Below are positions 1-64,000 of a stretch of DNA of 64,000 bases, piece by piece. Every line of letters begins with the position of its first letter. Position 1 is the stretch's first letter. The notes under the pieces are model-generated. The model ran no database searches, had not been told where the DNA came from, and saw only the letters and a list, made by a program, of their open reading frames with translations. The stretch lies in contig NZ_CP133480.1 in assembly GCF_031195445.1 (NCBI RefSeq), forward strand, positions 4,704,501-4,768,500, read 5' to 3'. The position numbers and the translations under genes are program-made. This stretch comes from Acuticoccus sp. MNP-M23 (lineage in GTDB: Bacteria > Pseudomonadota > Alphaproteobacteria > Rhizobiales > Amorphaceae).

Positions 1-328
1 TCAGCACCGCAAAGTAGACGGCGGCCATCATCGGGTTGTTGGCCGAGCGCAGCATGACGCGGTTGCCGGAGACCATGCCGCGCGCGGTCAGCGCATTGGC
101 AATGCGGTTCACCTGTGCGGCGAGTTCGGCAAACGTCCAGCGCACGCCGTCGCCGAGGACGGCAAGACGGTCGCCGCGCCCCTCCTCGACGTGCCGGTCG
201 ATCAGCTCGACGGCGCAGTTGAGCCGTGCCGGATAGGCAAGGTCTTCAAGGCCCTGGAAAACGGGCCAGGACTTGATGGGGGGGAGGTTGTCGCGCGCGA
301 AATGGTCGACAAGACCGGTCCGGTTCAT
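1..328 (-). CDS. Aryl-CoA / acyl-CoA ligase, N-terminal part (runs off the window)
   Basis: This is the first 109 residues of an ANL-superfamily acid-CoA ligase; the gene continues past base 1, so the AMP-binding signature and catalytic lysine cannot be seen. The visible part has the usual N-terminal ANL features: a [10 protein letters not shown] strand followed by [17 protein letters not shown], then the strand leading toward the P-loop. The ATG overlaps the stop of the upstream acyl-CoA dehydrogenase (ATGA), so it is the last visible gene of a translationally coupled operon. Together with the hydroxylase at 3642-5990 it probably makes the CoA thioester of 2-aminobenzoate, salicylate or a related benzoate. 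The ligase family is clear; the substrate is inferred from context only. Confidence 0.75.
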
Positions 329-1518
329 TCGGCCGCCTTTGTGGCTGGTGCCGCGGGAAGAGACGCTGCGAGTGCGGCCCGGGCTATGACGATCTTCTGC
401 ACTTCCGACGCGCCCTCATAGATGCGGAGCGCGCGGATCTCGCGGTAGAGCTCTTCAACCTTCGTGCCAGAGCGCACGCCGTCGCCGCCATGGAGCTGGA
501 CGGCGGTGTCGATCACCTTCTGCGCAGTCTCCGTGGCGAAGAGTTTGGCCATCGAGGCTTCGCGGGTGACGCGGGGCGCGCCCATGTCCTTGGTCCATGC
601 GGCGCGGTAGACGAGTAGCGCGGCGGCATCGACGCCGAGCGCCATCTCGGCGATGCCGGCCTGCGCCAGCGGCAGCTCGCCCATCGGCGCGCCGAAGAGG
701 TGCCGGCCGTGGGCGCGGGTGAGCGTCGCCTCCAGCGCGGCTCTGGCAAAGCCCAGCGCTGCGGCGCCAACGGTGGAGCGGAAGATGTCGAGCGTTGCCA
801 TCGCTAGGCCGAAGCCCCGGCCCGGCTCGCCGAGCCGGTTCGCCAGCGGAATGCGGCAATTGCTGAATTTCAGCCGGGCGAGCGGATGGGGCGCGATCAC
901 CTCCAGCCGCTCGGCGATGGTGAGGCCCGGCGTATCGGCATCGACGATGAAGGCGGAGAGGCCGCGCGCGCCCGCCCCCTCGCCCGTGCGGGCGAAGACG
1001 ACGTAGAAGTCGGCAATGCCGCCGTTGGAGATCCAGGTCTTCTCGCCGTCGATGACCACCTCGTCGCCCTCGATCCGGGCGGCGGTCTCAATGGCGGCAA
1101 CGTCGGAGCCGGACTTCGGCTCCGTGAGCGCAAAGGCCGCGATCCATTCGCCGGCTGCGACCTTGGGCAGATAGCGGGCCTTTTGCTCGTCCGTGCCGGC
1201 AAGGCCGATGGGGCCGGCGCCAAGGCCCTGCATCGCGAAGGCGAAGTCGGCGAGGCCGGACTTTGCGGCCAGCGTCTCGCGGGCAAGGCAAAGGGTCCGC
1301 ACGTCGAGCGGCGCATCCTGGGGTACCGTGACGCCGAGAAGCCCCGCCTTGCCAAGCGCTGTGACCAGCTTGCGGCAGGAACCGTCCACATCGTGATGGT
1401 CGGTCAGCGCCAGCGCCTCGCCCTCTGCAAAGGCGCTGATCTTTTCGGCGAACGCGCGGTGCGCGGGCTCGAAGAAGGGCCAGGACAGCGTTTCGGCGCG
1501 GGGGTCGGCGGTGCTCAT
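325..1518 (-). CDS. Acyl-CoA dehydrogenase family protein
   Basis: This 397-residue flavoprotein has a full-length acyl-CoA dehydrogenase fold: an alpha-helical N-terminal domain, the beta-domain signature [16 protein letters not shown] near residues 130-145, the WISNGG strand, and a C-terminal helical bundle ending in the [15 protein letters not shown] motif typical of the family. It would oxidise a CoA-bound intermediate with electrons passed to ETF. Its ATG overlaps the enoyl-CoA hydratase stop (TGATG) and its stop overlaps the ligase start, so the genes are tightly coupled. In the Azoarcus 2-aminobenzoyl-CoA (abm) cluster a comparable set of beta-oxidation-like enzymes follows the hydroxylase step; assigning this gene to that role is inference. 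Confidence 0.88.
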
Positions 1519-2351
1519 CAGTTGCCCTCGAAGACCGGCTTTTCCTTCGCGGCGAAGGCGCGGAAGGCACGGGCATAGTCTTCGGTCTGCATGCAGAGCG
1601 CCTGCGCGATGGCCTCCTGGTCGATGGCCTCGTCAACGCCCATCGCCCATTCCATGTGCAGCATCTTTTTCGTGATGCCGTTGGCGAAGGTGGGGCCGTC
1701 CGCAAGGCGCGCGGCGAGCTTCTGCGCTTCGGCGAGAACGTCGGCGGGGTCGCAGAGGCGGTTGAAGAAGCCCCAGCGCTCGGCCTCCTCCCCGCCCATG
1801 GCGCGGCCGGTGTAAAGGAGTTCGGACGCGCGGCCCTGGCCGATGATCCGGGGCAGGATCGCGCAGGCCCCCATGTCGCACCCGGCAAGGCCGACGCGGT
1901 TGAACAGGAACGCCACCTTGGCGTCCGCCGTGCCGAGCCGCATGTCGGACGCCATGGCGAGGATCGCGCCCGCGCCAACGCATACGCCGTCGATGGCGGA
2001 CACGATGGGTTGCGGGCAGGCGCGCATCGCCTTCACCGCATCGCCGGTCATCTGGGTGAATTCCATCAGCCCCTTGGTGTCGCGGTCGAGGAGCGGCTTG
2101 ATGATCTCGAACACGTCGCCGCCCGAGCAGAAATTGCCGCCTGCGCCCGTGAGGACGATCGCCTTCACATCCGGCTCGTATTGCAGCGCGCGAAAAAGGT
2201 CGCGCAGCTCGGCGTAGCTTTCGAAGGTGAGCGGGTTCTTCTTGTCCGGCCGGTTGAGGGTGATGGTGGCGACCTTGCCGTCCACGCTCAGCGCAAAGTG
2301 CCGGGCGGTGTAATCGGCCACCGGCAGGGTGATGTTGAAACGGTCGCTCAT
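1518..2351 (-). CDS. Enoyl-CoA hydratase/isomerase family protein
   Basis: This is a 277-residue crotonase-fold protein. The oxyanion-hole segment [15 protein letters not shown] lies near residues 70-84, and a second conserved segment around [17 protein letters not shown] contributes the other oxyanion NH; both are typical of enoyl-CoA hydratases acting on CoA thioesters. The start overlaps the MarR stop (ATGA) and the end overlaps the dehydrogenase start, placing it in the same operon. Given the adjacent aryl-CoA ligase and hydroxylase it probably hydrates or cleaves the non-aromatic ring product of the pathway. The precise substrate cannot be read from sequence alone. Confidence 0.87.
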
Positions 2352-2821
2352 GTTCGCTCCGCCACGCTGTCGCGTGCAGTCTTGAGGAGGGCTGAAAGGT
2401 GGGTGCGGCTTTCGGGGTCGACGCCGTCGAACAACTCCTCGATCCAGCCGCGGTGGACCTTCGCCATGTCCGCGAATCGCTGGGCGCCCTCATGCGTCAG
2501 GCGCACGGTGGCGGACCGGCGGTCGGCACGGCGCACCTTGCGCTCCACGAGGCCGTCTTCGGCAAGTCGGTCGACAAGGCCCGTCACGTTGCCGTTGGTG
2601 ACCATCAGGCGGCGGGAGAGTTCGCCCAGCGTCACGCCCTCCCCGGCCTTGGCGAGCTGGGCCATCAGGTCGAACCGCGGCAGCGTCATTTGAAATTCGG
2701 CGCGCAGGCGGCGGGAGAGTTCGGCCTCCACCTGGTTGGCGGTGGCAAACAGGCGCAGCCACAGCCGCAGCGCATCGGCACCCTCGCTTGCGCGACTTTC
2801 GGGGGCGACGCGCTGGTCCAT
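2348..2821 (-). CDS. MarR-family transcriptional regulator of the aryl-CoA cluster
   Basis: This 157-residue protein has a winged helix-turn-helix of MarR type: the recognition region [30 protein letters not shown] is followed by the wing [15 protein letters not shown] with the conserved DRR. MarR proteins of aromatic catabolic clusters commonly bind the CoA-thioester intermediate and derepress, and that is the likely mode here. It sits inside the operon it probably controls, one base after the SDR stop and overlapping the hydratase start. The 70-bp divergent gap at 3572-3641 is the most likely place for its operator, although I saw no obvious palindrome there. Confidence 0.85.
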
Positions 2822-3571
2822 CTACATCACCTCGCCGCCGGCAACCGCAATGGCCTGCCCGGTGATCGATGCCGCAGCGGGGCCTGCCAGCCAGCGGACC
2901 GCGTCTGCCACTTCGTCCGGCGCAATCAGCCGGGCCATGGGGTTGTTCTTCGCCAGTGCAGCACGCGCTTCATCGTCGCTGCGGCCGGTTTTGGCGGTGA
3001 TGTTGGCGATGCTGGCCGCCGTCATCTCGGTGTCGGCAAAGCCGGGGCACACGGCGTTGGCGGTCACGCCGGTCTTCGCGGTTTCCAGCGCCAGCGAGCG
3101 GATGAGCCCCAGCACCGCATGCTTGGTCGCAGCATATCCGCCCGCGTAGGCGTAGCCCTTGAGGGAGGCCGTGCTTGCAACGGCGATGATGCGGCCAAAG
3201 CCTGCGTCGGTCATCCCCGGCAGCACGAGCTGGATGGCGTTCAGCACCCCTTCGACGTTGACCGCGAACATCCGCCGCAGCATTTCCGGCGCGGTTTTCG
3301 CGACAGGCGCGGTCTGCGAAATGCCGGCGGCGGCGACCAGCACGGTGACCGGCCCGAAGGCCGCTTCGGCAGCGCGCACGGCTTCGGCCAGCGCGGCAGG
3401 GTCCGTCACATCGGCAGCAAAGCCGCGTGCCTCCCGCAGACCGGAGGCAGTTTGGTCCAGCGGCGCGGCACGGCGACCGACCAGCGAGACGGCGTGCGCG
3501 GGCGCCATCGAAGCTGCGACCGCGCGGCCAATGCCTGTTCCCCCGCCAGTGATTAAAACATGGCCTGTCAT
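2822..3571 (-). CDS. Short-chain dehydrogenase/reductase (3-hydroxyacyl-CoA dehydrogenase-like)
   Basis: This is a 249-residue classical SDR. The nucleotide-binding motif TGGGTGIG is at the N-terminus, the NNAG-equivalent AAAG is near residue 85, and the catalytic Ser and YAATK are near residues 140-155. It probably reduces or oxidises a hydroxyl or keto intermediate with NAD(P)H. It is the first gene of the leftward operon and diverges from the hydroxylase gene with only 70 bp between the start codons, so both are likely controlled together. In abm-type clusters an SDR/3-hydroxyacyl-CoA dehydrogenase acts after the hydratase; that assignment is by analogy. Confidence 0.85.
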
Positions 3572-3641
3572 GGGGACACTGTGCCCTTGTCGTGCTATTC
3601 CTTCAAGTCTAAAATACTTCGGTCAGCGAAGGAGAGGCACA

Positions 3642-5990
3642 ATGCGCATTGCAGTGATCGGCGGCGGCCCAGCGGGTCTTTACTTCTCGATTCTCCACAA
3701 GCTGGCGGACCCTGCCGCCGAAATCACCATCTACGAGCGCAACCGTCCAAGCGACACGTTCGGCTTTGGCGTGGTTTTTTCAGATGAAACACTTCAGAAT
3801 TTCGAGAATCACGATGCGGAAAGCTACCGGCTGATCACAAGCCGCTTCGCTTACTGGGACGACGTGGCAGTCTACTTCAAAGATGAAGTTTATCGCATCG
3901 GCGGAAACGGCTTCTGCGGCTGTTCGCGCAAGACGCTGCTGGAGCTCCTCAACTTCCGCGCCAGCCAGCTCGGCATCGAGATCCGCAACGAGACCGACCT
4001 TTCCATCGACGACATCCTCAAGCTGTCCGACGAGTGCGATCTGGTGGTCGCCGCAGACGGCATCAACTCCGTGGTGCGCGAGCACTTCGTCGAGCATTTC
4101 AAGCCGTCCACCGACCTGCGGCCCAACCATTTTTCCTGGATGGGCTCGACGCGGGAGCTGGACGCATTCTCCTTCTTTTTCGAGCGCAATGACGATGGCC
4201 TGTTCATCGCGCACGCCTACCAGTACGAGCCCGGCGCATCGACCTGGGTGATGGAGACCGACCCCGAGACCTACGCCCGCGTCTTCAAGGACAAGACCGA
4301 GGAAGAAAGCGCAGCGTACCTCGAAAACGTGTTCGCCAAGGCGCTCGACGGCCACGGCCTTCAGACCAACCGCTCCGTGTGGCGCAACTTCCCGATGATC
4401 CGCAACGAGCGGTGGACCCACGGCAACATCGTGCTCCTGGGCGATGCCAAGGCGACGGCGCACTTCTCCATCGGCTCGGGCACCAAGCTTGCGATGGAAG
4501 ATGCCATTGCGCTGGCGCAGGCGGTGAAGAAGACACCGGACGTGACGGCCGCGCTCGCCGCCTTCGAGACCGGCCGCCGCGAGGAGGTGGAGAAGACGCA
4601 GCACTCCGCCGACGTGTCGCTGGTGTGGTTCGAACGGCTCGAACGCTACTGGAATATGGACCCGGTGCAGTTCGCCTTCGGTCTGATGACCAGAGCCAAG
4701 GCCATCACCTACGACAACCTGGAACTGCGCGCCCCGGAGTTCGTGGAAGAGATCACCGCGCACTTTGCCAGGGACGTTGCCAACGCAGGGTTCGACGTGG
4801 ACCTCGAACACCCCAAGCCGCCGATGTTCCAGCCCCTCAAGCTGCGCGGTATGGTGCTGCCTAACCGCGTGGTGGTGTCGCCGATGGACACCTACAGCGC
4901 AGTGGACGGCGTGGCGCAGGACTTCCACCTCGTCCATTACGGCCAGCGTGCCATGGGCGGTGCAGGTCTCGTTTATACCGAAATGGTCTGCGTGACCGAC
5001 GAGGGCCGCATCACCAAAGGCTGCACCGGGCTTTATACCGATGAGCAAGAAGCGGCCTGGCAGCGGGTGGTCGATTTCATCCGCGCCAATTCGGCCGCCA
5101 AGGTCTGCATCCAGCTCGGCCACTCCGGCCGCAAGGGCTCCACCAAGCTCATGTGGGAGGGGATGGACGAGCCGCTCGATGAGGGAGCGTGGGAAACGCT
5201 GGCCCCCTCCGCGCTTCCCTATTTCGGCCACTCCGGCAAGCCGCGGGAAATGACGCGGGACGACATGGACCGCGTGCGCGACGCGTTTGTGGCGGCGACC
5301 GAACGGTGCGCCCGCATGGGCGTCGACATGATCGAGCTGCATTGCGCGCACGGCTATCTTCTCGCCAGCTTCCTCTCCCCGCTCACCAACCACCGGACCG
5401 ACGCGTATGGCGGATCAATGGAAAACCGTCTCCGCTTCCCGCTGGAAGTGTTCGACGCAATGCGGGCCGTGTGGCCGGCCGAGAAGCCCATGTCGGTGCG
5501 CGTTTCGGCGACCGACTGGGCCGAGGGCGGCATCACCGGCGACGACACGGTGGACATTGCCAAGGCGTTCGTGGCCCACGGCGTCGACCTGATCGACGTG
5601 TCGACCGGGCAGACCGTGCCGGAGGCGAAGCCAATCTACGGCCGCATGTTCCAGACCCCGTTTGCCGAACAGGTGCGCGCGGAGGCAAAGGTCGCTACCC
5701 AGGCGGTGGGCACGATCACCAGCGCCGACCAGATCAACACCATCCTTGCCGCTGGCCGCGCCGACCTCGTCGCGCTCGCCCGTCCGCACCTGGTGAACCC
5801 CTACTTCACGCTGCTGGCAGCGGCGGACTACGGCGTCACCGATGTGGACTGCCCGCCCCAGTATGCTGCCGGCCGCGATCAGGCGTTCCGCAACGCACCA
5901 AGGGCGCGTCAGGAAATGAAGGATCTCAAGCTGAAGGCGAAACCGCGCCACCGCTATCAAAGCGAACGGGGACAAGCTGCCGCGGAGTAA
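3642..5990 (+). CDS. Fused flavin monooxygenase / OYE-type reductase (2-aminobenzoyl-CoA or salicylyl-CoA 5-hydroxylase family)
   Basis: This 782-residue protein joins two enzymes. Residues 1 to about 390 form a class A FAD monooxygenase with the dinucleotide motif [13 protein letters not shown], the DG motif ([13 protein letters not shown]) and the GD motif ([14 protein letters not shown]). Residues from about 400 form an Old Yellow Enzyme TIM barrel with [15 protein letters not shown], the [16 protein letters not shown] strand and [11 protein letters not shown]. This architecture is that of 2-aminobenzoyl-CoA monooxygenase/reductase, and similar proteins are annotated as bifunctional salicylyl-CoA 5-hydroxylase/oxidoreductase. 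The enzyme would hydroxylate and then dearomatise an aryl-CoA ring. The ATG at 3642 follows a GGAGAGG ribosome site and fits the family length; the frame stays open upstream, but that extension is not conserved-looking. Confidence 0.92.
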
Positions 5991-6078
5991 GGTTCAGGAA
6001 ACCATTCGCATTCACCAACTTGGGCTGCTATCGGGTCCCGGCCCGCCGGTCCCGCAGATTTCCAAGGAGGCGCATGAG

Positions 6079-7431
6079 ATGGCCGTCGCCGTCATGCCCG
6101 CAACGCCTATTCGCCGTGCCGCGTCCGCCGTGCTGGCTGCATCGCTTACGCTCACTGCCGTTCCGGCGTTTGCGCAAGCGCGCATCCCGTGGCCACCCAT
6201 CGACGGGCTGATCGAACGGCCGGAGGACTTTGTGGCAGTGCCGCAGACGAGGCCGGCGCACTACATCGTGCCCGAAACGGACTGCAAGCCTGCGGACCCT
6301 GCCCTGTCATGGACAAGGCTGCCGCGTCCGCTGCGCGAACTGTCGCTGCGCCAGATGATCGGGCAGCTTCTGGTGGTCAGCTATTCGGGCTCGGCGCCCG
6401 ATTCGGCCGGGGTCGCCATTGCGCAGGACGCGCTGCGCCGTTCCGAGATCGGCGGCGTCCTCACCTTCCGTCACAACATCAAATCCGCCGACGAGACGCG
6501 GGGCGTCAACGAGATCCTCGTCGCAGCCAATCCGCTCCTGCCCGCGATGATTGCGGTGGACCAGGAAGGCGGCGCCGTGATGCGCCTTCGCCCCAGCGAA
6601 GGCGGTCCCGATACCCCCTCCGCCGCCGACGTTGCCGAAGGCAGCATCGAAGACGCGCGCAAGACCTATAACGAGATGGCGGAAGCGCTGGCGGACCTCG
6701 GCTTCAATGCCAATTTCGGCCCGGTGGTGGACCTGTCAATCAACCCCAACAACCCGGTGATCGCCCAGTTCGGCCGTGCCTATGGCGACGATCCGGAGAC
6801 GGTGGAGCGCTACGCCGAGGCGTTCATCGATGCCCACCATGCCGCCGGCGTCGCCACCGCGCTCAAGCATTTTCCCGGCCACGGCTCTTCGCGGGCCGAC
6901 AGCCACATCGGCGCCATCGACCTGACCAGCACATGGTCACCGGTCGAGCTTGAACCCTTTCAGGCGCTGATTGATGAAGATGAAGCCGACATGGTGATGA
7001 TCGGCCATCTGGAGCTGGACGGCGTGACAGGCCCCGGCGACCTGCCGGCATCGCTGTCGCCCGTCGCAATCCAGACCATCCTGCGCGACACATTCTGCTT
7101 TGACGGCGTTGTGGTGAGCGACGATCTCGCCATGGATGCGGTGGAGAAACGCTGGGGCTCTGCGGATGCCGCGCGGCTGATGATCGAGGCCGGGGGCGAC
7201 ATTGCGCTCCTCTCGCTCTCGGCCGACAAGGGGATGAAGCTGGTCACCGAAATTACCGACAGTCTGGCCGCAAAGGCCGAAGCCTCACCGGAATTCGCCG
7301 CCAAGATCCGCTACGCCTACGCGCGGGTCGCCAACCACAAGCTCGACCTTGCGGAGCGCCAGAGGAAAGCTGCGGCGAGCGGCGCAGCATCAAGCCCCGC
7401 CGAACCGTCGGCCGCCACGCAGCCGGACTGA
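6079..7431 (+). CDS. Secreted glycoside hydrolase family 3 protein (NagZ-like beta-N-acetylhexosaminidase)
   Basis: This 450-residue protein begins with a signal peptide (about residues 1-34, cleavage near AFAQA) and then a single GH3 catalytic domain. The NagZ-type signature KHFPGHGSSRADSH near residue 262 carries the catalytic histidine loop, and the aspartate in VVSDDLAMDAV near residue 347 matches the nucleophile. It would cleave beta-N-acetylglucosaminides, for example muropeptide or chitin fragments. NagZ is normally cytoplasmic, so the signal peptide points to periplasmic or external action. The C-terminus is a low-complexity Ala/Ser/Pro tail. AAGGAGG at 6064-6070 supports the ATG at 6079. 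The gene stands alone, 88 bp after the hydroxylase. Confidence 0.82.
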   Translation: MAVAVMPATPIRRAASAVLAASLTLTAVPAFAQARIPWPPIDGLIERPEDFVAVPQTRPAHYIVPETDCKPADPALSWTRLPRPLRELSLRQMIGQLLVVSYSGSAPDSAGVAIAQDALRRSEIGGVLTFRHNIKSADETRGVNEILVAANPLLPAMIAVDQEGGAVMRLRPSEGGPDTPSAADVAEGSIEDARKTYNEMAEALADLGFNANFGPVVDLSINPNNPVIAQFGRAYGDDPETVERYAEAFIDAHHAAGVATALKHFPGHGSSRADSHIGAIDLTSTWSPVELEPFQALIDEDEADMVMIGHLELDGVTGPGDLPASLSPVAIQTILRDTFCFDGVVVSDDLAMDAVEKRWGSADAARLMIEAGGDIALLSLSADKGMKLVTEITDSLAAKAEASPEFAAKIRYAYARVANHKLDLAERQRKAAASGAASSPAEPSAATQPD

Positions 7432-7453
7432 ACGGCCAGAGGCCGCCCCACGC

Positions 7454-7490
7454 AAAAACGCCGCCCGGACAAAGGTCCGGGCGGCGTCTT
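7454..7490 (-). terminator. Rho-independent terminator between convergent GH3 and EF-hand genes
   Basis: A perfect 13-bp GC-rich stem (7458-7470 with 7475-7487) closes a 4-nt loop. On the minus strand the stem is followed by five T residues, the normal order for terminating the leftward EF-hand gene; on the plus strand only CTT follows. It may stop transcription from both sides. Confidence 0.8.
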
Positions 7491-7529
7491 GCCGTCGACA
7501 GTGCCGGTCTCCCGGCGTTCGGCGATGGC

Positions 7530-7844
7530 TTAGCGGTTGAAGATGCCGTCGTTGTCGAACGCGCCATACTCTTCTTCGTTGAGCATGCCGTCCTTGTCCG
7601 CGTCATACCGCATCATCACGCTGCGATTGTACTCGTTCTCGTCGATCATGCCGTCCTGGTTGGCGTCGATCGTCCGATAGTCGCTGCGGTCGGCAAAGAG
7701 GCCGCCAAACTCGTCATTGTCCAGCAGGCCATCCTGGTTGAGGTCGTGGTCGCGAACCATTTCAGCTGCGGTCTGCGCCTGGACGGGAGCTGCGATAAGC
7801 AGGGTTACAGCAGCTGCGCCAATGATCTTTGCGAAGTTATACAT
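7530..7844 (-). CDS. Small secreted EF-hand calcium-binding protein
   Basis: This 104-residue protein has an N-terminal signal peptide (MYNFAKIIG...AAPVQAQ) and three calcium loops of EF-hand type: DLNQDGLLDNDE, DANQDGMIDENE and DADKDGMLNEEE, each with Asp at loop positions 1, 3 and 5 and Glu at 12. It is probably a periplasmic calcium buffer or sensor. The ATG at 7844 is chosen because it follows AAGGAAAC and starts a clean signal peptide; a start 36 bases further upstream would spoil it. It is monocistronic, with a terminator directly downstream. Confidence 0.8.
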   Translation of the reverse strand: MYNFAKIIGAAAVTLLIAAPVQAQTAAEMVRDHDLNQDGLLDNDEFGGLFADRSDYRTIDANQDGMIDENEYNRSVMMRYDADKDGMLNEEEYGAFDNDGIFNR

Positions 7845-8061
7845 ATTGTTTCCTTCCAGAGGTCTTGTCCAATCCGGCATCTCACCGGGTCGTTGGGGGA
7901 AGAATGCCTAAAAATCGGGATCGTTCCGCAATTTAACTCACGAAAGACCGCGACTAAACTTTAAATTATGACAACTGTCCTAACCTCTGATTGCTATCGG
8001 CAACAGACTCGCGACCGCCCGCGCCATCGGTTTCACAGCGCGAAATCAGGCGGTTGGGGCT

Positions 8062-8598
8062 TTACCAAAGCTCGGTACGGGGGGCGCCATCCAGAACCTC
8101 GGCAAGGCGGCGATTGAGACTTGCGCCCGCCCCCTGCGGCAAACTGCCCACCGGGAAGAGGTTCACTTCGGCAATTTCGCCCGCCTCCGCCCGCAGCATG
8201 TCCGGCGCCAGCTGGTAAGGCAGCCGCCTCACGAACAGCGCCACATGATCCCGCCCCTCCAGCGCCTTGTTGAAATAGAACCCGAAAAATTCGGCGGGAC
8301 CGTCCAGCCGCAGACCGGTTTCCTCCCAAAGCTCCCGCTCGGCGGCCTCCCGCGCACTCTCGTGCGGGTCGACGCCGCCACCGGGGCAGTGCCAGCCCGC
8401 AGTATAGGTGTGGCGAACAAGGACGATCCGGTCTGCCGCGTCGATCACCATTATCCGCACGCCAAGGGTCACCGGCGGGCGGACCAGCGCGCGCAGACGC
8501 CAGATTATTTTCCCCCGCGGATCAGCCACCTGAACGGGCCATGGCTTGCGCCGGAGCGCGCCAGGCTGCACCAAGGTTGGAACACACCGCCTCCGCAC
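8062..8598 (-). CDS. NUDIX hydrolase
   Basis: The NUDIX box GGGVDPHESAREAAERELWE with the following ETG fits the pattern GX5EX7REUXEEXGU at about residues 73-95 of this 178-residue protein, so it hydrolyses a nucleoside-diphosphate-linked compound; the substrate is not identifiable. The upstream limit is uncertain. The family homology seems to begin around WPVQVADPRGKI, and the first 20 residues overlap the presumed start region of the divergent phosphoesterase, so a GTG at about codon 23 may be the true start. The two genes share a very short divergent region. Confidence 0.8.
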   Translation of the reverse strand: MRRRCVPTLVQPGALRRKPWPVQVADPRGKIIWRLRALVRPPVTLGVRIMVIDAADRIVLVRHTYTAGWHCPGGGVDPHESAREAAERELWEETGLRLDGPAEFFGFYFNKALEGRDHVALFVRRLPYQLAPDMLRAEAGEIAEVNLFPVGSLPQGAGASLNRRLAEVLDGAPRTELW

Positions 8599-8617
8599 CG
8601 GCTTTGGAGTGCCTTCG

Positions 8618-9535
8618 TTGTCCCGAATCCGTATTGCTCATCTGTCCGACCTCCATCTCGGCCCCCTGCCGCGTCCGCCAGTCACGGCGCTCATGTCCAA
8701 GCGCGTGTTCGGCTACCTGAACTGGCTGCGCAACCGGCGCGGCTCGCTGGATGAAGCGATCCTCGAGGCGCTGATCGGCGACATCAAGAGCCGCAACGTC
8801 GATCATGTTTGCGTCACCGGAGACCTGGTGAACATCGCTCTGCCGCAGGAATATGAAACGGCAGCTTCGGTGCTGGCGCGGCTCGGGCCGCCAGACAAGG
8901 TGAGCCTGGTGCCCGGTAACCACGATGCCTACGTGCCCGGCGCCCTCAAGGCGGCGAAGGCGGCCTGGGCGCCCTACATGTCCGGCGACGACGGGGTGCA
9001 GAATTTCCCCTATTTGCGGCGGCGGGGGGATGTGGCGTTCATCGGCATTTCCACCGCTGTGGCAACCCCGCCCCTTTCGGCGCGCGGCCGGGTGGGCGTG
9101 ACCCAGCGCGAGCGCCTCGCCACCCTGCTCGACCGTGTGGATGATGCCTACAAGGTGATTCTCATTCACCATCCGCCGGACGATGAGCTCGCCACCGGGC
9201 ATCGCGGCCTGTCGGACCACGCCGAGGTGTCGCGCATCCTGTCAGAGGGTTGCGCCGATCTGGTGCTGTTCGGGCACAATCACGAATGGTCGGTCACACG
9301 GCTGGACACGCCGCGCGGCGCAGCGCCGATGATCGGCGTGCCGTCCGCCTCGTCGGACGGGTCCAAGCACGCAGCCGCCGGCTATGCGCTTTGCGACATC
9401 GACACGGCAGACCGCACCATCCGCCTTGCCCGCCGCACCTACGATGCGGACGCCGGCGCCATGCGCACCGTGGAGAAGATGGTGCTGGAACACCGGGACC
9501 CTGCGGCGGAAGACGTACGGATCGCTGCCCGCTGA
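8618..9535 (+). CDS. Calcineurin-like metallophosphoesterase
   Basis: The protein carries all the metal-binding motifs of the calcineurin-like phosphoesterase family in order: SDLHLG at the N-terminus, GDLVN, GNHD, HHPP and GHNHEW. It would use a dinuclear metal centre to hydrolyse phosphodiesters or monoesters; the 3',5'-cyclic nucleotide phosphodiesterase-like subgroup is possible. The start is uncertain. I prefer the TTG at 8618, which has GGAG eight bases upstream and begins two residues before the conserved RIRIAHLSD strand; GTG 8609 and ATG 8546 are alternatives. It ends at a strong shared terminator. Confidence 0.82.
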   Translation: MSRIRIAHLSDLHLGPLPRPPVTALMSKRVFGYLNWLRNRRGSLDEAILEALIGDIKSRNVDHVCVTGDLVNIALPQEYETAASVLARLGPPDKVSLVPGNHDAYVPGALKAAKAAWAPYMSGDDGVQNFPYLRRRGDVAFIGISTAVATPPLSARGRVGVTQRERLATLLDRVDDAYKVILIHHPPDDELATGHRGLSDHAEVSRILSEGCADLVLFGHNHEWSVTRLDTPRGAAPMIGVPSASSDGSKHAAAGYALCDIDTADRTIRLARRTYDADAGAMRTVEKMVLEHRDPAAEDVRIAAR

Positions 9536-9538
9536 CGC

Positions 9539-9576
9539 AATCGCCCGCCGGAAACCGTGTTTGCCGGCGGGCGATT
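9539..9576. terminator. Bidirectional hairpin between phosphoesterase and sciP
   Basis: A 13-bp stem (AATCGCCCGCCGG at 9539-9551 with its complement at 9564-9576) is extended by an inner AAAC/GTTT pairing across a one-base bulge. It lies between the convergent stop codons at 9535 and 9596. It lacks a long T run, so termination strength is uncertain. Confidence 0.65.
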
Positions 9577-9595
9577 CGCATTGTCTTATTTCAGC

Positions 9596-9871
9596 TCAGC
9601 CGCGGTAGTGCTGCACCTTGGTGGCGCGCAACCCGGCCAGACCATGCCGGTCGATCAGGGCGTTCCAGTTGAGGAACTCCTCGATGGTCAGCGTGTAACG
9701 GTCACACGCTTCCTCGATGGACAGGAGACCGCCGCGCACGGCCGCCACAACTTCCGCCTTGCGCCGGATCACCCAACGCTTTGTGTTGGGCGGGGGAAGG
9801 TCCGCGAGGGTCAATGGCGTCCCGTCGGGACCAATGACATAGCGGTAACGGGGCTGTGGATACTCGGACAT
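9596..9871 (-). CDS. sciP: SciP-like CtrA inhibitor (DUF1153)
   Basis: This 91-residue protein matches the DUF1153 family, whose Caulobacter member SciP binds CtrA and blocks its activation of flagellar and cell-cycle genes in swarmer cells. The recognisable core is LPPPNTKRWVIRRKAEVVAA followed by a helix-turn-helix (GGLLSIEEACDRYTLTIEEFLNW). I chose the ATG at 9871 because the family starts shortly before YVIGPDGTPLT; an ATG 18 bases upstream has no better ribosome site. A CtrA-like box lies at 9928-9942 upstream. The gene is divergent from mnmA, as a single-gene unit. Confidence 0.88.
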   Translation of the reverse strand: MSEYPQPRYRYVIGPDGTPLTLADLPPPNTKRWVIRRKAEVVAAVRGGLLSIEEACDRYTLTIEEFLNWNALIDRHGLAGLRATKVQHYRG

Positions 9872-9927
9872 GATGGACTCGATACGCAACGCACAAACTT
9901 GACAACGGGACTAAAGCGCCCCGGTCA

Positions 9928-9942
9928 TTAACAGCCGCCTAA
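9928..9942. promoter_or_regulatory. CtrA-like box (TTAA-N7-CTAA)
   Basis: The sequence TTAA-N7-CTAA matches the CtrA consensus TTAA-N7-TTAA with one mismatch. It lies 56 bases upstream of the sciP ATG and 47 bases upstream of the mnmA ATG. In Caulobacter sciP is a CtrA target, so a CtrA site here would preserve that feedback loop. A single near-match of this length can occur by chance. Confidence 0.45.
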
Positions 9943-9989
9943 TCCCGACGATGTTGCCGTTTGCCACGAATGCGCCTAGCTAACGCCTT

Positions 9990-11147
9990 ATGAGCGCGAT
10001 TGAGACAAATAGCCTGGACTTGCCGGGCCGCCCCCAGGACCACCGCGTTGTGGTCGCGATGTCGGGCGGCGTCGATTCCTCCGTCGTCGCCGGATTGCTG
10101 GCGGCCGAGGGCTTCGACGTCATCGGCATGACCCTGCAGCTTTACGACCATGGCGCAGCCACCCAGAAGAAGGGCGCCTGTTGCGCCGGCAGCGACATTC
10201 ACGATGCCCGTCTGGTCGCCGACCGGCTGGGCATTGCGCACTACGTGCTGAACTACGAAAGCCGCTTCCACGAAGGTGTGATCGAAGCGTTTGCCGACGC
10301 CTACGCCAGGGGCGAAACGCCGGTGCCCTGCATCGCGTGCAACCAGACGGTCAAGTTCACCGACCTTCTGGCCGCCGCCCGCACGCTGGGGGCCTCTGCG
10401 CTGGCCACAGGCCACTATGTGGCAAGCCGCACCGTGAATGGGCGGCGCCGCCTCTACCGCCCGCACGACGAGCGGCGCGACCAGAGCTATTTCCTGTTCG
10501 CCACCACGCCTGAGCAGCTTGAGTTCGTCCGCTTTCCCCTGGGCGACATGCCCAAGGACCGGGTGCGCGCCCTTGCCGCCGAAATGGACCTTGTGGTGGC
10601 CGACAAGCCGGACAGTCAGGACATCTGCTTCGTGCCCGACGGGCGCTATGCCCGCGTGGTCGCCGCCATGCGGCCGGATGCCACCCAGTCCGGCGATATT
10701 GTCCATGTGGACGGCCGGGTGCTTGGCACCCACGAGGGTGTCATCAACTACACCGTGGGCCAGCGTCGCGGACTCAACATTGCGCTTGGCGATCCGCTGT
10801 TCGTCATCGCCATCGACGCGCCGCGCCATCGGCTCATTGTCGGCCCGCGCGAGGCGCTCGCCACACACACCGTCACGCTGCGCGATCCCAACTGGCTTGC
10901 CGAGCCGCTTGGGGAGGGTGAAGAGCGCGCCGTGTTTGCACGGGTCCGGTCGTCGCGCCCGCCCCGCCCCGGCATTGCGCGGATCACCGATGGCGTGTTC
11001 ACCGTTGACCTGGTGGGCGGAGAAGAAGGCGTGGCGCCCGGCCAGGCCTGCGTCCTTTATGACAGCGCATCGAACGGCGCCGAAGTCCTCGGCGGCGGTT
11101 TCATCGAGCGCACACCGGCTTCCATCTCCTCCCTCGCCCCCGCCTGA
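9990..11147 (+). CDS. mnmA: tRNA-specific 2-thiouridylase MnmA
   Basis: This 385-residue protein catalyses the ATP-dependent 2-thiolation of U34 in tRNA-Lys, -Glu and -Gln, receiving sulfur from the IscS relay. The PP-loop motif SGGVDSS is near residues 25-31. The two catalytic cysteines lie in [11 protein letters not shown] (about residue 115) and [10 protein letters not shown] (about residue 210), with the expected spacing. The C-terminal beta-barrel is complete. A methyltransferase gene follows nine bases after the stop, so they are probably cotranscribed. Confidence 0.95.
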
Positions 11148-11155
11148 AGTTCTCC

Positions 11156-11788
11156 ATGACCGTATCAAAGACCAGCGCCGTCGAAGGCAAACACGTCAAG
11201 TCCGCGTACGCCCGCTGGGCGCCGGTTTACGAAATCATCGCTAGCCCCACCGTGCCGGCGCGCAAGGTGGCGGCCAGACGCGTCAACGCCATCGGCGGCC
11301 GCTTTCTGGAGGCTGGCGTCGGCTCCGGCTCGGCGCTCTCCCTTTATGGCGAAAATGTCAGCCTCGTCGGTGTCGACCTGTCCCACGACATGCTGAAGAT
11401 CGCCCGCAAGCGCGCCAGCACGCTTCCCGGCGTCGAGGCCATCGCCGAGATGGACCTGATGACGCTCGGCTTTCCCGACAATGCGTTCGACGGCGTGATC
11501 TGCATGTTCACCGTGACGGCGGTGCCCGACCCCCGGCAGGTGTTGTCGGAATTTGCGCGCGTCACCCGTCCGGGCGGGACGATCCTTGTGGCAAGCCACT
11601 TCGAGGCGAAGTCCGGTCCGTGGCAGGTGACGGACAGGCTGCTCGGCCCGTTTGGCAAAAAGCTCGGCTGGAACCCCTCGCTTCCGGTCGAAGGATTGCT
11701 GTCGGTTCCCGGCCTCGACCTTGTGGGAAACGAGCCTTTGCCGCCAATGGGGATGATAACTCTCCTCACCTACACCAAGGCCGGTTGA
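11156..11788 (+). CDS. Class I SAM-dependent methyltransferase (PmtA-like)
   Basis: This 210-residue protein is a class I methyltransferase with motif I FLEAGVGSGSAL, the acidic residue of motif II in VGVDLSHDML, and FTVTAVPDPRQVL / RPGGTILVASHF further on. The opening SAYARWAPVYEIIAS resembles Rhodobacter-type phosphatidylethanolamine N-methyltransferases (PmtA), which make phosphatidylcholine, but ubiquinone/menaquinone-type methyltransferases look similar. It lies 9 bp after mnmA in the same direction. The fold is certain; the substrate is a suggestion. Confidence 0.75.
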   Translation: MTVSKTSAVEGKHVKSAYARWAPVYEIIASPTVPARKVAARRVNAIGGRFLEAGVGSGSALSLYGENVSLVGVDLSHDMLKIARKRASTLPGVEAIAEMDLMTLGFPDNAFDGVICMFTVTAVPDPRQVLSEFARVTRPGGTILVASHFEAKSGPWQVTDRLLGPFGKKLGWNPSLPVEGLLSVPGLDLVGNEPLPPMGMITLLTYTKAG

Positions 11789-11828
11789 CTTCGGCCCGTC
11801 CATGCGGTTATTCCGCCGCATCCGGTCC

Positions 11829-11905
11829 GGCGGAGTAGCTCAGCTGGTTAGAGCAGCGGAATCATAATCCGCGTGTCGGGGGTTCGAGTCCCTCCTCCGC
11901 TACCA
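11829..11905 (+). tRNA. tRNA with CAU anticodon (probably elongator tRNA-Met)
   Basis: A complete 77-nt cloverleaf is visible: acceptor stem GGCGGAG with CTCCGCT (one G-U pair), D arm GCTC/GAGC, anticodon stem GCGGA/TCCGC with CAT at 11863-11865, T arm GGGGG/TCCCT-like with TTCGAGT, and an encoded CCA at 11903-11905. The first acceptor pair argues against initiator tRNA, which has a mismatch there. A lysidine-modified tRNA-Ile(CAU) cannot be excluded by eye, but the sequence resembles alphaproteobacterial tRNA-Met. Confidence 0.9.
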
Positions 11906-12195
11906 CCCGAACCGCCCCTCACATTCAGCGAACAGACGACTGCCGGTGAAGCAGTTCCCCCTCAGGTCGGCTGAAGTCGGCACGAGGCGAGGAGCCATCT
12001 TTTCTGGTTGCCGACCCTGCCCTGACAATCCACGCATATTCCGTCGCGCGGCGCTGTTCACATCACATGTGCATGGAACAATGAACTGCCCTAAGCGTCA
12101 TAATTCCATATATTGTTTCTATAAAGCGGCTAGAAATGTCTGGTCGGAGGAAACGCGCGCTCCACGAATGACCATTTTTCGTCTCAACTCACATT

Positions 12196-12231
12196 GAGCA
12201 GTCCCGGAATATTCCGCGGGTCAAACTGCTC
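12196..12231. promoter_or_regulatory. Nested inverted repeat upstream of the RTX gene
   Basis: The outer arms GAGCAGT (12196-12202) and ACTGCTC (12225-12231) enclose a perfect 12-bp palindrome CGGAATATTCCG (12205-12216). The layout suggests an operator for a dimeric regulator or a structured leader. No regulator in this window can be tied to it. Confidence 0.45.
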
Positions 12232-12234
12232 CGG

Positions 12235-12244
12235 TCACATGTGA
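12235..12244. promoter_or_regulatory. Palindrome TCACATGTGA, second of two copies
   Basis: A perfect 10-bp palindrome lies 78 bases before the RTX start. A nine-base match to it (TCACATGTG) occurs 172 bases upstream at 12063-12071. Two spaced copies suggest a pair of binding sites for one regulator, possibly acting by looping. Confidence 0.4.
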
Positions 12245-12321
12245 TGATCCCGTGGTAGATTTCGTCTAACTGACGGACTATCGTCCTAAAGTATGGTTCC
12301 CGAGTTCAGTGAGGACTTAAA

Positions 12322-13683
12322 TTGACTATTATAATCAATTCACTCCAAGGTTCGGTGTTGGTCGATAGCGACGAGCCCCGCTACATTACGGCAACAGGAA
12401 TTGCCCAGGCGACGACCGCCATCACTTTCACAGCAAATGCGGGCCGCGTCTATGTGGCCGGCACTGCGATCGGCTCTTCCATCGGGGCAAGTCTCAACGG
12501 CAATGATCAACTCGTCATCACTGCGACGGGGCAGGTGTCCGGCCTCGACAGCGACGGCGCGGAAGGGATTCGCGCCGCCGGCAGCGGCAATCGCATTACG
12601 GTGGCCGGCAGCGTGTACGCCCGCGACGGCGGCATCTTCGCCCTTACGGGATCGAACGACACCGAGATCAATATTACCGCGACGGGTACAGTCGTCGGTG
12701 GCTCGAATGGCTACGGCAGTGACAGTGGCGGTTTCTCCGCCGCAGTCGCATCGTCAGGGACCGGCAACGTCCTCGTGAACGACGGGGTCATCATCGGCGA
12801 GTTCAATCCCGACAACGGCCTGCGCCTTGCCGTCCTGAACGCATCTGTCGCAGACCAAGAGCCGACAGGAAGCAACCTCGACCTTGACGCCACCTTCAGC
12901 GTCTTCAACAGCGGCTCGATCCACGGCGACGTGCTGCTCGGCGCCGGTGAGGATGTCTACAAGGCTGCTGGCGGCGGCTTCGTCAACGGTCTGATCGACC
13001 TGGGCGATGGGGATGATATTTTCAGCGGCGGGGCTGCAGACGAGGTCGTCGAAGCCGGCGGCGGCGCGGACAACATGTTGGGTGGCGGCGGCGACGACAG
13101 GCTGCTCGGTGACGGTGGCAACGACTTTATGCGCGGCGGTAGCGGCAGCGATACTCTGGCGGGCGGCGCAGATGACGATGCAATCCGGGGCGAGGATGGC
13201 GAAGACGTTCTAAATGGCAATGACGGCGATGACAGTCTTTTCGGCGGCAACGACGAAGATCGGTTGAACGGCGGCGGCGGCAACGACGCGCTCCGCGGCG
13301 ATGGTGGCGCTGATAGGCTGATCGGCGGCAGCGGCGAAGACAATCTGTTCGGCGGCGCCGGCTGCGACCGCCTCGTCGGCGGCGATGATGCAGACCGGCT
13401 GGAAGGCGAAGCCGGCGACGACGTCCTCATCGGGCAGGATGGCTCCGACCGCTTCTTTTTCGGCGGTAATTTTGGCGATGATCGGATCAGCGATTTTGAC
13501 GACGCCAATTCCGAAAAAATCATTTTGGTCGACGTTGATTCGATCAGCAATTTCTCGGACCTTGCCAACAATCATCTGTCCAGCGTCGGCGGCAATGCCG
13601 TGATCGACGATGGCGCCGGGAACACGATCACGCTTATGGGCTTTGCAGCGGCCGACCTCGATGCAGGTGACTTCCTCTTCTGA
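12322..13683 (+). CDS. RTX (hemolysin-type) calcium-binding protein with serralysin-like C-terminus
   Basis: This 453-residue acidic protein has two parts. Residues 1 to about 215 form a Gly/Ala/Thr-rich repetitive region without RTX motifs, resembling the beta-rich stalk of secreted adhesin-like proteins. Residues about 225-385 are tandem GGxGxDxLx nonapeptides that form calcium-binding beta-rolls. The last 70 residues (NFGDDRISDFDD...GFAAADLDAGDFLF) resemble the C-terminal domain of M10-type RTX exoproteins and would carry the type I secretion signal. There is no N-terminal signal peptide. The start is TTG with GAGGA upstream. No type I secretion genes are nearby, and no catalytic domain is visible. 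Confidence 0.85.
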   Translation: MTIIINSLQGSVLVDSDEPRYITATGIAQATTAITFTANAGRVYVAGTAIGSSIGASLNGNDQLVITATGQVSGLDSDGAEGIRAAGSGNRITVAGSVYARDGGIFALTGSNDTEINITATGTVVGGSNGYGSDSGGFSAAVASSGTGNVLVNDGVIIGEFNPDNGLRLAVLNASVADQEPTGSNLDLDATFSVFNSGSIHGDVLLGAGEDVYKAAGGGFVNGLIDLGDGDDIFSGGAADEVVEAGGGADNMLGGGGDDRLLGDGGNDFMRGGSGSDTLAGGADDDAIRGEDGEDVLNGNDGDDSLFGGNDEDRLNGGGGNDALRGDGGADRLIGGSGEDNLFGGAGCDRLVGGDDADRLEGEAGDDVLIGQDGSDRFFFGGNFGDDRISDFDDANSEKIILVDVDSISNFSDLANNHLSSVGGNAVIDDGAGNTITLMGFAAADLDAGDFLF

Positions 13684-13707
13684 ACCGGCTCTCCCGCAGT
13701 CACAATC

Positions 13708-13739
13708 GGGCGGCGCACGGGCACAGCCTGCCGCCGCCC
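13708..13739. terminator. GC-rich hairpin after the RTX gene
   Basis: GGGCGGCG (13708-13715) pairs with CGCCGCCC (13732-13739) across a 16-nt loop, between the convergent RTX and SulP genes. There is no T run, so it is only a possible terminator. Confidence 0.35.
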
Positions 13740-13806
13740 CTGCCCCGGCCATCCCTGCTCGCGCGAACGCTGCCACTTCTGCGCACGCCCGACGCGCCAC
13801 AAAACG

Positions 13807-15555
13807 TCAGACGACAACGTCCTCTCCGCCCGGCGGGATCGACAGGAGGGCCGGGTCGAGCGCGGTGGCGGCATCGTACTGGGAGAGAAAGACCTGTCCG
13901 GTCAGCGCGTCCAGAAAGTGCGTGCGGTGAAGACGGTCGGTGACCGGGCCCTTCACCTCCGACAGGTGGAACTTCACCCCCATGTCCTTCAGCCGTGCGT
14001 TGATTGCCTCAAGCGATTCCAGCGCGCTGGAATCGATCTCGTTTACCGCCGAGCACATCAGGATCACATGGCGAAGGCCCTTGTTGTCGGCCACCTCCTT
14101 CAACACCCGGTCTTCCAGAAAGCGGCTGTTGGCAAAATAGAGGCTCTCGTCGATCCTGAGGCTGAGGACCGCAGGGCTGGTGATGACTTCGTGCCGGTTG
14201 ATATTGCGAAAATGGTGCGTGCCCGGAACCAGCCCGACAACGGCAACGTGTGGGCGGCTGGTCTTGTAGAGGAACAAGATGAGCGAGGTCAGCACACCCG
14301 CCGTGACCCCCATGTCCACCCCCACGCCAAGAGTGACGAGAATGGTGATGGCCACTGCCGCAAAATCGGCCCTGGCGTAGGCGAAGGTGCGCTTGAGGAT
14401 GGCAAAGTCGATGAGCGACGTGACGGCGACAATGATGGTGGCGGCCAGCGTTGCGGTGGGCAAAAAGTACAGAAGTGGCGTCAGAAACAACGTCGCGCCC
14501 GCGATGCCGACGGCGGTATAGGCCCCGGCCGCCGGCGTGCGCGCGCCCGCATCAAAGTTGACGACTGAGCGGGCAAAGCCGCCGGTCACGGGGTAGCCGG
14601 CGGAAAAGGCTGACGCAATGTTGGCGGCGCCAAGACCGATCAGCTCCTGATCCGGGTCGATCCGCTCGCGCTTCTTGGCGGCCAGCGTCTGCGCCACGGA
14701 AACCGACTCCACAAAGCCGATGACAGAGATCAGCGCCGCCGCGCCGGCCAGCGTCAGCCATTGGTCAAGGTCGAAGCGCGGCACGGCCGGCTCTGGCAGC
14801 CCGGTGGGAATGCTGCCCACAATTGCGACGCCGGCAGCGTTGAGATCGAGCAACCAGACCGCCGCGGTGCTGATGACGACGGCAAACACCGGCCCGGTCT
14901 TGGCGACCGCGGCTGCGGCGGCGGCTGGCATCCCGGCGCGTTCGAGCAGAGGCTTCAGCCCGCGGCGGACCCAGAACAGGAAGACCAGCGTCGAGGCGCC
15001 AATGACCAGCGTGCGCCAGTTGGTGGCGGGCAGATCGGCCCAGAGCGAGCGGACAATGTCCAGGAGGTTGTAGCCGCCCCCGCTGATGCCGAGAATATGC
15101 CGCAACTGGCTTGCCGCAATGATGATGCCCGATGCGGTGATGAAGCCGGAGATGACCGGATGGCTCAGAAAGTTGGCGATGAAGCCGAGGCGGAACAGCC
15201 CCAGCGCCACCAGAAGAAGCCCCGACATGAGCGCCAGAACCACGGCGGCTTCCAGATATTGCGCCGACCCCTGCGGCGCCACCTGGCTGACCGCGGCCGC
15301 CGTCATCAACGAAACGACAGCGACCGGCCCGACAGCAAGCGCCCGGCTGGTGCCGAAGATCGCGTACAGCACCAGCGGCAGAATTGAGGCGTAGAGCCCC
15401 ACCTCTGCCGGCAGTCCGGCGAGCAGCGCATAGGCGAGCGACTGGGGGATCAGCATGATGGTCACGATGATCGCGGCCAGCAGATCGCCTCCAAACGCGC
15501 TGTGTGTGTATTGTGGTGCCCACGAGAGGATCGGGAAGTAGCGCGTCAGTCGCAT
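13807..15555 (-). CDS. SulP-family anion transporter with STAS domain
   Basis: This 582-residue inner-membrane protein has the SulP (SLC26-like) layout: about 12-14 hydrophobic segments from residue 20 to about 420, including the conserved IPQSLAYALLAGLPAEVGLYAS loop near the start, then a cytoplasmic STAS domain (about residues 440-560) with VNEIDSSALESLE, the characteristic DSSA loop. SulP proteins move sulfate, bicarbonate or other anions; the ion is not identifiable here. It is transcribed away from the universal stress protein gene at 15696. Confidence 0.9.
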   Translation of the reverse strand: MRLTRYFPILSWAPQYTHSAFGGDLLAAIIVTIMLIPQSLAYALLAGLPAEVGLYASILPLVLYAIFGTSRALAVGPVAVVSLMTAAAVSQVAPQGSAQYLEAAVVLALMSGLLLVALGLFRLGFIANFLSHPVISGFITASGIIIAASQLRHILGISGGGYNLLDIVRSLWADLPATNWRTLVIGASTLVFLFWVRRGLKPLLERAGMPAAAAAAVAKTGPVFAVVISTAAVWLLDLNAAGVAIVGSIPTGLPEPAVPRFDLDQWLTLAGAAALISVIGFVESVSVAQTLAAKKRERIDPDQELIGLGAANIASAFSAGYPVTGGFARSVVNFDAGARTPAAGAYTAVGIAGATLFLTPLLYFLPTATLAATIIVAVTSLIDFAILKRTFAYARADFAAVAITILVTLGVGVDMGVTAGVLTSLILFLYKTSRPHVAVVGLVPGTHHFRNINRHEVITSPAVLSLRIDESLYFANSRFLEDRVLKEVADNKGLRHVILMCSAVNEIDSSALESLEAINARLKDMGVKFHLSEVKGPVTDRLHRTHFLDALTGQVFLSQYDAATALDPALLSIPPGGEDVVV

Positions 15556-15695
15556 GGATGGTCTCGTTTCCTGTCAGCCGACGGATTGGTGGTCGTGCTT
15601 ATGGTCCCGCCCCGTCCGGGGTTTTGACGATCGTCAACGAAATGACCCGCCAGACAATCCATCCTGCAATCCCGAACAGGAAGATGGGTGATGAA

Positions 15696-16529
15696 ATGGC
15701 GTTCAAGACCGTACTTGTACATGCCGAAAACACTGAGCCCGGCTGGTCGCTCGTGGAAGCTGCCGCAGCCTTTGCGGCAGAGCGCGACGCGCATCTGGTG
15801 GCGCTCCTGGTGGGTCTCGAACCCTCAGTGCCTTACGCCAGCATGATCGACGTGCCAGCCGCAAATTACGGGCTGGACCTGGAAGACGCCCGCAACGAGC
15901 TGAAAGCCGGCGCCGATGAGATCCGGGGCAAGCTGGAACGGTTGGGAGGCTCGTTCGAGGTTCGCGCGACGCTGCGCCCTGGCGGTCTCGCCGGTGCCGA
16001 ATTTGCCCGCCATGCGCGCTACGCCGACATTTCAATCTTTCCGCAGCGGAACACCGAGGGAAACTGGCACCAGCTGCTCGATACGACGCTGTTCGAGAGT
16101 GGCAAGCCGATGTTGATCTGCCCGCCGGGGTGTACGCTCACCGGGATCGGCCAGCGCGTTGCCATTGCCTGGGACGCGGGGGCCGAGGCCGCGCGCGCTG
16201 TTGCCAACGCCATCCCGCTGATGCTGGCTGCGGACGATGTTCATGTGGTCACCGTGGACCCGCACGTGTCGACGGCCAGGCACGGTGAGGTGCCGGGCGC
16301 GGACCTTGCCACAATGCTCGCGCGGCACGGCATTGCCGTGTCCGTCAACGCGATCCCCGGCGAGGATCGCGGGTTTGCGAGCGCCTTCCTCACCCACGCC
16401 GCCGACATGAACGCCGACCTCGTCGTCAGCGGCGCCTACGGTCATTCGCGCATCGGTCAGATGCTTCTCGGCGGAGCCACCCGGGACCTGATGGAAACGG
16501 CGGACCGCCCGCTCCTGATGTCGCATTGA
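15696..16529 (+). CDS. Tandem-domain universal stress protein
   Basis: This 277-residue protein contains two UspA folds. The C-terminal copy keeps the ATP-binding pattern G-2X-G-9X-G-S/T in SGAYGHSRIGQMLLGGATRD; the N-terminal copy is degenerate there. I selected the ATG at 15696 because the family begins M-x-K-T-V-L-V; an in-frame ATG at 15684 is also possible. It is divergent from the SulP transporter, with which it may share control. A small hairpin around 16537-16566 follows it. Confidence 0.85.
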   Translation: MAFKTVLVHAENTEPGWSLVEAAAAFAAERDAHLVALLVGLEPSVPYASMIDVPAANYGLDLEDARNELKAGADEIRGKLERLGGSFEVRATLRPGGLAGAEFARHARYADISIFPQRNTEGNWHQLLDTTLFESGKPMLICPPGCTLTGIGQRVAIAWDAGAEAARAVANAIPLMLAADDVHVVTVDPHVSTARHGEVPGADLATMLARHGIAVSVNAIPGEDRGFASAFLTHAADMNADLVVSGAYGHSRIGQMLLGGATRDLMETADRPLLMSH

Positions 16530-16602
16530 TGATGCTGCCGGCGGGCGCCTTCGGTCGCCCTGCCGCAACAGGCCGCCAGCGCGGCAGGCGCTGCAAGGAC
16601 GG

Positions 16603-18105
16603 ATGATGGAAGATCCCGCACGACCTTCCGCGCCGGCGACGGGCCAGGATGCGGTGGTGGCATTTCTCGCCAGCCCCGCGGCGCATGACGGCGTGATGCC
16701 CGAGCACATCGAAACCCATCTATCGCACATCTTTCTGGCTGGCGAGCGGGTGCTGAAGCTCAAGAAGGCACGGCATTGGAGCGTGGTGGACTATTCCACC
16801 GTCCCGCAGCGCGCCCATTATTGCCGCGAGGAAGTGCGGCGGAACGCAGCCACTGCGCCGGACATCTATCTCGGCGTGCGGCCGGTCACCAGCGGCGAGC
16901 ACCTTGCCATTGGCGGGGACGGCGTTCCGGTGGACTGGGTGGTGGAAATGCGCCGGTTTGCGAAAGACGCACAGCTGGATGCCATGGTGGATGCGGGCAC
17001 CGTCACCCCCGCCCAGATCGACGGCACCGCGGACGCCATCGCAGCGCTGCACCGGGCCGCCTCCATCCGGCGGCGGCCCGATCAGGTTGCCAGCATGCGA
17101 GCGCTCGCCGCCCAGCTGGCGCAAGACCTGACCGGGCAGCTCACCACGCCCGCGCTGAAAACCGCTGTGGCCGCGTGGGCAGGCGCGACCGACGCGCTGA
17201 TCGCGCGCCATGCCCGGCTTCTGGAGGCCCGCGCCCGCCACGGCTTCGTGCGCCTTTGCCACGGCGACCTGCATCTCTCCAATATCTGCCTGTGGCAGGG
17301 CAAGCCGACCCCGTTCGACGCGCTCGAATTTGCCGAGACGATGGCGACAATCGACGTGCTCCACGACCTTGCGTTCGTTCTGGTGGACTTGGAGCAGCGC
17401 GGCCGTGACGATCTCTCCAGCCGGCTCCTCTCCCGCTACCTGGAGTGGACGCGCGATTATGGCGGGCTGGCCCTGCTGCCGCTTTTCAAGGGTTTGCGCG
17501 CGATGGTGCGCGCGCTGGTTGCCGTCACCAAGGCGCGCGATCCGGCGCCCGCCATCAAAGCCGCCGAAGCTGCCGTCTTGCGGTCGCCCGTCCCCCGCCT
17601 TGTGGCCATTGGCGGCCTTTCCGGCACGGGCAAGACGACGCTCGCACGGGCGCTTTGCCCGCGGCTTTCTGCCGTGGTGCTGCGTTCCGATACCACGCGC
17701 AAGCATCTGGCCGGGGTTCTGCCGGAAACGCCGCTGCCGCCCTCAGCCTATTGTGCCAGTGAGACCCGGCGCGTGTACCAACGCATGCGGGTCGATGCCG
17801 CCCGCGCGCTGCGTGCCGGCTGGCCGGCAATTGTCGATGCAACGTTTACCGAAGACGCCGAACGCAACGCCGTCCGCGCGCTTGCAGCGGCGCATGGTGC
17901 GCCCTTCACAGGGGTCTGGCTGGAGGCACCGGCCGACACCCTGGCGGCACGCGTGGCTGCGCGCACCGGCGATGCATCCGATGCAGACATCAGCGTTTTG
18001 CGCGCCCAGCAGCGCAGCGCCGGCCGCCCGCGCGACTGGGCGGTTCTGGATGCACGCGACAACGTGGCAAGGCTCGCTGAAGAGGTGGCGAAGTCCTGCG
18101 GATAG
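16603..18105 (+). CDS. Aminoglycoside-phosphotransferase-like / P-loop ATPase fusion
   Basis: The 500-residue protein fuses two ATP-using modules. The N-terminal part is protein-kinase-like (APH family) with the catalytic loop HGDLHLSNICLW near residue 223 and the following acidic DALEFAE. The C-terminal part from about residue 330 is a zeta-toxin/AAA-type kinase with the P-loop GGLSGTGKTTLARAL. Such fusions are widespread in proteobacteria, and their substrate is unknown; it is not evidence of antibiotic resistance. AAGGA eight bases upstream supports ATG 16603. The gene follows the stress protein gene in the same direction by 73 bp. Confidence 0.85.
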   Translation: MMEDPARPSAPATGQDAVVAFLASPAAHDGVMPEHIETHLSHIFLAGERVLKLKKARHWSVVDYSTVPQRAHYCREEVRRNAATAPDIYLGVRPVTSGEHLAIGGDGVPVDWVVEMRRFAKDAQLDAMVDAGTVTPAQIDGTADAIAALHRAASIRRRPDQVASMRALAAQLAQDLTGQLTTPALKTAVAAWAGATDALIARHARLLEARARHGFVRLCHGDLHLSNICLWQGKPTPFDALEFAETMATIDVLHDLAFVLVDLEQRGRDDLSSRLLSRYLEWTRDYGGLALLPLFKGLRAMVRALVAVTKARDPAPAIKAAEAAVLRSPVPRLVAIGGLSGTGKTTLARALCPRLSAVVLRSDTTRKHLAGVLPETPLPPSAYCASETRRVYQRMRVDAARALRAGWPAIVDATFTEDAERNAVRALAAAHGAPFTGVWLEAPADTLAARVAARTGDASDADISVLRAQQRSAGRPRDWAVLDARDNVARLAEEVAKSCG

Positions 18106-18180
18106 CCAGCTTGCCGCCACCATCCATCGCAGAGGAGCCGCCTTCGCCAAGTCAAATTCGCGCGGCGGGAAACCCTGCTG

Positions 18181-19086
18181 CTACGCGGCGAAGCGCTGCT
18201 GGAGGGTCGCGCGGATCTGGTCGGCAAAACGGGCTGCGGCCACCGACAGGGTGCGGCCCTTCAACTGGCGCAGCGTCAACATGCCCGGGGCAAGGTCTCG
18301 CTCCGCAATGGGCACCGACACCACGGGCGCATCGCCGCCGCGGTCCGGCGCCCCGACCGGGATCTGGATCGTCACCGCATCGGTGCGCGCCACATAGGCT
18401 TTCAGGAATTCAAACGAGTTGCTTTCCAGCTGCGGCGCCACCGCAAACCCCTTGCGCGCCATCGAGCGATCCAGCAGCCGCCGCCCCTCGAAACTGCGCA
18501 AAGGCAGCGCCAGCGGATAATCCAGAAGATGCCGCAACCGCGCTTCGCCAGCACCCGCGAGGGGATGATCGCGCGCAACCACCATCGCGATATCCTGGCG
18601 GACAGCGGCGATGATATCGATCGCCGGCATGTCTTCAACGCCGTAGACCAGCGCGAGATCGACCGAATAATCCTCCACCGCGTCGATGGCGGCAAGATGG
18701 TCGAGCACCCGCACGTCAAACGTGACTTGCGGAAAATCAGCGCGGTAGGCGGCAATTTCGTCCGGCAGGAAGTGCGGCGCCAGGGCCTGCGAGCAGGCAA
18801 TGGAGACGTGGCCGCGCCGCACGCCCTCAAGGTCCGAAAGGCGGGAGCGCAGGCGCTCGGTGCCGGCAAATTCTTCGCGGATGTGGTGGACCACCAGCTC
18901 GCCGGCTGCGTTGAGGCGCACCCCCGTCGCCAGCCGCTCGAAGATCTGCTGGCCGATTTCGGTCTCGAACCCGCTCACCCGGCGCTGCACCGCCGATGGG
19001 GTCAGTGCCAGCGATTCCGCCGCGCGGCGGATGGAGCCGGTGCGCGCCACAACGTCAATTACGCGGAAGGTGGTGAGATGGCGCAC
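18181..19086 (-). CDS. LysR-family regulator of the adjacent ABC importer
   Basis: This 301-residue LysR-type regulator has an N-terminal winged HTH (FRVIDVVARTGSIRRAAESLALTPSAVQRRVSGFE) and a two-lobe periplasmic-binding-like effector domain from about residue 90. It is divergent from the substrate-binding protein gene at 19295 across 208 bp, the standard layout for a LysR protein and its target operon. It probably senses the substrate of that importer or a metabolite of it. Confidence 0.88.
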   Translation of the reverse strand: MRHLTTFRVIDVVARTGSIRRAAESLALTPSAVQRRVSGFETEIGQQIFERLATGVRLNAAGELVVHHIREEFAGTERLRSRLSDLEGVRRGHVSIACSQALAPHFLPDEIAAYRADFPQVTFDVRVLDHLAAIDAVEDYSVDLALVYGVEDMPAIDIIAAVRQDIAMVVARDHPLAGAGEARLRHLLDYPLALPLRSFEGRRLLDRSMARKGFAVAPQLESNSFEFLKAYVARTDAVTIQIPVGAPDRGGDAPVVSVPIAERDLAPGMLTLRQLKGRTLSVAAARFADQIRATLQQRFAA

Positions 19087-19294
19087 GGTCGACCTCGGCG
19101 TCGCGTTTTGGACAACGGACTGCGCACTTCATAGCAGAAGACAGCAACACGCACACCAGCCATCATCCGCCCATGCCGCACTCCGCCACGGTCCGTGACC
19201 ATCGTTCTGGCGGGGACGCGCGGCGGCCTCACCGCCAAAACCGGCCCGATCCTCGCTTCTGTTGCCGCCCCTTCGCCCGCTGAAAGGAACATCG

Positions 19295-20338
19295 ATGTCT
19301 CTTACGCGCCGCTCTCTCCTCAAGACCACAGCCGCCGCCGGCCTCCTCGCCGGAACAGGCTTCAAGGCCGCCCTCGCCGCGGATCTCGAAAAGATCAGCA
19401 TGATCCTCAACTGGCGCTACCAGGGCCCGCAGGCTTGGTTCTTTATTGCGCAGGACAAGGGCTATTTCGAGGAATACGGCATCGAAGTGCAGATGGACCA
19501 GGGCAACGGCTCCGGCGCTGCCGTGGGCGCCGTCGCGTCCGGCTCCTACGACACCGGCTTCGGCGACGTGAATGCCCTCATCCAGCTCGCCGCCCTCAAG
19601 CCCGACGAAGCGCCCATCTGCGTCTACCAGATGTACAACAAGCCGCCCTTCACCGTGGCGGTGCTGGCCGACAGCGACATCACGACCGCGAAGGACCTTG
19701 AGGGCAAGCTCCTCGGCGGTTCGGCCAACGATGGCGCGCTGAAGCTGTGGCCTGCCTTCACGTCGGTCGCGGGGCTCGATACTTCGGACATCGAGATCAC
19801 CAACTTCCAGCCTAATTTGCGCGAACAGATGCTGAAGTCCGGCCAGGTGGACGGGGTGTTCGGCTACGTCAACACCATCCGCTTCTCCGCCAAGCTCTCC
19901 GGCATGGACCCGGACAAGGAGATCCGCTTCATCTCCTACGGCGACTACGGGATGGACCTTTATTCCAACGGCATCATCGTGCCCAAGAAGATGGCCGAGG
20001 AGCAGCCCGAGGTGGTGAAGGGCCTGGTGCGCGCCATCAACCGCGCCATTGCCGACACGCTGGCCGACATTGACGCCGGGGTCGAGGCGGTCGCCGCGCG
20101 CGAGCCGTTGATCAACAAGGCGGTGGAGAAGGAGCGCCTCCTCGCAACGCTCGCCGACGAGATGAACCACCCCGAGGTCGCCAAGCTCGGCCTCGGCAGC
20201 GTCGACCCCGAGCGGTTCCAGAAAGCCATCGACATTGTGGTCGAAGCGAACGACCTTCCGCGTACGCCGGAAATCTCCGAAATCTACACCGATGCGTTCC
20301 TTCCGCCGGAAGACGAGCGGATCTACAAACTGGTCTGA
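19295..20338 (+). CDS. ABC transporter substrate-binding protein, NMT1/THI5-like
   Basis: This 347-residue protein starts with a Tat-like signal (TRRSLLKTTAAAGLLAG) and continues as an SsuA/NMT1-type binding protein: the opening ISMILNWRYQGPQAWFFIAQDKGYF is typical of the family that binds nitrate, sulfonates, pyrimidine precursors and aromatic acids. The ATG at 19295 follows GAAAGGAA. It leads a four-gene operon with an SDR, an ATPase and a permease. The ligand is unknown; the embedded oxidoreductase suggests that it is metabolised by an oxidation or reduction step. Confidence 0.87.
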   Translation: MSLTRRSLLKTTAAAGLLAGTGFKAALAADLEKISMILNWRYQGPQAWFFIAQDKGYFEEYGIEVQMDQGNGSGAAVGAVASGSYDTGFGDVNALIQLAALKPDEAPICVYQMYNKPPFTVAVLADSDITTAKDLEGKLLGGSANDGALKLWPAFTSVAGLDTSDIEITNFQPNLREQMLKSGQVDGVFGYVNTIRFSAKLSGMDPDKEIRFISYGDYGMDLYSNGIIVPKKMAEEQPEVVKGLVRAINRAIADTLADIDAGVEAVAAREPLINKAVEKERLLATLADEMNHPEVAKLGLGSVDPERFQKAIDIVVEANDLPRTPEISEIYTDAFLPPEDERIYKLV

Positions 20339-20341
20339 ACC

Positions 20342-21133
20342 ATGGAACTACACATGCAGGGGCAGGTCGCCGTAATCACGGGACCTGCCAAGGGGATGGG
20401 CGCGGCAATCACCCGCGCCTTTGCCGAAGAGGGCGTCGACCTTGCGCTGTTCGGGCGCGACACCGACGCCATCGCCCCGGTTGCCGAGGAGTGCCGCGCC
20501 ATGGGCCGCCGCGTGGAGGTCGTCGGCTGTGACGTGACCGATGCCGCGGCGGTGGACGCTGCGGTGGCATCGGTGGTGGAGACGTTCGGGCGGATCGACA
20601 TTCTGGTGAATGTCGCCGGCGGCACCGGCCCCATCGGCAAGACCGGCACCGAGACAACCGCCGCGGAGTATGACGAGATCGTCTCGCTCAACATGGGCGG
20701 GCCGTTCCACATGATCCGCGCCGTGGCGCCGCACATGCAGGGGCGCAAGTTCGGCAAGATCGTCAATGTCGGCGGCACCTTCGGCATGAAGGGAAAGGCC
20801 GGGCGGCTCGCCTACTCCAGCTCCAAGTGGGGCCTGCGCGGTCTGACCAAGAGCTTTGCGATCGAGCTTGGTGGCGACAACGTCAACGTCAACTGCGTGG
20901 CACCGGGCATGGTCGACGGGCCGCGCTTTCGCACCAAGGTGGTGCCGGAAATGGCCCGCCGGCTCGGCATCACCGAAGAGGAAGCCGCCGAGCGCCACGC
21001 CGCCGACTATGCGCTGAAACGCGTGTCGACCGACGAGGACATTGCCGCCGCCACGCTGTTCCTGGCGTCCGACAGGGCGCGCCAGCTGACCGGCGTCGAC
21101 ATTCCTGTCGACGGCGGCTGGGCCGCGCTCTGA
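20342..21133 (+). CDS. SDR oxidoreductase encoded within the ABC importer operon
   Basis: This 263-residue classical SDR has the cofactor motif TGPAKGMG, NVAGG in the NNAG position, and the catalytic YSSSKWG (YxxxK). The C-terminal substrate loop is intact and the protein ends TGVDIPVDGGWAAL, typical of FabG-like enzymes. It starts three bases after the binding-protein stop; ATG 20354 is an alternative start. Its placement between the binding protein and ATPase genes suggests that it acts on the imported compound. Confidence 0.87.
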   Translation: MELHMQGQVAVITGPAKGMGAAITRAFAEEGVDLALFGRDTDAIAPVAEECRAMGRRVEVVGCDVTDAAAVDAAVASVVETFGRIDILVNVAGGTGPIGKTGTETTAAEYDEIVSLNMGGPFHMIRAVAPHMQGRKFGKIVNVGGTFGMKGKAGRLAYSSSKWGLRGLTKSFAIELGGDNVNVNCVAPGMVDGPRFRTKVVPEMARRLGITEEEAAERHAADYALKRVSTDEDIAAATLFLASDRARQLTGVDIPVDGGWAAL

Positions 21134-21184
21134 CCCAATACCCCGCAACCGCCGTGTGCCCTCACCCGGCCTGAAGGTTTGCCC

Positions 21185-22045
21185 ATGCAACCGCCCCGCC
21201 CGCCCGCGACAGACCACCCGCTGATCCAGTTCGACGACGTGTCCGTCACCTACGGGCGCGGCAAGAAGGCGACCCCCGCGCTGGCCCCCACCAACCTCAA
21301 GGTGGCGGCGGGCGATTTCGTCGCCCTCGTCGGCCCGTCCGGCTGCGGCAAGTCGACGATCCTGAAGATCGTGTCGGAGCTTCTCGCCCCCTCGGGCGGG
21401 CATGTATTTTCGGGCGGGCGGGAGCTTGGCGCCAACCCGGTGCGGGTCGGTATGGCGTTCCAGTCGTCCACGCTTTTGCCGTGGAAGACGATCCGCGCCA
21501 ATGTGATGCTGCCGCTGAAGATCGTGCAGCCCTTCCGCGGAGAATACCGCGCCAAGAAGAACGGCGAGTTTCGCGACAGGGTGGACGCGCTTCTGGAGCA
21601 CGTCGGCCTGATCGACTTTGCCGACAATCACCCCTACCAGCTCTCCGGCGGGATGCAGCAGCGCGCCAACCTTGCGCGCGCGCTGGTCCACGAACCGGAC
21701 CTCCTGCTGCTGGACGAGCCCTTCGGCGCGCTCGACCAGTTCACCCGCGAGGAACTCTGGCTTACCCTCCAGGACCTGTGGCAAGAGCGGCGCTCCACCG
21801 TCCTCCTCGTCACCCATGATTTGCGGGAAGCCGCCTTCCTCGCCAACCGCGTCATCGTGATGAGCCCCCGCCCCGGCCGCATCCTCGAGGACCGCGCCAT
21901 CGACTTTGCCCGCCCCCGCAGCCTCGACATCACCTTCGAGGCCGATTTTACGAAGATCGTGCAGGATCTCCGCGCCCTCATCGTGCGCACCCCCACCGGG
22001 ACGGCGCGGCCCCTGCCGCGCGCCGCGCAGGGAGCTGCCGCATGA
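21185..22045 (+). CDS. ABC transporter ATP-binding protein (nitrate/sulfonate/NMT1 class)
   Basis: This 286-residue ATPase has Walker A GPSGCGKST, signature LSGGMQQRANLARAL, Walker B LLLLDEPFGALD and the switch histidine in LLVTHDLREA. It powers the importer made with the genes on either side. ATG 21185 is preferred over the TTG six bases earlier. Its last codons overlap the permease start (ATGA). Confidence 0.92.
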   Translation: MQPPRPPATDHPLIQFDDVSVTYGRGKKATPALAPTNLKVAAGDFVALVGPSGCGKSTILKIVSELLAPSGGHVFSGGRELGANPVRVGMAFQSSTLLPWKTIRANVMLPLKIVQPFRGEYRAKKNGEFRDRVDALLEHVGLIDFADNHPYQLSGGMQQRANLARALVHEPDLLLLDEPFGALDQFTREELWLTLQDLWQERRSTVLLVTHDLREAAFLANRVIVMSPRPGRILEDRAIDFARPRSLDITFEADFTKIVQDLRALIVRTPTGTARPLPRAAQGAAA

Positions 22046-22803
22046 ACGACACCGTCCGCCGCAAGATCTATTCGGCAATCCTCATCGTCGGCGTGTTTGT
22101 GGTGTGGGAGGGTGCGTGCCGGCTCTTCAACATCTCGTCGCTGGTGCTGCCCAAGCCCACAGAGATCTACGCGACGTTCATCCAGTACGCCCCGGCCATC
22201 GCCCCCCACGCCTACCAGACGCTCTACACAACGCTGGTCGGTTTTGCGTTCGGTGTCGTCATCGGGCTTTCGCTTGGCGTTCTCATCGGGTCGTCGAAGC
22301 TGGCGTTCGACACGGCCTATCCGCTGCTCGTCGGAATCTCGTCAATCCCCAAGGTGGCGGTGGTGCCGATCTTCGTCCTGTGGTTCGGCGCCGGCACCGT
22401 GCCTGCCATTTTGACGGCCATGATCATCTGCATCTTCCCCATTGTGGTGAACGTCGCGACAGGGATCGCCACCGTGGAGCCGGAGCTGGAAGACGTGATG
22501 AAGTCGATGAAGGCGTCCAAGCTCGACATCCTGTGGAATGTCGGCCTGCCGCGGTCGATGCCCTATTTCTTCGCCTCGCTGAAGGTGGCGATCACGCTCT
22601 CCTTCGTCGGCTCGGTGATTGCGGAGACGGTGGCCTCCAACCGCGGCATCGGCAACATGATGCTGGTGGCCTCCGCCTCGTTCAACGTGCCGCTGGTGTT
22701 TGCGGGGCTTGGCGTCCTCTCCGTCATGGGCGTCACGCTCTACGTGATCTTCTCGCTGATCGAGCAGCGGGTGACCGGGTGGGCCACCCGCAAGGCCGCC
22801 TGA
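22042..22803 (+). CDS. ABC transporter permease (SsuC/TauC-like)
   Basis: This 253-residue inner-membrane protein has about six hydrophobic segments, with the EAA-type loop around ELEDVMKSMKASKLDILWNVGLPRSMPYF. It belongs to the BPD_transp_1 family used by sulfonate, nitrate and NMT1-type importers. It ends the operon; its stop codon and that of the convergent MFS gene sit in a small dyad (22798-22812). Confidence 0.9.
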   Translation: MNDTVRRKIYSAILIVGVFVVWEGACRLFNISSLVLPKPTEIYATFIQYAPAIAPHAYQTLYTTLVGFAFGVVIGLSLGVLIGSSKLAFDTAYPLLVGISSIPKVAVVPIFVLWFGAGTVPAILTAMIICIFPIVVNVATGIATVEPELEDVMKSMKASKLDILWNVGLPRSMPYFFASLKVAITLSFVGSVIAETVASNRGIGNMMLVASASFNVPLVFAGLGVLSVMGVTLYVIFSLIEQRVTGWATRKAA

Positions 22804-22806
22804 ACC

Positions 22807-23979
22807 TCAGGCCGCCCTGTCGCAAAGGACGGGCTGCGGCGCCCGTTCGCGCGTGAGGAACACGGCGGCAAGGCCGAGCGCCGCCATCACGGCCCCGGTC
22901 AGCGACACGGCGGGGTAGCCAAGCCCCGCCGAGATCACCGCGCCGCCCAGAGCCGCGCCAATGGCGTTGCCAAGGTTGAAGGCGCCGATGTTGACCGCGG
23001 AGGCAAGGTTGGGCGCATCGGCCGCTGCCCCCATCACCCGCATCTGCATCGGTGCAATCATCGCGAAGGTGGCGACGCCCCACACCGCCATGATCAGGGC
23101 GGTGGCGACCTCGTAGTGCATCAGCCCCGCAAACACGAAGAGGATGACGCTGACGCTGCCGAGCGCGACCGCCAGCGTCATGTCCACCGAGCGGTCGGCA
23201 AAGTAGCCGCCGAGCCAGTTGCCGAGAGCAAGGCCGAGCCCGTAGATCACCAGCATCACGGACACCATGATGGCCGACACGCCGGTTTCGCCCTGGAGGA
23301 TCGGGGCGATGTAGGTGAAGACGGTGAACATCGCGCTGGAGCCAAGCACCGTCAGGCCAAACGCGGCCAGAACCGATCCGCGCGACAGGACCTTGAGCTC
23401 GGCGAGCGCGTTGCCCGCCTGCGGCGCCGGCGCGTCCGGCAAGGTGAACCGCAGCGCCGCCATGGTGACGACGCCAAGCGCGGCAATCCCCCAGAACACC
23501 GTGCGCCAGTCGATCGCCTCGCCCACATAGGAGGCAAGCGGCACGCCGACAACGTTGGCGACCGCGAGCCCCATGAACATGGTGGCGACCGCCGCGGCCC
23601 GTTTGTCCGGTGTCACCAGACCGGCCGCAACCACCGCGCCCACGCCGAAGAACGCGCCGTGGTTGAGCGCGGTGATCAAGCGCGACATGACCAGAAGCTC
23701 GTAGCTGCCGGACACGGCGGAAAGGGCGTTGCCGGCGGTGAAAATGCCGGCGAGCGCAATCAGCAAACTGCGCCGGCGCATCCGGCCGGTGGTGAGGATC
23801 ATCAAGGGTGCCCCCGCCAGAACGCCGATGGCGTAGGCGCTGACGAGAAGGCCCGCCGCGGGGATCGAAATGCCAAGGTCGGCCGCCATCACCGGCAGCA
23901 TCCCCATGGGCGCAAACTCGGTCACGCCAATGCCGAAGGCCCCCGTGGCGAGGGCGACAAGCGGTAGATTGATCTTCAT
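22807..23979 (-). CDS. MFS transporter (AraJ-like drug/sugar efflux type)
   Basis: The 390-residue protein has 12 predicted membrane segments and the start-proximal pattern GVTEFAPMGMLP seen in AraJ/chloramphenicol-efflux-type MFS exporters. The loop 2-3 motif A region is present around ASLMILTTGRMRRR in the form GAPLMILTTGRMRRRSLL. Substrate unknown. It lies 14 bp after the aldo/keto reductase gene and is probably in the same leftward operon, which is divergent from a LysR gene at 25119. Confidence 0.87.
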   Translation of the reverse strand: MKINLPLVALATGAFGIGVTEFAPMGMLPVMAADLGISIPAAGLLVSAYAIGVLAGAPLMILTTGRMRRRSLLIALAGIFTAGNALSAVSGSYELLVMSRLITALNHGAFFGVGAVVAAGLVTPDKRAAAVATMFMGLAVANVVGVPLASYVGEAIDWRTVFWGIAALGVVTMAALRFTLPDAPAPQAGNALAELKVLSRGSVLAAFGLTVLGSSAMFTVFTYIAPILQGETGVSAIMVSVMLVIYGLGLALGNWLGGYFADRSVDMTLAVALGSVSVILFVFAGLMHYEVATALIMAVWGVATFAMIAPMQMRVMGAAADAPNLASAVNIGAFNLGNAIGAALGGAVISAGLGYPAVSLTGAVMAALGLAAVFLTRERAPQPVLCDRAA

Positions 23980-23993
23980 GTCGCGAACTTCTC

Positions 23994-25028
23994 TCAGACC
24001 AGCGCCGGGTTCAGGCGGGCAAAGCCTTCCTGCTGGCGGTAGGGCGTGTGCGGATAGGGCGGCAGCTGATCGGAGGCCTTGTCCAGAAGCGCGATCTGTT
24101 CGGCAGTGAGCGACCAGCCCACTGCCCCGAGATTTTGCCGCAGCTGGCTCTCGTTGCGCGCACCGACGATGACCGAAGAGACGGTCGGACGGGTGAGAAG
24201 CCAGTTGAGCGCAATCTGGGGAACGGTCTTGCCGGTCTGTTCGGCCACCAGATCCAGCGCATCAACGACATTGTAAAGGTGTTCCTGCGTGACAGGCGGG
24301 GCGAACTGTTCGGTTTCGTGCAGGCGGCTGCCATCCGGCAACGGACTGCCGCGGCGAACCTTGCCGGTGAGGCGCCCCCACCCCAGCGGGCTCCACACCA
24401 GCGCGCCGACGCCCTGGTCCGCGCCCAGCGGCATCAGGTCCGCCTCGTAGGCGCGGCCGATCAGCGAGTAGTACACCTGGTGCGCCACGAAACGCGGCCA
24501 GCCGTGTCGGTCGGCGGCGGCGAGGGCCTTCATCAGCTGCCAGCCGGGATAGTTGGACACGCCCGCGTGGCGCACCTTGCCGGCAGCCACCAGCCCATCC
24601 AGCGTGGACAGCAGCTCTTCCACCGGCGTGAAGGCATCCAGCGCGTGGAGCTGAAAAATGTCGATGTGGTCCGTGCCGAGGCGGCGGAGCGCGGCCTCGA
24701 CCGCGCCGATCAACCGCCCGCGCGACGCGCCCCAGTCCCCCGGCCGGTCGCCGGTGGGAAGGCCGGTCTTGGTGGAGATCATCACCTCACCGCGCCGCCC
24801 CTTGATCGCCGCGCCCAGCACCTCTTCCGACGCGCCGTCAGAATAGACGTCGGCGGTGTCGAACAGGGTGACGCCGGCTTCGATGCAGATGTCCACCAGC
24901 CGGCGGGCTTCCGCCGCGTCGGTTGTGCCCCAGGCGCGAAAGAGCGGCCCGCTGCCGCCGAACGTGCCAGCGCCGAAACTGAGAGCCGGAACGCGCAGGC
25001 CCGAGCGGCCAAGTTGCCGGTATTCCAT
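23994..25028 (-). CDS. Aldo/keto reductase
   Basis: This 344-residue NADPH-dependent reductase of the TIM-barrel AKR family shows the catalytic aspartate in LFDTADVYSDGASE, the lysine in ISTKTGLP, and histidine in DIFQLHALDAFTPVEELL. The ATG at 25028 follows GGAGAA and begins MEYRQLGRSGLRV, the usual AKR opening. It is divergent from a LysR regulator 90 bp away and precedes the MFS gene, suggesting a small LysR-controlled detoxification or catabolic unit. Confidence 0.9.
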   Translation of the reverse strand: MEYRQLGRSGLRVPALSFGAGTFGGSGPLFRAWGTTDAAEARRLVDICIEAGVTLFDTADVYSDGASEEVLGAAIKGRRGEVMISTKTGLPTGDRPGDWGASRGRLIGAVEAALRRLGTDHIDIFQLHALDAFTPVEELLSTLDGLVAAGKVRHAGVSNYPGWQLMKALAAADRHGWPRFVAHQVYYSLIGRAYEADLMPLGADQGVGALVWSPLGWGRLTGKVRRGSPLPDGSRLHETEQFAPPVTQEHLYNVVDALDLVAEQTGKTVPQIALNWLLTRPTVSSVIVGARNESQLRQNLGAVGWSLTAEQIALLDKASDQLPPYPHTPYRQQEGFARLNPALV

Positions 25029-25118
25029 TTGATTCTCCGCAGGGAAATTTGCTTCCCGGCCAAGATGGACGCCGCAGCCCGCCCGCAGTAGGGAGGGCAA
25101 AAGCCAAGGATCTTTGAA

Positions 25119-26024
25119 TTGAACGCAAAGACGGACCCGCCGGTCGACCGCACCCGCGCGCTGGAAATGTTTGTTGCCGTGGCCGCGAAGGGGAGCTTTT
25201 CGGCCGCCGGCCGGGCGTTGGGCCTCACCCCGTCAGCGGTCAGCCGCAGCGTGGACCGCACCGAACAGCGCCTTGGCGTGCGCCTCATCCTGCGCACCAC
25301 ACGCAGGCTGACACTGACGGCGGAGGGGCAGGCCTATCTCGGCGCAGCCCGCCGCATTCTGGCCGATCTCGATGACACCGAGCAGGCCATTGCCGACCGG
25401 GGCGCACCGCGGGGCCGACTGCGCGTCAGCGCCTCGCAGGCCCACGGGCGGCTTTGCATCGTGCCTTTGCTGGGCGAATTTTCGCGGCGTTATCCGCATA
25501 TTCTGGTGGACCTCAACCTCAGCGACCGCCTGGTGGACATTGCAGCCGGACAGGCCGACGTCGGCATCCGCTTCGGCCCTCTGGCCGACAGCGCGCTGAT
25601 GGCACGCAAGCTCGGCGTTTCCGGCCGTGCCGTGGTCGCCTCGCCGGATTATCTCTCCCGTCATGGGACGCCTTTGGTTCCGGAGGACCTTCACGGCCAC
25701 AACTGCCTTGGGTTCAATTTCCGCCGGGCCGAGCCCATCTGGCCCTTCCGCCGGGACGGGCGCGATTATGCCCTGAGCGTCCGGGGAAACATCGAGGCCA
25801 ACAACGGCGAAACCCTTGGCCAGCTCGCCACAGCGGGGGTGGGGATCACGCGGGTGGGCACCTTCAGTGTGGCCGCAGAGCTGGCCGACGGCCGTCTGGT
25901 CCGCATACTCGAGGCATACAACCCCGGCGACGAGGAGATCATCCACGCCGTGTTTGCCGGCGGGCCAAACCTTCCGGCGCGGGTGCGTGCTTTCGTGGAT
26001 TATCTGGCCGAAACACTGACCTGA
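25119..26024 (+). CDS. LysR-family transcriptional regulator
   Basis: This 301-residue LysR protein has the HTH FVAVAAKGSFSAAGRALGLTPSAVSRSVDRTE and a complete effector-binding domain. It starts at TTG with AAGGA eight bases upstream; the next ATG would cut into the first HTH helix, so the TTG start is preferred. It faces the aldo/keto reductase-MFS operon across 90 bp and probably controls it. Confidence 0.88.
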   Translation: MNAKTDPPVDRTRALEMFVAVAAKGSFSAAGRALGLTPSAVSRSVDRTEQRLGVRLILRTTRRLTLTAEGQAYLGAARRILADLDDTEQAIADRGAPRGRLRVSASQAHGRLCIVPLLGEFSRRYPHILVDLNLSDRLVDIAAGQADVGIRFGPLADSALMARKLGVSGRAVVASPDYLSRHGTPLVPEDLHGHNCLGFNFRRAEPIWPFRRDGRDYALSVRGNIEANNGETLGQLATAGVGITRVGTFSVAAELADGRLVRILEAYNPGDEEIIHAVFAGGPNLPARVRAFVDYLAETLT

Positions 26025-26323
26025 CCAACTCTCCCGCGCCGACACGCCCGCCGCCGCTGAGGTCCGTCTGCTGATGGCTGCACGCGACAAGCGACATTGG
26101 ACGCGAGCCTCAATCAAACGGCTATTGCGGCAATATCTGGTTGACGGCAGAGGGTGCTACAGCTCCGAGACAGCCCCGATACCTATATTTAACTTGATAC
26201 AACAAGGCGAATAAGCGGAAAATCGGCTTCGTGTTGAAGGTAGCCGGGCGTCAGGCCTAGCTCATCCACAGGCACGGGGAACGTGCCGGCGCGATCAGCA
26301 CGCCGCACTTGAGGGGATGAAAA
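26025..26323. other. Non-coding stretch before the cytochrome c gene
   Basis: The 299 bases between the LysR stop and the cytochrome ATG hold no gene I can support. The middle part (about 26170-26215) is AT-rich and may contain the cytochrome promoter. A GAGGGGAT ribosome site precedes the ATG at 26324. Confidence 0.5.
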
Positions 26324-27841
26324 ATGAAGACGAGACGAATGTTCACCCACATCGCGGCCGCGCTTTCTGCGTCGCTGCTCGCCAGTCCGGGCGCGATGGC
26401 GGCCGACTCGGGATCTGTCGAGGCGGGCCAACTCGTTTCGAACGCGTCCGGCTGCTCGGCGTGCCACACCGGACCTTCCGGCAAACCCTTCGCCGGCGGC
26501 ACCGTGCTGTCGACGCCGTTCGGGGACATGGCCACCGCCAACATCACCCCGGACAAGGAAACCGGGATCGGCACGTGGACCCGCGACGATTTCGAGGGTG
26601 CGCTGCGCCGCGGCGTGAAGAAGGACGGGCTCCCCCTCTACCCGTCCATGCCTTACGTCCACTTCACCAAGATGACCGACGACGACATCGACGCCCTGTG
26701 GGCCTACATGCAGACCGTAGAGCCGGTGAACAATCGTGTCGACGTCAACCAGCTCCCCTTCCCGTTCGACGTGCGGGCGAGCGTGTTCGGCTGGCAGATG
26801 CTGTTCTTCACCGAAGGTCGGTTCCAGCCCGACACCACCAAGAGCGAGGTCTGGAACCGCGGCGCCTATCTGGTGGAGGCGTTGTCGCACTGCGGCGCGT
26901 GCCACACGCCCCGGGATGCTGTGGGCGGGCCGATCACCTCACGTTCACTTCAGGGCTCGCGCGTTGCCGAATGGTATGCACCCGACATTTCAGACGGTCC
27001 CGATTCAGTGATCGCCGACTGGGACGTTGCCCGGCTGGAAGGTTTCCTCAACGGCAATGACGGCATGAACCACGTGGCCGTCGGCCCCATGGCCGAAGTT
27101 CTGGGCGAGCTTGCCACAATCCCCCCCAGCGACGTTCACGCCATCGCCACCTACATGAAGGATCAGCCGCCGTCCGACGACAAGCGGTCCGCGCCCGAAG
27201 AGGTGAAAATCACACCGGCGCTGCGCCAGGAATGGGCCGGCCTGTTCGAGGGCGAGTGCGTTACCTGCCACGGTGCGGACGGCGAGGGTGCGCCCGGCGT
27301 CGCTGCGTCTCTGGTGGGGTCCGGCGCGGTGCTCGCCCGTTCGCCGGTCAACGTGATTTCGGTGCTCCTGGAAGGGATTGCACCGATGGGCGATTATGGC
27401 GCCATGCCGAGTTTCCGCGATTCGCTGAGCAATGAGCAGATCGCCGCGCTCGCCAACCATGTGCGCACGTCCTGGGGCAACGACGCGCCCGCCAACGCCC
27501 GGCCCGACATGGTGGCAGGCCTGCGCAACGTGACCAGCAGCACCCCCGGCGCCACAATGGCCGACACCTGCCCCAACGTGCCGGCAGACCGCATCAGCGC
27601 AGCGCTCCGCGGGCAAATCGAGACCATGGCCGCCGCATCGACCCTTGACGATGCCGCCGTCGGCGACCTGATTGCCAAGTACGATGCGAGCAACCCCGAT
27701 GCGACCACCACCAATCGCGTGGTGGATCTGGGCGGTGCCTACTGTCAGGCGCTGGAAAAGAACGGCGCGGGCAAGGCAACCATCGTGAGCCGCCAGCTTG
27801 CGCTGATGAACGCCGTGGTGACGCAAAGCGTCGCCAACTGA
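26324..27841 (+). CDS. Triheme membrane-associated cytochrome c (alcohol dehydrogenase subunit II-like)
   Basis: This 505-residue exported protein has a signal peptide ending near AMAAD and three c-type heme motifs: CSACH (about residue 43), CGACH (about 189) and CVTCH (about 311), each with a plausible downstream methionine ligand. The three-domain layout matches the cytochrome subunits of membrane-bound alcohol, sugar and aldehyde dehydrogenases, which pass electrons to ubiquinone. No partner dehydrogenase is adjacent. The last 100 residues beyond the third heme domain are unusual, with CPNVP and a lone Cys (AYCQAL). It may serve a dehydrogenase encoded elsewhere. Confidence 0.87.
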   Translation: MKTRRMFTHIAAALSASLLASPGAMAADSGSVEAGQLVSNASGCSACHTGPSGKPFAGGTVLSTPFGDMATANITPDKETGIGTWTRDDFEGALRRGVKKDGLPLYPSMPYVHFTKMTDDDIDALWAYMQTVEPVNNRVDVNQLPFPFDVRASVFGWQMLFFTEGRFQPDTTKSEVWNRGAYLVEALSHCGACHTPRDAVGGPITSRSLQGSRVAEWYAPDISDGPDSVIADWDVARLEGFLNGNDGMNHVAVGPMAEVLGELATIPPSDVHAIATYMKDQPPSDDKRSAPEEVKITPALRQEWAGLFEGECVTCHGADGEGAPGVAASLVGSGAVLARSPVNVISVLLEGIAPMGDYGAMPSFRDSLSNEQIAALANHVRTSWGNDAPANARPDMVAGLRNVTSSTPGATMADTCPNVPADRISAALRGQIETMAAASTLDDAAVGDLIAKYDASNPDATTTNRVVDLGGAYCQALEKNGAGKATIVSRQLALMNAVVTQSVAN

Positions 27842-27848
27842 TCGGGCT

Positions 27849-27879
27849 TTCGCCGGCGGCGGCTCACGCTGCCGGCGAA
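27849..27879. terminator. Hairpin shared by convergent cytochrome and nagA genes
   Basis: TTCGCCGGC (27849-27857) pairs with GCCGGCGAA (27871-27879) around a 13-nt loop that contains the nagA stop codon. It lies eight bases after the cytochrome stop and could terminate transcription from both directions, though neither side has a long T run. Confidence 0.55.
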
Positions 27880-28865
27880 GGCTCCAGCGCGTCGCTCCAC
27901 GCAACGCGGCCCGGATCCAGTCTGATGCTGTGGTGGTCGAGCGCAACCTGCAAGGCTGCCCGCGGCTGCGCAGCTGCCATGGCAACGGCGGTGGGAAGGT
28001 CCGCAACCCCCCAGCGCACCACGTTGCGCACCGCGTCATCTAGCGTCAGCGCGGAGCCGGCAAGGTTCGCCCCTTCGGCCGGGACCACCGCCCCCGCATC
28101 GGTGCGTTTCACGTCCATCCCGGCAAAGCGGTAGTGCCCGGCCGGCGCGGCCGCCGCCAGCACCGCATCGGTGACGAGGATGGTCCGCGACGTTCCCTTC
28201 AGTGCCACGATCGCCGAGAGGGCATCCGGCGACATGTGATGCCCGTCGGCAATGACGCAGGCGGTGAGCCGCTTTTCGGCCAGCTGCGCAAGGAACGTGT
28301 TTTCCAGCTTCGGCAGGGTCTGCGGCAGGCCGTTGCCAAGGTGGGTGGACAGCGTCAGCCCCGCGTCCGCTGCCGCGCGCACATCGGCAAAGCCGGCGGC
28401 CGAATGGGCCATCCCCATCGCCTTGCCCCGCTGCGCCAGAGCGCGGGCAAAGGCGGCGGCGCCCGCCCGTTCCGGCGCAAACGTGACGAGCAGGATCGGC
28501 CGCGACAGGCCAGCCTCCAACGTGTCGACCAGCGCAATGTCCGGATCGCCCATGGCGGCCGCCGGATGAACGCCGCGGTAGCCGTCGTCCGGATTGAGAA
28601 ACGGCCCTTCCAGATGGTAGCCCGGCACCATTTCTGCCCCGAGGCGGCTCCCGGTCACCGCCGCGTCGAGCGCCCGGAAACGCTCGACCAGCTCGCCCTC
28701 GTGGGCGGTGATGATGGTGGGTAGGCACCCCGTCACGCCGGCGGCCCGCATGGCCTCCAGCGCAATATCCATCGCAGCCGGGCCGATGGATGGATCGTTG
28801 AAGTCGACACCGGCGTAACCGTTGACCTGAAGGTCGAACAGCCCGTCTCCGACGAAAGCGCTCAC
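27864..28865 (-). CDS. nagA: N-acetylglucosamine-6-phosphate deacetylase
   Basis: This 333-residue amidohydrolase removes acetate from GlcNAc-6-phosphate to give GlcN-6-phosphate for NagB. Recognisable elements are FDLQVNGYAGVDFN, the metal-binding glutamate in HLEGPFLNPDDGYRG, the histidines in GMAHSAAG and STHLGNG, and the catalytic aspartate region LVTDAV. It is about 45-50 residues shorter than E. coli NagA because the N-terminal beta strands before DLQVNG are missing. Its start overlaps the nagB stop, so they form one unit. Confidence 0.87.
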   Translation of the reverse strand: MSAFVGDGLFDLQVNGYAGVDFNDPSIGPAAMDIALEAMRAAGVTGCLPTIITAHEGELVERFRALDAAVTGSRLGAEMVPGYHLEGPFLNPDDGYRGVHPAAAMGDPDIALVDTLEAGLSRPILLVTFAPERAGAAAFARALAQRGKAMGMAHSAAGFADVRAAADAGLTLSTHLGNGLPQTLPKLENTFLAQLAEKRLTACVIADGHHMSPDALSAIVALKGTSRTILVTDAVLAAAAPAGHYRFAGMDVKRTDAGAVVPAEGANLAGSALTLDDAVRNVVRWGVADLPTAVAMAAAQPRAALQVALDHHSIRLDPGRVAWSDALEPSPAA

Positions 28866-29608
28866 CCCTTTCGTCCGGCCAGAAGCGAGGCCGCCGGCGG
28901 GTCGAGGTGGAGTGTGGCTGCGGGATGGTTCTGGAGTACCGAGGCGGGATAAAGGTTGCCGATCTCGCCTTCCACCGCATGGCGCACGGCGTTTGCCTTG
29001 CGCTCATCGGGCACGGACAGGACGATCTTCTTTGCCTTCATGATCTGCCGCACGCTCATGGAAACGGCGGTTTTCGGCACCGATTCAAGATCGGGAAACC
29101 AGCCTTCGCCAAGCTGCTGGCGGCGGCACGCCTCGTCCAGCTCGACGACGATATAGGGGTCGTCGACCTCGAAATTGGCGGGCGGATCGTTGAACGCAAG
29201 ATGGCAGTTTTCGCCGATCCCCGCGAAACACACGTCCACCTCCAGCGGGGCAAGCCGCGCATTCAGCCGCGCGATCTCCGCGTCAATGTCGGGCGCATCG
29301 CCTTCCACGGCCAGAAATTCGCGCAACGCCGGCACGCGGGCCACGAACCGTTCATTGAGGTAGCCGCGGAAGCTGGCCGGATGGTCGGTCCCGAGGCCGA
29401 CATATTCGTCGAGGTGGAAGACGGTCACCTTGCCCCAGTCGATGTCTGTCCCGACCAGCTCGGCCAGCATCGCGAACTGGCTGGCACCTGTGGCGAGCAC
29501 GACGACAGCCGCGCCCTTTTTCGCGATGGCGGCCTCGATGGCCACAGCGCCCTCCGCAGCGGCCGCCGCTGCCAGTGCCGCACCATCCTCATGCACGATG
29601 AATTGCAT
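28862..29608 (-). CDS. nagB: Glucosamine-6-phosphate deaminase
   Basis: This 248-residue enzyme converts GlcN-6-phosphate to fructose-6-phosphate and ammonia. The conserved VFHLDEYVGLG and GIGENCHLAFNDPP motifs are present; the usual NGH is NCH here, with the catalytic histidine kept. The ATG at 29608 follows GGGAG and begins MQFIVHEDG, the natural family start. nagB-nagA are divergent from a TRAP transporter and ROK regulator, indicating an amino-sugar regulon. Confidence 0.88.
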   Translation of the reverse strand: MQFIVHEDGAALAAAAAAEGAVAIEAAIAKKGAAVVVLATGASQFAMLAELVGTDIDWGKVTVFHLDEYVGLGTDHPASFRGYLNERFVARVPALREFLAVEGDAPDIDAEIARLNARLAPLEVDVCFAGIGENCHLAFNDPPANFEVDDPYIVVELDEACRRQQLGEGWFPDLESVPKTAVSMSVRQIMKAKKIVLSVPDERKANAVRHAVEGEIGNLYPASVLQNHPAATLHLDPPAASLLAGRKG

Positions 29609-29627
29609 AAAGGCTCCCAACCCTAAT

Positions 29628-29678
29628 TTCTGAACAGAAGTTGACCGGAAATTAGCCACACCCCCGGATTCCGGTCAA
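29628..29678. promoter_or_regulatory. Candidate operators in the nagB / TRAP divergent region
   Basis: Two dyads lie just upstream of nagB: TTCTG-AA-CAGAA at 29628-29639, and a perfect 10-bp inverted repeat TTGACCGGAA (29641-29650) / TTCCGGTCAA (29669-29678) with an 18-base spacer. They are likely operators for the ROK-type regulator encoded at 32604 or another local repressor. Confidence 0.5.
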
Positions 29679-29708
29679 TCGCCCACGACGCGCACAAACC
29701 ATATTTTT

Positions 29709-29759
29709 AATCACAATCCGTTCTAAATTATTGACGGCTGTGATTGCAGGACGAATACT
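29709..29759 (+). promoter_or_regulatory. Promoter of the TRAP transporter operon with an overlapping dyad
   Basis: TTGACG (29731-29736) and AATACT (29754-29759) are separated by 17 bases, a good sigma-70-type promoter 30 bases upstream of the GTG start. The inverted repeat AATCACA (29709-29715) / TGTGATT (29739-29745) straddles the -35 box and enters the spacer, so a bound repressor would block RNA polymerase. Confidence 0.5.
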
Positions 29760-29789
29760 GCCCTTAACCAATACAAGGGGGATCTCGTT

Positions 29790-30767
29790 GTGAAGGCTTA
29801 TATCACCGCTCTACTCGCGGCCGGACTGAGCACGTCTTTGATGGTCGGCGGCGCTTCGGCGCAAACCGTCCTGCGCCTTGCGGAAAACCAGCCGGAAGGC
29901 AATCCGGTCACCGAGGCGATGCACAAATTCGCCGATCTGGTGAAGGAATATACCGACGGCGAAGTTGTCGTTCAGGTGTTCTCCGGCGCCCAGCTTGGCC
30001 AGGAGCCCGAGACGATCGAGCAGGCGCAGGCCGGCATCGTCGACCTGTCTCGCGTGAACGCTGTGGTGCTGGCCAACGTCAGCCCCTCCATGGGCGTCAC
30101 GACCCTCCCCTACATCTTCAGCGGCTGGGACCAGAAATACGCCGTGCTGGACGGTGATGTGGGCGACGAAGTCCGCGCCGACCTTGCCGATGTCGGCCTC
30201 GTCGGCTTCGAGTTCATGGATGCCGGTTCGCGCTCGTTCTACACCGTCGAAGGCAAGCCGGTGAAATCGCTGGAGGACCTCGAGGGTCTCAAGATCCGCG
30301 TGCAGCCGGCACCGATTTCCATCCGCATGGTCGAGCTTCTGGGCGCCGTGCCGACGCCGATGAACTACGGTGAGGTCTACTCCGCGCTGCAGACCGGCGT
30401 GATCGACGGCGCCGAGAACGACTATGTGTCCTACCAGACGTCAGGCCACTACGAGGTTGCTCCCAACTACGTGGAGGACGGTCACCTCAGCCCGCCCGCC
30501 ATCCTCATCATGAACAAGGCAAAGTTTGACGGGCTGCCTGCCGACCAGCAGGAGGCCATCTCTAAGGCTGCCAAGGAAGCCGCCATGTTCGAGCGGGACG
30601 CCATGCGCGCTGCCAACGCGGAAGCCCGAAAGACCGTTGAGGCCGCAGGCTCCGTCGTGACCGAGATCGACAACGCCCCGTTCCAGGCCGCCGTCGCTCC
30701 GATCTACGACGAATTTCCCGACCTTGCGCCTCTGATCGAGCGCATCAAGGCCGTGAAGGCCGAGTAG
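29790..30767 (+). CDS. dctP: TRAP transporter solute-binding protein (DctP family)
   Basis: This 325-residue periplasmic protein has a signal peptide (cleaved near GGASAQ) and the DctP hallmarks: GLKIRVQPAPIS with the ligand-binding arginine, and the YSALQTGVIDGAEND segment. It delivers a solute, normally an organic acid or sugar acid, to the DctQM permease encoded next. The start is GTG preceded by AAGGGGGAT. Its position opposite nagB-nagA suggests an amino sugar, acetylated sugar or sugar acid as ligand. Confidence 0.92.
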   Translation: MKAYITALLAAGLSTSLMVGGASAQTVLRLAENQPEGNPVTEAMHKFADLVKEYTDGEVVVQVFSGAQLGQEPETIEQAQAGIVDLSRVNAVVLANVSPSMGVTTLPYIFSGWDQKYAVLDGDVGDEVRADLADVGLVGFEFMDAGSRSFYTVEGKPVKSLEDLEGLKIRVQPAPISIRMVELLGAVPTPMNYGEVYSALQTGVIDGAENDYVSYQTSGHYEVAPNYVEDGHLSPPAILIMNKAKFDGLPADQQEAISKAAKEAAMFERDAMRAANAEARKTVEAAGSVVTEIDNAPFQAAVAPIYDEFPDLAPLIERIKAVKAE

Positions 30768-30804
30768 CAGGCGGTTCCGGGCACAAGCAGGAAGGGTAAC
30801 GGCC

Positions 30805-31317
30805 TTGCGACGACATTTTGCGCGCTTCGTTGACGGTCTGAACGTCGTCGCAAGCTGGGTTTGTTATGCCCTTCTGGTGGTCATCACCGCGATCACCTGC
30901 CTGCAGGTGTTCCTGCGCTTTGTCCTGAACAACCCCACCAGCTGGTCGGAGGAGGTCGCCCTTCTCTGCCTCATCTGGTTCGGGATGCTGGCAATTGCGG
31001 TCGGCATCCGCCGGCACGAGCATGTCGCCATCAGTTTCTTCCGCGACATGCTCCCCTACCCCCTCGCCCTCACTCTGGACTTCATGGCCCAGCTCCTCAC
31101 CGCAGGGTTCATGCTGGTGGTGGTGGTCTACGGGCAGGACCTTGTGGCGCTGGCCGGCAAGCAGCTCCTTCCCGCATCCAGCCTCTCCAAGGCCTGGCTT
31201 TACGTTCCGACGCTGGTGGGCGGTGCGCTCGGCACCTTCAACGCCATCAGCAACATTCTCTTGCGTGAACTCGGCAACGCGCCGATCACCGCCATGGAGC
31301 CGCTCAATGCCGGTTGA
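30805..31317 (+). CDS. dctQ: TRAP transporter small permease (DctQ family)
   Basis: This 170-residue protein has four hydrophobic segments and the DctQ pattern NPTSWSEEVALLCLIWFGMLA with RRHEHVAI. It forms the small membrane subunit of the sodium-coupled importer. The start is TTG at 30805 after GGAAGGG. Its 3' end overlaps the large permease start by 11 bases. Confidence 0.9.
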   Translation: MRRHFARFVDGLNVVASWVCYALLVVITAITCLQVFLRFVLNNPTSWSEEVALLCLIWFGMLAIAVGIRRHEHVAISFFRDMLPYPLALTLDFMAQLLTAGFMLVVVVYGQDLVALAGKQLLPASSLSKAWLYVPTLVGGALGTFNAISNILLRELGNAPITAMEPLNAG

Positions 31318-32599
31318 CTACATGGGCATTGCGCTGCTGCTCGGCGGCTTCCTGCTCCTGATGGGGCTGCGCGTTCCGATCGCGTTCGCACTCGGCATCT
31401 CGTCGCTCGCCACAACGCTCTATCTCGGCCTGCCGCTCCTGATGGTCGCGCAGCGGATGGTGAACGGGCTCAACACCTTTACCTTTCTGGCCGTGCCGTT
31501 CTTCATTCTGGTCGGCAACATCATGGGCGAAGGCGGTATTTCTGACCGGCTGGTGAAGCTCGCCGACGTGCTGGTGGGCCGTCTGCGCGGCGGGCTTGCC
31601 CAGGGCAACGTGGTCGCCAGCACGCTGTTCGGCGGCATTTCCGGTTCCTCCGTGGCCGACGTCGCGTCCATCGGCTCCATCATGATCCCGGCCATGACCA
31701 AAAGCGGCTACCCCGCCGGCTACTCGGTGGCCGTGACGGTCACCTCCTCCGTGCAAGGGGTGCTGATCCCGCCCAGTCAGAACATGATCTTCTATGCGCT
31801 GGCGGCCGGCGGGCTGCCCATCAGCACGCTGTTTCTGGCGGGCTATGTGCCGGGTGTGCTCCTCGGCCTGTCGCTGATGGTGATCTGCTGGTTCGTTGCG
31901 GTGAAGGAGAACCACCCCGTCGGCGCCCGCTACACCATGCGCCAGGGGTTGCAGGTGATCGGCAATGCGCTGGTCGGGCTCTTCACCATCGTCATCATCA
32001 TCGGCGGCATTCTCACCGGCATCTTCACCGCCACCGAATCGGCGGCCATTGCCGTGGTCTATGCAGTGCTCGCCACCGCCTTCTTCTACCGCAGCCTCAA
32101 CCGGCGGGCCATCGGGCGGATCTTTGCAACCACCCTCACCACGCTTGCCATCGTCACCGCCATCATCATGACGTCCTCGGTGTTCGGCTTCCTGCTGTCC
32201 TACCTCCGGGTGCCGGCATTGCTGGCCGACGCAATCTTTGCCATCTCCGAGAACAAGGCGTTCGTGCTCCTGTCCATCAACGTCCTTCTGCTCATCCTCG
32301 GCATGCTGATGGACATGGGGATCCTCATCCTGATCCTGACGCCGATCCTCCTGCCCATCGTCACCAAGGTGGGCGTGGACCCGATCCAGTTCGGGATCAT
32401 CCTGATCCTCAACCTCGGGATCGGCCTGTGCACCCCGCCGGTGGGTACGTCACTGATTGTCGGTTGCGGGATCGCGCGGATCAATCTGGAGCGGACAGTG
32501 CGCAGCCTCCTGCCCTTTTACGGCGCGATGGTGGTGGTTCTGCTGCTCGTCACCTACGTCCCGGCGCTGTCGCTGACGCTGCCGGCGCTGTTCAGGTAG
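31307..32599 (+). CDS. dctM: TRAP transporter large permease (DctM family)
   Basis: This 430-residue protein with about 12 hydrophobic segments is the full-length DctM subunit. FGGISGSSVADVASIGSIMIPAM and its pseudo-repeat near the C-terminus (GIGLCTPPVGTSLIVGCGIA) are typical of the two re-entrant transport sites. The ATG at 31307 is chosen from the family length and the overlap with dctQ; the frame stays open further upstream inside dctQ, but that part is not DctM-like. Confidence 0.92.
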   Translation: MPVDYMGIALLLGGFLLLMGLRVPIAFALGISSLATTLYLGLPLLMVAQRMVNGLNTFTFLAVPFFILVGNIMGEGGISDRLVKLADVLVGRLRGGLAQGNVVASTLFGGISGSSVADVASIGSIMIPAMTKSGYPAGYSVAVTVTSSVQGVLIPPSQNMIFYALAAGGLPISTLFLAGYVPGVLLGLSLMVICWFVAVKENHPVGARYTMRQGLQVIGNALVGLFTIVIIIGGILTGIFTATESAAIAVVYAVLATAFFYRSLNRRAIGRIFATTLTTLAIVTAIIMTSSVFGFLLSYLRVPALLADAIFAISENKAFVLLSINVLLLILGMLMDMGILILILTPILLPIVTKVGVDPIQFGIILILNLGIGLCTPPVGTSLIVGCGIARINLERTVRSLLPFYGAMVVVLLLVTYVPALSLTLPALFR

Positions 32600-32603
32600 A
32601 GGG

Positions 32604-33773
32604 GTGCCCATGGGGCTCCCCCGCACGCGCGAGCTTGCCGCCGTGCTCGACCTTGTGCGCACCGGCCGGGCGTCGACGCGAGGGGAGATCGTCTCGCATC
32701 TGAACCTGCGCTCCACCAGCGTGTCGGACTATGTGGGCGAGCTGGTGGCCAAGGAGCTGCTGCGCGAAAGCATCGTCAAGCGGCAGGGCCGCGGGCGTCC
32801 CGCAGCCACGCTCGTCTACAACCTCCAGCGCTTCGGCGCTATTTTCATTCAGGTGACCAGCCGCAGCATTGCTGCCAAGGCCGTGGACATGGCCGGCAAC
32901 GTCATCGCCGAACGAACGGCCGAACCGCCGCACAACACCAACAATGCCGATATGGCCGCGACGCTGCTGCGGCTGGCGCGCGCGATAAAGGCCAAATTTC
33001 CGAAGGGCGTGGAGGTGGTGGCGATCATCTGCTCGCTCTCCGGCCTTCTGGATGCGCCGCGCCACCTGTGGTGCTTCACCTCGCGCTGGCCGGAGGTGCG
33101 CAACCTCGATATTGCGGCGGCGCTCGCCCCGCTCGGCCATACGGTAACGCTGGTGCGCAACCTCGATGCCGAGCTGATCGGACGCCTTGCAAGCGCAAGC
33201 CCCGCGCAGTCGCGTGAAAGCGTCCTCCTGCTCCACTGGGGCTACGGCATCGGCGCTGCGTATTACACCGAAGGCGCCATCGTGAACCGCACGCAGGGGC
33301 GCTTTTGCGAAATCGGCCACTGGCGGCTCGGCAGCGCGCGTGGCCGCACCTGCACCTGCGGCAACACCGATTGCCTCGAAACCATTGCGGCCCTCTGGTC
33401 TCTGGGGCCGAAGCTGCGCGAAGCCTTTGCCGGCATGCCCGCCACGGAGGCCGAGCTGCGGCCCGTGGCGCGCGACCTCGATCTGCTGTCGGTTCCGGAG
33501 ATGGAAGCGGCCACCAGCGAAGTGGTCCGCCTGACGGCCAACCTGGCGCGCCTGCTATTTCCCTACAGGATCATTCTGACCGGGCCGTTCGTGCACAATG
33601 CGGCCATCTTTAACCGCTTTGTGGAAGAGCTCGAAAGGGCGCCGGTGCTGAAGACGCTGGACCACATCACCGTGGGGGAAGGCGACGCTGTGGAGCGCCA
33701 CGAACTGGACGGCGCCCTTGCCGGCGTTTTTGAAAAGGCACGCGCCACGCTGCTCGCAGCAGGCACCGGCTAG
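32604..33773 (+). CDS. ROK-family transcriptional regulator (NagC/XylR-like)
   Basis: The 389-residue protein has an N-terminal winged HTH (ASTRGEIVSHLNLRSTSVSDYVGELV) and a C-terminal ROK domain with the zinc motif CTCGNTDCLE and EIGHWRLG. The sugar-kinase features are degraded: the DxGGT phosphate loop reads QVTSRS, and the usual ND catalytic pair reads NLDAE. It is therefore more likely a sugar-sensing repressor than a kinase. It follows dctM by four bases (GTG start; ATG 32610 is possible) and probably controls the TRAP and nagBA operons. Confidence 0.83.
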   Translation: MPMGLPRTRELAAVLDLVRTGRASTRGEIVSHLNLRSTSVSDYVGELVAKELLRESIVKRQGRGRPAATLVYNLQRFGAIFIQVTSRSIAAKAVDMAGNVIAERTAEPPHNTNNADMAATLLRLARAIKAKFPKGVEVVAIICSLSGLLDAPRHLWCFTSRWPEVRNLDIAAALAPLGHTVTLVRNLDAELIGRLASASPAQSRESVLLLHWGYGIGAAYYTEGAIVNRTQGRFCEIGHWRLGSARGRTCTCGNTDCLETIAALWSLGPKLREAFAGMPATEAELRPVARDLDLLSVPEMEAATSEVVRLTANLARLLFPYRIILTGPFVHNAAIFNRFVEELERAPVLKTLDHITVGEGDAVERHELDGALAGVFEKARATLLAAGTG

Positions 33774-33800
33774 CGCCGCGTTCAGGCGCCAGCCCCGCGG

Positions 33801-34616
33801 TCAGGAGATCGCGTGGCGTACCTTGGCCGACACCCATTCGGACACGACGACGGTGGCGAGAATCACCACGAAGATCATCGTGACCTGCGGCCAGGCCAGC
33901 ACATTGAGCGAAGCCTGCAGCTGAAGGCCGATGCCACCGGCGCCGACGAGGCCCAGGATGGTGGATTCGCGGATGTTGATGTCCCAGCGGAACACTGCCA
34001 CGCCGAAAAAGCTCGGCAGGATCTGCGGCACGATGGCGTAATCGATCACCTGCGAGGCGGATGCGCCGGTCGCCCGCACGGCCTCCACCTGCTTGGCGTC
34101 GATTTCCTCGATTGCCTCGTACATCAGCTTGGCGACGAACCCGATGGAACGCAGGCCGATGGCAATGACGCCGGCCAGCACGCCGGGGCCGATGATGGAA
34201 ACCAGCAGCAGCGCCCAGATCAGCGAGTTGATCGACCGCGAGGCAACAATGATGAACAGCGCAATCGGCCGCACGAACGTGGTGCTTGGCGTGGTGTTGC
34301 GCGCCGCCATGAAGGCGACGGGCATGGCGATGATGATGCCCAGGATCGTCCCCAGCGACGCGATGTTGAGCGTGTCCCACAACGGCAGCCACAGCTTGTT
34401 GATGTAGGACCAGCGCGGCGGGAACATACGGCTGGCAAGGTCGGCCGCCTGCCGGGGCGCATCGTCGACGAACGCCCAGATGGTGTCCTTGGTCATCACC
34501 TGCCAGCAGAACACGAAGAGCGCGACGAGAAGAAGCCAGCCCACCCAGATGGCGAGCGACTGCTTGGTTGTGCGCTGCCGCCAGACCGGGACGCCGTTTA
34601 CCGTTGAACTCGGCAC
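33801..34616 (-). CDS. phnE: Phosphonate/phosphate ABC permease PhnE (second copy)
   Basis: This 271-residue inner-membrane permease has the BPD_transp_1 layout and EAA-type loop [21 protein letters not shown], nearly identical to the loop of its upstream paralogue. GTG 34616, one base after the stop of the first phnE, gives the normal family length; an open frame extends upstream inside that gene but is not PhnE-like. It is the last gene of phnD-phnC-phnE-phnE. Two permease genes imply a heterodimeric channel. Confidence 0.87.
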   Translation of the reverse strand: MPSSTVNGVPVWRQRTTKQSLAIWVGWLLLVALFVFCWQVMTKDTIWAFVDDAPRQAADLASRMFPPRWSYINKLWLPLWDTLNIASLGTILGIIIAMPVAFMAARNTTPSTTFVRPIALFIIVASRSINSLIWALLLVSIIGPGVLAGVIAIGLRSIGFVAKLMYEAIEEIDAKQVEAVRATGASASQVIDYAIVPQILPSFFGVAVFRWDINIRESTILGLVGAGGIGLQLQASLNVLAWPQVTMIFVVILATVVVSEWVSAKVRHAIS

Positions 34617-34617
34617 G

Positions 34618-35421
34618 CTACTGCACCCACTTTCGCACGCCGCTCGACGCGTACTCGGCAACCATGACGATTGCGATGATGATGAGAAGGATCGCACCGG
34701 CACTGTCGAACTCGTAACGGTCGATGGCGGTGTTGAGCGTGGCGCCGATGCCGCCGGCCCCCACGATGCCGATCACCGCCGATTCGCGAAAATTGATGTC
34801 GAACCGGTAGAGCGACAGCCCGATGAGGCGCGGCATCACCTGCGGCTGCACCGCATAGTTGACGATCTGCCACCAGGAGCCGCCCGTGGCACGGACCGCC
34901 TCCACCTGCTTGGCGTCAATGTCCTCGATGTCTTCGGCCAGAAGCTTGGCGAGGAAGCCGATTGTGGCAAAGGCCAGCGTGAGGAAGCCTGCAAACGGGC
35001 CGAACCCGAACATCGCCACGAACAGGATCGCGATGATGATCTCCTGCAGCGCACGCGATAGGGCGATGATGGCACGGCAGACAGCATAGACCGGCAGCGG
35101 CGCAAGGTTGCGCGCCGCGCCAATGCCGATCGGGATGGAGATGAGAACGCCCACCACGGTGGACGTGACCGTCATCGTCAGGCTTTCGATCAGACCCTGG
35201 CTGATGTCCTTCCAGCGCGACGTGAAATCGGGCTGGAGGAAGCCGTAGATGAAGCGCCACCCCCGCTCCAGCCCGAGATAGACGCGCATCCAGTCGACCT
35301 CCACCGAGGCCATCGCCGCGATGAGGTAGGCGACCAGACCGCCATAGATGATGATCCGCCACTTGAGGCTTTTGACGAGGATCGGCGGACGGCGCCAGAC
35401 ACGGCCGGGCGCCGTCGTCAC
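34618..35421 (-). CDS. phnE: Phosphonate/phosphate ABC permease PhnE (first copy)
   Basis: This is a 267-residue permease of the PhnE family with about six membrane segments and the conserved [21 protein letters not shown] loop. Its start overlaps the phnC stop (ATGA). It pairs with the second PhnE to form the membrane part of an importer for phosphonates, phosphite or phosphate esters. Confidence 0.9.
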
Positions 35422-36248
35422 GCGAGGCCCTCCAGCCGCTCGGCCATTTCGCGCTCGGTCAGGGCGTCGCCCTTGGCGTCTTCGGCGGCGTGGCGGCGCA
35501 TGGCCGTCCAGTCTTCCTCGCCGTAGATCTTGGTGAGGGCCGCTTCGTCGAGCGCGGAGGGCGGACCGTCGAACACCAGCTCACCGGCGCGCAGGCCGAG
35601 AAGGCGCTGGGTGAAGTCCTGCGCCAGCACCACGTCGTGAATGTTGATGATGGCCGGCAGCCCGCGCTCTTCGCAGATCTCGAGGATCAGGCGCATGATC
35701 TGGCGGCTGGTCTTGGGGTCGAGCGAGGCGGTGGGTTCGTCGACCAGCAGAAGCTCGGGGTCCTGCTCCAGGGCGCGGGCAATGCCGACACGCTGGCGCT
35801 GCCCGCCGGACAGGGCATCGGCGCGCTTGTCGGCGTGTTCGCCAAGGCCCACCCGCTCCAGAAGCTGGAACGCCTTGTCGACGCTTTCCTGCGGGAAACG
35901 GCGCGTGAAGGAACGCCAGAACGGCACATAGCCGAGACGGCCGGACAGGACGTTTTCCATCACCGTCAGCCGCTCCACCAGAGCATATTCCTGGAAGATC
36001 ATGCCGATCCGGCGGCGCGCACGGCGCAGGTCGCCGCGCGACAGGCCGGTAACGTTGAGGTCGCCCAGATGCACGGTGCCCGAGGTCGGTTCGACCAGCC
36101 GGTTGATGCATCGGATCAGGGTGGATTTACCAGCCCCGGACGGGCCGATAAGGCCGACGACCTCGCCCGAGGGGACCGAGACGGTCACATCCTTCAGGGC
36201 CTTGTCGCCGGTCTTGTAGGTTTTGGTCAGGCGCTCGATCTTGAGCAA
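35418..36248 (-). CDS. phnC: Phosphonate/phosphate ABC ATP-binding protein PhnC
   Basis: This 276-residue ATPase has Walker [10 protein letters not shown], the Q-loop [17 protein letters not shown] typical of PhnC, the signature [16 protein letters not shown] and Walker [14 protein letters not shown] use TTG 36248 as start because GGAG lies eight bases before it and the family begins [11 protein letters not shown]; an upstream start would add 13 atypical residues. A strong hairpin lies between it and phnD. Confidence 0.9.
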
Positions 36249-36274
36249 TTGAGGTCTCCAGTCGAGAGCCGGGC

Positions 36275-36300
36275 CGCCGGGCGGCAATCACCGCCCGGCG
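36275..36300 (-). terminator. Intercistronic hairpin between phnD and phnC
   Basis: A perfect 10-bp GC stem (36275-36284 with 36291-36300) encloses a six-base loop and sits directly after the phnD stop at 36309. Such hairpins after binding-protein genes usually protect the upstream mRNA or attenuate readthrough, giving more binding protein than ATPase and permease. Confidence 0.6.
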
Positions 36301-36308
36301 TGCTGTGG

Positions 36309-37259
36309 TTACTGACAGTCGTACGAAACGCCGTTGGCTTCGTCGATCTTGCGGATCACTTCCCACTCCTTCTGGAAGGTGATGGGAATGAACTGGGCTT
36401 CGCCGTTGCGCTCGAACTCTTTCTGAAGCGACGTGCCTTCCCAGTCAAAGCTGAAGAACGCGTCTTCGATCTGCTTCTGCAGCTCGGGCTTAAGGTTGTA
36501 GACCATGCCGTAGCCGGTCGTCGGGAAGGTCTGCGAGGTGTAAAGAACCTTCAGCTGATCTTCGTTGACCACGTCACGGTCGAGCATCCGCTTCTTCACC
36601 GAGTTGGCGATGGCGGCGGCCGGGTAGTCCTTGTTGGCAACGCCGAGGATGGAGTTGTCGTGCTTGCCGGAGAATACCGGCTCGAAGTCGGTGCCGGCTT
36701 CCATGTTGTAGTCGGCTTTCAGGATGGCCGAGGGCGCCTTGAAGCCGGAGTTGGACGTTTCGGACGTGAAGGCCATCTCCTTGCCCTTGATGTCCTCGAC
36801 CGAGTCGATGCCGGAGCCCGGATACGTGATGATTTCCATCTCGTAGCCGTAGGACCCGTCAGCACCGGCCATGATGGTGAAGGGGCGGAACCCGGCGCAG
36901 GCGACTGCCAGCGGATTGGAGCCGGTGTTGAAGCCCGCAATGTGCAGACGGCCAGCGCGCATCGCTTCGATCTGTGCTGCGTTCGACTGCACGGGGAAGA
37001 ACTGGACCTTCTTGCCGGTCTGCTCTTCGAGGTATGTCAGGAAGTCGGACCAGGCGTCGGCGTAGACGGCCGGGTCCTCGACCGGGGTGTAGGCGAAGAT
37101 AAGCGTGCCGGGATCGAGCAGGTCGGCAGCATCGGTCGGAACGTCGGCCACAAGGTCGCCGTCGGCGTCGTTGTAGCGCGCGTCGAGCGTGAAATCCGCG
37201 AGGGCGGGCGTTGCGATCAGGGCAGCGCCCGTAAGCGCGGCGGCGAGTAAGCGTTTCAT
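36309..37259 (-). CDS. phnD: Phosphate/phosphite/phosphonate-binding protein PhnD
   Basis: This 316-residue periplasmic binding protein has a signal peptide (to about ALAD) and the PhnD family pattern: LIFAYTPVEDPAVYADAW, a GFNTGSNP loop where phosphate groups bind, and AFTSETSNSGFKAPSA with the ST-rich phosphonate pocket. It is the first gene of phnD-C-E-E. There are no C-P lyase or phosphonatase genes here, so phosphate, phosphite or a glycerophosphate-like ligand is as likely as a phosphonate. Confidence 0.9.
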   Translation of the reverse strand: MKRLLAAALTGAALIATPALADFTLDARYNDADGDLVADVPTDAADLLDPGTLIFAYTPVEDPAVYADAWSDFLTYLEEQTGKKVQFFPVQSNAAQIEAMRAGRLHIAGFNTGSNPLAVACAGFRPFTIMAGADGSYGYEMEIITYPGSGIDSVEDIKGKEMAFTSETSNSGFKAPSAILKADYNMEAGTDFEPVFSGKHDNSILGVANKDYPAAAIANSVKKRMLDRDVVNEDQLKVLYTSQTFPTTGYGMVYNLKPELQKQIEDAFFSFDWEGTSLQKEFERNGEAQFIPITFQKEWEVIRKIDEANGVSYDCQ

Positions 37260-37349
37260 AAGTCCTCCGGTTGGCCGGCTTTTTGCGCCAAGCCTAGTCT
37301 TGGGGACCCTGCCAGCGGGTTGAAGCAGGCGCCAGTCCCGAAAATGGAA

Positions 37350-37367
37350 CTGTCATAAAAACGTCAT
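37350..37367 (+). promoter_or_regulatory. Pho-box-like site between phnD and the Na/Pi symporter
   Basis: CTGTCATAAAAACGTCAT is close to the PhoB consensus of two CTGTCAT repeats spaced by four A/T bases; the first repeat is perfect and the second keeps GTCAT. It points toward the symporter gene and lies 91 bases from the phnD start. Both neighbours acquire phosphorus compounds. The remaining 311-base gap (37260-37570) shows nothing else. Confidence 0.65.
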
Positions 37368-37570
37368 AAAGAGCAAGCCTTTTTGTGACGGCCCGAAAGG
37401 CACGGCATTAGCTGATTTTTTCAGACCCGACCGTTTCGCCGGAACCCTTGTTGTCATATTTCATTGGAAATAGACGCACATATTGCGTATGTCTTTCTTC
37501 TGTCATCTCTCGTGATTCACAGAACGCTGTGCTCGTCTCCCGGCAAATCGCACGCGCAGCTTCCACAGAA

Positions 37571-39199
37571 ATGGTTCGGCTAGGCTTGGAGATTTTCGTC
37601 AATCTGGCGGGCGCGGTTGCGCTCCTCCTCTGGGGTATTCGCACGGTACGCACCGGCGTCGAACGGTTGTTCGGCTCGCGAATCGAGGCGCACGTCGCCG
37701 TCCTGACGGGGCGGCGGTTCTCGGCATTCGGGCTCGGCATCGGCACTGCCTTCTCGCTCCAGTCGGCGACTGCGGTCAGCCTGATGGCGGCAAGCTTCTG
37801 CGCCGGCGGCGTGCTGACGCTGCCAGCGGGGCTCGCCACGGCGCTTGGCGCGGAAGTCGGCTCCAGCCTCGCGGTCGCGATGCTGAACCTCGACGTGAAG
37901 GTGCTCGCCCCTCTCCTTCTTTTCGTCGGCTTCGTCACCTTCACCGCCTCGGGCGGGCGGCGGGGCAAGCACGTCGGCCGGATCACGCTCGGCTTCGCGT
38001 TCATCCTCACGGCGCTGACGCTCCTGTCGAGCGCCACGCAGGCGCTGGCCGCGGGGGATGCGGCGCGCGACATCATGCGCATCCTGTCGGCCGAACCGCT
38101 GGCGCTTGTCATCGTCACCATGCTTCTCACCTGGCTGATGCACTCGTCTATTGCGGTGGTGTTGATGATTGCGCAGCTGGTCGCCAACGGTGGCCTGCCG
38201 CAGGATGGCGGGCTGTGGATGGTGATTGGCGCCAACGCAGGCGCGGCTCTCCCCGCCCTCATCAGCGGGTGGACGCTGGGCGGGCGCGCCCGCCAGCTCC
38301 TCCTCGGCGCGGTGGGCCTGCGCCTGATCGGCGTTGCCATCGGCGCGCTGCTCCTCAGCGTCCCGGCACTCGCGGCCCTGCCCCCGGTTCAATATGCCGG
38401 CACCCACGTGGTGCTGGCGCACCTCGCGCTCAACGTCACGGCCGGCATTCTCCTTCTGCCGCTGGTGGGGATCGTCGCCAAGGTGGTGCAGGTGCTCCTG
38501 CCCCCCGTCGTGATCGCCGCCGATCCCGACCGGGTGACGGGGCACATGTTCCTGGCGCCGGAGGACGTCTCGCGTCCGCAGACCGCCTTCCTCAACATCG
38601 CAAACGAGACCTCGCGGGTCGCGCACATCGTGTTCGGGATGATCGGCGGGATTTCGGAGCTGTTCCGCGATCCGGAAGCGGATGCCCGGATCAAGGCGCT
38701 GGAGGCCGACGTCGACCGCCTCTACCGCGAAGTGACGCTCTACATGGCCTCGATCAAGCTAGACGACCTCGACGAAGACGAGCGCAACCGCTGGTTCGAG
38801 CTGTTCGAGTTCATCACCCATCTGGAGCATGTGGGGGACATCATCACCCGCAACATCACCGATCTTGCCAAGCGCAAGCGCAAAACCGGGCTGGAATTTT
38901 CGCCCGACGGCGCCAACGAGCTGGACGGCCTGACGTCCGAGCTGTCGGACATCTTCCGGCACGCGCAGGCCGTCTTCCTGTCGCGCGACAAGCGCCGTGC
39001 GCAGGATCTCGTCACCGCCAAACGACGGTTTCGCACGCACACGCTGGAAAGCCAGCGCCGGCATGCGATGCGCCTGTCCAGCGGCGTGAAGACTTCGGTC
39101 GCCTCCTCGCGCATCCACCTCGATCTCCTGCGCGAGTTGCAGCGGATCAACTCCCACCTCACGGCGGTCGCCTACCCGCTGCTGAAGGAACCGTCCTGA
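37571..39199 (+). CDS. Na/Pi cotransporter family protein with PhoU-like tail
   Basis: This 542-residue protein resembles NptA/YjbB-type sodium-phosphate symporters. The N-terminal half carries two inverted membrane repeats with the QSATAVSLMAASF and MHSSIAVVLMIAQ motifs equivalent to the QSSS/ATT motifs. The C-terminal 180 residues form a PhoU-like helical domain (ALEADVDRLYREVTLYM..., HLEHVGDIITRNI). ATG 37571 begins the natural family start MVRLGLEIFVNLAGA; an open frame extends 123 bases further upstream but is not conserved-looking. A Pho-box-like sequence lies 204 bases upstream. Confidence 0.87.
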   Translation: MVRLGLEIFVNLAGAVALLLWGIRTVRTGVERLFGSRIEAHVAVLTGRRFSAFGLGIGTAFSLQSATAVSLMAASFCAGGVLTLPAGLATALGAEVGSSLAVAMLNLDVKVLAPLLLFVGFVTFTASGGRRGKHVGRITLGFAFILTALTLLSSATQALAAGDAARDIMRILSAEPLALVIVTMLLTWLMHSSIAVVLMIAQLVANGGLPQDGGLWMVIGANAGAALPALISGWTLGGRARQLLLGAVGLRLIGVAIGALLLSVPALAALPPVQYAGTHVVLAHLALNVTAGILLLPLVGIVAKVVQVLLPPVVIAADPDRVTGHMFLAPEDVSRPQTAFLNIANETSRVAHIVFGMIGGISELFRDPEADARIKALEADVDRLYREVTLYMASIKLDDLDEDERNRWFELFEFITHLEHVGDIITRNITDLAKRKRKTGLEFSPDGANELDGLTSELSDIFRHAQAVFLSRDKRRAQDLVTAKRRFRTHTLESQRRHAMRLSSGVKTSVASSRIHLDLLRELQRINSHLTAVAYPLLKEPS

Positions 39200-39222
39200 C
39201 CGGCGGAAACACCGCCGGTCAG
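39196..39222. terminator. Hairpin built from both convergent stop codons
   Basis: A perfect 11-bp stem (39196-39206 with 39212-39222) with loop AAACA contains the stop of the Na/Pi gene (39197-39199) on one arm and the stop of the RTX gene (39219-39221) on the other. On the plus strand it is followed by ACCAGAAAA; T runs are lacking, so it may act on mRNA ends rather than as a classical terminator. Confidence 0.6.
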
Positions 39223-40778
39223 ACCAGAAAATCTTCGCCGAAGAGTTCGCCGGAAATGATTGCGACGTTGACGGTGTCGGCGTCGATCCCCTCGAAGGTT
39301 GCGATATATCTCGGTCCGTCGTCCGTCTGCGCACGCAGGATCGCATCCCCGGTGACGGCATCGGCTTCGGCCTCCAACAGGAAGTCGTATTGCGCGGGCA
39401 CCTCCGGGGTGAAGAGGAAAAAGTCATCCGCGAATTCCAGCGTGTCGATCCCAAGCGTGAAGTTGCGGATGACATCCAGGCCGAAATCGCCGTTCTCGTA
39501 GCGGATCGTGTCGCGTCCACCCTGGCCGGCAATGTCGTCCGCCCCCTCGCCGCCAACGAGCGTATCATGGCCGCTGCCACCGCGGAGCAGATCGTCGCCG
39601 TCGCCGCCGCGCACTTCGTCGTTGTGACCGCCGCCGTTGACGGTGTCCTCGCCGGCGTTGCCGTCCAGCAGGTCAGCGCCGTTTTCGCCCAGGAGCGTAT
39701 CGCTGCCCTCTCCGCCGTAGCCCTCATCGTCGCCGGTGCCGAGCTCGAACAGGTCGTCCCCGCCAACACCCGATGCAACATCGTCACCAGAGCCGGTCTC
39801 GATGATGTTCGCCCACGCATCGCCGAGCACGAAGTCGCCGCCGGATCCGGTGCGGATGTTTTCCACATAGTCGATCGTATCGACACCCTGGGCGCCGGCG
39901 AACACGAGCCCTTCCAGAGTACCCGAGAGGTGAACCGAGACGTCTGCGCTGTAGTTGAACACAGCCGTGTCGTTGCCGTTGCCCCCATTGATGGAGTCGT
40001 TGCCGGCGCCAGTTTCGATCAAATCATCGCCATCGCCGGCGTAGACGGAATCGTCGCCTGCACCGCCGACAAACGTGTCATTGTCGTCCTGCCCATGGAG
40101 CGCGTCGTCGCCATCCTGGCCCACGACCAGGTCCTTGCCTTCGCCGCCATGGATCGTGTCGTCACCATCCCCGCCGCGCAGCGTATCGCGTCCTTGTCCG
40201 CCAATCAGCGTGTCGTTGCCGCTCCCGCCAAAAGCGCGGTCATTCCCGTTGCCAGCGATCAGCCAGTCGTTGTCATTGTTGCCGTACAAGGTGTCGTGAC
40301 CGGCCTCGCCATACAGCGTGTCCTCGCCGCTCCCACCCGTTATGGTGTCGTTGTGGCCGCCGCCGAAAACCGAATCGTCCCCGTCACCTCCGTCGATGTA
40401 GTCGGCCCCGTTGCCTGCGTAGACCGTGTCCTTGCCATCAAGGCCGTAGAATACCTCGTCGCCGTTGGTCGCGTTGTAGTGGTCGTCGAAGTTGCTGCCG
40501 TTGATCTGCTCGATGTTGTCGTAGAAGTCCCATCCGCCGGAAGCGACGCCGCGGCGCACGATCTGGTCAGGCCCCTCGATGAACAGGGGGACATGGGAAA
40601 ACTCGTAGCTCAGGATGTCGTACCCGCCGCCGCCGTCGATGGTGTCGGCGCCTTGTACCGGGGACTCCAGTGGGCCGTTGGCGTAGATGGTGTCGTTTCC
40701 ACCGCGTGCGGAAATGTCATCCGCTCCCTCAAGGTCGTAGAGGATGTCGGCGCTGCTCGTTCCGTTGATGATGCTCAT
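39219..40778 (-). CDS. RTX calcium-binding protein, third of a tandem triplet
   Basis: This 519-residue acidic protein starts MSIINGTSSADILYD and shares its full layout with the next two genes upstream. It has an N-terminal capping region, a first block of GGxGxDxLx nonapeptides (about residues 110-270), a linker TAVFNYSADVSVHL...ENIRTGSG, a second nonapeptide block (about 320-410), and a C-terminal domain of about 95 residues ending GELFGEDFLV. That last domain, with IRYENGDFGLDVIRNFTLGI at its start, probably carries the type I secretion signal. There is no signal peptide or catalytic motif. AGGA precedes the ATG. Confidence 0.87.
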   Translation of the reverse strand: MSIINGTSSADILYDLEGADDISARGGNDTIYANGPLESPVQGADTIDGGGGYDILSYEFSHVPLFIEGPDQIVRRGVASGGWDFYDNIEQINGSNFDDHYNATNGDEVFYGLDGKDTVYAGNGADYIDGGDGDDSVFGGGHNDTITGGSGEDTLYGEAGHDTLYGNNDNDWLIAGNGNDRAFGGSGNDTLIGGQGRDTLRGGDGDDTIHGGEGKDLVVGQDGDDALHGQDDNDTFVGGAGDDSVYAGDGDDLIETGAGNDSINGGNGNDTAVFNYSADVSVHLSGTLEGLVFAGAQGVDTIDYVENIRTGSGGDFVLGDAWANIIETGSGDDVASGVGGDDLFELGTGDDEGYGGEGSDTLLGENGADLLDGNAGEDTVNGGGHNDEVRGGDGDDLLRGGSGHDTLVGGEGADDIAGQGGRDTIRYENGDFGLDVIRNFTLGIDTLEFADDFFLFTPEVPAQYDFLLEAEADAVTGDAILRAQTDDGPRYIATFEGIDADTVNVAIISGELFGEDFLV

Positions 40779-40960
40779 GGCGTTGATGTCCTAAAGTCCG
40801 CTTGCTGACAGTTTGGACGTGGAACTTGCGGGCGGAATGCGGAACCGCGTTCCACGCACGGGCGCGATGCAAGGATGCAGTCACCCCAAGACGAGCGCCG
40901 GACACGAAGGCGCAGAAACGCCTGGACGGCCCGGCGGCGCCGGTGAGTTCGGTCAGTCGA

Positions 40961-42460
40961 TCAAAAGTCGCCGAACAACGTGCCCGAAGTGATCGCATCG
41001 TTGATTGTCGCAGCGTCGATCCCGTCGAAACGGGCAATGTCCTGACTGCCGATGGATGTGGAAGCGCGCAGGATCGCGTCGCCCGTCCCCGCATCGGGGA
41101 TGGCCTCGAGGAGCCAGTCCAGCTGCTCGAGCGACGGGTTGGGCGTCACGAAGAAGTCTTGCGAGAATTCGAGATTGTCGACGCCAACCTGGAAATTGAC
41201 GATTTCGTCGAGCCCGACATCGCCATACTCGTAACGCACGGTATCGCGCCCGCCGCCGCCGTTGATCTCGTCCGCCCCCTCGCCGCCGACCAGCGTGTCC
41301 TTGCCGGATGCACCGATGACGAGGTCGTCCCCGTCGCCGCCGCGCACCAGGTCGTTGCCCGAGCCGCCGTTGACGGTGTCCTCGCCCGCGTCACCGGACA
41401 GCTCGTCGGAGCCGCCCTGCCCCTGAAGCGTGTCGTTGTGGTTGCCTCCGCTCGCCGTATCGCCCCCGTTGCCGAGCTTGATCCGGTCGTGACCGTTCAT
41501 GCCGGAGACAATGTCAGCCCCGCCCCCCGTCTCGATAACGTTGCTGTTGCCGTTGCCGACAACCTCGTCCGCCCCCGACCCTGTCTGGATGTTCTCGATC
41601 AGGCTGAAGGTGTCGGCGCCGCTCGACGCACCAACCGCGGTGCCGTCTCCGACATCAGCCATGGTGACGAGAACACCGTCGCTGAAATCGAAGACGGCGG
41701 TGTCGATGCCATCACCGCCGTTGATGACATCATCGCCGGCGCCGCCCTCGATGGAATCGTTGCCGTCGTTGCCGAACAGCGAATCGTCCCCGTCGCCACC
41801 GTCGACGAGGTCCTTTCCCGCACCGCCGTGCAGCGTATCGACGCCGCTCTCGCCGAACAGGGAGTCCCGCCCTTCGTTGCCGTTGATAGCGTCGTTGTGG
41901 TTGCCGCCGAAAGCCTGGTCGTTGCCGTTGCCGCCGCCGATGAAATCGCTGCCGTTTCCGCCGTAGAGACTGTCGTGGCCGTTTTCGCCGTAGATCTCGT
42001 CGCCGGCGACACCACCGTCTACGGTGTCGTTTTGCGTACCGCCATAGATGGTGTCGCTGCCCGCGCCCCCGTCCAGCTCGTCCGCGCCGGCTCCGGCCTC
42101 GATCCTGTCGCCCCCGTGGTATCCGTCGATGACGTCCGACTTGCTGCTCCCGGTGATGTGGTCGCTTTTCGAGCTGCCGATGACGTGTTCGATGTTCTCG
42201 AAATAATCCTTGTAGTCGCCCGCGCCGGCCAGCCGGCGCGATTCGCCCGCCTCCATGTCGATCCACATCATCTTGTCGGTGAGCTGATAGCTCAGGGTGT
42301 CGAAGCCGCCGCCACCGTTGATGAAGTCCGGCCCCTGCGCTGCGGGCTCGGCCGTCGCGCTGGCAATGATGAGGTCGTTGCCGCCGCGTGCTGAAATCTC
42401 GTCCTCGCCCAAACCGTCGTAGAGGACATCGTCGTATCGTGTGCCGTTGATAATGCTCAT
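40961..42460 (-). CDS. RTX calcium-binding protein, second of a tandem triplet
   Basis: This is a 499-residue paralogue of the flanking RTX genes, opening MSIINGTRYDDVLYDGLGED. Two nonapeptide blocks flank the conserved linker TAVFDFSDGVLVTM...IENIQTGSGADEV, and the C-terminal domain (VRYEYGDVGLDEIVNFQVGV... SGTLFGDF) is slightly shorter than in its neighbours, lacking the final EDFLV-type residues. It is predicted to be exported by a type I system encoded elsewhere and to fold on calcium binding outside the cell. 182 bases separate it from the third gene. Confidence 0.87.
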   Translation of the reverse strand: MSIINGTRYDDVLYDGLGEDEISARGGNDLIIASATAEPAAQGPDFINGGGGFDTLSYQLTDKMMWIDMEAGESRRLAGAGDYKDYFENIEHVIGSSKSDHITGSSKSDVIDGYHGGDRIEAGAGADELDGGAGSDTIYGGTQNDTVDGGVAGDEIYGENGHDSLYGGNGSDFIGGGNGNDQAFGGNHNDAINGNEGRDSLFGESGVDTLHGGAGKDLVDGGDGDDSLFGNDGNDSIEGGAGDDVINGGDGIDTAVFDFSDGVLVTMADVGDGTAVGASSGADTFSLIENIQTGSGADEVVGNGNSNVIETGGGADIVSGMNGHDRIKLGNGGDTASGGNHNDTLQGQGGSDELSGDAGEDTVNGGSGNDLVRGGDGDDLVIGASGKDTLVGGEGADEINGGGGRDTVRYEYGDVGLDEIVNFQVGVDNLEFSQDFFVTPNPSLEQLDWLLEAIPDAGTGDAILRASTSIGSQDIARFDGIDAATINDAITSGTLFGDF

Positions 42461-42585
42461 GGGGTATCAATCCGTTGCATGGTGTCTGACGACTTCCACG
42501 TGGCGCTGCGACAGCGGCCACGGAACGGTTGTTCGCGCACGGGTCGATTGCGCCGATGCCGCTCTTCAGGCGGCGAACGAACGAA

Positions 42586-42619
42586 AGCGCCGCCTGGCCG
42601 GGAATGGCCAGGCGGCGCT
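42586..42619 (-). terminator. Terminator-like hairpin between the first and second RTX genes
   Basis: A perfect 14-bp stem (42586-42599 with 42606-42619) closes a six-base loop. On the minus strand it follows the first RTX stop by about 60 bases and is followed by TTCGTTCGTTCG. It may partly terminate, so that the first gene is expressed more strongly or separately. Confidence 0.6.
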
Positions 42620-42678
42620 CAAAGTCCCTGCGGGGGACGCGCAGATGGTGCCGGCAACAGCCACCCGTTCAGAGCGGC

Positions 42679-44295
42679 TCAGACGAGGAAATCTTCGCCG
42701 AAAAGCTCGCCGGTGACGATGGCATCGTTGATCGTTGCGGCATCGATCCCCTCGAAGCGGGCAATATCGTGCAAGCCGACCGAGCTTAAGGCGCGCAGCA
42801 CGGCGTCGCCCGTCGCCGGATCGGTGTGGGCTTCCAGCAGCATGTCGTATTGCGCGTCATTCACGACGGGGAAAAGGAAGAAGTCGTTCGAGAACTCAAG
42901 CTCGTCGACCCCCAGGCTGAACCCGGAGATGACGTCGACGCCGATATCGCCTGCCTCGTAGCGGATGGTGTCGGCACCACCGCCGCCCACGATCTCGTCC
43001 GCCCCTTCACCGCCGATGAGAAGGTCCTTGCCACCACCGGTCCCGCCGATGAGACGGTCGTCGCCGTCGCCGCCGCGCAGGCTGTCGTGCTGTCCGCCGC
43101 CGTCGAGCGTGTCATCACCCGCGCCGCCCTCGAGCGTATCAATGCCCTTGCCGCCCAGAATGACGTCGTTGCCGTCGCCGCCATAACCTTCGTCGCCGCC
43201 GCGGCCGAGGTCGATGGTGTCGTTGCCCGCCGCGCCGTCGACGTAGTCGTCGCCACTCATGGTCTCGAGCAGATTGTCGGCGCCATAACCCTCGACATGA
43301 TCGGCGCCTGAGCCGGTTCGCACATTCTCGATGTCCATCATGCTGTCGGTGCCGCCGAAGTCGCTCGTGGCAACGCCGTTCTGGGACGCCATGTAGACGC
43401 CGATACCATCGGCAAAGTCGAACACGGCGGTGTCGGTGCCCGCGCCACCTTCGAGGATGTCGTCGCCGAAGCCGCCTTCGATGAGGTCGTCGCCATCCTC
43501 ACCGACCAGCGAGTCGTCGCCCTCGCCACCGTAGAGCGAATCGTCGTCGCTGCCGCCCTTCAGCGTGTCTTTGCCATCGTCGCCGAACATGGAATCGTCG
43601 CCCGCCGACCCGTGCATGGAATCGTCGCCGTCGCCCCCGAAGATCTCGTCCTTTCCGCTGCCACCCTCGATCTTGTCGTCATCGCCGCCGCCATGAAGGG
43701 TGTCCCGGCCGTCACCGCCCATCATGAGATCTTCGCCGTCGCCGCCGTCGATGAAGTCCCGTCCGTTCTCGCCGTACAGAAAATCGCCGTCGTCGCCGCC
43801 GTAGATCTCGTCGAGGCCATTGCCGCCCCAGACCGTATCGATCCCGGCCCCGCCCTCGATGGTATCGTTGTGGCCACCGCCGAACACCTCGTCATCGCCG
43901 GCGCCGGCCGAAAGGCTGTCGTCGCCGTTGAAGCCGAAGATGAAATCGTCTCCGCCCAGCCCCTCGAAGACGTCGTTGCCATCATTACCGTCGAACGTGT
44001 CCTTGAACTGGCTGCCGATGAATTCCTCGATGGAGATGTAATGGTCTTCCTGCGAACCGCCTCCGGCGCGGGTGACTTCGCCAACCGCATCGTCGATGAG
44101 GACGCCGACGGTCGAGTTCTCGTAGCTCAGCGTGTCGATGCCGCCGCCGCCGTGGAAGAAGTCAGCGTCCTGCCCGAGCGGCTCCGGCATTGAAGCGCCG
44201 AAGATCGTATCCCGCCCGCCCATGCCGTAGATGGAATCGGCTTCGTCCGTATCGTGGAGTTCGTTGGCGCTCTGGTCGCCATTGATGATGCTCAT
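42679..44295 (-). CDS. RTX calcium-binding protein, first of a tandem triplet
   Basis: This 538-residue acidic protein opens MSIINGDQSANELHD. It has the longest nonapeptide block of the three (about residues 110-290, with repeats such as GGDGDDSMHG), then the conserved linker TAVFDFADGIGVYM...IENVRTGSG, a shorter block, and a C-terminal domain ending VTGELFGEDFLV. The C-terminal domain is strongly conserved with the third gene. GGGAG precedes the ATG. It lies 119 bases after the globin gene on the same strand, so globin and RTX genes may be cotranscribed. Confidence 0.87.
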   Translation of the reverse strand: MSIINGDQSANELHDTDEADSIYGMGGRDTIFGASMPEPLGQDADFFHGGGGIDTLSYENSTVGVLIDDAVGEVTRAGGGSQEDHYISIEEFIGSQFKDTFDGNDGNDVFEGLGGDDFIFGFNGDDSLSAGAGDDEVFGGGHNDTIEGGAGIDTVWGGNGLDEIYGGDDGDFLYGENGRDFIDGGDGEDLMMGGDGRDTLHGGGDDDKIEGGSGKDEIFGGDGDDSMHGSAGDDSMFGDDGKDTLKGGSDDDSLYGGEGDDSLVGEDGDDLIEGGFGDDILEGGAGTDTAVFDFADGIGVYMASQNGVATSDFGGTDSMMDIENVRTGSGADHVEGYGADNLLETMSGDDYVDGAAGNDTIDLGRGGDEGYGGDGNDVILGGKGIDTLEGGAGDDTLDGGGQHDSLRGGDGDDRLIGGTGGGKDLLIGGEGADEIVGGGGADTIRYEAGDIGVDVISGFSLGVDELEFSNDFFLFPVVNDAQYDMLLEAHTDPATGDAVLRALSSVGLHDIARFEGIDAATINDAIVTGELFGEDFLV

Positions 44296-44414
44296 GTCTG
44301 GTCACTCCCGCTGGTTTGCCATTTGCAAGGCGGGAGGTGGCCCCGTCGCGGGCGCGGCGGAACGCGCAGCGCTGCACGGCTCCGGTGCGCCGATGCAGCC
44401 GTCCGCGCGCCGGA

Positions 44415-44846
44415 TCAGGCGCTGACGGGCTGGCGCGGATAGGCGCTGGCGATCATGACCGCAGCCATGAGGTCGTAGGCAGCACGCCAGGCAGCGTCTT
44501 CCTCTGGCGAAAATTCTTCGCCGAACACGGCGTTGAGCGTCTTCAGCAGCGCAGCGCCGACATGTTCATAGTGCTCGGCCTTCACGCCGTAGTCGATGTG
44601 GCGGCGCGCCAGATCGGAGACCAGCGGGCCGAAAGCGTCGATGTCGTGGATCTGGCTGACGATGGCACCGAGCGCCAGCATCGTCTTTTCGGTCTGGCCG
44701 ACAATGTCCGAGCCAAACAGCGGCCGCGTCTCGGGTGCGATCTCGAAGAGGGTATCGTAGAAGATGTCCGTGACTTCGATCTTGCGGCGGATGCATCGGC
44801 GCAGGCTGGCCCGTAAAGTCTCGATCTCGGCAGAGGTCATCGACAT
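44415..44846 (-). CDS. Single-domain globin (flavohemoglobin/VHb-like), left copy
   Basis: This 143-residue protein is a bacterial hemoglobin without a reductase domain. The B-helix tyrosine lies in IFYDTLFEIAPETRPLF, a Gln lies in the E-helix region VGQTEKTML, and the proximal histidine lies in LARRHIDYGVKAEHYEHVG. It probably binds O2 or NO, or senses redox state. ATG 44846 follows GAGGAGAG; a longer frame upstream adds 21 unrelated residues. It sits between a LysR gene and three RTX genes on one strand, and a homologous globin mirrors it at 46942. Confidence 0.87.
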   Translation of the reverse strand: MSMTSAEIETLRASLRRCIRRKIEVTDIFYDTLFEIAPETRPLFGSDIVGQTEKTMLALGAIVSQIHDIDAFGPLVSDLARRHIDYGVKAEHYEHVGAALLKTLNAVFGEEFSPEEDAAWRAAYDLMAAVMIASAYPRQPVSA

Positions 44847-44925
44847 CGGCGCACTCTCCTCGGTTGAGTATTTGCGGCGGTGATGCAGATCATAGACCAG
44901 AAAATGCATGTTTTAGCGAATCTGT

Positions 44926-45765
44926 TCAGAAGGCGCTCGGAAAGACAGCGCGCAACCACCTGACAATTGCCTGAACGCGCGCCGAGCCGATCGTATCGGG
45001 ATGAACGTGCAGATAAAGATCGCGCACGACCGTCTCGCCGGGGCCGGACAGCCGAACCAGCTCGCGCCGGTTGTCGCCCAGGCAAACTGGCAAAATGGCG
45101 GTGACGTTGCTTTGCCCCTCGCACAGCGCGGACAGCAATGCCGATAGCGCGTTGACGACGAGCCGCGGCTGACCGGGGCCTGCGGATGCGCCGCCGGCGA
45201 AAGGCACGGCCCCCTGGCCGCCGGTGAGCGCAGCCGTCCCGTTCGCGCTGCCGCCCCGCCGTCCATAGACCGCGTGGTCGACCCCGCCGAGCTTGATGCC
45301 GAAGGCGCCGCCGCGGGGCGCCTGTTCGAACCACAGGCCGACGCACGGTTCGCCCGGCCAGACGTCCGGGCTCCGCTCAACACCGAACACGCGCAGCGTC
45401 AGGCCCGGATTGTCGTCCACCAGCGTTTTGAGGCCGACCGCAAGAAGACGGTCGAGCACCCACTGAACGCCGTCGATCCGCACGGCGCCGCTCGCGCCCC
45501 GCTCGCTTTCCCCCACCACCTCGGAAAGCTGGCCGACCCGGCTTTCCACCTCCATGGCAAGATCGATCAGTCGCTGGCCGGCTTCGGTCACGGCAACCCC
45601 GGCACGGGTGCGCACGAAGAGGGTTGCACCAACGGCCGCCTCCAGCGCGGTAAGCCGCCGGCCGACCGTGGACTGGTCGAGCCCCAGTGCGCGGCCACCA
45701 CCGGACAGCGATCCGCTCCGCGACAGGGCAAGCGCGATCTTCAGATCATTCCAGTCGAGCGGCAC
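44926..45765 (-). CDS. LysR-family regulator, left copy
   Basis: This 279-residue LysR-type protein opens LDWNDLKIALALSRSGSLSGGG and has a diverged effector domain. Its C-terminus (ILPVCLGDN...LYLHVHPDTIGSARVQAIV) matches that of the divergent LysR at 45930, so the two are paralogues. The globin gene follows 79 bases after its stop. LysR proteins of this V/W-D-D-L subgroup often act on neighbouring operons; here the likely target is the globin-RTX set. Confidence 0.85.
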   Translation of the reverse strand: MPLDWNDLKIALALSRSGSLSGGGRALGLDQSTVGRRLTALEAAVGATLFVRTRAGVAVTEAGQRLIDLAMEVESRVGQLSEVVGESERGASGAVRIDGVQWVLDRLLAVGLKTLVDDNPGLTLRVFGVERSPDVWPGEPCVGLWFEQAPRGGAFGIKLGGVDHAVYGRRGGSANGTAALTGGQGAVPFAGGASAGPGQPRLVVNALSALLSALCEGQSNVTAILPVCLGDNRRELVRLSGPGETVVRDLYLHVHPDTIGSARVQAIVRWLRAVFPSAF

Positions 45766-45777
45766 AAATAACGTCTA

Positions 45778-45803
45778 TGCAATTTTGCAGGGTCATTGTG
45801 CAA
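45778..45803. promoter_or_regulatory. Candidate LysR operators between the divergent LysR pair
   Basis: The dyads TGCAA-TT-TTGCA (45778-45789) and TTG-TG-CAA (45796-45803) lie within the 134-base divergent gap, close to the left LysR start. They are the best candidates for shared autoregulatory sites of the two LysR paralogues. Confidence 0.45.
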
Positions 45804-45929
45804 CCTTGCCTATTCAATAGATTCTTTCAAGTGACTACCCCTTCACGAGCGCCAGCCCTGCAAAGCAAAGCGGCGCAACGATCCGATATTGCTTGAACCT
45901 TGGATGGATTGGCCGTGACGGACCATGCA

Positions 45930-46964
45930 ATGACACCGCGCAAGCGGGCCGCAGCGACGACCCCCCAGCGCTCCGGCGGTGCGCGAACCGCGCTCGCCTC
46001 CGCCCTCCACGCGATGACGTGGGACGACCTTCGCGTCGCGCTGGCCGTCGGCCGGGCGGGCTCGATCGCACGGGCGTCCGAAGCACTCTCGGTCGATCCC
46101 GCCACGGTCAGCCGGCGGATCAACGCGCTGGAACAGGCGCTGGGCTCGATCCTGTTCACGCGCAACAAAGCCGGCATGGTGCCCACCGACGCAGGCGGGG
46201 CGATGCTGTCCCGCGCGGCGGAGATCGAGCACCGCACGTTCCTTCTGGAAGAGGAGATCGCGGCGCTCGGCACTGCATCCGGCGCGGTGCGCGTTGCGGG
46301 GCACGTTTGGGCAATTGCACAGATCGCCGCTGTCGGCGCGCCACTTCTCAAGGCCGCGCATCCCGGCATCTCGCTCCGCCTCATCGCCGCGCGCCCGCCG
46401 ATCGACCTGCCAACCGGCCTTCCCACGGTGTCCCTGTGGTTCGAGACACCGCCGCGGGAGAATGAGTTCTGCATCACGCTCGGCGACGCGCCCTATGCCG
46501 TCTACGCCCGGTCCGACATCTGCGCCGAGAGTGCGCCGATGCTGTGCCACCGCAACGAGGACGGTCCGGCCCGCGCGCCCGACCGCTGGGAGAGCGGGCA
46601 GGACTGCGACGCCGCGAGCCCCCTCTCCGCCACCGATTCGATGATTTTGCGCGAGGCGGTCCGCGCGGGACTGGGCAAGGGGCTCCTTCCCATGTGCCTT
46701 GCCGCCGGCGATCCGACACTACGGCGCGTCGGCAGCGGCGGGCCGGAGCTGGTGCGATCACTACAGCTTCATGTCCACCCCGACATCGTTCAGCTCACCA
46801 GAGTTCGAAACCTGATCGACACCTTTCGGATGCACTTCAACGCGATATTCGGAACCAATATTTCTGATATTCGAAAAATTGATTCTGGAAATTCGAACAC
46901 TTCTTACCGCATCGGATCAGCCAAGAAGGAGCAGAATTCCCATGCTTTCAGAATCGCAAATTGA
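45930..46964 (+). CDS. LysR-family regulator, right copy
   Basis: This LysR-type protein has the HTH core WDDLRVALAVGRAGSIARASEALSVDPATVSRRINALE and a C-terminus (LLPMCLAAGDP...LQLHVHPDIVQLTRVRNLID) paralogous to the left LysR. The start is uncertain. ATG 45930 gives 344 residues with a 28-residue basic extension; ATG 46014 would align with the left copy, and TTG 45900 is also open. The 3' end overlaps the right globin start by 23 bases, so the two are translationally coupled. The low-complexity Asn/Ser tail near the end is unusual. Confidence 0.83.
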   Translation: MTPRKRAAATTPQRSGGARTALASALHAMTWDDLRVALAVGRAGSIARASEALSVDPATVSRRINALEQALGSILFTRNKAGMVPTDAGGAMLSRAAEIEHRTFLLEEEIAALGTASGAVRVAGHVWAIAQIAAVGAPLLKAAHPGISLRLIAARPPIDLPTGLPTVSLWFETPPRENEFCITLGDAPYAVYARSDICAESAPMLCHRNEDGPARAPDRWESGQDCDAASPLSATDSMILREAVRAGLGKGLLPMCLAAGDPTLRRVGSGGPELVRSLQLHVHPDIVQLTRVRNLIDTFRMHFNAIFGTNISDIRKIDSGNSNTSYRIGSAKKEQNSHAFRIAN

Positions 46965-47379
46965 TGTTCTTCGTCACAGCTTCAAGGCTGTCTCGAAGGA
47001 GCCGGAAATCTTTGCCGCTGCTTTTTATGAGCGCCTGTTCCAGATCGCTCCGCATACGGAGGCAATGTTCAAGAACGACATGCACCGGCAGGGCCAGAAG
47101 ATGGTGAGCACCCTTGGCGTGGTGGTTGCGAGGCTCCACGAGTTCGACACGCTGCTGCCGGTGATTACCGATCTTGCGCGCCGCCACGTCGCCTACGGCG
47201 TGGAGACCGCGCACTATCCGCCCGTGGGCGAGGCGCTTGTGTTTGCGCTGCGCCGCCAATTCGGCGCCGATGAAGAAACCATCGCGGTCTGGACCCTCGC
47301 CTACAACGCGCTGGCGCGGACAATGATTGCCGCAACCTATCCGGCCGCGGCGACCGCGCATCGCGCAGACGCTGCCTGA
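46942..47379 (+). CDS. Single-domain globin, right copy
   Basis: This 145-residue globin is homologous to the one at 44415: both share FY-x-x-LF-x-IAP in the B helix, a proximal-histidine segment DLARRHVAYGVETAHYPPVG, and MIAATYP at the end. There is no FAD/NAD reductase domain, so it is a VHb-like single-domain hemoglobin. The ATG at 46942 follows AAGAAGGAGC. It is coupled to the right LysR gene, completing a mirror image of the left LysR-globin pair. Confidence 0.88.
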   Translation: MLSESQIDVLRHSFKAVSKEPEIFAAAFYERLFQIAPHTEAMFKNDMHRQGQKMVSTLGVVVARLHEFDTLLPVITDLARRHVAYGVETAHYPPVGEALVFALRRQFGADEETIAVWTLAYNALARTMIAATYPAAATAHRADAA

Positions 47380-47511
47380 AAATTCCGGCGCCGCTCTGCG
47401 CTGTCCGCGCAGTCGGCGCCATAGCTGCTTTCGCGGCGTTCGCGGGATCCACCACCCGGTCCCGGCATTAAGGCTCCAGGGCATTCATGCCACGGACCGG
47501 AATGCAGACTG

Positions 47512-47835
47512 ATGTCGATCATGATCGTATCAAACGGCGCCGCAAGTGCGTCGCATATTCGCGAACTGCGCGGGGGGCCGGCTGAAGCGCCCGCCGCCGC
47601 AGAAACAGCCGCGCCAGCCGAAACCAGCGCGGACTACTGGGCGATCCCCGCCGCGCCGGACCTTGACGAAGGCTTCCTGTACACGCCCGCCACCACCCGC
47701 ACGCAAGCGGCCCGACCCGCCGCCGAAACGGCGGAGCCCGCGGCCTGGGCGCCGTTCGACGGCGTGACGCTGGACGACATTGCCCGCGCTACACCCGAGA
47801 GTGCTGCGCGCCTCTTCAGCTACAGCCTGTGGTAA
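47512..47835 (+). CDS. Hypothetical Ala/Pro-rich protein downstream of the right globin
   Basis: This is an open frame of 107 residues, not recognised. The first half is low-complexity (AEAPAAAETAAPAETSAD); the second half contains a possible short folded segment, PFDGVTLDDIARATPESAARLF, rich in acidic residues. There is no signal peptide or membrane segment. It is on the same strand as the LysR-globin pair, 132 bases after it, and faces choV. The ribosome site is weak, so it may not be translated. Confidence 0.5.
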   Translation: MSIMIVSNGAASASHIRELRGGPAEAPAAAETAAPAETSADYWAIPAAPDLDEGFLYTPATTRTQAARPAAETAEPAAWAPFDGVTLDDIARATPESAARLFSYSLW

Positions 47836-47853
47836 GCGGCGTCTTCCGCGCGC

Positions 47854-48903
47854 TCAGCCGTTTGCTGGCGGCTCTGCGGACGGCCGGCCCGGCGCCAGCG
47901 CGGCCACCACGTCGGCGGCGTCGATCATGCCGACCGGCTGGCCCCCGTCCACGACACTTACGGTCTGCCCGCCACCGATCGCGTCCATCAGCGGCTCCAC
48001 AAGGTCGCCGGGGGCAGCTTCCGGCGCGCCTACGGGCGCGGTGCCGGAACGCATGATGTCCCGCGCCCGCAGGACGGTGAGCGGGTTCATGTTGGCAACG
48101 AACGCCGCAACATAATCGTCCGCCGGGTTGCGCATGATGTCGCCTGGCGTGCCGCACTGGACAATCCGCCCGCCCTCCATGATCGCGATCCGGTCGCCGA
48201 TCTTGAACGCCTCGTCGAGATCGTGGCTGACGAACACGATGGTGCGCTTGAGCTTGCCCTGAAGATCGAGCAGCTCGTCCTGCAGGCGCGCGCGGATGAG
48301 CGGGTCGAGCGCCGAGAACGGCTCGTCCATCAGGAGGATCGGCGCATCGGTGGCGAATGCGCGGGCAAGGCCGACGCGCTGCTGCATGCCGCCGGACAGC
48401 GAGGTCATCGGCCGGTCCGCCCAATCGGAAAGGCCGACGAGGTCGAGCTGGGCCCGTGCCGTCTCCTCGCGCTTTGCACGGGGCATGCCGGAGAGTTCCA
48501 GCCCGAAGGCGACGTTGTCGATCACGTTGCGCCACGGCATCAGCCCGAATTGCTGGAACACCATGGCGACCCGTGAGCGGCGGACGCGCCGCAGCGTGGC
48601 AGCGTCGATGGCCGCGATGTCGACGAGCCCGTCGCCGCCGTCCACCAGCATCGACCCGCGCGAGATGGGGTTGAGACCGTTGACCGCCCGCAGAAGCGTC
48701 GACTTGCCGGAGCCGGACAGCCCCATGAGGACAACGATCTCGCCGGGTTTCACCGACAGCGAACAATCGTGGACGCCCAGAACGTCGCCGGTCTCCTCCT
48801 GGATCTCGGCGCGGCTTTTCCCGGCATCCGCCAGCGCAAGCGCGCGCGCGGGATCGTCCCCGAACACGATGGAGACGTTTTCGAACCGCAGGGCGTCGCT
48901 CAT
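47854..48903 (-). CDS. choV: Choline ABC transporter ATP-binding protein ChoV
   Basis: This 349-residue ATPase of the ProV/ChoV type has the family insertion before the Walker A (ALADAGKSRAEIQEETGDVLGV), Walker A GLSGSGKST, signature TSLSGGMQQRVGLARAF and Walker B LLMDEPFSALD. Beyond residue 290 lies a single short CBS-like segment (VSVVDGGQPVGMIDAADVVAAL). Its start overlaps the choW stop. It energises choline uptake with ChoW and ChoX. Confidence 0.92.
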   Translation of the reverse strand: MSDALRFENVSIVFGDDPARALALADAGKSRAEIQEETGDVLGVHDCSLSVKPGEIVVLMGLSGSGKSTLLRAVNGLNPISRGSMLVDGGDGLVDIAAIDAATLRRVRRSRVAMVFQQFGLMPWRNVIDNVAFGLELSGMPRAKREETARAQLDLVGLSDWADRPMTSLSGGMQQRVGLARAFATDAPILLMDEPFSALDPLIRARLQDELLDLQGKLKRTIVFVSHDLDEAFKIGDRIAIMEGGRIVQCGTPGDIMRNPADDYVAAFVANMNPLTVLRARDIMRSGTAPVGAPEAAPGDLVEPLMDAIGGGQTVSVVDGGQPVGMIDAADVVAALAPGRPSAEPPANG

Positions 48904-49736
48904 GAACGGCGCTCCACACGCAGCATCCGGTCCAGAATGATGGCCACCACCACAATCACAATTCCGCTTTCAAACCCGAGCCCGGTGTCGACACGGTTGA
49001 GCGCGCGCACCACCGGCACCCCAAGCCCGTCCGCCCCCACCAGAGCGGCAATCACCACCATGGAGAGCGACAGCATGATGGTCTGGTTGAGGCCGGCCAT
49101 GATCTGCGGCAGCGCATGGGGCAGCTCCACCTTCACAAGCCGCTGCCACGAGGTGGCGCCAAACGCCTCCGCCGCCTCCACAAGCGGCTTGGGCGTGGAG
49201 GCAACGCCGATTTCCGTCAGCCGGATCGGCGCCGGCAGGACGAAGATCACCGTTGCAATCAGCCCCGGCACCATGCCGATGCCGAAGAACACGATGGCCG
49301 GAATGAGATAGACGAACGGCGGCAGGGTCTGCATCAGGTCAAGCACCGGGCGCAGGCCCGCATAAAGCTTCGGCTTGCGCGCCCCCACTATGCCGATCGG
49401 CACGCCGATGCCCATGCACACGATGCAGGCGGCAATGACCAGCGTCAGCGTTTCCAGCGTTTCGGTCCAATAGCCCTGGTTGAGGATGAAGAGGAGGCCG
49501 AGCCCGGCAATGGTCGGCACCTTCCACGAGCGGTGGAGAAGCACCGCCAGCGCCACCACCGCCGCAATCAGCACCAGTGGCGGCACCGCTTCGAACGCGG
49601 CCAAAACCCCGTCGATCATCGCGCTCAACCCATCGGAAAGCGCGTCGAAGAAGACGCGCCCGTGGATCTTGGCCCATCCGAACACGGCCTCGGCCGCATC
49701 GTCGATGGGAATTTCGCTGTTTTCGAACAGGGACAT
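48900..49736 (-). CDS. choW: Choline ABC transporter permease ChoW
   Basis: This is a 278-residue inner-membrane permease of the glycine betaine/choline class, with the EAA loop around EAAEAFGATSWQRLVKVELP and MAGLNQTIMLSLSMVVIAALVG near the end, both characteristic of ProW/ChoW. It follows choX by 20 bases and overlaps choV, so the three form one operon. Confidence 0.92.
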   Translation of the reverse strand: MSLFENSEIPIDDAAEAVFGWAKIHGRVFFDALSDGLSAMIDGVLAAFEAVPPLVLIAAVVALAVLLHRSWKVPTIAGLGLLFILNQGYWTETLETLTLVIAACIVCMGIGVPIGIVGARKPKLYAGLRPVLDLMQTLPPFVYLIPAIVFFGIGMVPGLIATVIFVLPAPIRLTEIGVASTPKPLVEAAEAFGATSWQRLVKVELPHALPQIMAGLNQTIMLSLSMVVIAALVGADGLGVPVVRALNRVDTGLGFESGIVIVVVAIILDRMLRVERRS

Positions 49737-49756
49737 GGGCTGGCCTCCTCAGCCGA

Positions 49757-50692
49757 TCAGAGGCCGAGAGTCTGCTGCACGGCAGCAAGGCCCGGCTCGC
49801 CATCCGCGGTGGTCACGCCCTTCAGCCAGCCGTCCAGAACGCCGGGGTTGGCCTTGAGGTAGAGTTCGGCGGCAACGTCGGGATCTTCGCCATTGTCGAG
49901 GATGGAGGCCATCACCTCGTTTTCCATGGGGAGCGAAAATTCGAGGTTTTCCAGCATCGCGTAGACGTTGGGGCACGCGTCCGCAAAGCCCTTGCGCACG
50001 TTGGTATAGACCGTTGCGCCGCCAAGGTTGGGGCCGAAGAAGTCGTCACCGCCGGTGAGGTAGGTGAGCTTGAAGTTGGCGTTCATCGGATGCGGCTCCC
50101 AGCCAAGGAACACGATCGGCTCGTCCCGCTCGGTGGCGCGCGCCACCTGGGCCAGCATTCCCTGCTCCGAGGATTCGCGCACGTCGAAATCCTTCAGGCT
50201 GAACGCATCCTTCTCGATCATGTCGAGGATGAGGCGGTTGCCGTCATTGCCGGGCTCGATGCCGTAGATCTCGTCGTCCAGCGCATCGGCGTGGCTGGCG
50301 ATATCGCCGAAACTTTCAATGCCCAGTGCAGCGCCGGCGGCGTTGGTGGCCAGCGTGTACTTGGCCCCTTCGAGGTTGGCGCGCACGGTCTCCACGGTGC
50401 CCTTCTCGCGGTAGGGGGCAATGTCGCCTTCCATGGTCGGCATCCAGTTGCCGAGGAACACGTCGATGTCGCCGCGCTCCAGCGACGCGTAGGTCACGGG
50501 CACGGACAGCACCTTCACGTCCACCTCGTAGCCGAGCGCCTGCAGGACGGTCTGCGTCAGGGCTGTTGTGGCGGTGATGTCGGTCCACCCCACGTCGGAA
50601 AAGGTGACGCTGTCGCAGGTGTCCTGCGCGTGGGCGCTGGTGGCCAGCAGAGCCGCGGCAAGGGCGGACAGGACGGCAATCTTCTTTGACAT
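49757..50692 (-). CDS. choX: Choline-binding periplasmic protein ChoX
   Basis: This 311-residue OpuAC-type binding protein has a signal peptide (to SAHAQD). It opens VTFSDVGWTDITATTAL and contains the aromatic-rich pocket elements VFLGNWMPTM and PIVFLGWEPHPMN, whose tryptophans would form the cage for the trimethylammonium group. It is the first gene of choXWV and is divergent from betI across a BetI-like operator, so the ligand is most probably choline. Confidence 0.92.
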   Translation of the reverse strand: MSKKIAVLSALAAALLATSAHAQDTCDSVTFSDVGWTDITATTALTQTVLQALGYEVDVKVLSVPVTYASLERGDIDVFLGNWMPTMEGDIAPYREKGTVETVRANLEGAKYTLATNAAGAALGIESFGDIASHADALDDEIYGIEPGNDGNRLILDMIEKDAFSLKDFDVRESSEQGMLAQVARATERDEPIVFLGWEPHPMNANFKLTYLTGGDDFFGPNLGGATVYTNVRKGFADACPNVYAMLENLEFSLPMENEVMASILDNGEDPDVAAELYLKANPGVLDGWLKGVTTADGEPGLAAVQQTLGL

Positions 50693-50723
50693 GGGTTCTC
50701 CCGAAAGTCGGTTGCGATGGTTT

Positions 50724-50743
50724 TTGATTGATCAGTCAATTAA
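50724..50743. promoter_or_regulatory. BetI-like operator between choX and betI
   Basis: The arms TTGATTGA (50724-50731) and TCAATTAA (50736-50743) form an 8-bp dyad with one mismatch and a four-base centre. It lies 32 bases upstream of choX and 59 bases upstream of betI, the right place for choline-responsive autorepression by BetI. Confidence 0.65.
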
Positions 50744-50801
50744 AAGCGAATAGTCAGCTCCTGTCTATCCAAGGGTGCCAACGGCAGGAAAGCAAGTGAC
50801 C

Positions 50802-51389
50802 ATGCCCAAGGTTGGAATGGAGCCTTTGCGCCGGGATGCGCTGATCCGCGCCGCCATTGCCGAGGTGGGTGCCGCCGGTTCACTCGACGTGACGGTGCAG
50901 CAGATCGCGAAGCGCGCCGGCATGTCGCCAGCCCTCGCGCACCACTATTTCGGCTCGAAGGACAGGATCTTCATCGCCGCGATGCGCCGCATTCTGGACG
51001 AATTCGGCCAGGGCGTGCGGCGCCGTTACCGCACGGCAACCGGTCCGCGGGCACGCATCAGCGCCATTGTGGACGGGTGCTTCAGCCCCGAACAGTTCGA
51101 CCCGGCCACCGTGATGGCCTGGCTCACCTTTTATGTGCAGGCGCACCGGACGCCGGAAGCGGCGCGGCTTCTGTCCATCTACGCGCGGCGGCTGGATGCC
51201 AACCTCGTTTATGCCCTGCGCCAGCTCACGCCGGGACCGGCCGCCCGGCGCATCGCCGAGGGCACCGCGGCCATGATCGACGGGTTCTACATCCGCGCTG
51301 CCCTCGATGCGCACACCCCGGACCCCCGTCAGGCCATCGACCTTGTTGAGGAGTACGTCACACTGTGTCTTGCGAAGGAAGCCGCTTGA
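50802..51389 (+). CDS. betI: Choline-responsive repressor BetI
   Basis: This 195-residue TetR-family regulator opens [19 protein letters not shown], matching the start of known BetI proteins, which supports ATG 50802 over the GTG 27 bases earlier. The HTH is [21 protein letters not shown]. BetI represses choline uptake and oxidation genes and releases DNA when choline binds. betA follows after 19 bases; a BetI-like site lies upstream. Confidence 0.92.
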
Positions 51390-51408
51390 GCCTGCGGGCA
51401 GCCCGCTG

Positions 51409-53067
51409 ATGGAAGCTGATTTCGTGATCGTCGGGTCCGGCTCGTCCGGCTCCGCGCTTGCCGCGCGCCTCGGCGAATCGGGCGCCTCCGTCCTGGTGCT
51501 GGAGTATGGCGGCAGCGATGCCGGCCCGTTCATTCAGATGCCGGGCGCCCTGTCCTACCCCATGAACATGGACCGCTATGACTGGGGCTTCACGTCGGAA
51601 CCGGAGCCGAACCTTGGCGGACGGCGCCTCGCGACACCGCGCGGCAAGGTGGTGGGCGGCTCGTCATCCATCAACGGCATGGTCTATGTGCGCGGCCATG
51701 CGCACGATTACGACCACTGGGCCGAATCCGGCGCTGCCGGCTGGGGATATGCCGACGTGCTCCCCTACTTCAAGCGGATGGAACACTGGCATGACGGGGG
51801 TCATGGCGGCGATCCGGAATGGCGCGGCACCGACGGTCCCCTTCACGTCACCCGAGGCTCCCGGCAGAACCCGTTGTTTCATGCCTTTGTGGAGGCCGGC
51901 CGCCAGGCAGGTTTCGAGCTGACAGCGGACTATAATGGCGAGAAGCAGGAAGGCTTCGGACCCATGGAGCAGACCGTGTGGCAGGGCCGCCGCTGGTCCG
52001 CCGCCAACGCCTACCTCAAACCAGCGCTGAAGCGGGACAACGTGGCAATCCACCGCTGCCTTGCCCAGCGTGTGGTCATTGAAGACGGACGCGCGGTGGG
52101 CGTCGAGGTCACGCGCGGGGGGACCACCGAAATCATTCGGGCGCGGCGCGAGGTGATCCTCTCCGCCTCGGCCATCAACTCGCCCAAGCTCCTGATGCTC
52201 TCCGGTGTCGGCCCTGCCGCGCATCTGGCCGAGCACGGGATCGATGTGGTTGCCGACCGGCAGGGCGTCGGCGCCAACCTGCAGGATCATCTGGAGGTCT
52301 ACGTCCAGCAGGCGGCGACCCAGCCGATCACCCTTTACAAGCACTGGAACCTCGTCGGCAAAGCCCTTGCCGGCGCACAATGGCTCCTGCTGAAAAGCGG
52401 GCTCGGCGCGTCCAACCAGTTTGAAAGCGCCGCATTCTTGCGCTCCGCACCGGGCGTCCCCTACCCCGACATCCAGTATCATTTCCTTCCCATCGCCATC
52501 CGCTACGACGGCAAGGCCGCTGCCGAAGGCCACGGCTTCCAGGCCCATGTGGGGCCGATGCGCTCACCCTCGCGCGGGGCAATCACGCTGCGTTCGGCCG
52601 ATCCGGCCGAGGCACCCCGCATCGTCTTCAACTACATGTCCGAACCGGAAGATTGGCGCGACTTCCGCCACTGCATCCGCCTGACGCGCGAAATTTTCGG
52701 CCAGGCCGCGTTCGACCCCTATCGCGGCAAGGAAATCCAGCCCGGCGCCGGCGTTGTCAGCGACGATGAGATCGACGCCTTCATCCGCGATCACGCCGAA
52801 AGCGCCTACCATCCCTGCGGCACCTGCAAGATGGGTTCTGCCCGCGATCCGATGGCCGTCGTGGACCCGGAGTGCCGCGTGATCGGGACGGACGGTCTGC
52901 GCGTGATCGATTCGTCGATCTTCCCGCGGATCACCAATGGCAACCTCAACGGTCCGTCCATCATGGTTGGCGAAAAGGCGGCCGACATGGTGCTTGGCCG
53001 GGCGCCGCTGGCCGCCCAGAACGCTGCCCCGTGGCAAAACCCGCGCTGGGAGATTTCCGACCGCTAG
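51409..53067 (+). CDS. betA: Choline dehydrogenase BetA (GMC oxidoreductase)
   Basis: This 552-residue FAD enzyme oxidises choline to betaine aldehyde. The FAD motif [16 protein letters not shown] is at the N-terminus, GMC signature 1 is around [18 protein letters not shown], and signature 2 is around [19 protein letters not shown]. The catalytic His is in [10 protein letters not shown] and a second conserved segment is [14 protein letters not shown]. It is in an operon with betI. No betaine aldehyde dehydrogenase (betB) is adjacent, so that step must be encoded elsewhere. An open frame extends upstream, but MEADFVIVG is the natural start. Confidence 0.93.
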
Positions 53068-53100
53068 GCGCACATCCGGCGGGCGGTCCTGTCCCGTCCG

Positions 53101-53310
53101 TCAGCCGCGCGCCCACTCAAGCGCTGCGACCCGCAGCGCCGAGGCGAGCGAGCCTTCCTCGCGCATGTCGTCGACCGCCACCATCAGCGCAGCGAGCGAC
53201 AACCCCCGCGCCACCGCCAACGCATCCACCGCATCCCAGAACTCAGGCTCCAGCGCGACGCTGGTGGCGTGGCCGCGAAGGACCACGGAGCGTTTTTCAA
53301 GCGCGCTCAC
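53101..53310 (-). CDS. Small ribbon-helix-helix protein
   Basis: This 69-residue protein (KRSVVLRGHATSVALEPEFWDAV...) matches the RHH_4-type DNA-binding family common in alphaproteobacteria next to DUF4169 and fumC. It starts with GTG overlapping the stop of DUF4169 (GTGA). It is probably a small DNA-binding regulator; no target is known to me. Confidence 0.8.
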   Translation of the reverse strand: MSALEKRSVVLRGHATSVALEPEFWDAVDALAVARGLSLAALMVAVDDMREEGSLASALRVAALEWARG

Positions 53311-53483
53311 GGTTCGCGCTTGTGGCCGTCGAGGCGGGCATCGGCGTCATTCCGGTTGTCGCGGCGCGTCTCGCGCGCCGCTCTGGTTTCGCCGAACTGC
53401 ACACGGCGCTCGGCTGCCTCAGTCGCCTTTTCGGCGCGGACCTTGCGCTTGCGCGCGGTGCGCAGATTGACGATGTCGGCCAC
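53307..53483 (-). CDS. DUF4169 family small basic protein
   Basis: This 58-residue, highly charged protein (VADIVNLRTARKRKVRAEK...) is the DUF4169 family member usually found after fumC in alphaproteobacteria. I place its GTG start at 53483, 14 bases after the fumC stop, because the conserved sequence begins there. It is rich in Arg, Lys, Glu and Asp and lacks hydrophobic segments. Function unknown. Confidence 0.8.
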   Translation of the reverse strand: MADIVNLRTARKRKVRAEKATEAAERRVQFGETRAARETRRDNRNDADARLDGHKREP

Positions 53484-53497
53484 CGGTCTTCTCCGAA

Positions 53498-54889
53498 TCA
53501 GGCCGGGGAGATCATCTTTTCCGGCCGCACCACGCGGTCGAACGTCTCTTCGGACACAAAACCGCCGCCGACGGCCTCCTCGCGCAGCGTCGTCCCGTTC
53601 TTGTGGGCAAGCTTGGCGATCTTGGTCGCGTTGTCGTAGCCGATCTCCGGCGCAAGGGCGGTCACCAGCATCAGCGAACGGGCCATCAGGTCCTGGATCC
53701 GCTCGCGGTTGGCCTCGATACCCACCACGCACTTGTCGGTGAAGCTCACCGCACCGTCAGCCAGAAGGCGGACCGACTGCAGGAACGCGTCCGCCATCAC
53801 GGGCTTGTAGACGTTCAGCTCGAAATGCCCCTGGCTGCCCGCCACCGTCACCGTGGTCTGGTTGCCGAACACACGGCAGGCGACCATCGTCAGCGCTTCG
53901 CACTGGGTGGGGTTCACCTTGCCGGGCATGATCGACGAGCCGGGCTCGTTCTCCGGCAAGGACAGCTCGGCAAGGCCCGAACGCGGGCCGGAGCCCAGAA
54001 GGCGCACGTCGTTGGCGATCTTGAACAGCGCGGTGGCGGCGGTGTTGAGCGCGCCGTGAGCCGCCACGTAAGCATCGTGCGCTGCCAGCACCGCAAACTT
54101 GTTGGGTGCGGTCACGAATGGCAGCCCGGTGATGTCCGCAATCTGGCGGGCAACCGCAACGTCGAAGCCCGGCTTGGCATTGAGCCCGGTGCCGACCGCC
54201 GTGCCGCCCTGCGCCAGCGGGTAGAGCGCGTCCAGCACATGCCTGACCTCGGAAATCGCAAAGTCCAGCTGGGCGACATAGCCGGAAAATTCCTGGCCAA
54301 GCGTCAGCGGTGTCGCGTCCTGGGTGTGGGTGCGGCCGATCTTGATGATGTCGGCAAATTCCTCGGCCTTGGCGTTGAGCGCGTCACGCAGGTGCGTGAG
54401 GCCGGGAATGAGGCGGTGCGTGACCTCCTCCACCGCCGCAATGTGCATGGCCGTGGGGAATGTATCGTTGGAGGACTGCGAGCGGTTCACATGGTCGTTG
54501 GGGTGAACCGGGTCCTTGGAACCGATGGTGCCGCCAAGGCGCTCGATCGCAAGGTTGGCGATCACCTCGTTGGCATTCATGTTGGATTGGGTGCCGGAGC
54601 CGGTCTGGTAGATGACCAGCGGGAAGTCCTCGTCCCGTCGGCCTTCGATGACCTCTTCGGCGGCGGCGGCGATGGCATCTGCAATGCGGCCATCGAGGTT
54701 CCCGGCTTCCTTGTTGGCAAGGGCAGCCGCTTTCTTGATCACCCCGAGCGCCCGGATCATTGCAGGCGGCATGGTGTCGGTGCCGATCTTGAAGTTGATC
54801 AGGCTGCGCGCGGTCTGCGCCCCAAAGTAGCGTTCGCTGGGAACCTCAAGGGGGCCGAACGAATCGGTTTCGGTGCGTGTCTGGCTCAT
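53498..54889 (-). CDS. fumC: Class II fumarate hydratase FumC
   Basis: This 463-residue enzyme of the TCA cycle interconverts fumarate and malate. The superfamily signature [11 protein letters not shown] is near residue 318, with the catalytic serine in its flexible loop; [10 protein letters not shown] near residue 98 and [11 protein letters not shown] near residue 188 supply the other active-site strands. ATG 54889 gives the usual class II length. The downstream DUF4169 and RHH genes form a conserved alphaproteobacterial trio with it. Confidence 0.95.
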
Positions 54890-55002
54890 TTTGGTGCTCG
54901 GTCCGGATTTTTCACGCGGATCTAGCACTTTTGGGCGGAGCGCACTACCGGCCGTTCGGCCTGCCCGGCAAGGCTGGCGCCATCAAGGCCGGTGCGCCGC
55001 GT

Positions 55003-55509
55003 TCAGCTGCCTTCGGTGGCCGACGGGACCGCGGTGAAGGCGATGGCCTCGATGATGCCGACGGCCTTCTGTTTGAGCTGGGGATCGGTGATGCTGGCGA
55101 AGGCCCGCACAAGGCGCACGGTCGCCGGATCGCTCAGCGCCTGGGACAGCGGCGATTCGTTGGTCTTCAGCGCGGATGCGCTCGGCTGGGTCGCTCCGTC
55201 GAAGAAATAGGTGATCGGCGCTTCCAGCACGATTGCGATCTGGTGAAGGCGGCTTGCGCCAATCCGGTTGGTGCCACGTTCATACTTCTGCACCTGCTGG
55301 AACGTAATTCCGAGCTGGTCTGCAAGTTTTTCCTGGCTCAGGCCAAGCTCAAGCCGGCGAAGACGCACACGCGAGCCAACATGGCTGTCAACAGAATTGG
55401 CTGACCGCTGGTTGGTTACTGGCGTTTCGCGTTTGGCTTCACCGGCAATAGCTTCGCCTGCGGCGTTTTTTTCCACGATAGTTCCCCGTTCGATCTTGCT
55501 AAGCGCCAT
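55003..55509 (-). CDS. XRE-family helix-turn-helix regulator
   Basis: This 168-residue protein has a cro/C1-type HTH (RLRRLELGLSQEKLADQLGITFQQVQKYERGTNRIGASRL) at about residues 48-87 and a C-terminal helical region (LSQALSDPATVRLVRAFASI). This architecture is abundant in Hyphomicrobiales, usually several paralogues per genome, with roles in stress or symbiosis. ATG 55509 is preferred; a TTG 60 bases upstream is open but poor. It lies upstream of fumC on the same strand, 113 bases away. Confidence 0.83.
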   Translation of the reverse strand: MALSKIERGTIVEKNAAGEAIAGEAKRETPVTNQRSANSVDSHVGSRVRLRRLELGLSQEKLADQLGITFQQVQKYERGTNRIGASRLHQIAIVLEAPITYFFDGATQPSASALKTNESPLSQALSDPATVRLVRAFASITDPQLKQKAVGIIEAIAFTAVPSATEGS

Positions 55510-55569
55510 AGTCAACTGTGCCCCCAACACACCGAACCACAGAAACCTAATGCAATCATACACGAACAA

Positions 55570-56050
55570 CCCAATCGAGGGGCGGACGACACGTCCGCAC
55601 TCAACCTAGGGGGAGCCTTCGGCAGAGGAACAGAACCCTAGAGTACCTACGGTAGATTTTCAATGTATGATTTTATCTGTCCCGGTATTTTCGGCAGGCA
55701 TTTGGCTGGTTTCGTCCAGTGATTGCAGCGGCAATTTGACTATTATCAACCGTAACGTCAATTGTCTTTTTGTCACCAAGTGGTGCGGAAATCGGTTACA
55801 TATCCCAATCAGCGGCTGTACGGCTGAATTTGTATGATTAGCATATAGGATAATCCCGCGCTGTGGAGCTATCCGACGATCAATTTAAACGGAAATATGA
55901 CCGATCCAGGCAAATTTCATGTATGAAAATGAAGGTATTCAACCTTTGCATGCCTCCCCTGCATTTGACCCGGTTTTACCACAGGCAAATTCACAGAGTT
56001 GCGCTTGCCACTTTACGCCGCCGATTCGAACTGCTAGTCACCGCCCCGTT
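55570..56050. other. AT-rich non-coding stretch before the split tRNA
   Basis: These 481 bases, between the divergent XRE and tRNA genes, have no gene I can support. They are distinctly AT-richer than the rest and include a small perfect hairpin GCGGACG/CGTCCGC at 55582-55598 that could be an operator or leader of the XRE gene. An unannotated small RNA cannot be ruled out. Confidence 0.5.
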
Positions 56051-56344
56051 GCCGCAGTAGCTCAGTGGTAGAGCGCACCCTTGGTAACAACATTGCCTCC
56101 CACACGGGAAACCGTGTGGTGTAAATCGCTCAAATTCGGGGAAAGCTGCTTCCGCTGCCAATCCCGAGCCAAGCCCGCCACGGCGGGACGGTGTAGAGAC
56201 TAGACGGGCGGCGCCCTCCCTCTCCTCAGGAGAGCGGGCGAAGGGATAGTCCAGACCACGAACGCACGGGCCTTCCGTGCGGCGGCGAAAGCCGAAGTGG
56301 TATGAAGGGTGAGGTCGGGAGTTCAATCCTCCCCTGCGGCACCA
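56051..56344 (+). tRNA. tRNA-Thr(GGU) interrupted by a group I intron
   Basis: Joining exons 56051-56085 and 56305-56344 gives a perfect 75-nt tRNA: acceptor GCCGCAG/CTGCGGC, D arm GCTC/GAGC with loop AGTGGTA, anticodon stem CACCC/GGGTG with loop TTGGTAA (anticodon GGT), T arm GGGAG/CTCCC with loop TTCAATC, discriminator A and encoded CCA. The anticodon reads ACC and ACU threonine codons. The loop is split after U36 by 219 bases. As the GGU tRNA-Thr is usually single-copy, splicing should be required for growth. Confidence 0.93.
56086..56304 (+). ncRNA. Group I self-splicing intron (IC3-like) within tRNA-Thr
   Basis: This is an ORF-less 219-nt ribozyme. The 5' splice follows a U and the last base is G (omega-G). 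GCC at 56095-56097 can serve as guide for the exon GGU, with a U-G pair at the splice site. P2 is CACACGG/CCGTGTG with a GAAA loop (56101-56118). Core elements are GAGCCAAG (56166-56173) and GTGTAGAGACTAGAC (56191-56205). P7 is GACTA (56198-56202) with TAGTC (56247-56251). P9 is CGGC/GCCG with a GAAA loop (56283-56294). Several blocks match my memory of the Azoarcus tRNA-Ile intron almost base for base. Confidence 0.92.
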
Positions 56345-56590
56345 GCACAATCACGCGCATCTGAAGCCATGTCAGCCACCTGAGCTGCGCATGCAGCGTT
56401 GGCGGCCGGTCGACGGCTGAAACGAGCGCGAATCATCTACAGCGGACCGAGCGTTGCCCAGAGCAAGCGGCACGAGGCGCTCAGCGCGGCGCGATGACGA
56501 GCGATTGTCCATCGCTCGCCCGTACCGCGCCCGATCTTGTTCGGGCGCCTCTTCGCGCTGGCAGCGCGCCCCGAAAGGGCGCGCCCGATA

Positions 56591-56956
56591 TCAGATGCGC
56601 CGGGCGGCCGCGACGGCAAGCAGCAGCCAGCCGATGATCAGAAGGCCGCCGCCAATTGGTGTGACGACGCCAATCCCGGCCGGAGCACCGATGGCCAGCC
56701 CATAGAGCGAGAACGAGAACAAGAGCACGCCAACGGCGATGGCCCAGGACGACGCCATCAGAAGGCCATCGAGCACGTGCCCCTTGAGGGCGCCCATCGC
56801 GACCAGCACCGCTGCGTGGAAGGCCTGGAAGTAGACCGCTGTCTGGAAAATTTCAGCGTTGGCACCCGTGAGCTGCCCCTGCAGGGCATGCGCCCCGAAG
56901 GCACCGAGCCCCACCGCAACGGCACCGTTGAGCGCGCCAATCAGAACAACCCGCAT
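56591..56956 (-). CDS. DUF423 family small membrane protein
   Basis: This 121-residue protein with four hydrophobic segments has the DUF423 opening LNGAVAVGLGAFGAHAL followed by FQTAVYFQAFHAAVLVAMG, which are diagnostic of the family. It is located in the inner membrane; its function is not known. It is monocistronic, with the ctpA terminator about 180 bases away on the upstream side. Confidence 0.87.
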   Translation of the reverse strand: MRVVLIGALNGAVAVGLGAFGAHALQGQLTGANAEIFQTAVYFQAFHAAVLVAMGALKGHVLDGLLMASSWAIAVGVLLFSFSLYGLAIGAPAGIGVVTPIGGGLLIIGWLLLAVAAARRI

Positions 56957-57133
56957 TCCAAACCTCGTCTTGCTGCATCTCGTTCATGCGTCCGGCCGCG
57001 CCAGCGACCGCGCATCCACAGGCGTAGCAAGATCCATGCACGATGTCCCCCACCTTCGGGAAAACCCGGCCCACTCCACTGCCGCGCGCGGAAAACTCAT
57101 CCCGCGGCGCCCTGCCCGCTCGGGCCGGCGCAT

Positions 57134-57163
57134 AAAAAAGGCGGGCCTGAAGCCCGCCTTTTT
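57134..57163. terminator. Strong bidirectional terminator downstream of ctpA
   Basis: GGCGGGC (57140-57146) and GCCCGCC (57152-57158) form a stem with a five-base loop, flanked by five A residues on one side and five T on the other that extend it. Both strands thus show a classical stem plus T run. It lies 43 bases beyond the ctpA stop and ends the leftward obgE-ctpA block. Confidence 0.88.
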
Positions 57164-57205
57164 GTCGCTGTGATTATCTGGGGGCAAGTCCGCCGGCGTG
57201 ATGCC

Positions 57206-58543
57206 TCAGTTCGGCACGCCCTCTTCGGGGTTGGGCGGGAACACCTTGTTGACCTTGATGCCGCGCAGGAGTTCCAGCGCATACTGCAGCTGCTGGTCCT
57301 CGGAGCGGTCCTGGGGGACGTAGGCGAAGGAACCGGAACGCTCCTCCTCCTCGCCGTCCTCAGCCACCAGATGGCCGCGCAGGGATGCTTCGCCGCGCGC
57401 CTCGACCTTGCCCTGCAATTCCTCGGGCAGCTCCTGCACCACCTGCAGGTCGGGGTCGATGCCCTTGGCCTGGATCGAGCGGCCGGCCGGGGTGTAGTAG
57501 CGCGCCGTGGTCAGCCGGATCGCACCGTTTGCGCCAAGCGGGATGATGGTCTGCACCGAACCCTTGCCGAAGGATTGCGTACCGATCACCGTGGCGCGGC
57601 GATGGTCCTGCAGCGCGCCGGCAACAATTTCGGACGCGGAGGCCGAGCCGCCATTGATCAGCACGATCACCGGCTTGCCCTCGGCCATGTCGCCGGATTC
57701 CGCGCTGTAGCGGCGCGTCGAGGCGCCTTCCTTGCCGCGGGTGGAAACGATCTCCCCGCGCTCCAGAAACGCGTCGGACACCGAGATTGCCTGGTCGAGC
57801 AGGCCGCCGGGGTTGTTGCGCAGGTCAAGGATGTAGCCCTTGACGTTGTCTTCGCCGATGTCCTTGGTCAGCTCGTCCATCGCGCGGTTGACGCCGCTGT
57901 CGGTCCGCTCGTTGAACTGCGAGATGCGGATGTATCCGACGTCGTCGCCCTGCTTCTCCCACTTGACCGACTGAATGCGCACGATGTCGCGCGTGATCGT
58001 GATCTCGATGGGATCGTCGACGTTCTCACGGCGCACGGTGATCACGATGTCGGTGTTCACCGGCCCGCGCATCTTCTCGACGGCTTCGGCAAGGGTGAGG
58101 CCGGCAACGTCGGTACCATCAAGCTTGGTGATGAGGTCGCCTGCCATCACGCCGGCGTCGAAGGCCGGGGTGTCGTCGATGGGGGTGACCACCTTGATGT
58201 AGTCGCCCTCCATGGTAACCTCGATGCCAAGGCCGCCGAACTCGCCGCGGGTCTGAACCTGCATGTCCTTGAAATCGTCGGGCGGCATGTAGCTGGAATG
58301 TGGGTCCAGCGCGGACAGCATGCCGTTGATGGCATTGGCGATGAGATCCTTCTCATCGGGCAATTCCACGTAGTCATCGCGCACGCGCTCGAACACGTCG
58401 CCGAACAGATCGAGCTGTCGGTACGTTTCCGTCGATGCCGCCTTGGCGGACAACGACAGGATATGTGCCGGGTCCGCTATCGCAAGCATCGACGCTGCAC
58501 CAAAGGCCGCGCCGGTCAGCACCAGTCCAATTCGACGGATCAT
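57206..58543 (-). CDS. ctpA: Carboxyl-terminal processing protease (S41)
   Basis: This 445-residue periplasmic protease has an N-terminal signal/anchor, a PDZ domain (about residues 90-175, GGLGIEVTMEGDYIKVV) and the S41 catalytic domain with the Ser in GGSASASEI (about 296) and the Lys in SFGKGSVQT (about 324). It trims or degrades periplasmic proteins, often acting in envelope turnover. It overlaps the EnvC-like gene start, a conserved pairing that links it to cell-wall hydrolase control. Confidence 0.94.
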   Translation of the reverse strand: MIRRIGLVLTGAAFGAASMLAIADPAHILSLSAKAASTETYRQLDLFGDVFERVRDDYVELPDEKDLIANAINGMLSALDPHSSYMPPDDFKDMQVQTRGEFGGLGIEVTMEGDYIKVVTPIDDTPAFDAGVMAGDLITKLDGTDVAGLTLAEAVEKMRGPVNTDIVITVRRENVDDPIEITITRDIVRIQSVKWEKQGDDVGYIRISQFNERTDSGVNRAMDELTKDIGEDNVKGYILDLRNNPGGLLDQAISVSDAFLERGEIVSTRGKEGASTRRYSAESGDMAEGKPVIVLINGGSASASEIVAGALQDHRRATVIGTQSFGKGSVQTIIPLGANGAIRLTTARYYTPAGRSIQAKGIDPDLQVVQELPEELQGKVEARGEASLRGHLVAEDGEEEERSGSFAYVPQDRSEDQQLQYALELLRGIKVNKVFPPNPEEGVPN

Positions 58544-59826
58544 TCAGTAGTCCTTCCACCATCGGGGCCGTGATCACGCCACCAGCCGTGACTATCAATC
58601 GCCATACCGTCTCGGCGCAACTCAACATATAGTAAGGGTCGCGAACGGGTCACCGCATCAGGCGCACCGGCCGCGTCGGCAAGAGCGGTCCGACCGGCCC
58701 GCAGCCCCATACGGCCCAGCGGTGTACCAGCCTTAACGCTTGCGCCAGCGTTCACGAAACTTTCCGCAAGGCCTGTCAGAACCATATGGTAGCCATCCCC
58801 CGCATCCAGGATCAAGACGTGGCCGTAGGTTCTAAATGGCGCAGCATAAAGGACCGTCGCCGGCATGGGGGCGAAAACTGTGGATTGTGCCAGCGCCGCT
58901 ATTGTCCGCCCCGTCGCCACTGCGCCGGTGGCCGTGGGGTCGCCATAGCGGCTGACAGCCGTTCCCGCCACCGGGGGCGGGAGATTGCCGCGCCTGTCGG
59001 CAAATGGAACGCCGGACGTCTCGGGCGCCTCTATTCCACCTTTTGAAAGGCGTTCCAGCAGCGTTTCGACCGAATCGGCCTCCTCGGCAAGCCGCGCCAG
59101 ATCGGCGCTCGCCCTGTCCCGCTCGTAAAGCGAAAGGGCGCGGCGGCGGCCGAGTTCTTCCACCAGTGCCGCCAGCCGGTCGCGCTCTTCGGTCACGTCC
59201 GAAAGGTCGGTGCGCAGGCGTGCCCAGCGCGACTCCTCGTCGCTCTCCAGTCGGGCCACTTCGTTCAGCGTTTCGGTGAGTTCGCGGGCTTCTGCGTCGA
59301 GGCCCGGGATGACGGCGTTCAGAAGAATGGCGCCGCGCACCACGTCGGACGGACCATCGGCGGAGGCAAACAGAGCGGGCGGCGGGCTGCGGCCAAGCCG
59401 CTGCAAGGCCATCAGCACGGTGGCGAGCTCCTTGCGCTTGCCGGCAAGCTTGTGCCGGATGGCGGCCTGATCGCTCGAAAGGTCCTCCAGCGCCACCTCG
59501 TCGCTGGCAATGCGGCCCTCCAGCACTGCGACCCGCGCACCGCTCTCGTCCAGCCGCTGGCGCAGCTTGGCCTCGTCGCCTGCAAGGTCGACCAGCGTTT
59601 CGCCGAGGGTGTTGGCGCGCGCCTGCGTCGCTTCGGTTTCCTCGCGCAGGCGCTCCAGCCTCGTGAGGAGCTGCTCGCGCTCGCGCGCCGCCTCGTCCTG
59701 CGGCAAGGGCTGTGCGTGAGCCCACGGGACGGCAAGGCCCAGCGCGAGCACGACCGCCAGCCATCGCACCGAAGCGGCAAGGGCTGCCCGGACAGTCAGA
59801 CGCGGTGGTAGGGATGCCCGATGCAT
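58540..59826 (-). CDS. EnvC-like murein hydrolase activator (degenerate M23)
   Basis: This 428-residue periplasmic protein has a signal peptide (to AHAQP), a long coiled coil (about residues 45-270) and a C-terminal LytM/M23 domain. The usual HxH zinc motif reads YVELR here and the first His-x3-Asp is replaced, as in E. coli EnvC, so it is probably an activator of amidases rather than a hydrolase. Its start overlaps rlmH by 31 bases and its stop overlaps ctpA; the order rlmH-envC-ctpA is conserved. Confidence 0.85.
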   Translation of the reverse strand: MHRASLPPRLTVRAALAASVRWLAVVLALGLAVPWAHAQPLPQDEAAREREQLLTRLERLREETEATQARANTLGETLVDLAGDEAKLRQRLDESGARVAVLEGRIASDEVALEDLSSDQAAIRHKLAGKRKELATVLMALQRLGRSPPPALFASADGPSDVVRGAILLNAVIPGLDAEARELTETLNEVARLESDEESRWARLRTDLSDVTEERDRLAALVEELGRRRALSLYERDRASADLARLAEEADSVETLLERLSKGGIEAPETSGVPFADRRGNLPPPVAGTAVSRYGDPTATGAVATGRTIAALAQSTVFAPMPATVLYAAPFRTYGHVLILDAGDGYHMVLTGLAESFVNAGASVKAGTPLGRMGLRAGRTALADAAGAPDAVTRSRPLLYVELRRDGMAIDSHGWWRDHGPDGGRTTE

Positions 59827-60251
59827 AGGGTGACGGCCCGGTATATCTGTTCTGCCAACATGACCCTTGCGAGCTGGTGCGGCAATGTCAGCGTGCTCAG
59901 CGACAACACATGATCGGCAGCCTGGCGCAAGCTTGGCGGGTGGCCATCGGCGCCGCCAATGGCAAACGTCACGTCGCGGGCATCATCCGCAAAGCCCTGC
60001 AGGAACGCCGCAAATTCCTCGCTGGTCAGCGCCTTCCCGCGCTCGTCGAGCGCGACGAGAACGCCCCTGCCCCGCTTGGCGAGGATTGACGCAGCCTCAC
60101 GGTCGGCCCGAGTCGGGCCGTCACCGTCCGGCAATTCGCGCACGTCGAACCCGGTGAGGCCCATGGCGCGACCGGCCTTTGCGGCGCGCTCCACGTAGCG
60201 CTCCGTCAAGGTCTTTTCCGGACCCGCCGCCTTGCCGACGGCGAGCAGCAA
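59796..60251 (-). CDS. rlmH: 23S rRNA (pseudouridine1915-N3)-methyltransferase RlmH
   Basis: This 151-residue SPOUT-fold methyltransferase modifies helix 69 of 23S rRNA. It shows the C-terminal knot AEQIYRAVTLCIGHPYH and the SAM-binding loop FAIGGADGHP. The start is unclear: TTG 60251 gives LLAVGK at the N-terminus, but homologues begin a few residues earlier. In frame upstream lie CTG-AAC-ATA-TTG, so a CTG start at 60260 would yield the expected MNILLLAVGK. Confidence 0.9.
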   Translation of the reverse strand: MLLAVGKAAGPEKTLTERYVERAAKAGRAMGLTGFDVRELPDGDGPTRADREAASILAKRGRGVLVALDERGKALTSEEFAAFLQGFADDARDVTFAIGGADGHPPSLRQAADHVLSLSTLTLPHQLARVMLAEQIYRAVTLCIGHPYHRV

Positions 60252-60256
60252 TATGT

Positions 60257-60655
60257 TCAGACCACGAGCTCCACCGCGGCGGAGGTGTCAATCTGCCACA
60301 TCTTCTCAAGATTGTAGAAGGTGCGGACCTCGGGACGAAACACGTGAATGATGATGTCGCCGGTGTCGATCAGCACCCAGTCTGCTGCGCTGAGGCCTTC
60401 CACACGGACGCTCTTCACGCCAGCGTCCTTCAGGTCGCGCAAAAGGTGATCGGCCACAGCGCCGACGTGGCGATGTGATCTGCCGGAGGCGACCACCATG
60501 TGGTCTGCAAGCGGTGTCTTGCCGGTCACGTCGATCGGCACGATGTCCTCGGCCTTCGAATCTTCGAGGCTGTCGAGAACGACGGTGAGCTGGTCGGCAA
60601 TGCCGGTGGGCTCAACATGGGCGGCGTCTGCCATCCCATCAGGCGTCAATGCCAT
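60257..60655 (-). CDS. rsfS: Ribosome silencing factor RsfS
   Basis: This 132-residue DUF143/Iojap protein binds uL14 on the 50S subunit and blocks subunit joining during starvation. The family segments KAEDIVPIDVTGKTPLADHMVVASG and DWVLIDTGDIIIHVF are present. ATG 60655, after GGAAG, is preferred, with ATG 60634 possible. The C-terminal extension (KMWQIDTSAAVELVV) is slightly longer than average. It lies between nadD and rlmH, its universal context. Confidence 0.92.
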   Translation of the reverse strand: MALTPDGMADAAHVEPTGIADQLTVVLDSLEDSKAEDIVPIDVTGKTPLADHMVVASGRSHRHVGAVADHLLRDLKDAGVKSVRVEGLSAADWVLIDTGDIIIHVFRPEVRTFYNLEKMWQIDTSAAVELVV

Positions 60656-60770
60656 GTGTGCGGGGCTTCCTTTCGTAAAATGCGGCCCTCTCCGCAAATC
60701 GTCACATCAGATGCAACGCAGAGAATCGTGCTGCGTCTGCAAGAAAGATAGGTTTTTGTCTATGGCTGTT

Positions 60771-61430
60771 TCAAGACGCAGCCTGAAATACCTTCGTTTG
60801 CGCCCTGAGAACTGTGGAGGAGAGCGGCTCCAGCGGCCCGTGCAGGAACACCCAGGCCGGGGGTGCGCGAAACGGCAATGCGGCGGCATCGCCCTCCAGC
60901 AGCCGGGATGCCGCGAAGGCACGGGCCGCGGGCGCGTAAAGCGCCGAACGCGAGGCGCCCGGCCGGTCCACCACGCCCACCGGCACCCGCCCCATGATTT
61001 CGCGCCACTCCTGCCAGCGGTGAAAGTCGGCCAGATTGTCGGCGCCCATCAGCCACACAAACCGGACCGTGGGATAGCGGCTTTCGAGAAAGCGGATGGT
61101 GTCGGCGCTGTACCGCGTACCGATGGCCGCCTCGAACGCTGTCACCTTCATGCGCGGATGACGCGCTCTGCGACGCGCCATGGCAACCCGGTCGGCAAGC
61201 GGCGCAAGGCCTGTCTGCGACTTCAGCGGATTGCCGGGTGTCACCAGCCACCACACCGCATCCAGCGAAAGGCGGTGGAGCGCGGTCAGCGCCACATGGC
61301 GGTGCCCCTTGTGCGGCGGATTGAACGAACCGCCGAAGAGGCCGACGCACTGCCCCGCCCCGACCAGCGGAACGCGCAGCGCAGCGGCATCGGCAACCGG
61401 CTCCGGGCCGATCCGGCCGCGCTGCCTCAC
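60771..61430 (-). CDS. nadD: Nicotinate-nucleotide adenylyltransferase NadD
   Basis: This 219-residue enzyme adenylylates nicotinate mononucleotide in NAD synthesis. GLFGGSFNPPHKGHRH carries the HxGH motif, and LSSTVLR near the C-terminus matches the ISSTxIR motif. GTG 61430, 19 bases after proA, gives the right length with about 27 residues before the motif; the frame continues open upstream inside proA. No clear ribosome site is visible, so coupling to proA is likely. Confidence 0.9.
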   Translation of the reverse strand: MRQRGRIGPEPVADAAALRVPLVGAGQCVGLFGGSFNPPHKGHRHVALTALHRLSLDAVWWLVTPGNPLKSQTGLAPLADRVAMARRRARHPRMKVTAFEAAIGTRYSADTIRFLESRYPTVRFVWLMGADNLADFHRWQEWREIMGRVPVGVVDRPGASRSALYAPAARAFAASRLLEGDAAALPFRAPPAWVFLHGPLEPLSSTVLRAQTKVFQAAS

Positions 61431-61449
61431 AAGAACGCAGGGCGCCGTG

Positions 61450-62721
61450 TCACGGCCGCGTCTGCCCCTCGCCGTGTACGCGGTACTTGAAGGTGGTGAG
61501 CTGCTCCAGACCGACCGGGCCACGGGCATGAAAACGCCCGGTGGCGATCCCGATCTCGGCGCCCATCCCGAACTCGCCGCCATCGGCGAACTGGGTGGAG
61601 GCGTTGTGGACCACAATTGCCGAATCCACCTCGTTCAGGAAGCGCGCAGCGGCCTCCGGATCGGCGGTGACGATCCCGTCCGTATGGTTGGACGAATATT
61701 GCGCGATATGGGCCAGCGCCCCGTCCAGCCCGTCGACAACGGCCACCGAAATAATCGGGGCCAGATATTCGGTGGCGAAATCCTGCGTTGTCGCCTCAGC
61801 CATCGGCAGGACGTCGCGGATGCTCCGGTCGCCGCGCAGCTCGCAGCCGGCATCCTGCAGCGCTTCAAGAACCGGGACGGCGTGGGGAAGGAAGGCCGTG
61901 TCGATCAACAGCGTTTCGGCCGAACCGCAGATGCCCGTGCGACGCATCTTGGCGTTCAGCACCACATCGAGCGCCATTTGAGGTTCCGCGGCGCCATGGA
62001 GGAACACATGGCACAGCCCTTCAAGGTGCGCGAACACCGGGATACGGGCTTCCCGCTGCATCCGCAGCACAAGGCCGCGACCGCCGCGCGGAACAATCAC
62101 GTCGATGGTGCCGTCGGCGCCGGCGAGCATCGCGCCTACCGCGGCACGGTCACGGGTTGGCACCAGCTGGACCGCATCCTGCGGCAGCCCCGCCGCATCG
62201 AGCCCCGCGCGGATTGCAGCGGCAATGGCCCGCGCCGAGCGCACAGTCTCCGAACCGGACCGCAGGATCACTGCATTGCCCGCCATCACGCAAAGCGCAG
62301 CGGCATCAGCGGTGACGTTGGGGCGGCTTTCGTAGATGACGCCGATCACGCCGAGCGGGGTCGAGACCCGCTCGATCCGGAGACCGTTGGGCCTGTCCCA
62401 CGATGCCAGCATCCGCCCGACAGGGTCCGGCAGATCGGCAATCGCCTCCAACGAGCCGGCAATTGCCTCGATCCGCGCATCGTCCAGCTTCGCGCGGTCG
62501 CGAAAGGCAGGGTTGGGATCCATCTCGCTGAGGTCGGCAAAATTGGCAGAAAGGATGTCCGGTGCGGCGCTGCGCACTGCAGCGGCCATTGCAACCAGTG
62601 CTGCGCGCTTCTGGTCGCCGCTGGCGAGCGCCAGTGTGGTTTGCGCGGCCCGTGCGCGCGCGCCCATCACAGCCACCATTTCGGCCGCGGAGCCCTCTGT
62701 CGGAGCCATTTGCAGCGTCAC
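61450..62721 (-). CDS. proA: Gamma-glutamyl phosphate reductase ProA
   Basis: This 423-residue enzyme reduces glutamyl-5-phosphate in proline synthesis. The catalytic cysteine lies in [14 protein letters not shown]; the family pattern [19 protein letters not shown] (as [13 protein letters not shown]) and [19 protein letters not shown] are present. GTG 62721 overlaps the proB stop (GTGA) and follows GGAGGAAAC, so it is the likely start. A longer open frame upstream reads through proB in another frame and is not real. Confidence 0.94.
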
Positions 62722-63875
62722 GTTTCCTCCCGAAGCGCCCCATGCAGCGCCATGTCGTCTCGGTGAACCATCGTTGTGCGCGCTCGATTGCCCACAACTG
62801 AAGGGATAGAATCGGTTTTCTGTCCCTTTATCAAGCGGGCGTCGTCCGCATCGTAGGCGACGAGCCCTCTTCCGATCTCGTGATCGCCGGGATCGAGCAG
62901 CCGCACCGCATCGCCCCGCGCAAAAGAACCCTCCACCGCGCTGACCCCGGCCGCCAGAAGGCTGCGGCCGCGCTGGATCGCTGCCACCGCGCCCGCATCC
63001 AGCCGCAACGCCCCTCTTGCAGTCAGTGACCCTGCAATCCAGATCTTGCGCGCGGTGACGGGATCGGTGCGGGGGTGGAACCACGTGGCGCGAGCCCCAT
63101 TCCGGATGGCCGCCAGGGGATGCGGCACCCGGCCGGACGCGATTGCCATGGCGACGCCAGCTTCGGTGGCGATGCGCGCGGCATCCACCTTCGTCTTCAT
63201 CCCGCCGCGGGAGAGGACAGAGGCCGCATCCCCCGCCATCGCGAAGATCTCCGGCGTCAGATGCGGCACGTCGGGAATGAAGCGTGCGCCCGGGTCGGTG
63301 GCCGGGGGGGCGGTGTAGAGGCCGTCGATGTCGCTGAGGAGCACCAGACAGTCGGCAGAAATCATGGTGGCGACGCGGGCGGCCAGCCTGTCGTTGTCGC
63401 CGTAGCGGATTTCGCTGGTGGCGATGGTGTCGTTCTCGTTGATGACGGGGACGACGCCGGCGCGCAAAAGCTCTGCGACCGTCGTGCGGGCGTTGAGGTA
63501 GGCGCGTCGCTCCTCGGTGTCGCGCACGGTGAGGAGGACCTGAGCGGCCCGCATCCCCTCGCGCGCCAGAGCGGCGGACCACTCGGCGGCCAGCGCAATC
63601 TGCCCGACGGCAGCGGCCGCCTGGCTTTCCTCCAGCCGCAGCGGGCGCGGACCGTAGCCGATGGGCGTGCGCCCAAGCGCGATGGCACCGGAGGACACCA
63701 CAACCACCTCCGCCTGCCGGTGCAGGACCGCAAGGTCGGCGGCAAGCGTTGCCAGCCATTCGCGGCGCGCGTTGCCCTCGCCGTCCACCAGCAGTGCGGA
63801 GCCCAGCTTCACCACAATACGGCGGGCGCCCGTCAGCCAGTCGAGCGACGAACGGGCCTCGCTCAGGGACGCCAC
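62718..63875 (-). CDS. proB: Glutamate 5-kinase ProB with PUA domain
   Basis: This 385-residue enzyme phosphorylates glutamate in the first step of proline synthesis. The amino-acid kinase domain shows [28 protein letters not shown] and YGDNDRLAA, the usual substrate-binding segments; the C-terminal PUA domain runs from about residue 280. It starts with GTG 11 bases inside the end of obgE, and its stop overlaps the proA start. Confidence 0.95.
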
Positions 63876-64000
63876 GGCGCTTCTGCCTTCGCCGCGGCCT
63901 CCGGCGCCGGCTCGCCGCGGGCGGCGTCGATCACCTTGCGCAGCGCACGCAGCATCTCGGTCATGCCGAGCCCGGTGGCGGCCGAAATCATCATGACGCC
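63863..64000 (-). CDS. obgE: GTPase ObgE/CgtA, C-terminal end (runs off the window)
   Basis: Only the last 45 codons are present. The translated end, [20 protein letters not shown] and an Ala/Glu-rich tail, matches the G5 loop (SA) and final helix of the Obg G domain. The obgE-proB-proA order is typical of alphaproteobacteria. Its stop at 63863-63865 lies 10 bases beyond the proB start codon's first base, so proB is translationally coupled. Confidence 0.8.

Follow-up and report, generated by a model that had tools for sequence, protein, structure and literature searches.

A group I intron in the anticodon loop of the tRNA-Thr(GGU) gene of Acuticoccus sp. MNP-M23

The window, by which we mean the whole 64,000-nt stretch of the Acuticoccus sp. 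MNP-M23 genome that was analysed, contains at 56051-56344 a tRNA-Thr(GGU) gene that is split after U36 by a group I intron of 219 nt (56086-56304). We are highly confident that this is a functional, ORF-less intron of the kind found in proteobacterial tRNAs, its splicing being predicted by comparative analysis. The tRNA has a complete cloverleaf, the GGU anticodon and an encoded CCA; no competing copy was found, and its expression is a prediction. Comparison with related genes establishes the predicted anatomy of the intron, the positions of its splice sites and the conservation of its fold. The features are as follows (all on the plus strand; pair counts refer to 15 tRNA-Thr(GGU) genes described below).

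56051 to 56085, plus strand: 5′ exon of tRNA-Thr(GGU) up to and including the anticodon GGT, whose U36 is the 5′ splice site (ARAGORN; identical to the intronless gene in genome G008).
56086 to 56304, plus strand: group I intron, 219 nt, whose last base G is the omega-G (56304) (RF00028, 44.4 bits; ARAGORN i(36,219); boundaries fixed by genome G006 and locus L222).
56305 to 56344, plus strand: 3′ exon of tRNA-Thr(GGU), CCA encoded (ARAGORN; intronless G008 gene).
56083 to 56085, plus strand: P1 exon strand GGU, whose U36 forms the U.G wobble of the splice site (by sequence pairing).
56095 to 56097, plus strand: guide (IGS) GCC, pairing with GGU; present in 12 of the 12 Thr(GGU) introns whose detection left the guide free, the other 3 of the 15 having been found by a pattern that requires GCC.
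56093 to 56094, plus strand: UU before the guide, able to form P10 with the AA that opens the 3′ exon (56305-56306); 14 of 15 Thr(GGU) introns allow both pairs.
56100 to 56119, plus strand: P2 hairpin (56100-56107/56112-56119) with GAAA loop 56108-56111; 8 of 8 pairs have two-sided changes (n = 15) and 91.7% of cells are paired.
56126 to 56131, plus strand: P3 5′ strand (3′ strand 56206-56211); 100% paired, with double changes in 2 of 6 pairs.
56136 to 56167, plus strand: P4 (56136-56140/56163-56167), invariant, and P5 (56145-56146/56157-56158), in which one pair is C-G for G-C in 7 of 15.
56168 to 56192, plus strand: P6 (56168-56170/56190-56192), invariant, and P6a (56174-56177/56184-56187), with double changes in 2 pairs.
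56198 to 56202, plus strand: P7 5′ strand GACTA (3′ strand TAGTC, 56247-56251), the guanosine-binding helix; 100% paired, one pair being C-G for U-A in 5 of 15.
56213 to 56239, plus strand: P8 hairpin with base 56213-56216/56236-56239; double changes in 3 of 4 pairs, 95% paired.
56256 to 56300, plus strand: P9 region, comprising P9 (56256-56259/56297-56300), P9.1 and P9.2 (56283-56286/56291-56294) with GAAA loop 56287-56290; structure counted on 15 genes.

ARAGORN run without introns on the whole window reports only a tRNA-Met at 11829, and RF00005 at its gathering threshold likewise does not report the split gene. With introns allowed, ARAGORN gives 'tRNA-Thr (ggt)i(36,219)' at 56051-56344. 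This agrees with an earlier reading of the sequence alone (the sequence-only reading), which had seen in the two halves a perfect tRNA-Thr and had proposed an intron-aware tRNA search and a search with the Rfam group I model as checks. The latter, RF00028, matches 56076-56270 (model positions 1-253) with 44.4 bits and an E-value of 3.9e-10 for 501 bases searched; genome-wide the E-value at the intron is 9.4e-10, and no other match in the genome reaches E ≤ 10. This score lies below the curated RF00028 cut-off of 50 bits, which is why a window scan at gathering thresholds is silent at the intron, and default annotation therefore misses tRNA and intron together. The best RF00028 match is also under 50 bits in 25 of the 33 matching genomes of our order sample. 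Compared with 200 dinucleotide shuffles, the 294-nt gene has a fold 3.81 sd below their mean, and none of them (0/200) folds as well.

A group I intron is expected to start after a U and to end in G, a rule that places the splice sites after U36 (56085) and after G56304. Intron and 3′ exon both begin with AA, which leaves a 2-nt ambiguity from the window DNA alone. The shift is resolved by two other genomes: in G006 a C stands directly after GGT, so that the 5′ exon there ends with GGT, and G008, from the family's other genus, has an intronless tRNA-Thr(GGU) gene identical at 75 of 75 nt to the predicted spliced product. The intronless gene also fixes the omega-G (56304) for the window; in other loci an omega-G was a condition of the splice finder and so is not independent there. 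The flanks of the G008 gene have no blastn match to the window, so the two genes seem not to be at the same place. G009, of the same genus as G008, has an intronless Thr(GGU) gene too, 84% identical.

The fold was counted on 15 Thr(GGU) genes: the eight of the genus, L073 (G257), L217 (G419), L220 (G566), L251 (G471), and three from metagenomes, L077 (Magnetovibrio sp.), L102 (Alphaproteobacteria bacterium HKST-UBA19) and L118 (Bradyrhizobiaceae bacterium MAG-132). Standard pairs make up 98.2% of the 1071 cells in these genes, and 34 of 72 pairs show two-sided changes: in the intron helices 25 of 51 pairs, in the tRNA stems 9 of 21. None of 500 shuffles reached any of five covariation measures. 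Sliding the pairing partners by 1-3 columns left 33-44% paired, a control that favours the structure somewhat, since the structure was written from the window sequence; the double changes in P2, P5, P7, P8, P9, P9.1 and P9.2 are independent of that bias. P3, P4, P6, P7 and P9 are 100% paired in all 15 genes, and the covarying pairs form P3-P9 including the P3/P7 pseudoknot. P1 and P10 seem partly broken in L077 and L102 because the alignment is shifted there; read directly, both have the guide GCC, and L077 is the sole exception to a complete P10 (14/15). Together with the RF00028 match, the covarying P3-P9 bear out the complete group I core that had been claimed for the insert, and the GAAA loops of P2 and P9 (the latter in P9.2) and the GACTA/TAGTC of P7 are present as described.

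P5 is short and has no P5abc extension, and P2 and P9.2 are GAAA-capped; the intron is a candidate member of the IC3 subgroup. The only listed ORF of at least 80 aa over the intron is antisense (55991-56350, minus strand) and spans the whole tRNA. As 219 nt leave no room for an endonuclease, present-day homing is unlikely. Two other intron classes were weighed, an archaeal-type tRNA intron spliced by proteins and a group II intron. The one point for them is that the tRNA is split one nucleotide off the usual archaeal position; RF00028 is the sole intron family over the stretch among 4227 Rfam families scanned, the insert is 219 nt long and lies in a bacterium, and the covarying helices are those of a group I intron. 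On the Rfam scans and the covarying fold we ruled both classes out, their probability being negligible.

A second, intact tRNA-Thr(GGU) gene had been named in the sequence-only reading as evidence that would speak against it; it was looked for genome-wide and none was found. The 42 RF00005 matches over cut-off elsewhere in the genome, read with ARAGORN, include Thr(UGU) and Thr(CGU) and no Thr(GGU), leaving the split gene the only one found, and a genome search with the spliced tRNA matched only its two halves. The assembly may be incomplete, and a second copy is conceivable, since tRNA-Ala(UGC) and tRNA-Ile(GAU) were not found in it and 16S rRNA gave no match; the same 16S search missed 5 of 14 control genomes too. 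Among the 761 threonine codons counted in window ORFs, ACC and ACU account for 404, and ACC is the commonest (378). Tobacco plastids live without tRNA-Thr(GGU) through superwobbling by tRNA-Thr(UGU), with severely retarded growth (PMC3499367, in part); the gene is therefore better called important than strictly essential, and an unspliced copy need not be lethal. A crude scan gave no sigma-70-like promoter for this gene (0.3 expected by chance).

One could accordingly suppose a decayed or inactive intron in a silent relic gene, with ACC and ACU read by tRNA-Thr(UGU) or by an unseen copy. Such a relic might well score below the RF00028 cut-off and have no promoter-like site, the 16S rRNA and two tRNAs not found in the assembly leave room for the copy, and the survival of the plastids by superwobbling shows how decoding could be managed (PMC3499367, in part). 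Those plastids grow poorly, however, and the helices of the intron are kept by double changes, with P3, P4, P6, P7 and P9 fully paired in every one of the 15 genes, which is not expected of relics; moreover the exons are unchanged in 8 of 8 genus genomes and identical to the intronless G008 gene. We regard a relic as very improbable and take the intron to be functional.

For this functional intron the following course of splicing is proposed. In the precursor the guide GCC would pair with the anticodon GGU as P1, through two G-C pairs and a U.G wobble, and P3-P9 would fold into the catalytic core. A free guanosine bound in P7 would attack after U36 and release the 5′ exon. The guide and the UU/AA P10 would keep this exon in place for its own attack after the omega-G (56304), which would yield a normal 75-nt tRNA-Thr. 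We infer this two-step, guanosine-initiated splicing, proceeding without a helper, because a relative behaves in this way: the Bartonella bacilliformis tRNA-Arg(CCU) intron (BbgpI) splices in vivo and, in vitro, does so on its own (PMC7717549, in part). Splicing could instead depend on a host protein such as tyrosyl-tRNA synthetase or an RNA chaperone, making the intron group I in fold and not autonomous in the cell. Such factors are described for other group I introns (PMC3984707, in part), and some need of a cofactor in vivo is presumed for all of them in the Bartonella work itself (PMC7717549, in part); the self-splicing of the Bartonella relative in vitro speaks against it, and we consider dependence on a helper unlikely, though clearly less so than a relic.

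The intron is not, as the sequence-only reading had it, very small. The 77 tRNA introns that we collected range from 193 to 421 nt with a median of 225, and 32 of them are 219 nt or shorter, so that its length is ordinary and the claim was dropped.

Bacterial tRNA hosts of group I introns already described include Leu(UAA) and fMet (PMC5733544, PMC4033280), fMet and Ile2(CAU) (PMC8450103), and Arg(CCU) (PMC7717549), each source being cited in part. Among the open-licence papers listed by our searches, none describes in its title or abstract a group I intron in a bacterial tRNA-Thr(GGU); the tables of a group I intron database (PMC11835236, in part) may hold such introns. Inserts of 22-49 nt in cyanobacterial tRNAs for Arg, Gly and Lys have been termed group I introns and claimed to widen the range of tRNA hosts (PMC5733544, in part). 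These are in our judgement too short for a group I core, unlike the window intron, which has the whole of it. The closest known introns are three. The Arg(CCU) introns of alphaproteobacteria (Agrobacterium; BbgpI, PMC7717549) are like the Thr intron in size and in site (after U36); the Arg(CCU) loci examined also have UU before the guide and a 3′ exon starting with AA, as in Thr(GGU), but their guide is GGG rather than GCC. The Leu(UAA) introns, in the commonest host (40 of 77), have the same core blocks as the Thr intron but lie after U34 with the guide GAG for CUU, whereas the Thr intron lies after U36 with GCC for GGU. The tRNA-Ile(CAU) intron of Azoarcus BH72, the IC3 ribozyme of the crystal structure, is about 205 nt long, with GAAA-capped P2 and P9 and also after U36, and its core is probably much like that of the window intron; it differs in host and guide. 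Paquin, Heinfling and Shub reportedly treated the transposition of the Arg(CCU) intron in 1999, to go by their title. Our verdict is that tRNA-Thr(GGU) is a real new host for a known kind of intron, and not something categorically new.

RF00028 matches at E ≤ 0.01 in 8 of the 8 genus genomes examined and in neither of two genomes of the family's other genus, and all eight matches are the same intron in tRNA-Thr(GGU). The window neighbours are, by Pfam, fumarase C, a helix-turn-helix protein, DUF423 and an S41 peptidase; around the seven other genus loci (1.5-kb flanks) there is fumarase C in 7/7, the helix-turn-helix protein in 7/7, DUF423 in 6/7 and the S41 peptidase in 1/7, where the flank reaches. 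Because all eight genomes carry the same intron among shared neighbours, inheritance within the genus is its simplest explanation. No differences occur among the eight in the tRNA exons; the intron varies, mostly in P2, P6a, P8 and P9.1. In genome G005 of our collection (G005:C246, L246:1501-2691) we also observed the 3′ half of an intronless-type tRNA-Thr(GGU) directly after a phage-integrase-family gene (Pfam PF00589, E 6.6e-30), as would be seen at the attachment site of an element that has integrated; in G005's own gene the intron interrupts the corresponding loop.

Farther afield, 33 of 297 genomes in the order sample match RF00028 at E ≤ 1e-4. The 34 matches fall in Leu(UAA) (20), Thr(GGU) (9, of which 8 are from the genus), Arg(CCU) (2) and Leu(CAA) (1), and the remaining 2, both in G172, lie in no recognisable tRNA. 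The G172 matches (L054 and L256, G172:C36) are strong, with 89 and 82 bits, and about 1.5 kb apart; ARAGORN finds no tRNA there. In the class sample 31 of 385 genomes match, with Thr(GGU) as host in at least four including the window's own (three loci were left unplaced), and in the phylum sample 32 of 398 match, the window's own being the only Thr(GGU) among the loci fetched and placed. A pattern scan of named genomes gave at least 119 stretches, 11 of which passed the screen; among the matches listed, these 11 were six introns in Thr(GGU) (L077, L102, L118, L176, L192 and L194), one in Thr(UGU), one in Leu(CAA) and three chance matches (L105, L127 and L164). The six Thr(GGU) introns among the listed matches are all on contigs filed as Alphaproteobacteria, L176 being from the SAR116 cluster, L192 from Rhodospirillales and L194 from Hyphomicrobiales; these last three are outside all alignments, trees and the counts of 77 introns. 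The scan pattern required GCC after TTGGT, so its six Thr(GGU) introns are no test of the guide. Thr(GGU) is a scattered minority host, yet it is the host in every examined genome of this genus.

The 77 split tRNA genes have as hosts Leu(UAA) in 40 cases, Thr(GGU) in 15, Arg(CCU) in 8, Leu(CAA) in 4, Lys(UUU) in 3, Lys(CUU) in 2, CAU (Met/Ile) in 2, apparently Arg(UCU) in 2 (L258 and L260, both uncertain) and Thr(UGU) in 1. Three of the Leu loci and one Arg locus were assigned by hand, and L054, L195, L197, L219, L256, L257 and L265, without a split tRNA, were excluded from these host counts. The guide follows the host: it is GCC in 15 of 15 Thr(GGU) introns (12 of 12 counting only those found without asking for the guide), GAG in 40 of 40 Leu(UAA), GGG in 8 of 8 Arg(CCU) (in seven within the first 22 nt, in L210 further in) and GTG in both CAU introns (L261 and L263, from other proteobacteria); in some Lys introns the match is weak. 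The guide position was picked as the one that pairs, hence a blind count in nt 4-18 was added. There GAG or GGG occurs in 0 of 15 Thr(GGU) introns, and in Leu(UAA) introns GAG occurs in 40 of 40 and GGG in 1 of 40; GCC occurs in 15 of 15 Thr(GGU) but also in 22 of 40 Leu(UAA), so that the GCC count alone does not discriminate. The first TTGNN reads GCC in 14 of 15 Thr(GGU), GAG in 26 of 40 Leu(UAA) and GGG in 6 of 8 Arg(CCU). P10 tracks the host in places only: of the 74 introns that have a guide, 52 form both pairs, as do 25 of the 40 in Leu(UAA), and the sole Thr(UGU) intron has AC before the guide and GU in the 3′ exon. The fit of the guide GCC to the exon GGU, noticed earlier in the window alone, thus recurs in 12 of 12 Thr(GGU) introns, within a core common to introns of other tRNAs whose guides differ by host. 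As a pattern across these genes, guide retargeting is well supported.

Several less usual hosts were seen along the way. In a metagenome genome of Thiobacillus sp. (L104:3456-3748), a group I intron splits tRNA-Thr(UGU) after U34, with guide GAG and P10 AC/GU; RF00028 aligns with its core only (31.7 bits). Introns of the same family lie in tRNA-Lys(UUU) and tRNA-Lys(CUU) genes of alphaproteobacterial genomes (L201, L207, L209, L218 and L221). Four introns in tRNA-Leu(CAA) (L057, L111, L208 and L252) stand after U33, three of them with guide GGT; that of L252 is 421 nt long.

Trees were built on the intron without the guide region. Tree A has 72 rows (without L210, L252, L258, L260 and L261), tree B 69 (leaving out L198, L208 and L263 as well), and tree C 71 (L210 restored; without L198, L252, L258, L260, L261 and L263). 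Tree A groups the eight genus introns in a starred clade (99/86). An unstarred branch (82/92) joins the main Thr cluster, 12 introns, to Lys introns; the pair L220/L251 and L102 are placed away from the other Thr introns, and most Arg(CCU) introns are apart from the genus cluster. The starred set around the genus holds 18 Leu(UAA) introns among its 38 rows in tree A and 12 among 22 in tree C. Tree C puts L210, an Arg(CCU) row with a long branch, within the Thr cluster of the genus (99/94), a placement that we do not trust on account of that branch length, yet one that counts against a pure Leu(UAA) origin. With common core blocks and starred sets that include Leu(UAA) rows, the introns in Leu(UAA) and Arg(CCU) test as sharing ancestry with that in Thr(GGU), and we conclude from these comparisons that the latter is kin to Leu(UAA)-type and Arg(CCU)-type introns, differing in its guide.

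The intron would probably have arrived in tRNA-Thr(GGU) from another tRNA by a change of guide, perhaps through reverse splicing; reverse splicing and recombination between tRNA genes are both plausible routes for a change of host. The sequence-only reading had suggested that the ribozyme moved to a new tRNA in this way. The guide-follows-host pattern upholds that suggestion; the trees disagree in detail on donor and number of entries. Thr(GGU) may have gained a Leu(UAA)-type intron only once, which then spread by inheritance or by transfer of the entire tRNA gene, without repeated switching of guides into tRNA-Thr(GGU). The AU test does not reject a single clade of all 15 Thr(GGU) introns (p 0.444 in tree B and 0.175 in tree C), and the starred sets that hold the genus are rich enough in Leu(UAA) rows (18/38 and 12/22) to suit such a donor. 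Set against this, given the starred branches, the Thr label must change at least 2 times in trees A and B and 4 times in tree C, L220/L251 and L102 stand away from the rest in tree A, and an Arg(CCU) row lies among the genus rows in tree C. We judge a single gain to be a strong contender that falls somewhat short of an even chance. More tentatively, and with less likelihood than the single gain, the introns could represent a guide-switching ribozyme that spreads among tRNAs without an endonuclease, having moved into Thr(GGU) at least twice and into Thr(UGU), Lys(UUU), Lys(CUU) and Leu(CAA), besides Arg(UCU) and Asn(GUU) on viral contigs, always directly behind an anticodon-loop U with a guide able to fit, and with intron-bearing phage genes as its vehicles between bacteria.

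Relatives of the intron were also observed on plasmids and phages. A plasmid of Citrobacter freundii (pCTX-M3, L271:1429-1727) and one of Klebsiella (L272:1449-1745) each carry a tRNA-Leu(UAA) gene split by a group I intron of the same family, with no annotated feature, about 0.65 kb from an aac(3)-IId resistance gene in both; 1270 plasmid records match the intron at 60-90% identity, of which these two were examined. The likeness of the plasmid tRNA-Leu(UAA) gene to alphaproteobacterial tRNAs hints at the possible origin of that segment. The Gordonia phage Daredevil (NC_048021.1, L273:881-1192) has, near an integrase gene, an unannotated tRNA-Lys(UUU) gene whose 238-nt intron has the same core; RF00028 does not report this intron at E ≤ 0.001. 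A 2014 review states that all phage group I introns then seen lay in protein genes (PMC3984707, in part). A plasmid or phage origin of the window copy was considered and rejected, as no plasmid or phage record covers 80% of the gene.

Viral contigs (L274-L446) match the core pattern in at least 120 stretches. Among the matches listed, 55 of 127 viral core windows give a split tRNA, 17 of these without a clear host; the hosts placed among them include Leu(UAA), Arg(UCU), Asn(GUU), Arg(CCU) and Lys, and none was placed as Thr(GGU). One (L299) is Thr(GGU) according to ARAGORN and Asn(GUU) according to the splice finder. Some of these contigs exceed 250 kb, and others may be host DNA. Four viral contigs (L399, at about 8840-9057 on the minus strand, L419, L429 and L436) have introns of the same core after ...TTGGT with guide GCC. 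L399, the one of these four that was checked, has no tRNA by ARAGORN, and its intron lies between two same-strand ORFs that resemble, by eye, the halves of a phage structural protein. When 81 viral rows were included in a quick tree, L049 (of the genus) had only Thr(GGU) introns of the genus as its five nearest rows; with the many long branches, this is weak evidence.

In practice, default ARAGORN and Rfam cut-offs overlook the sole tRNA-Thr(GGU) gene found in this genome, and genomes can therefore seem to be without a tRNA for ACC. The known hosts of bacterial group I introns gain one tRNA. With it comes a comparative set in which the guide tracks the host, the pattern that would be expected if tRNA introns switch hosts by guide mutation and reverse splicing, and the long-standing idea of such host switches becomes testable with small in vitro constructs.
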